This document shows, in pieces, positions 1-16,231 of a DNA stretch of 16,231 nt. Position 1 is the first letter of the stretch; the number at the start of each line of letters is the position of its first letter. The stretch spans positions 1-16,231 of the forward strand of contig CAMVRW010000020.1 of the NCBI GenBank assembly GCA_947169985.1, written 5' to 3'. The translations under genes were made by a program, and so were the position numbers. Origin of the DNA: an uncultured Butyrivibrio sp. (GTDB lineage: Bacteria; Bacillota; Clostridia; Lachnospirales; Lachnospiraceae). The notes beneath the pieces are model-generated. The model was not told where the DNA came from, searched no databases, and saw nothing but the letters and a program-made list of their open reading frames with translations.

Positions 1-396
1 AACTCTGAGGTATCTGACAGGTATTGAATAGTAATCCCTGATTTTTTCGACTTCTTCTACGTATTCGTGCTTATATATGTCATTTCTGGACATGTTAAAA
101 GAAATCGGAACTACGGGAAGGTGATTGTCAAAGCAGAATCTTAAGAGTTTACAGGCTACCTCGACCATTTTGATGTCAGCCTTATAAAGAAGATCTTGTT
201 CCTCAAGAACAGGTATGAAATCAGACGGATATTGCATTCCATATTTAGGATCGACCCATCTCATCAAAGCCTCCGCACCGATCATTCGGCCGGTGGAGTG
301 ATTAAACTGCGGTTGATAATAGGCGAAAATATAGCCCTTCTCAAGAGCCTCATCAAAATGACTAAGAAGCTCTTTTTCACTCATCCTTTTCTGCAT
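1..396 (-). CDS. EAL-domain protein (c-di-GMP phosphodiesterase), 3' end outside window
   Basis: The 132 visible codons begin an EAL domain at once: YYQPQF at residues 26-31, then GAEALMRW (E42, L44, R46 form the ExLxR signature) and SFNMSR at 99-104, whose N101 matches a metal-binding Asn. EAL proteins hydrolyse cyclic di-GMP to pGpG. No sensor domain precedes the EAL domain, so either the EAL domain stands alone or partner domains follow beyond position 1. The start at 396 is supported by GGAGG at 403-407 with 6-nt spacing and by an in-frame TAA just upstream. The remaining catalytic residues (second-half Glu, DDFG, Lys) lie outside the window, so activity cannot be judged. The gene stands alone, behind the terminator of the tRNA. 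Family call is firm; function is inferred. Confidence 0.9.
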   Translation of the reverse strand, partial: MQKRMSEKELLSHFDEALEKGYIFAYYQPQFNHSTGRMIGAEALMRWVDPKYGMQYPSDFIPVLEEQDLLYKADIKMVEVACKLLRFCFDNHLPVVPISFNMSRNDIYKHEYVEEVEKIRDYYSIPVRYLRV

Positions 397-481
397 CCCG
401 CACCTCCATTACCTTAAACAAAGGAAAAACATTCAGTGTTGAGTTATCAGCATGAGTCACGTATATAGACATTTTAACATA

Positions 482-516
482 CAAAAAAGGATGCCAGCAA
501 TCAATTACCGGCATCC
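482..516 (-). terminator. Intrinsic terminator downstream of tRNA-Leu
   Basis: On the minus strand, GGATGCCGG (516-508) pairs with CTGGCATCC (497-489), with one G-U pair, around a 10-nt loop, and is followed by six T (488-483). It sits 19 nt past the tRNA 3' end and separates the tRNA from the EAL gene. Confidence 0.88.
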
Positions 517-534
517 AAAAATAAAAAAAAATAA

Positions 535-617
535 TGCAGAAGAAGGGACTTGAACCCTCATGTTGTTGCCAACACATGGACCTGAACCATGCGCGTCTGC
601 CATTCCGCCACTTCCGC
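535..617 (-). tRNA. tRNA-Leu, anticodon CAG
   Basis: The 83-nt cloverleaf folds cleanly. The acceptor stem GCGGAAG/CTTCTGC pairs at all seven positions, with one G-U. The anticodon stem CATGG/CCATG frames the loop TTCAGGT, giving anticodon CAG, which reads CUG. A long variable arm is present, as expected for a class II leucine tRNA. The T arm GAGGG-TTCAAGT-CCCTT is standard, and the discriminator base is A. The 3' CCA is not encoded and must be added after transcription. Confidence 0.96.
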
Positions 618-631
618 AAGCGACATCAATA

Positions 632-660
632 ATGATACCCATTTTAAACGCTCATGTCAA
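632..660 (-). promoter_or_regulatory. Sigma-A-type promoter of tRNA-Leu
   Basis: A consensus -35 TTGACA (660-655), an exact 17-nt spacer and a -10 TATCAT (637-632) lie 14 nt upstream of the tRNA 5' end. The -35 box is also the last two sense codons (TTG ACA, Leu-Thr) of the arginase-like gene, whose stop codon is 654-652, so one sequence serves both uses. Confidence 0.85.
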
Positions 661-1497
661 GAGCTTTAGGAGCTCTCCATTAAATTCATCATTCCCACCA
701 ATAGCGCTTCCAAGGTCACAGTCTTCCTGGTCGGGAGCGCATTCACCGCAAATATCTATGCCAAGAAGGCCCGAAACAAACTCATGCTCAGATGCGCCAT
801 TTCCTGAGTTCTCCGTCTTTACAAACGCGCCAGAAAAGGCTCTACCGCTCTCCCGTTGAGCCAACTCCTTCACAAAGTCCAGTACCTGCTTCCTGGTGGC
901 CTCTCCCTGGTCCCAGTTGGTCACAAGCTCGTCCCGGGAGATCACATCCTTATCGATGGAGAGGTACACAGGGAACTGCGTTTCCGGCAGCACAAGGCTG
1001 CTCTCGCCCTCCTTAAACACTTCTTCCACTCTGTAGAACTTCACCCTTTCTCTATCCTCCGGTAACAGCTCCGAAATAAGCTTCTCATCTGCCCCGATCA
1101 CATGGACATCCCTGACATACTCATTTGTATCAAGAACGTGGCAGATCCAGCCTCCGCAGGACAAAATATCAAACATAGGCCTTTGCATATCAGGATGATG
1201 ATCCAGCACCACCAAAGAGAAAGGCTCTTTTACACGGCTCAGGTATAGCGCAGATACATAGTGATAGTTGCCGTTATCGATGAAGTGTATCCCAGGAGCG
1301 CAGTCGCACCCATCATTAACGCCTTTTTCAGGCGACGTCATGCCCTTCAGCAGCTGCTCTTTAGCCACATCGTCACACATGCAATTGGTGCCTGCAACAA
1401 CAGTAAAATCCAGCATTCTTGCAGCATCTATGTTCTTATAAAAACTTTCCTGCTCGTATATTCCGCTAAAATTCAACACATCCATGTTCATATCCAT
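652..1497 (-). CDS. Arginase-fold (ureohydrolase-like) metalloprotein, 281 aa
   Basis: The protein carries the metal-binding pattern of the arginase/agmatinase/formiminoglutamase fold. DHHPD (D99, H101, D103) fits DxHxD, SIDKD (D182, D184) fits the second DxD motif, and H79 in GNYHY sits where the first metal His is expected. All six expected di-manganese ligands thus appear present. The region after the second motif (SRDELVTNWDQGEAT) does not look like classical arginase or agmatinase, so the substrate is unknown. An upstream in-frame start at 1545 would put codons inside the hairpin at 1510-1535. The ATG at 1497, preceded by GGGTGG, is preferred. It is the last gene before the tRNA and shares its 3' end with the tRNA promoter. 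Confidence 0.75.
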   Translation of the reverse strand: MDMNMDVLNFSGIYEQESFYKNIDAARMLDFTVVAGTNCMCDDVAKEQLLKGMTSPEKGVNDGCDCAPGIHFIDNGNYHYVSALYLSRVKEPFSLVVLDHHPDMQRPMFDILSCGGWICHVLDTNEYVRDVHVIGADEKLISELLPEDRERVKFYRVEEVFKEGESSLVLPETQFPVYLSIDKDVISRDELVTNWDQGEATRKQVLDFVKELAQRESGRAFSGAFVKTENSGNGASEHEFVSGLLGIDICGECAPDQEDCDLGSAIGGNDEFNGELLKLLT

Positions 1498-1505
1498 AAC
1501 CACCC

Positions 1506-1535
1506 AAAAGGCGGGCCTGCAAAAACAGGTCCGCC
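1506..1535 (-). terminator. Hairpin between mecA-like and arginase-like genes
   Basis: GGCGGACCTG (1535-1526) and CAGGCCCGCC (1519-1510) pair at nine of ten positions around a T-rich 6-nt loop. Only four T follow (1509-1506), then GGGTGG, which could be the ribosome binding site of the next gene. It may act as a leaky terminator or attenuator, since the T tract is short. Confidence 0.55.
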
Positions 1536-1597
1536 ACAATTCCACGATTCAAACTATATTTCCGACGGGCATAATCTCTTTTGCCCCATGCATGTCC

Positions 1598-2371
1598 TTA
1601 CTTCGCCAGATCTGCCAGATGCACTAAAGCATCCTCATCCATAATGCACTCGCCATGCTCTTCGATAAACATCGCCTCAGGTGCATTTACTGTCAGCATT
1701 TCTGAATACTCCACTCCGGCCCTTCTCATGTCATAAATGATGCTCTCATCAGCTGACATAAGTCCTGCCATCAGATAGAACCTGCCCTCGTGCTTGTAGA
1801 GGGAGGAATCAACAATAGGGAGCCTCTGAACAACCTTCGCAAATCTTGCGATTGCCTTCAGGTCGTCAAACTCCATCATGTACCTTGCATACTCAGAAAG
1901 TGGCTGATAACTGTACTGACTGTCAGCAGGCGCTTCCGGCGGCTCCATATCACGGCCGTAGATCCTGTTGATAGTATCTGTAACATTGGTAATGACCTCG
2001 TTAAGGGCAACTCCCTTGTCCCTACCGGTCTTGGCCTTGACCTCGTCAACCTTCTCCTGGGTCAGGGTCCTAAGTATTGTCTCAGCTGCTCCGCGAATCC
2101 TGTCCGCAGCCTTCTGAATATCCTCGTTACTCATCTTTACAGCAAAAATACGAACGCTGCCGTCCATCATCATGTTCTTGCTCATCATCATGACCTCTGT
2201 CTCCGGGTCATAGTCAAGCTGAGCTCCAACCTCGCGATTGAGCTGAGCAAAGAAAGATGTGGTGTTCTCAGCACCATTCACTACCGCCTCCGGCGTAAGT
2301 CCGATCTCGTGGAGTTCTGATGCTGCGATACTGCATTCAACTGTTGTTTCATTCATTTTTACTATGATCAC
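1598..2371 (-). CDS. mecA: MecA-like ClpC adaptor protein, 257 aa
   Basis: The N-terminus (MIIVKMNETTVECSI, then a helix with LHEIGL) follows the MecA pattern of a short strand, an N-E-T-hydrophobic motif and a negative-patch helix. The C-terminal part (FDDLKAIARFAKVVQ ... SSLYKHEGRFYLMAGL) fits the MecA C-terminal fold that binds the ClpC ATPase. Family members bring substrates to ClpCP for degradation, for example competence and stress regulators in Bacillus. The GTG start at 2371 is preferred because it reproduces the family's M-x-I-x-x-x-N-E opening. The AAAGGAG site lies 10 nt upstream, slightly far. An ATG five codons later is the alternative. Length is near the family norm. A linker of about 80 residues contains a charged helix and a PPEAP stretch. 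Confidence 0.75.
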   Translation of the reverse strand: MIIVKMNETTVECSIAASELHEIGLTPEAVVNGAENTTSFFAQLNREVGAQLDYDPETEVMMMSKNMMMDGSVRIFAVKMSNEDIQKAADRIRGAAETILRTLTQEKVDEVKAKTGRDKGVALNEVITNVTDTINRIYGRDMEPPEAPADSQYSYQPLSEYARYMMEFDDLKAIARFAKVVQRLPIVDSSLYKHEGRFYLMAGLMSADESIIYDMRRAGVEYSEMLTVNAPEAMFIEEHGECIMDEDALVHLADLAK

Positions 2372-2417
2372 TAAGCATCATCTCCTTTCTCGCATAAATA
2401 CCCATCCTTGTACTGTA

Positions 2418-2446
2418 ATTATATTACTTCGGATTAGCACCGTCCA
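2418..2446 (-). promoter_or_regulatory. Promoter candidate for mecA-like gene
   Basis: A perfect -10 TATAAT (2423-2418) with a 17-nt spacer to TGGACG (2446-2441, four of six matches to the -35 consensus). It lies in the 117-nt gap after the pilus cluster and would make the mecA-like gene a separate unit. No convincing terminator was seen in this gap, so read-through from the pilus operon remains possible. Confidence 0.45.
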
Positions 2447-2488
2447 CAGGAGACTGCTAAAAAAACTATTAACTGTATTATAATTCTA

Positions 2489-2758
2489 TTATTTACCTTC
2501 CAGATCTGCCACCCTGACCGGTTCACCGTTCAAAAGAATGTATCCCGGAGGGAGCTTTGACGCGTCTGCCATGGAAGTGTAATGGGTCTTTTCATGCTTG
2601 TGGGGCATAGCCCCTGACTCCCGCCCAAATTTCTTTTTATTAAAGGTATCGTAGTGTTTTACAGGCCCGTTTCCCTGCCCAAGTTTCTTTTTCCTGATAG
2701 CCAGGACTATGTAAGCAATAATCCCCACATAAAGGATCACAAAGATAAATCCATCCAT
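2489..2758 (-). CDS. Small single-span membrane protein of unknown function, 89 aa
   Basis: Residues 2-21 (DGFIFVILYVGIIAYIVLAI) form one hydrophobic span, followed by RKKK. This predicts an N-out, C-in orientation with a soluble, basic and polar tail of about 65 residues ending in PPGYILLNGEPVRVADLEGK. I do not recognise the family. The ATG at 2758 is chosen because GGGAGG lies just upstream. A TTG start at 2794 would add twelve hydrophilic residues. It follows the second sortase by 36 nt, so it may belong to the pilus operon, as a sortase partner or anchor, but this is inference from position only. Confidence 0.6.
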   Translation of the reverse strand: MDGFIFVILYVGIIAYIVLAIRKKKLGQGNGPVKHYDTFNKKKFGRESGAMPHKHEKTHYTSMADASKLPPGYILLNGEPVRVADLEGK

Positions 2759-2794
2759 ACAACCTCCCTCTCGGCGCATTGCCGCATCAACCAA

Positions 2795-3439
2795 CTATTT
2801 TCTCTCATGTCTGCTGTCCCTTACAGCCTTAAGAACATCAGGCTCAGATCCGGTCTCGCTGATCTCTCCTGTAGCTTCACACCTTACTGTCACACGGTTT
2901 GCGCCGCCCACGGTACAGGTAAACATGGTGAAATCCCAGTCACCCTCCTCCATTTCAAAGGAATCATAGGCCCCAAGGGTCTCAATATTGGTCACCTGAT
3001 AATAGAAGCTTCTGCCGTTCATATCCGTCACAATGACGCTGTCGCCGGTCTTCAGCTGGTTCAGATTCCCGAAGTGCTCCGGATAATTGTGACCACAGAC
3101 GATCAGATCATTATCATAAGCCGATCCCATATACCTGCAGATGCTGAGCTTTGCATTAGTCTTGCTCCATTCGTCCTGAACAGGCAGCAAAAGACCTAAT
3201 GACGGTATCTCAACTGTTCCAACAAAGCTGCGACCTACCACATCCACCACAGGCATAGGGCCTGAAAAATCTCCAGGCAGTACTGAAGGAGGCATCTGGT
3301 CTATAACACCCTCCAAAAGCTCTTCAGAAGCCGCTCCTGCCGCCGCATTCTCATTGAAGTTATAACGTACCAGAATTGCAGCAAGGACAATTAAAGCCAC
3401 TCCTATGGCTATATAAATATATCCATGAATCTTCTTCAT
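2795..3439 (-). CDS. Second sortase (class not resolved), 214 aa
   Basis: An N-terminal membrane anchor (residues 6-24) is followed by the sortase beta-barrel: FVGTVEIPSLGLLLPVQ at 72-88, the catalytic His in CGHNY (H117), the catalytic Cys in TMFTC (C175) and the Arg in ANRVTVR (R182). The triad is complete. Unlike the upstream pilus sortase, it lacks a C-terminal membrane span and the class C sequence TCTPYGVNTHR. It has TCTVGGANR instead, so it is a different sortase type, perhaps for wall anchoring of the finished pilus or for the minor pilin. It follows the minor pilin by 81 nt, a gap containing a hairpin and an extended -10 promoter candidate. Sortase identity is firm; substrate is unknown. 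Confidence 0.88.
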   Translation of the reverse strand: MKKIHGYIYIAIGVALIVLAAILVRYNFNENAAAGAASEELLEGVIDQMPPSVLPGDFSGPMPVVDVVGRSFVGTVEIPSLGLLLPVQDEWSKTNAKLSICRYMGSAYDNDLIVCGHNYPEHFGNLNQLKTGDSVIVTDMNGRSFYYQVTNIETLGAYDSFEMEEGDWDFTMFTCTVGGANRVTVRCEATGEISETGSEPDVLKAVRDSRHERK

Positions 3440-3459
3440 TTAATTCATCCTCTTCCTAG

Positions 3460-3468
3460 ATTATAACA
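3460..3468 (-). promoter_or_regulatory. Extended -10 promoter candidate before second sortase
   Basis: The minus strand reads TGTTATAAT, an exact TGn-TATAAT extended -10 element. No good -35 is present at 16-18 nt, which extended -10 promoters can tolerate. Initiation about 7 nt downstream would leave a very short leader ending in GGAAGAGG, close to the start at 3439. Confidence 0.4.
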
Positions 3469-3470
3469 CA

Positions 3471-3502
3471 GCCCCATGGAATATTTCCTAATCCCATGGG
3501 GC
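3471..3502 (-). repeat. Perfect 9-bp inverted repeat (GCCCCATGG/CCATGGGGC)
   Basis: The arms 3471-3479 and 3494-3502 are perfectly complementary around a 14-nt loop, and GGGGCCCC overlaps the distal arm. No T tract follows on the minus strand, so this is not a standard intrinsic terminator. It abuts the extended -10 element and could be an operator, or an mRNA hairpin that shapes the 3' end of the pilin message. Confidence 0.6.
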
Positions 3503-3520
3503 CCCAATTACTTCTATCAT

Positions 3521-4675
3521 TTATGCTGTTTTGTTATTTTTCCTGATTCCCTTTACAATGAAGAACACTCCAAGGATCAAAAGGAATGGAAGTGGCCACC
3601 AGAGCTGTCCTGTCTGAGGAAGTCTTTTGGCACCAAGTACCTGCGGCTTTCTAACTGCACCAAGAACCTCAGGAATGCTCCTTATAGCTCCAAGTACATC
3701 CGGAGTCCCAGGAGTTCCGGGAGCATCAGGTGTTCCGGGTGTATCTGGTGTATCCGGAGTGTCAGGCGTATCTGGCGTGTCCGGAGCCTCAGGTGGTGTG
3801 TAAGTATTGGTGCACACAAACTCAAAATCCGTTCCGTACTGGAAGATTTCCATACTACCTGTGTAGCCGTTTCCCGGGTCAACCTCTTCCACTGAATAGC
3901 TGTGGGCTCCAATATTTGACCACTTATAGAACCAATTATTCGAAGCGGAAAGTTCCACTGTAGTCATCAGCTCGCCATCGCAATAAATCCTGAAAGTAAC
4001 GGATGAAGGACGATTTGCCTCATATCCGCTGTCGTTCCAACGCTTTAAAATATGGCAGTTTGTCTTAACATCGTTCTGTAGCTTTGACTTCTTAGGTGAA
4101 GCCTCAGGAGCGTAGTTTACGGTGATTCCACCATCCTCTGCCAACTCAAGAATCGGAACAGGATAAACGAAGTTCACGAAGGAATGTGTGTATCCATCCT
4201 TATCAAGTTTGTCGCTGAGTACATAGTAAACGCCAAGCTTAAGGTCTGTGTAATAGGTCTTTCCATTTCCATCGGAAACGCCTGAAGCTACTGCCGAAAT
4301 GTCTTTTGCATTAATATAATCCAGAAGCTTGTCTGAATCACTTGCCGCCGCATAATCAACGCAGGATTTCCATTCATCGTAGTTGAATCCGTTGTTGAAG
4401 AAATCGCTGTCCGCAAAGCACCCTTTAAACTCATCTGTTATGGTGTACTTGCCCTTTTCGTCGATGGTAGCCACTAGATAGATGTGGGAGGAAACGCCCG
4501 CCAAAAGCTCCTCGTCAACAGACAGGTGGGTGATGGTAAGTGCACCCTTCTTTGCCGTATCTATCGTGGCAGCGCCTGCAGCAAAAGAGCTAACGGCGTT
4601 AATTGACACAGCGGCCAAAAACACAGTTATGAACGTCAATATTCGAATAAGATTTTTCTTTCCTATCCTCTTCAT
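3521..4675 (-). CDS. Minor/basal pilin, LPQTG-anchored, with Cna-B domain, 384 aa
   Basis: A Sec signal peptide (basic MKRIGKK, hydrophobic 10-33) starts a wall-anchored protein. The N-terminal half is a pilin-like domain that ends in ITVNYAPEASPKK (184-196), a possible degenerate pilin motif with Lys195/196. Residues about 200-293 resemble a Cna-B domain with an E-box-like SVEEV (261-265). A Pro-Asp-Thr spacer (298-326) and three VLGA motifs (327-349) lead to the sorting signal LPQTG (352-356), a hydrophobic span and the charged tail KGIRKNNKTA. Length, Pro-rich tail and position after the pilus sortase fit a basal pilin that ties the fibre to peptidoglycan. GAGG lies 6 nt before the ATG; the gap to srtC is 11 nt. 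Confidence 0.85.
   Translation of the reverse strand: MKRIGKKNLIRILTFITVFLAAVSINAVSSFAAGAATIDTAKKGALTITHLSVDEELLAGVSSHIYLVATIDEKGKYTITDEFKGCFADSDFFNNGFNYDEWKSCVDYAAASDSDKLLDYINAKDISAVASGVSDGNGKTYYTDLKLGVYYVLSDKLDKDGYTHSFVNFVYPVPILELAEDGGITVNYAPEASPKKSKLQNDVKTNCHILKRWNDSGYEANRPSSVTFRIYCDGELMTTVELSASNNWFYKWSNIGAHSYSVEEVDPGNGYTGSMEIFQYGTDFEFVCTNTYTPPEAPDTPDTPDTPDTPDTPGTPDAPGTPGTPDVLGAIRSIPEVLGAVRKPQVLGAKRLPQTGQLWWPLPFLLILGVFFIVKGIRKNNKTA
3623..3697 (-). repeat. Three VLGA-(I/V/K)-R motif repeats next to the sorting signal
   Basis: In residues 327-351, VLGAIR, VLGAVR and VLGAKR occur 9-10 residues apart, separated by SIPE and KPQ, and end directly at LPQTG. The unit is basic and hydrophobic, unlike the acidic Pro-rich tract before it. 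Confidence 0.8.
3698..3784 (-). repeat. Pro-Asp-Thr tandem repeat encoded by 9-bp units
   Basis: Residues 298-326 consist of (P-D-T)x5 followed by PGT, PDA, PGT, PGT, PD units. The DNA repeats 9-bp near-copies (for example GTATCTGGT, GTATCCGGA, GTATCTGGC on the plus strand). This is a wall-spanning spacer and a possible site of copy-number change. Confidence 0.85.
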
Positions 4676-4686
4676 AAGTATCCTCG

Positions 4687-5541
4687 TTACTCTTTGTTAC
4701 CCTTCTTCCTTGCAGGTCTCTTTGAAGTCCTGAAAAGGAAAATAATAAATATGATCAGCAGAAGCGGTGCTCCGATAAATGGCGCCACCACTAAATTGCC
4801 CATTCTTGTGGCATCTGCCGGTACGATCAGTTTAGTTTCTTCATTATAGTCAACACGCTTTGCCCGGACAAGAAGTCTGTGGGTATTTACACCGTAGGGT
4901 GTACATGTTACCAGCGTGACATATTCTTTGTCATTTACGATTGCCAGATTCTGTGTCTCTTCCGGCAATACGATGTTGATCTGATCAACCTGATAAGCGA
5001 AGGTCTGATCCATTACGTGTAAAAGAAATGAATCCCCCACGATCATCTGATCCAGATCTGTAAACAGTTTAGCAGAAGGCAGTCCCCTGTGTCCTGAAAG
5101 CACTACGTGGGTGCCCTTCGTTCCCGTAGGAAAAGAGGTTCCTTCCAAATGTCCTATACCTACCTGAAGAACGGATTCCTCAGTTCCATGGTATATAGGA
5201 AGATTAACTCCGATGTTTTCTATCTCTATTGTACCTATGATCCCGGTACCTGTGGGATCCAGAATACTGTTGTACTCTGCAAGTTCCTCTTCTGAAAGAG
5301 TAAAGCTCATGGGTCTTGTTACAAGATCCTCGTTATATCTTTTTGCTGCTTCCCAGAATTCGCTGTAGTCTTTTTCTGAAAGTGCACTCAGTGCCGCATC
5401 GTAGGAAGCTACCGCCCGGCTCTGATGCTTGGAGTTAATGTAATTACTTACTGACGGATATAAGAATACCGCAATACCCGCCACAAATATCAGTGAAAAT
5501 ATTATACTGGGTATTTTCTTTTTAAGTGTTTCTTTGTTCAT
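4687..5541 (-). CDS. srtC: Class C pilus-polymerising sortase, 284 aa
   Basis: Class C sortases join pilin subunits by cleaving LPxTG-type motifs and passing the acyl group to a pilin lysine. Here an N-terminal span (11-29) and a C-terminal span (about 250-270, then RTSKRPARKK) flank the barrel. PIYHGT (115-120), VLSGHRGLPSAKLFTDLD with His151, and VTCTPYGVNTHRLLVR with Cys213 and Arg222 are class C hallmarks. I see no clear DPW/DPF lid; only LDPTG at 94-98, which is probably the start of the barrel. The gene follows the major pilin by 137 nt, a gap with two hairpins. Its Shine-Dalgarno site is poor (AGGG against the ATG), consistent with less enzyme than pilin. Confidence 0.93.
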   Translation of the reverse strand: MNKETLKKKIPSIIFSLIFVAGIAVFLYPSVSNYINSKHQSRAVASYDAALSALSEKDYSEFWEAAKRYNEDLVTRPMSFTLSEEELAEYNSILDPTGTGIIGTIEIENIGVNLPIYHGTEESVLQVGIGHLEGTSFPTGTKGTHVVLSGHRGLPSAKLFTDLDQMIVGDSFLLHVMDQTFAYQVDQINIVLPEETQNLAIVNDKEYVTLVTCTPYGVNTHRLLVRAKRVDYNEETKLIVPADATRMGNLVVAPFIGAPLLLIIFIIFLFRTSKRPARKKGNKE

Positions 5542-5579
5542 TTCCCTATTACATTTCTCTTTTGAATCAATCCTGTATC

Positions 5580-5637
5580 TTCCGGAAAAGAGCTATTGCC
5601 CTCCCCCGGAAAACACAGTAGTTTCATATTTTGAAAC
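5580..5637 (-). repeat. Two inverted repeats between major pilin and srtC
   Basis: GTTTCA/TGAAAC (5621-5626 and 5632-5637, 5-nt loop) and TTCCGG/CCGGAA (5580-5585 and 5606-5611) are both perfect. Neither is followed by a T run. They could be mRNA-stabilising or processing hairpins at the 3' end of the pilin message. Confidence 0.5.
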
Positions 5638-5678
5638 AAGATTCAATTTATATAAACTTTTTCATACCCATTAAAAAA

Positions 5679-7118
5679 TTACTCTGCTGCGCCCTTTCTG
5701 CGAAGGATGAAGTATGCAACAGCTGCAATAACAAGAACTGCACCAACAATGTAGAAGATTGTTGTTCCGATTCCACCAGTTGAAGGAAGGAGTGTTCCCT
5801 TGTTGTTTGCGATTGTAAGAAGCTCTGTAAACGTCTGCTGTTCAACAGGCTTATTATCATCGCCAAGAACTACTACAGGATTATATGTGCCAACAGTATC
5901 TTCTGAAACAGTAAGTGGCTGAGGTCCATTTAAAAGATTGTATCCCGTAAGTGTCTCTGTCTCTGTAAGTGTGTAGCCTGTACCAAGATCAAGACCACGG
6001 ATCATGATGTATCCATCAGCATTAGTCTCTACAGTTGATGACTGTGAAGTTGCGTCTGCATAGTAGTATCCATCAGTATGCTTTGTAACCTTAACTGGAG
6101 TTCCGTTATTCGCAAGAGTAAACTTAACGCCTGCAAGCTTTGTTCCGTCTACACCGTCATACTTATATGCAGCTGCTCTGTAAAGCTTGAACTTTACTGT
6201 ATCTTCCTGATGATAGTTGCCATACTGGATAGAAACATCGTTCTTCTTTCCGTTATCTACTATAGCATCTTTATTTACAACTGCTGTAAATGTGATGGTT
6301 GATGTTGTTGCTGCACCAGAGTTCTTAGGAAGCTCTACTTTAAATGTTCTTCCATTAACTACAGCTGCTGTACCTTCGCCATAACCTGTTACAACGATCT
6401 CTCCGTCAGGATCAAAATCAAGTCCAGCTGACATTGTATCAGTTACAACGATCTTGTCACTTGTACCTGCAGGTACTGTAACAGTGATCTGGTAATAAAC
6501 CTTTTCGCCAACACCTACGTTTACATCTGCATCAGCGTATTCTCCATTTACGCTATCTTTCTGTTTCTTGTCTGCCTTAGGATAAGTATTCTTCTCTGTA
6601 AGCTCTGCATGTCCAAGAGTCTGTATAACAGCATTTGTTCCGATTGTAGATGTGATGTAGTAGTAACCATCTGTAAGTCCTTCAATTTTTGTAGTCTCAC
6701 CCGTACTTGTAATTGAGCCGGTTTTAAACAAATCAAGTTTGAAAGATGCTTCAGCAAATTTAGCTGCAATAGCCTTAGCTGTTTCTTCTTTAGTTGCATC
6801 CTTTCCATCAGCAAGCTCGATTACATAATGATCTGAGCTAACTTCTGTAGCCTTGAAATATCCTGTTCCTGTAAGGGCGTCGGCCTTTGCCTTAGTATCT
6901 ACATAATAAGCTGCAGTTGTTGCCTTTCCATCTTTATCAGTAACAACAGTTGCATCCATCATTTTGTACCAGGTATAGGTCTGCTGTTCCTGATTGGTTG
7001 CCTCGGTATAAGAATCATCTCTTGTGATAGTGATGTCTGCAGCGCATACGTTCAGGGATGATCCCATAATGAGGGTGGCTGCAAGAATGCCGGTTAATAG
7101 TTTCTTAATTCCTTTCAT
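5679..7118 (-). CDS. Major (backbone) pilin, LPSTG-anchored, 479 aa
   Basis: This is a backbone pilin. It has a signal peptide (1-26, ending VCAA), an N-terminal domain ending in the pilin motif NTYPK (Lys181, the expected cross-linking lysine), a middle domain (about 195-308) resembling an isopeptide-forming fimbrial domain, and a C-terminal Cna-B-like domain (about 310-440) with the E-box YTLTETE (Glu386). LPSTG (444-448), a hydrophobic span and RRKGAAE complete the sorting signal. Its Shine-Dalgarno AAAGGAG, 7 nt before the ATG, is the best in the cluster and fits a highly made structural protein. Subunits would be polymerised by the class C sortase encoded next. Exact isopeptide partners cannot be assigned by eye. 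Confidence 0.92.
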   Translation of the reverse strand: MKGIKKLLTGILAATLIMGSSLNVCAADITITRDDSYTEATNQEQQTYTWYKMMDATVVTDKDGKATTAAYYVDTKAKADALTGTGYFKATEVSSDHYVIELADGKDATKEETAKAIAAKFAEASFKLDLFKTGSITSTGETTKIEGLTDGYYYITSTIGTNAVIQTLGHAELTEKNTYPKADKKQKDSVNGEYADADVNVGVGEKVYYQITVTVPAGTSDKIVVTDTMSAGLDFDPDGEIVVTGYGEGTAAVVNGRTFKVELPKNSGAATTSTITFTAVVNKDAIVDNGKKNDVSIQYGNYHQEDTVKFKLYRAAAYKYDGVDGTKLAGVKFTLANNGTPVKVTKHTDGYYYADATSQSSTVETNADGYIMIRGLDLGTGYTLTETETLTGYNLLNGPQPLTVSEDTVGTYNPVVVLGDDNKPVEQQTFTELLTIANNKGTLLPSTGGIGTTIFYIVGAVLVIAAVAYFILRRKGAAE

Positions 7119-7164
7119 TTTTCCTCTCCTTTGAATCTTGTTTTTAGTCTTTTTTGTTGTATCC

Positions 7165-7201
7165 GGGGATGAACTTGTCCCCTGTTTTAAGCCTTGCGGC
7201 T
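7165..7201 (-). repeat. Tandem hairpins between adhesin and major pilin
   Basis: The 93-nt gap holds AGCC-GCAA-GGCT (7201-7190), a stem closed by a GNRA-type tetraloop, and then GGGGA...TCCCC (7182-7165, 8-nt loop). An A-rich stretch and the strong pilin ribosome binding site follow. With no T tract, a role in RNA processing or protection of the pilin message is more likely than termination. Confidence 0.6.
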
Positions 7202-7211
7202 GTAAACCTGT

Positions 7212-10200
7212 TTAAAGCTGCTCTCTTTTTTTAAAGAGCATGTATCCTGAAAATGCGATAGCCATCAGGAGTATACCAAATGCTATGTACTGGGATGTTC
7301 CTTCTCCTCCGGAATTCGGAAGAACTGCTGTACCAAGTATGTTGGTAACAGTAAGAACATTTATCGGGTGGTTATTACCCTTAGCTACTGCTGCCGTCCA
7401 GTCCATCTGACCGGTTATGTTATCACCGTCAAAGCCTCTTCTGTAGTTATAATCAGCAGTACTTCTGGTGACATTATTTAGTGACTGACCACCATAAAGT
7501 ATATATGGCGATGCATCACGGTCCACACCTTCAGAACTGCACTCACGCATCTGATATACATACTGGTAAACATGGCTGTCATTTGGAGCATTGTCCTGTT
7601 TTCTTTCAACCGCGAACTCGCAGTACCAGTGATTTGCGTAACACAGCTGGACCATCGCTTTGCCCGGATTAGTAGGATCTTGCAGGATATACTGCTTGTA
7701 CTGTTCAGGGGTAGCGTTTTTCAGTTCGTTATAGTCCATCTGTTTTCTATTGGTATCATTCCTGTAGTATCTGAATATCTTCACATATACAGGGCTGTAA
7801 CCTGCAGTGTCTTCATAAGAAACATCAGCTCCGTTAAACTGCCAATACTTATATACCTGAAGGTAAGGAGTATTGTGCAAGGTATAATCAATGTTTCCAA
7901 CCTGGTCAGTTTCTACGATTACCTTAGAAAGCTTGAAGCCATTGACCACCTCACCATTTAAGGTAGTAGTACTCTGAGCTTCACCAAGCATCTGATCGCC
8001 GTACCATTCCTGGATCTTGTACTGATATTTACTGCTCAGATTATTGATGGCTATGGTGTTGGACTTAAATGTCCAATTATCCGGATAATCTCCCTTTTCT
8101 ACTAAAGTGAAGTTATCACCAGCATCATCCTGATAATATCTTGGAGCCTTTATGGTGTACTCCTCAGCTGTTTCCCAATTGCTGCCATCCTCTGATCTTA
8201 AAAGCTTAAAGGTCACATCAAAGATGTTGTCAGATGTCAGCTTATTGTTCTTGGCCATTCCTACCAGTTCATCCCACTCCTTGGTAACGGTAATGGTGAT
8301 GTTTCCACTGGTGGAATTGTAGAAAGCAACCTTATCATCTGTTACTTCATACTCAGATGTCAGGTAAGCATCAGCTTTCGTGCAGTCATCAGCGATAGCC
8401 TTTACATCTTTTTCATCATCTACACGATAATAATGAATGTCGATATCATTAGCGCTCTTATAATCAACCTTTACAAGTATAATTCCCTTGTCTCTGACTA
8501 TGTTGGGATAATCGGCCCTTGAATATGTCTTATTCTTATAATGTTCATCATCATTAAGGCTGTATTCATCTATCCTAAGCACATAGTATTTATCACTAGG
8601 CTTCATATTGTACCGAGAAGGGTCAATAGTATAGGATATTACTCCCTTATCATCATTCACCAAATGAGCATCATCGTGTGAGATCCATTTATCCCTTCCC
8701 TGAGTATCATTTTTTCCCTTATTGTACTCACGGATCTTTATCCTGAAATCAAAGCTTTCAGAAGTTGGTACATTGTCAAGGTACTTATAAAGCTTAAGTT
8801 TAAGGGAAACTCCCTTGTTTGTTACTGTAGCTGTTCCAAGCGACGTGGAACCTGTAGTAGTGTTCTTATACTCCTGAGTTCCAAATACAATTGTCTTAGG
8901 AGCATCTGCCGTTGCATCGCTCTTAAATCCATCAGGAACTGTAGTCTCTACAACCGTGTAGGTTATGAGGTCTCTGGAAGCATCATACTTAGGGAGCTTA
9001 CTCCAGTTGAACTTCCATGTTGCATCAGCCTTAGCAGAATCAGTTCTTTCATTGACTTTCGTTACAGCGCATGGATACTTTGTAGTATCAACTGCTGTAG
9101 TAACTCCTGCTACTGTCTGGTAAAGAGTCAGGACAACTTTGGAAGTATCTGTAGGAATATCCGAAAGCTCTTTTCCATTAAGGATCCAATCCTTGGTAAC
9201 CTCTACATCAACAGTTTCGACTGTAGTATTGTAAAAAGCCTTGTTCTGATACAGCTTTCCTTTGTCTTTGTTCGCAGCCTTGCCAATTCTGTGAGCGTCA
9301 TTTGCATAGGAGCTTATATTTGAAGGGTGTGACTGAAGATCCGAAGCTTCAGAAGCAGTAAGCCTGTAGTAAAGTGGCTCCGTCTCTCCGCCCTTGTAAT
9401 ATTTGATCTTTATCAGGATTGCTGTTTCATCCTTGTTGTAACCATCTGCTACGCTATTCTCGAAAAGAACAAAGTAGTAAGACTGCTCATTTGGATCTTT
9501 ACCATCACCAAAGCGCATTCCATAGGCACTTGGATAAATCTCTTTGCTGATGGATGATCCTACGTTTTTAATATCCCACTCAACAGGATTCCAGTACTTA
9601 TTTCCACTCTCATCCACCTTAAGCATTGCAAGGATAAAGCTGAACTTTCCGTTATCCTGGTCTGTGGCCAGTACATCGTTAATGTACTTATCCACCTGAA
9701 TGATGTATTTATCTGATCCTTCAGCTACATTCCTTATATCAAGCTCTGCCTGCTTATCCAGATATTTACGGATTGTCAGCTTATGGATCTCTTTTCTCTG
9801 AATGACATGATCACCAATTACTGATCCGGGTTCAGCTCCGTTGTTAACATCAACAGTAGCTGAAGGAGCAAGTATAGTTCCGGAAACAGTATCGAGAATC
9901 AGCTTACCGGTATAAGGAACATAGTCCCCATTTCCATTTCTCACTACCGGATTGATAATGATCTGATTGGCAATTTCATCCCAACCTTGACCCGTTATCT
10001 TGGCTTCTTTAGCTATAACTCTGAACTGTTCAATCTTGTATTCATTACAGTTCGTAAGGTCAAGATTGATCACCAGAAGCTTGTTACCAATATTTATTCC
10101 GCCCCATTCGGCAGTCAGGCCGTTGTTGAGCATATTCTCATCAAAAGTATTGAAATAGCTCTTTGCAACATCTTTTCTGAAACCGTCAGATGTTCCAATG

Positions 10201-12593
10201 GCATTGATGACCATGACATCTTCATAATTCTTCAGTTTTGCAATTTTTACTGATGCTGCTTTTGCAGTATCCAGAAGGTCTGAAACAGATATAGGGAAAG
10301 TACCGCTAACCTGTGTTCCTTCTATGTTGTTAGGAAAACTGTGTACTGTGTATGAATTATCAGCGTTCTTTACATAAACAGTATTTCCTTTTACAGAATG
10401 AAGCTTATTGCCAAGTGCCGATCCTGTGAGTCCTGTTTCATTGCTCTCAATATACGAACTGCTGAAGGATCCGACTATATCGTTATCACTTTCTGTAGCC
10501 AGGTCATTATTGTCATAGGATACAGTGTAATTTACGCCGTCCAGATTAAAGGTCTGATTGTCTGCTACTATCTGAGGCTTTTTCTTCTGGTTACTTGGTC
10601 CGTCCATCTCATAGACATACAGCCTTGCATACTGTCCCAGCTTCTTATTATCAAATACTTTTGAAAGATTAACGGTCCCGGTACCATCTTTTACAGTTAT
10701 CTCAAAGTACCCGATATTATTAGGATTCTTTTTCGTATCTGAGTACTTCTCAGAGAAAAGACCAAAGTAATAGGTTCCGTCTTTAGTTGAAGTCTTTGTA
10801 ACATAGTACCCATTAAAACTTACGTGTGTATAAACCTCTGCTGAGTTTCCAAAATAAGCAGGAGCAGACTTCAAAGTTCCAACTGCTATATTGGCCTCAA
10901 CGTCTGAGTTATCCAGAGACTCGAAAGTTCCTGCAACTGCACCGAACATGGTGTTATCACCAAGTGACTGTGCGATCTGCTTAGCAGTCATCTCATCAGT
11001 TCCATTCCAGGAAATTGCCTTACCATTTAAATAAACAAAGGCATATGCTGAAAAAGACTCTGTCTCAAAGGATACGCTGTCATTGTTTCCCGAAAGCTCA
11101 ACGTTTGTGCCCTTTACTATCTCAACGTTGATATCTGAGGCAGCTATGTCAGTCGCCTCGCTGGTAGCATCCAAAGTTTCCATGATTTCTTCATTTACAG
11201 GAAGATGGATAACTCCCACCTCTGAAGCTGTTGTTGCTCCAAAGGAATCTGAAAGCTTGTTATCAGCCAGCTCTACATCAACAGAAACTGATCCTTCACT
11301 TGGCTGATACTCTATGCCATCAAGGATGAAGGCAATATCAAGAATAAGTGTATTGGACTCATCAAAGGTCTGATCTTCGTCCGCCTCATTCTCATCTGCA
11401 ATACTCTTGGAATTCTCATTCAAAGCATCAAGGTAAGCATCATAGCTGTAGCCTTCAGCATCCTTATCAATAGTTGTAACCTTAAGCTCTACTCCGCCAG
11501 GAAGTGCGGAAGGATTTGAAAGCTTAACCTTTACGTTGTACTCATCGCTTGCAAACTCAAACTCTTCCTTCTCGTTCTGCTTCATGTAAACCAGGCGCAG
11601 ATCCGCATCCTCATCAACTACAAGGATGTCGCCACTAGCAAGAGTAGCTTCGTAATATGTATATTCGGACTTGGTGTCCTCTTTTGTATCTTCTTTAGAT
11701 TCTTCCCTGGTCTCTTCTATTACTTCTTCAATGACCTTTATATCTTTGTCATCTTCATCGATCTTAACTTCTTCCTTGGTCTCAGGATCGATGTAAACGA
11801 CCTTCTCAATAACCTGAGTTTCATCTGAAAGCTCTTTTGCTTCATCTTGAGCTGCTGCATTAAGTGCCTCAAAATCCGGCATCTCGGAGGAACTTTTCTT
11901 AACAAGGGAGGTTACTTCCTCATCACCGATAAAGCCCTTTGTGAAAAGATATCCCTCAAAGCTTCTAACTTCTTCCTTAAGATCAAAGGATTCGGAGATG
12001 GAAAGCTCTTTTGCCTCAGCGATCTCCTCGCCGTCCTTATCCTCGTAACGAACAGTTATAACAACGTCTGACTTCTGTTCAACACTCTTAGACTTGTCAG
12101 CCTTAGTTGAAACAGTTCTGATGACCTTCTTAACAACTTTGGTCTCAGAAGACTCCTCTTCCTCAGCGGATTTCTCCTTGTCGTCAGAAGTCTCTTTTCC
12201 ATCGGACTCCTCTTTGTCTGCCTCGGAACTCTCCTTATCCTCAGACTGATCTTTCTCGTCCTGGCTGCTCTCTGAATCAGCGGTTTCCTCAGCATCGGAA
12301 TTTGAAGACTCCAGAGCGGCATCGTCACTTTCGGAAGTTGCTTCTTCCTTTGCTGCCTCTGCCTCCTCCATCTGCTGAATGAGGCCCTGCTCGAACTCAG
12401 TGTCAGCCGTGTCAAGGACCAGTCCCACGGTCTTGGCGCCGTCCTCAGTCATGGCTGTTGCCGGCTTGTTCAGCATGTATAAAGTGCCTGAGCCGGTCAA
12501 AAGAGAAACACAAAGAGCAAAAGCAATCCACTTCTTGTGTCTGATGTGCCTTTTTATGTAGTTTTCTGCGCGTTTCTCATCAATCTTGCGCAT
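7212..12593 (-). CDS. Giant wall-anchored tip pilin/adhesin, LPNSG anchor, 1793 aa
   Basis: An atypical long signal region (basic RHIRHKK, hydrophobic 22-41, then KPATAM) precedes an acidic Ser/Glu/Asp/Lys-rich low-complexity stretch (about 76-152). Next are a region with further charged helices (about 160-310) and a large N-terminal part of unknown fold (about 310-935). A two-domain module of a pilin-like domain plus Cna-B follows twice (about 938-1262 and 1262-1575), then a last Cna-B-like domain (about 1576-1755). E-box-like strands are YTVVETT, YKIQEW and YQMREC. The sorting signal is LPNSG (1758-1762) with a hydrophobic span and KKREQL. No von Willebrand A domain with a MIDAS was seen. 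Position first among the pilins and size fit an ancillary tip adhesin; ligand unknown. GAGGT lies 8 nt before the ATG. Confidence 0.88.
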   Translation of the reverse strand: MRKIDEKRAENYIKRHIRHKKWIAFALCVSLLTGSGTLYMLNKPATAMTEDGAKTVGLVLDTADTEFEQGLIQQMEEAEAAKEEATSESDDAALESSNSDAEETADSESSQDEKDQSEDKESSEADKEESDGKETSDDKEKSAEEEESSETKVVKKVIRTVSTKADKSKSVEQKSDVVITVRYEDKDGEEIAEAKELSISESFDLKEEVRSFEGYLFTKGFIGDEEVTSLVKKSSSEMPDFEALNAAAQDEAKELSDETQVIEKVVYIDPETKEEVKIDEDDKDIKVIEEVIEETREESKEDTKEDTKSEYTYYEATLASGDILVVDEDADLRLVYMKQNEKEEFEFASDEYNVKVKLSNPSALPGGVELKVTTIDKDAEGYSYDAYLDALNENSKSIADENEADEDQTFDESNTLILDIAFILDGIEYQPSEGSVSVDVELADNKLSDSFGATTASEVGVIHLPVNEEIMETLDATSEATDIAASDINVEIVKGTNVELSGNNDSVSFETESFSAYAFVYLNGKAISWNGTDEMTAKQIAQSLGDNTMFGAVAGTFESLDNSDVEANIAVGTLKSAPAYFGNSAEVYTHVSFNGYYVTKTSTKDGTYYFGLFSEKYSDTKKNPNNIGYFEITVKDGTGTVNLSKVFDNKKLGQYARLYVYEMDGPSNQKKKPQIVADNQTFNLDGVNYTVSYDNNDLATESDNDIVGSFSSSYIESNETGLTGSALGNKLHSVKGNTVYVKNADNSYTVHSFPNNIEGTQVSGTFPISVSDLLDTAKAASVKIAKLKNYEDVMVINAIGTSDGFRKDVAKSYFNTFDENMLNNGLTAEWGGINIGNKLLVINLDLTNCNEYKIEQFRVIAKEAKITGQGWDEIANQIIINPVVRNGNGDYVPYTGKLILDTVSGTILAPSATVDVNNGAEPGSVIGDHVIQRKEIHKLTIRKYLDKQAELDIRNVAEGSDKYIIQVDKYINDVLATDQDNGKFSFILAMLKVDESGNKYWNPVEWDIKNVGSSISKEIYPSAYGMRFGDGKDPNEQSYYFVLFENSVADGYNKDETAILIKIKYYKGGETEPLYYRLTASEASDLQSHPSNISSYANDAHRIGKAANKDKGKLYQNKAFYNTTVETVDVEVTKDWILNGKELSDIPTDTSKVVLTLYQTVAGVTTAVDTTKYPCAVTKVNERTDSAKADATWKFNWSKLPKYDASRDLITYTVVETTVPDGFKSDATADAPKTIVFGTQEYKNTTTGSTSLGTATVTNKGVSLKLKLYKYLDNVPTSESFDFRIKIREYNKGKNDTQGRDKWISHDDAHLVNDDKGVISYTIDPSRYNMKPSDKYYVLRIDEYSLNDDEHYKNKTYSRADYPNIVRDKGIILVKVDYKSANDIDIHYYRVDDEKDVKAIADDCTKADAYLTSEYEVTDDKVAFYNSTSGNITITVTKEWDELVGMAKNNKLTSDNIFDVTFKLLRSEDGSNWETAEEYTIKAPRYYQDDAGDNFTLVEKGDYPDNWTFKSNTIAINNLSSKYQYKIQEWYGDQMLGEAQSTTTLNGEVVNGFKLSKVIVETDQVGNIDYTLHNTPYLQVYKYWQFNGADVSYEDTAGYSPVYVKIFRYYRNDTNRKQMDYNELKNATPEQYKQYILQDPTNPGKAMVQLCYANHWYCEFAVERKQDNAPNDSHVYQYVYQMRECSSEGVDRDASPYILYGGQSLNNVTRSTADYNYRRGFDGDNITGQMDWTAAVAKGNNHPINVLTVTNILGTAVLPNSGGEGTSQYIAFGILLMAIAFSGYMLFKKREQL
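7869..9782 (-). repeat. Internal duplication of a two-domain module in the adhesin
   Basis: Copy one starts KLTIRKYLD and copy two LKLKLYKYLD. Both first domains end in AFYN(T/S)T and are followed at once by a Cna-B-like domain opening VTK(D/E)W (about residues 1131 and 1434). Boundaries are approximate. The copies are diverged, so the duplication is old. Confidence 0.7.
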
Positions 12594-12615
12594 ATCTGCC
12601 TACCTCTTGGTTAGT

Positions 12616-13194
12616 TTATAATCCGCCAAATGCTCCAAATGGATAAATCCTGAATACTATCTTTCCGATGAGCTGCTCCTTTGTCACGCAGCCAACGGCG
12701 TTTGATCTTGAATCAATTGATGCCTGTCTGTGGTCTCCCAGTACGAAGTACCTATTCTCAGGGACCTGATAGGGAAAAGAAATATCGGAGGGTTCCAAAC
12801 TCTTATCTGAAACATAATCCTCTTGTATCATGTTGCCATTTACTGATACATTTCCTTCGCTGTCGATGTCCACCCAGTCCCCGGGAGAGCCGAGAACTCT
12901 TTTAACTAAAACCTTGTTGTTGTAATAAAAAGCGATCAGATCTCCCGGCTCAAATGCGCTGGAGTTCTGTGCTATTACTATCTCTCCTGTCTGAAGTGTG
13001 GGAGTCATGGACTCTCCGGTAACTCTAAGTACTGTTATAAAGAAACTGGAGACCAGCACTGCTAATGCTGCCACAACCACTACCACGATCAGTGTATTTC
13101 TAAGAACTTTTCTGTATTCTTTTTTACTGTTCTCTCTCTTTAGCTCAGCCTTAAGCTGCTCAACAGAGGGCTTTTCAAACTGCTTCTCGCTCAT
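12616..13194 (-). CDS. lepB: Type I signal peptidase in the pilus operon, 192 aa
   Basis: Signal peptidase I removes Sec signal peptides at the outer face of the membrane. One membrane span (about 33-54) precedes box B GESMTPTL with the nucleophile Ser62. Box D LVKRVLGSPGD supplies the general base Lys98, and box E reads GDHRQASIDSRS. The catalytic Ser-Lys pair is intact, unlike the catalytically dead SipA-type proteins known in some streptococcal pilus loci. The gene overlaps the upstream coiled-coil gene by 20 nt in another frame, implying translational coupling, and ends 22 nt before the adhesin. It probably serves the pilins of this operon, in particular the adhesin with its unusual signal region; that is inference. 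Confidence 0.93.
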   Translation of the reverse strand: MSEKQFEKPSVEQLKAELKRENSKKEYRKVLRNTLIVVVVVAALAVLVSSFFITVLRVTGESMTPTLQTGEIVIAQNSSAFEPGDLIAFYYNNKVLVKRVLGSPGDWVDIDSEGNVSVNGNMIQEDYVSDKSLEPSDISFPYQVPENRYFVLGDHRQASIDSRSNAVGCVTKEQLIGKIVFRIYPFGAFGGL

Positions 13195-13822
13195 CTGCTA
13201 CAGACTCTTCCTTTTTCTTGCTGCTTACGGACTTCCTGGTTGTTGCTTTTGTAGTAGTCTTGGTCTTTGAAGCCGTTCTTGTGGTCCTCTTAGGCTTTGC
13301 CTCAGTTTCCTCAGGCTGCTGTGGAATAAGCTGCTTTCTTGCATTTGCCAGATCCTTTTGGAAATCTTCGTATTCAGCTCTTGCCTTATCCTGAAGGCTC
13401 TTTACATACATATCTGCTGCCTTCTGAGCTGACTCCATGATGCCTGAAAGCTTAAGTGTTGCCTCTGCAAGGCTTCCGGAATCTTCTATCTTTGCAAGGG
13501 AATCGCCTACCTGATTGGAAAGCTCTTCCTTTTCCCTTGTAAGTCTTGCCTTAAGACCTGCCATGTCCTTGTCGAACTTGGCCTGCATCTCAGCCTTCTG
13601 TTCACCGAACTTTGCTCTCATTGCAGCCTTCTCTTCATCAAAGCTCTGAAGCATTGCTGCTCTTTCCTCTGCGAACTGTTTCTGAAGTTCTATCTTCTCT
13701 CTTTCCAGTTCCTGCTTGTATTCCTGTTCGTGTTTCTTAGCAGCCTCCGCTTCCTCTGAGAAGGTTATCATCATCTCTAAAAGCTCAGCTCTGCTCAATT
13801 TCTTAAGATTTACCTGTGCCAT
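13175..13822 (-). CDS. Coiled-coil cytoplasmic protein with basic tail, first gene of pilus operon, 215 aa
   Basis: The opening VNLKKLSRAELLEMMI and the later block GSLAEATLKLSGIMESAQKAADMYV (about 116-140) recur, from memory, in a conserved clostridial protein often found beside signal peptidase and sortase genes. Residues about 20-115 are a continuous heptad-rich coiled coil full of Glu, Lys and Ala. The last 45 residues are very basic and Ser/Thr-rich (KPKRTTRTASKTKTTTKA and onward), a possible nucleic-acid, wall-polymer or membrane-surface contact. There is no signal peptide or membrane span. AAGGA lies 6 nt before the ATG. The function is unknown; an assembly or scaffold role is a guess from context. 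Confidence 0.75.
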   Translation of the reverse strand: MAQVNLKKLSRAELLEMMITFSEEAEAAKKHEQEYKQELEREKIELQKQFAEERAAMLQSFDEEKAAMRAKFGEQKAEMQAKFDKDMAGLKARLTREKEELSNQVGDSLAKIEDSGSLAEATLKLSGIMESAQKAADMYVKSLQDKARAEYEDFQKDLANARKQLIPQQPEETEAKPKRTTRTASKTKTTTKATTRKSVSSKKKEESVADEREAV

Positions 13823-13858
13823 TTTACTTCCTTAAAACCTTATAAAGCGCAAAAATAA

Positions 13859-13895
13859 TGGTATTTCACGTCACCTTTTTGTGCGCAAAATACCA
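13859..13895 (-). terminator. Second terminator-like hairpin in the pilus operon leader
   Basis: TGGTATTT (13895-13888) pairs with AAATACCA (13866-13859). Inside, two wobble pairs and CGCAC/GTG(A)CG extend the stem to about 15 bp with one bulged A and a short A-rich loop. TTATTTTT follows on the minus strand. It lies 36 nt before the first start codon, downstream of the riboswitch terminator. It may be a second attenuation point or a leader structure controlling translation. Confidence 0.55.
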
Positions 13896-13991
13896 CAACT
13901 ATCTACCGTACCATCTTATTCGATAAGGTCGACGCAATCACAAAAAAGCCAATTGAAACTAAATGTCCTTTATGAATTATTACAAACACAT

Positions 13992-14024
13992 AAAAATAGA
14001 CCGTGGTGTTTACAGCCTCGGTCC
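13992..14024 (-). terminator. Intrinsic terminator serving as riboswitch expression platform
   Basis: GACCGAGG (14023-14016) pairs with CCACGGTC (14006-13999) at seven of eight positions and is followed by TATTTTTA. It begins 24 nt after the aptamer, so ligand-dependent termination is the simplest mechanism. ACAGCC in the aptamer core (14061-14056) can also pair with GGCTGT (14017-14012), and TGGTG (14049-14045) with CACCA (14008-14004). Both are candidate antiterminator contacts. Confidence 0.75.
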
Positions 14025-14047
14025 TTCTTTTGGCGCCTATCCAGCAC

Positions 14048-14143
14048 CAGCAACTGGCTGTCTGTCACATACACATAACCGTGATTGAGACCCTTTAGTT
14101 TTGCGTCACCATCTTTCGATGGCTTTGCCCTTATATTCTGCTG
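14048..14143 (-). ncRNA. Cyclic di-GMP-I (GEMM) riboswitch aptamer
   Basis: The minus strand carries the GEMM core: GGGCAAAGCC, a GAAA-capped stem (GCCATC/GATGGT), the conserved GACGCAAA, then CTAAAGGG. A second arm is built from GTCT/AGAC and TCAC/GTGA, followed by the conserved AGCCAGTTGC. The closing helix is CAGCA (14143-14139) with TGCTG (14052-14048). The spacing and tetraloop agree with the c-di-GMP-I family, in which the loop docks on a receptor in the second arm and c-di-GMP binds at the three-way junction. It lies 226 nt upstream of the first pilus gene and reads in the same direction. Confidence 0.9.
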
Positions 14144-14212
14144 AGATAACGCAAAAGAAAAATAAACCTAGTAACAACTAAATTTAATCGCGTTCCCCGT
14201 ATCGCAATAACA

Positions 14213-14241
14213 AATATAATATAGTTTGTTTAGAAATGCAA
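14213..14241 (-). promoter_or_regulatory. Promoter candidate for the riboswitch and pilus operon
   Basis: TTGCAT (14241-14236), a 17-nt spacer and TATATT (14218-14213) give a sigma-A-like promoter with a good -10 and a weak -35. It would start RNA about 63 nt before the aptamer. The whole region 14144-14359 is AT-rich and holds no gene; other promoter placements are possible. Confidence 0.45.
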
Positions 14242-14320
14242 TAAATATTTTATATTTTTTTCACAGTTTCTTCACATAATGCCGGAATCCGTAGAAATGA
14301 ATAATGATACTTTTTTTCAA

Positions 14321-14336
14321 TTGTGCACAATGCACA
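14321..14336 (-). promoter_or_regulatory. Candidate operator: overlapping palindromes upstream of the pilus promoter
   Basis: TTGTGCACAA (14321-14330) is a perfect 10-bp palindrome and overlaps the hyphenated repeat TGTGCA-CAA-TGCACA (14322-14336). It sits about 80-95 bp upstream of the promoter candidate, in non-coding DNA, where a dimeric regulator could bind. Confidence 0.35.
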
Positions 14337-14359
14337 GTTTAAGTTTCCGAAAAAATGGT

Positions 14360-14395
14360 AAAAAAACAGACTCCCGAAATCAAGAATCGGGAGTC
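14360..14395 (-). terminator. Intrinsic terminator of the hook gene
   Basis: GACTCCCGA (14395-14387) and TCGGGAGTC (14377-14369) form a perfect 9-bp stem with a 9-nt loop, followed by TG and seven T (14366-14360). It isolates the hook gene from the pilus leader, so the pilus operon needs its own promoter. Confidence 0.93.
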
Positions 14396-14418
14396 CGAAA
14401 AAAATATCGGTATTTTCT

Positions 14419-16140
14419 TTATCTCTTCAGACCTCTCAGAATCTGAAGCATCTCGTCAGAAGTGGTTATAACCTTACTGTTGGCCTGGAAGCCACGCTGT
14501 GTGGTGATCATGTCAGTAAACTCTTTTGCCAGATCCACATTACTGCCCTCAAGGACGCCAGATGAAAGGTAGCCACCGTTTTCGTTAACATATCCCCACA
14601 TAGGCTGTCCGGAGTTAAGGGAAGCTTTATACATATTGTTTCCAACCTTCTCAAGTCCCATGGCGTTATTGAATCGAGCAAAAATAAGCTGTGCAAGAAC
14701 TTGGGATTCACCATTGCTGTAACGGCCATATATCGTGCCATCATCGGATATTGAAATGCCTGTCATATCTCCGGTTGGATATCCCTTATTAAGTCCCTCT
14801 GTATTTCCCTTATATCCATAGATAGTACTGAAGTGACCTCCACCAACTGTTGCATAGTTGTGAGTATTTGAAAAATCTACATACAGGTCACCAAGAACAT
14901 CGGCATCTCCGGTAAAGTGATAGGTATATCCCTTCTTTCCGGGGACATTGATATATACTTCAGAAAAATCGATTGTGGTGGTTCCCAGATCAAACTTTTT
15001 ATCTACTGTACCATCTTCGTTATAGGAAACCGCATCTTCAAAATCAAAAATAACCTCTGATATAGCCTCTCCGTTGATTGTTAGTAATGTTCCTGTGTCA
15101 TCATCAAAATTGAATGAAGCCTTTTTATCCTCAAAATCAATTCTGTTGCCATATTTATCAGTTATGTAATCAATGGAGAAATCATAGTCACATTCAGGAT
15201 CGCTGCTGGTTGGAACAGAGAAATGAAGAGTGTAAGTCTCTCCGTCTTTTCCGGTAACTGTTCTAGTAAAGTCGCCCACAACAAACGGTCCAGCCATTAC
15301 GAAATTATTTTCAACAACCACACCTTGATCATCAGTAACAGGTATAGCATTTGTAAAAATAGTTATTCGCTTCGATGATATTCCTTCCAGAGTTCCATCA
15401 TGCCTATTATATGTAAGTATCAAGGAGTCATTACCAATGTTGTCTAATTTGTTACCATTTTCATCCAGTACTTTTGAAAGATCCAACTGGTATGTGCTGT
15501 CATCATTATCTGCTGCGTCAGTAAGATTGTAGACTATTGTATACTCTTTTCCATCATTCCCATAAACATTGAGCCTTAAGTCTTTTCCCTCTACAAGGTC
15601 TTCATCATCCTTATCTATGTTACCTTTAAAATAAGCCTCACCAGTGGCTGTTCCAGGCATAACTTTTGTTTTGTCTGAAATAATAGCGCCTCCGCCTGCA
15701 ATACCTACTCCCGCCACAAAGCCAAGATAATAACCGTCATTCTGAGTAACAAGATTTCCACTGCCGTCTATTGTCAAAGCGCCGTCTCTTGTAAACATCC
15801 AATTATCTGTGCCCGGAGCCTCGGAAACAGCAAAAAATGCATCACCAGTGATCATTAAGTCAAACACATTGTTCGTTGTAATCGCAGATCCCTGAGAAGT
15901 AATATTTGTATAAATGGATCCCATTCTTGTTCCAAGTCCAACCTGAGATTTATTGGTTGTACCTGTTGTCTGAGTAGCCCCAGCCCCTTCACGGACCGTC
16001 TGATACATGACATCCTTAAAGCCTGTTGCCTGGGATTTATATGACGTTGTATTAACATTGGCAATGTTGTTACCAATGACATCCATTTCCATCTGATGGG
16101 TCTTTAAACCGGAAACTCCGGACCAGAGTGATCTCATCAT
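14419..16140 (-). CDS. flgE: Flagellar hook protein FlgE-like, 573 aa
   Basis: The N-terminus (MMRSLWSGVSGLKTHQMEMD, then NNIANVNTTSYK) is the flagellar rod/hook signature. The C-terminus (AKEFTDMITTQRGFQANSKVITTSDEMLQILRGL) is the matching helix that forms the coiled D0 core. DGYYLGF and the FARFNNAMGLEKVGNNMYKASLNSG block fit the FlgE/F/G region near the C-terminal domain. FlgE builds the curved hook between rod and filament. At 573 residues it is much longer than the roughly 260-400 of B. subtilis and E. coli FlgE; the extra length lies in the exposed middle (about 170-430), rich in Asp and Gly. The ATG at 16140 follows GGAGG by 10 nt. An ATG at 16215 would add 25 residues before the conserved start and is rejected. 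Confidence 0.88.
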   Translation of the reverse strand: MMRSLWSGVSGLKTHQMEMDVIGNNIANVNTTSYKSQATGFKDVMYQTVREGAGATQTTGTTNKSQVGLGTRMGSIYTNITSQGSAITTNNVFDLMITGDAFFAVSEAPGTDNWMFTRDGALTIDGSGNLVTQNDGYYLGFVAGVGIAGGGAIISDKTKVMPGTATGEAYFKGNIDKDDEDLVEGKDLRLNVYGNDGKEYTIVYNLTDAADNDDSTYQLDLSKVLDENGNKLDNIGNDSLILTYNRHDGTLEGISSKRITIFTNAIPVTDDQGVVVENNFVMAGPFVVGDFTRTVTGKDGETYTLHFSVPTSSDPECDYDFSIDYITDKYGNRIDFEDKKASFNFDDDTGTLLTINGEAISEVIFDFEDAVSYNEDGTVDKKFDLGTTTIDFSEVYINVPGKKGYTYHFTGDADVLGDLYVDFSNTHNYATVGGGHFSTIYGYKGNTEGLNKGYPTGDMTGISISDDGTIYGRYSNGESQVLAQLIFARFNNAMGLEKVGNNMYKASLNSGQPMWGYVNENGGYLSSGVLEGSNVDLAKEFTDMITTQRGFQANSKVITTSDEMLQILRGLKR

Positions 16141-16231
16141 AGTACACGTACCTCCAATACTTCCAAAGGCTCTTTTCCCAATAAGTACATCCGTGTACGA
16201 TATGGCAAGATCCATTTGCCGGAAAAGAAAT

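What the first reader, a model, noticed from the sequence alone, without database searches (positions are those of the whole stretch)
13823..14241. Sortase-assembled pilus operon under a c-di-GMP-I riboswitch with an intrinsic terminator
A well-formed GEMM aptamer (14143-14048) is followed 24 nt later by a terminator (14024-13992) and then the seven- or eight-gene pilus cluster, all in one orientation. c-di-GMP riboswitches are known to control flagella, type IV pili and some surface proteins in clostridia. A whole sortase pilus operon with its own signal peptidase and two sortases under one such switch seems little described. The aptamer core can pair with the terminator's 5' arm (ACAGCC with GGCTGT). 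This would make ligand binding favour termination (c-di-GMP off), but I hold that direction weakly.
Basis: partly seen in the sequence, partly recalled or inferred. Interest (0 to 1): 0.85.

Follow-up and report, generated by a model that had tools for sequence, protein, structure and literature searches.

The report
Pilus operon behind c-di-GMP riboswitch
In rumen bacteria of the genus Butyrivibrio, the operon that builds a sortase-assembled surface pilus starts with an RNA switch that should sense the messenger c-di-GMP, and in many relatives this switch is followed by a second RNA control element that looks made for the flagellum-linked protein CsrA, which the genome studied here has lost.

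Summary
Rfam finds a c-di-GMP-I aptamer at 14139-14046 (-), 64.7 bits, E 5.7e-11. A terminator-like hairpin follows (T1, 14024-13998), then eight genes with signal peptidase, LPXTG pilins, a class C sortase and a second sortase. The genome is a Butyrivibrio MAG. A c-di-GMP-I-clan aptamer lies directly before gene 1 in 48 of the 60 congeners with gene 1. None was found upstream of 20 sortase-C loci outside the genus. Folding favours an OFF switch, but controls are weak. In 36 of 47 aptamer leaders a structured element lies between T1 and T2: an ANGGA hexaloop hairpin, usually plus a second ANGGA. It fits the CsrA consensus and covaries in part; Rfam knew none in 16 leaders. CsrA is in 47 of 47 near-complete congeners. 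The window lacks this element. Best reading: a known riboswitch class on a little-described target, in a two-stage leader that in many relatives may also take CsrA as input. There are no binding or expression data.

The parts
14213..14241 (-). promoter-like TTGCAT-17 nt-TATATT; start expected near 14206
   Evidence: read from the sequence; TATATT also in many relatives by eye; below the cut-off of the promoter scan
14046..14139 (-). c-di-GMP-I (GEMM-I) aptamer
   Evidence: RF01051, 64.7 bits, E 5.7e-11
14032..14048 (-). post-aptamer hairpin GGTGC/GCGCC
   Evidence: folds; varies with pairing kept in relatives by eye
13998..14024 (-). terminator 1 (T1), T-rich tail 13997-13990; 5' arm GGCTGT can pair with aptamer ACAGCC 14061-14056
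13950..13989 (-). place where 36 of 47 aptamer leaders carry the CsrA-type element; here missing, with a lone AAAGGA at 13971-13966
   Evidence: patchy alignment with closest relative L033, 52 nt shorter between T1 and start codon; no site-1 hairpin
13858..13896 (-). terminator 2 (T2) just before the first gene
   Evidence: -18.5 kcal/mol hairpin with T-rich tail; a T2-like hairpin in 41 of the 46 leaders scored
13175..13822 (-). gene 1: 215-aa protein, coiled-coil by look, no NCBIfam family, only a Pfam Apolipoprotein match below cut-off
12616..13194 (-). signal peptidase I
   Evidence: TIGR02227 123.3 bits, PF10502
7212..12593 (-). 1793-aa LPNSG surface protein, candidate tip or accessory pilin, one Cna_B domain
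   Evidence: PF05738; sorting motif by eye
5679..7118 (-). major pilin, SpaH/EbpB-like, LPSTG
   Evidence: TIGR04226 64.1 bits, PF17802, PF16569, PF00746; NF033902 below cut-off
4687..5541 (-). class C (pilus) sortase
   Evidence: NF033745 266.3 bits, cut-off 160
3521..4675 (-). 384-aa Cna_B protein with LPQTG, candidate base or accessory pilin
   Evidence: PF05738; motif by eye
2795..3439 (-). second sortase, class not assigned
   Evidence: PF04203 54.5 bits; the NCBIfam sortase models matched are all below cut-off
2489..2794 (-). 101-aa small protein, no family; a relative was matched in 1 of 20 named loci (L087)

Best explanation
A c-di-GMP-I riboswitch sits at the head of the Butyrivibrio sortase-pilus operon and controls whether transcription passes terminator T1. 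Without ligand, the aptamer's ACAGCC pairs with T1's 5' arm and RNA polymerase reads through; with c-di-GMP bound, that strand is held in the aptamer, T1 forms and the operon is off (direction inferred). A second likely attenuator, T2, sits just before the first gene. In 36 of 47 aptamer leaders of the genus a structured element between T1 and T2 presents an ANGGA hairpin, mostly with a second ANGGA, that most likely binds CsrA. Because those sites lie about 120-230 nt before the first start codon, CsrA would act on T2 or on RNA stability rather than by covering the ribosome site. In this genome the CsrA element is missing, so c-di-GMP acting at T1 is the main input left. Shown: aptamer, terminator-like hairpins, operon, conservation, and covariation of the element's P3 hairpin. 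Inferred: ligand binding, direction, CsrA binding and its effect.
For: Covariance match. Clan aptamer directly before gene 1 in 48 of 60 genomes that have gene 1. In 18 of 20 named Butyrivibrio loci the order FlgE-aptamer-ANGGA hairpin-gene 1-signal peptidase-large LPXTG-pilin-srtC-anchor-srt2-mecA is kept; L089 lacks FlgE, hairpin and mecA in the stretch held, and L085 is a short contig without the leader (some of these records are the same contigs as G genomes, so they are not extra evidence). 41 GGDEF matches in the MAG, 39 over the cut-off, so c-di-GMP is likely made. The free ensemble, with the antiterminator best, beats the aptamer-constrained one by 4.4-4.9 kcal/mol while RNA polymerase is at 14012-14003. 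Element: hexaloop hairpin in 36 of 47 aptamer leaders, 35 of 46 against 0.97 expected in shuffles; ANGGA at site 2 in 32 of 36; P3 with changes on both sides in 6 of 6 pairs, and for the whole three-helix structure a covariation score of 0.448 against 0.186, 0 of 500 shuffles. CsrA in 73 of 79 congeners and 47 of 47 near-complete ones; own csrA next to fliW and a flgL-like gene; consensus RUACARGGAUGU with GGA in a hairpin loop in passages of PMC4347634.
Against: Antiterminator pairing barely exceeds shuffles for T1 (7.1 against 5.5 over 43 leaders, three of them with T1 mis-set; 2 of 43 at 5%; window 15% of shuffles as high). T2's antiterminator is not supported in the window (5.1 against 9.4), though it is over all (12.4 against 8.6, 13 of 41 at 5%). 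The Rfam aptamer fold is not the minimum at any stage folded without ligand, 3.4-4.9 kcal/mol above the free ensemble. Class I switches can be ON (Bc2). 12 of 60 gene-1 loci have no aptamer match within 900 nt. The window itself lacks the CsrA element, and 10 further aptamer leaders do too. The GTAC helix of the element has no covariation support, and three of four pairs of the site-1 stem do not vary in the subset. Two incomplete MAGs with the element (G006, G021) gave no CsrA match. The window genome's listed flagellin L160 shows no CsrA-type ribosome-site motif. Leaders are related by descent, so counts are not independent. No binding, transcript or expression data.
Confidence: 0.68

Rival explanations
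1. The riboswitch is an ON switch: c-di-GMP promotes pilus expression, as for the Bc2-controlled collagen adhesin of B. thuringiensis and, with class II switches, C. difficile adhesins and type IV pili.
For: Bc2 is class I and ON, and controls an LPXTG adhesin (passages); c-di-GMP usually favours adhesion.
Against: T1 does not overlap the aptamer and can form with it in place; the competing pairing uses the aptamer's own ACAGCC. The seven functional class I switches of C. difficile are all OFF (passages).
Confidence: 0.22
2. The second element in relatives is an orphan riboswitch aptamer or a site for another RNA-binding protein, not CsrA.
For: A junction-like build with strong covariation in P3 looks aptamer-like; no binding data; two incomplete MAGs with the element gave no CsrA match.
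Against: The ten columns invariant in 36 sequences lie in the site-1 hairpin (seven) and the two GTAC strands (three); the ANGGA motifs match the CsrA consensus; some flagellin leaders carry the same type of hairpin; csrA-fliW is present.
Confidence: 0.2
3. T2 is not regulated: it is an RNA-stability or processing hairpin, or a weak constitutive attenuator.
For: In the window T2's 5' arm has fewer upstream pairing partners than shuffles (5.1 against 9.4).
Against: A T2-like hairpin with T-rich tail in 41 of 46 leaders scored, directly before the gene; antiterminator pairing above shuffles at 5% in 13 of 41.
Confidence: 0.35
4. The leader is a decayed riboswitch without regulatory effect in this strain.
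For: Only one such switch in the incomplete MAG; part of the leader is missing.
Against: Full-length aptamer match, 64.7 bits, and an intact T1.
Confidence: 0.07

Closest known systems
Cd1 / Cdi-1-3 class I riboswitch of the C. difficile flgB operon
   Same: c-di-GMP-I switch acting by transcription termination in the 5' leader of a surface-organelle operon; OFF (passages)
   Different: controls flagella, not a sortase pilus; no second terminator or CsrA module mentioned in the passages read
Bc2 class I riboswitch of B. thuringiensis cbpA/cap
   Same: c-di-GMP-I switch before an LPXTG, Cna_B-type surface protein (passages)
   Different: a single adhesin gene, ON; no pilus sortase in the passages read
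Class II switches of C. difficile (pilA1 type IV pili; CD630_28310 and CD630_32460 sortase substrates)
   Same: c-di-GMP control of pili or sortase substrates by riboswitch (passages)
   Different: different aptamer class; ON; type IV pili or single adhesins rather than a class C sortase pilus
E. coli moaA leader (Moco riboswitch + CsrA) and L. pneumophila thi leader (TPP riboswitch + CsrA)
   Same: riboswitch and CsrA sites in one leader (passages)
   Different: there CsrA sites lie in or overlap the aptamer; in Butyrivibrio relatives they form a separate module after T1 and before T2; different ligand and phylum
B. subtilis hag leader (CsrA-FliW)
   Same: two CsrA sites and the csrA-fliW pair (passages); 16 of 30 Butyrivibrio flagellin leaders looked at have ANGGA at the ribosome site and upstream
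   Different: at hag CsrA covers the ribosome site; here the sites lie 123-230 nt upstream, before a terminator

Membership tests
c-di-GMP-I (GEMM-I) riboswitch RF01051 | full-length covariance-model match over the curated cut-off | tested here: met
   64.7 bits, cut-off 35, positions 1-87 of 87
c-di-GMP-I (GEMM-I) riboswitch RF01051 | ligand-contact bases (G20, A47, C92 in Vc2 numbering, recalled); G rather than A at position 20 separates it from the cGAMP-type variant (recalled) | tested here: met
   GGGCAAA, GACGCAAA and the C of TTGCTGG in the alignment, placed by eye; numbering from memory
c-di-GMP-I (GEMM-I) riboswitch RF01051 | binds c-di-GMP | not testable with these tools
   needs in-line probing or ITC
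Riboswitch of OFF type acting by transcription termination | terminator and mutually exclusive antiterminator that uses aptamer bases | tested here: inconclusive
   predicted, but pairing only weakly above shuffles
Sortase-assembled (class C) pilus operon | class C sortase | tested here: met
   NF033745 266.3 against cut-off 160
Sortase-assembled (class C) pilus operon | major pilin with isopeptide domain and LPXTG anchor, plus further LPXTG subunits | tested here: met
   TIGR04226, PF00746; LPNSG, LPSTG, LPQTG by eye; NF033902 itself below cut-off
Sortase-assembled (class C) pilus operon | covalent polymer on cells | not testable with these tools
   needs SDS-resistant ladders or microscopy
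CsrA-regulated leader (window) | ANGGA in a hairpin loop | tested here: not met
   no site-1 hairpin in the window, only an AAAGGA without a stem
CsrA-regulated leader (relatives) | ANGGA hexaloop hairpin plus second ANGGA; CsrA encoded | tested here: met
   hairpin in 36 of 47 aptamer leaders, second ANGGA in 32 of those 36; csrA in 73 of 79 genomes
CsrA-regulated leader (relatives) | CsrA binds and changes expression | not testable with these tools
   no binding data

The most novel reading that the evidence does not exclude
Butyrivibrio pilus operons are led by a two-stage, two-input attenuator: a c-di-GMP-I riboswitch gates T1, and a separate, covarying RNA element read by CsrA, and so by the FliW flagellar checkpoint, gates T2. 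Pilus expression would then require both low c-di-GMP and a particular state of flagellar assembly. This would be a c-di-GMP/CsrA composite leader and a new kind of CsrA target in Gram-positives; some lineages, such as the one in this window, have dropped the CsrA stage.
Probability: 0.45. Interest if true: 0.8.

Novelty: new variant of a known kind. Interest (0 to 1): 0.62.

Why it matters
Class C sortase pili are a main adhesion organelle of Gram-positives (recalled), and my searches listed no printed case of a whole such operon under a c-di-GMP riboswitch. If the switch is OFF, c-di-GMP would repress a pilus, against the usual rule that it favours adhesion. The CsrA-type element in relatives, if real, joins the c-di-GMP and FliW-CsrA circuits in one leader, and would add a structural-organelle target to the few described for CsrA in B. 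subtilis (hag, and ahrC/SR1; passages).

Tried and rejected
Rfam for the second element: in the 16 leaders given, nothing but the aptamer clan reached its cut-off; the best other hit was ARRPOF at 26 bits against a cut-off of 127.2. RNAalifold on the 36-sequence alignment gave only the site-1 hairpin because P3 lengths misalign; a subset of 18 of the 36, chosen by me for alike architecture, was then used for pair counts with a structure that I drew, so that score is for the subset. In it P3 covaries (6 of 6 pairs), the site-1 stem has one pair of four with a change on both sides, and the GTAC helix none. Long-range pairing between aptamer CCAGTTGC and a GCAACTGG segment before T2 is at 5% or better in 10 of 44 leaders tested (eight at 2% or better) and not above shuffles in the rest, the window included (11.5%); not used as a main claim. 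Ligand change to cGAMP: not favoured (G at position 20; numbering recalled). Classical CsrA blocking of the ribosome: rejected for sites 1 and 2 by distance. Aptamer-plus-sortase-pilus outside the genus: 20 stretches were fetched that hold 23 of the 28 non-genus sortase-C matches, in 17 of 18 genomes; five matches (G110, G159:C232, G203:C48, G218:C42, G218:C17) were not fetched. None of the 20 had a c-di-GMP switch in up to 12 kb upstream; at least eight were much shorter because the contig began or ended. First open frames after the aptamer in 15 out-of-genus loci: none looked like a pilin or sortase by eye. Gene 1 homologues: 163 found, 120 listed; the source names given in that list were Butyrivibrio or plain 'hypothetical protein'.

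Limits of scripts: the aptamer regex missed L103, which Rfam found. The Rfam hits of L103, L111 and L119 are to variant families of the clan and below those families' own cut-offs; one search lists RF01051 matches over the cut-off at the same places. The terminator script found no T1 in L056, L092 and L094, mis-set it in L060, L061 and L091 because its tail rule did not fit them, and skipped L119. The motif control used 46 of 47 leaders (one too short) and required A at loop position 1. The printed alignment was cut in its middle.

Full report
What was checked. The window comes from a MAG (2.53 Mb, 67% complete). The c-di-GMP-I model RF01051 matches 14139-14046 (-) over its whole length (64.7 bits), the only match in this MAG. 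T1 lies at 14024-13998. The gene cluster is annotated: a coiled-coil-like protein of no assigned family, signal peptidase I, a 1793-aa LPNSG protein, a SpaH/EbpB-like major pilin, a class C sortase, an LPQTG Cna_B protein, a second sortase and a small protein, then MecA. Upstream is a flagellar hook-family gene (16215-14419) followed by its own terminator-like hairpin at 14388-14369.

Conservation. Gene 1 has a match in 60 of 79 congeneric genomes and the class C sortase in 64 of 79. A c-di-GMP-I-clan aptamer begins about 200-610 nt before gene 1 in 48 of the 60: 47 by motif (30 of 30, 17 of 30), one more by Rfam (L103). Of the other 12, which have no match within 900 nt, five (G029, G022, G054, G011, G036) have an RF01051 match about 6 kb further upstream on the same strand (positions). 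Three of those five leaders (L109, L115, L117) were printed, and by eye the end of another LPXTG gene stands shortly before gene 1. Among 20 named Butyrivibrio loci, 18 show the order from FlgE to MecA; the small protein was matched in one of them only (L087). L089 keeps aptamer and operon but shows no FlgE, hairpin or mecA in the stretch held, and L085 is a short contig without the leader. Some named loci are the same contigs as G genomes. Outside the genus, 20 stretches holding 23 of 28 class C sortase matches, from 17 of 18 genomes, had no c-di-GMP switch in up to 12 kb upstream.

Direction of the switch. Folding the window's leader as it grows, the antiterminator ACAGCC (14061-14056): GGCTGT (14017-14012) is in the best structure once T1's 5' arm is out and before its 3' arm is made. 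The Rfam aptamer fold then costs 4.4-4.9 kcal/mol relative to the free ensemble; it is above the minimum (3.4 or more) at every stage folded, since ligand is not modelled. Later, T1 and the aptamer are compatible. Ligand energy should outweigh that cost (inference). This gives OFF. Against it, pairing of T1's arm to the aptamer is only 7.1 against 5.5 expected pairs in shuffles over 43 leaders, and in the window 15% of shuffles do as well. In print, the functional class I switches of C. difficile are OFF, but Bc2 of B. thuringiensis is ON (passages of PMC6366702 and PMC7423583). I put OFF at about 0.7.

A second terminator. T2 at 13896-13858 (-18.5 kcal/mol) with a T-rich tail ends 35 nt before gene 1. 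A T2-like hairpin was found in 41 of 46 leaders scored. A terminator placed there must be escaped for the operon to be made. In several relatives an upstream segment can pair with T2's 5' arm; over 41 leaders this exceeds shuffles (12.4 against 8.6, 13 of 41 at 5%), but not in the window (5.1 against 9.4).

The element between T1 and T2. In 36 of 47 aptamer leaders there is a hairpin with a six-base loop (A/G)NGGAN and a stem of at least four pairs. Dinucleotide shuffles predict 0.97 where 35 of 46 are seen, and no other loop triplet comes near (GGA 36 of 47, next best 15). Its stem reads GTTC/GAAC 30 times, GCTC/GAGC 4, ACTC/GAGT 1, GTTC/GAAT 1, and 32 of 36 carry a second ANGGA, the two 30-42 nt apart; the other four have near misses. 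Between them is a hairpin P3 whose six pairs all have changes on both sides in an 18-sequence subset; in the same subset the GTAC helix that should close the element has no such change, and one of its pairs fails in 4 of 18. The exact two-site pattern occurs 23 times in 79 genomes, 18 of them at this leader, with no match for the reversed control. In 285 non-genus genomes of the order it occurs once, in a place I did not examine. Rfam gave no such family over its cut-off in the 16 leaders searched.

Why CsrA. PMC4347634 (passages) gives the consensus RUACARGGAUGU with GGA in hairpin loops; relatives' leaders read, for example, GTTCAAGGATGAAC and GTACAAGGA. CsrA is found in 73 of 79 congeners and in all 47 near-complete ones; two incomplete MAGs that carry the element (G006, G021) gave no match. 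The window's genome has csrA beside fliW and a flgL-like gene (flgL by eye), and the protein resembles solved CsrA chains. Of 30 flagellin loci, the 16 whose start reads ATGGTA or ATGGTT have an ANGGA at the ribosome site and at least one more upstream, in ten of them with a stem of three or more pairs 41-53 nt before the start, such as CCGCACAAGGATGTGCGG. The other 14, the window genome's L160 among them, do not show the ribosome-site motif. The overall count in that call, 26 of 30 against 3.9 in mononucleotide shuffles, includes sites that probably lie inside an upstream gene. Binding itself is untested. Because sites 1 and 2 lie 123-230 nt before the start codon, CsrA would have to act otherwise than at hag, most likely on T2.

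The window's own state. Against its closest relative (L033; gene 1 83% identical over 177 residues), the window is 52 nt shorter between T1 and the start codon; a patchy alignment places the loss over site 1, P3 and site 2, and T2 remains. Ten further aptamer leaders also lack site 1: L035, L053, L100, L108, L110, L111, L113, L118, L119, L120. So the CsrA part is a statement about the genus, not about this genome.

What is known. C. difficile and B. thuringiensis show c-di-GMP riboswitches before flagella, type IV pili and single sortase substrates (passages). CsrA together with a riboswitch is known for E. coli moaA and L. pneumophila thi (passages). I found no paper on a class C sortase-pilus operon under a c-di-GMP riboswitch, nor on a c-di-GMP riboswitch with a CsrA module in one leader, in searches of the open-licence library. 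I saw the listings of these searches and passages of seven papers, no whole text; subscription papers are largely not held.

Verdict. Real, ordinary in its parts, unusual in its target and, in relatives, in its two-stage build: a new variant of a known kind.

Noticed in passing
window 1-396 (-): Cut-off open frame with an EAL domain (PF00563, 73.3 bits), a c-di-GMP phosphodiesterase-type domain about 2 kb downstream of the pilus cluster; a tRNA, a frame without Pfam family and mecA lie between.
   Followed up: partly
G005, G019, G026, G027, G055, G065 (positions): These congeners have two RF01051 matches about 6 kb apart on one strand, the second directly before gene 1; their leaders lack the CsrA-type hairpin.
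   Followed up: partly
L101, L104 (G050, G062): Leaders with no aptamer match: the 5' part resembles that of the window's close relatives, then other hairpins with AAGGGG in the loop, and a T2-like hairpin is kept (by eye).
   Followed up: no
L100, L108, L113, L118, L120: Hairpins with GAGGGG in or at the loop in leaders that lack the ANGGA hairpin; possibly a variant site (by eye).
   Followed up: no
relatives' leaders; window 14057-14050 with 13955-13948: Aptamer strand CCAGTTGC is complementary to a segment (GCAACTGG; CAATTGGC in the window) before T2; at 5% or better in 10 of 44 leaders, 11.5% in the window, with a matching change in L047/L048.
   Followed up: partly
L103:743-837: Match below cut-off to Clostridiales-1 RNA (32.9 bits, cut-off 48) inside the leader of G058.
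   Followed up: no
window 8423-8369 (-): Match below cut-off to snoRNA sR52 (30.5 bits, cut-off 50) inside the coding region of the large surface protein; taken as chance.
   Followed up: no
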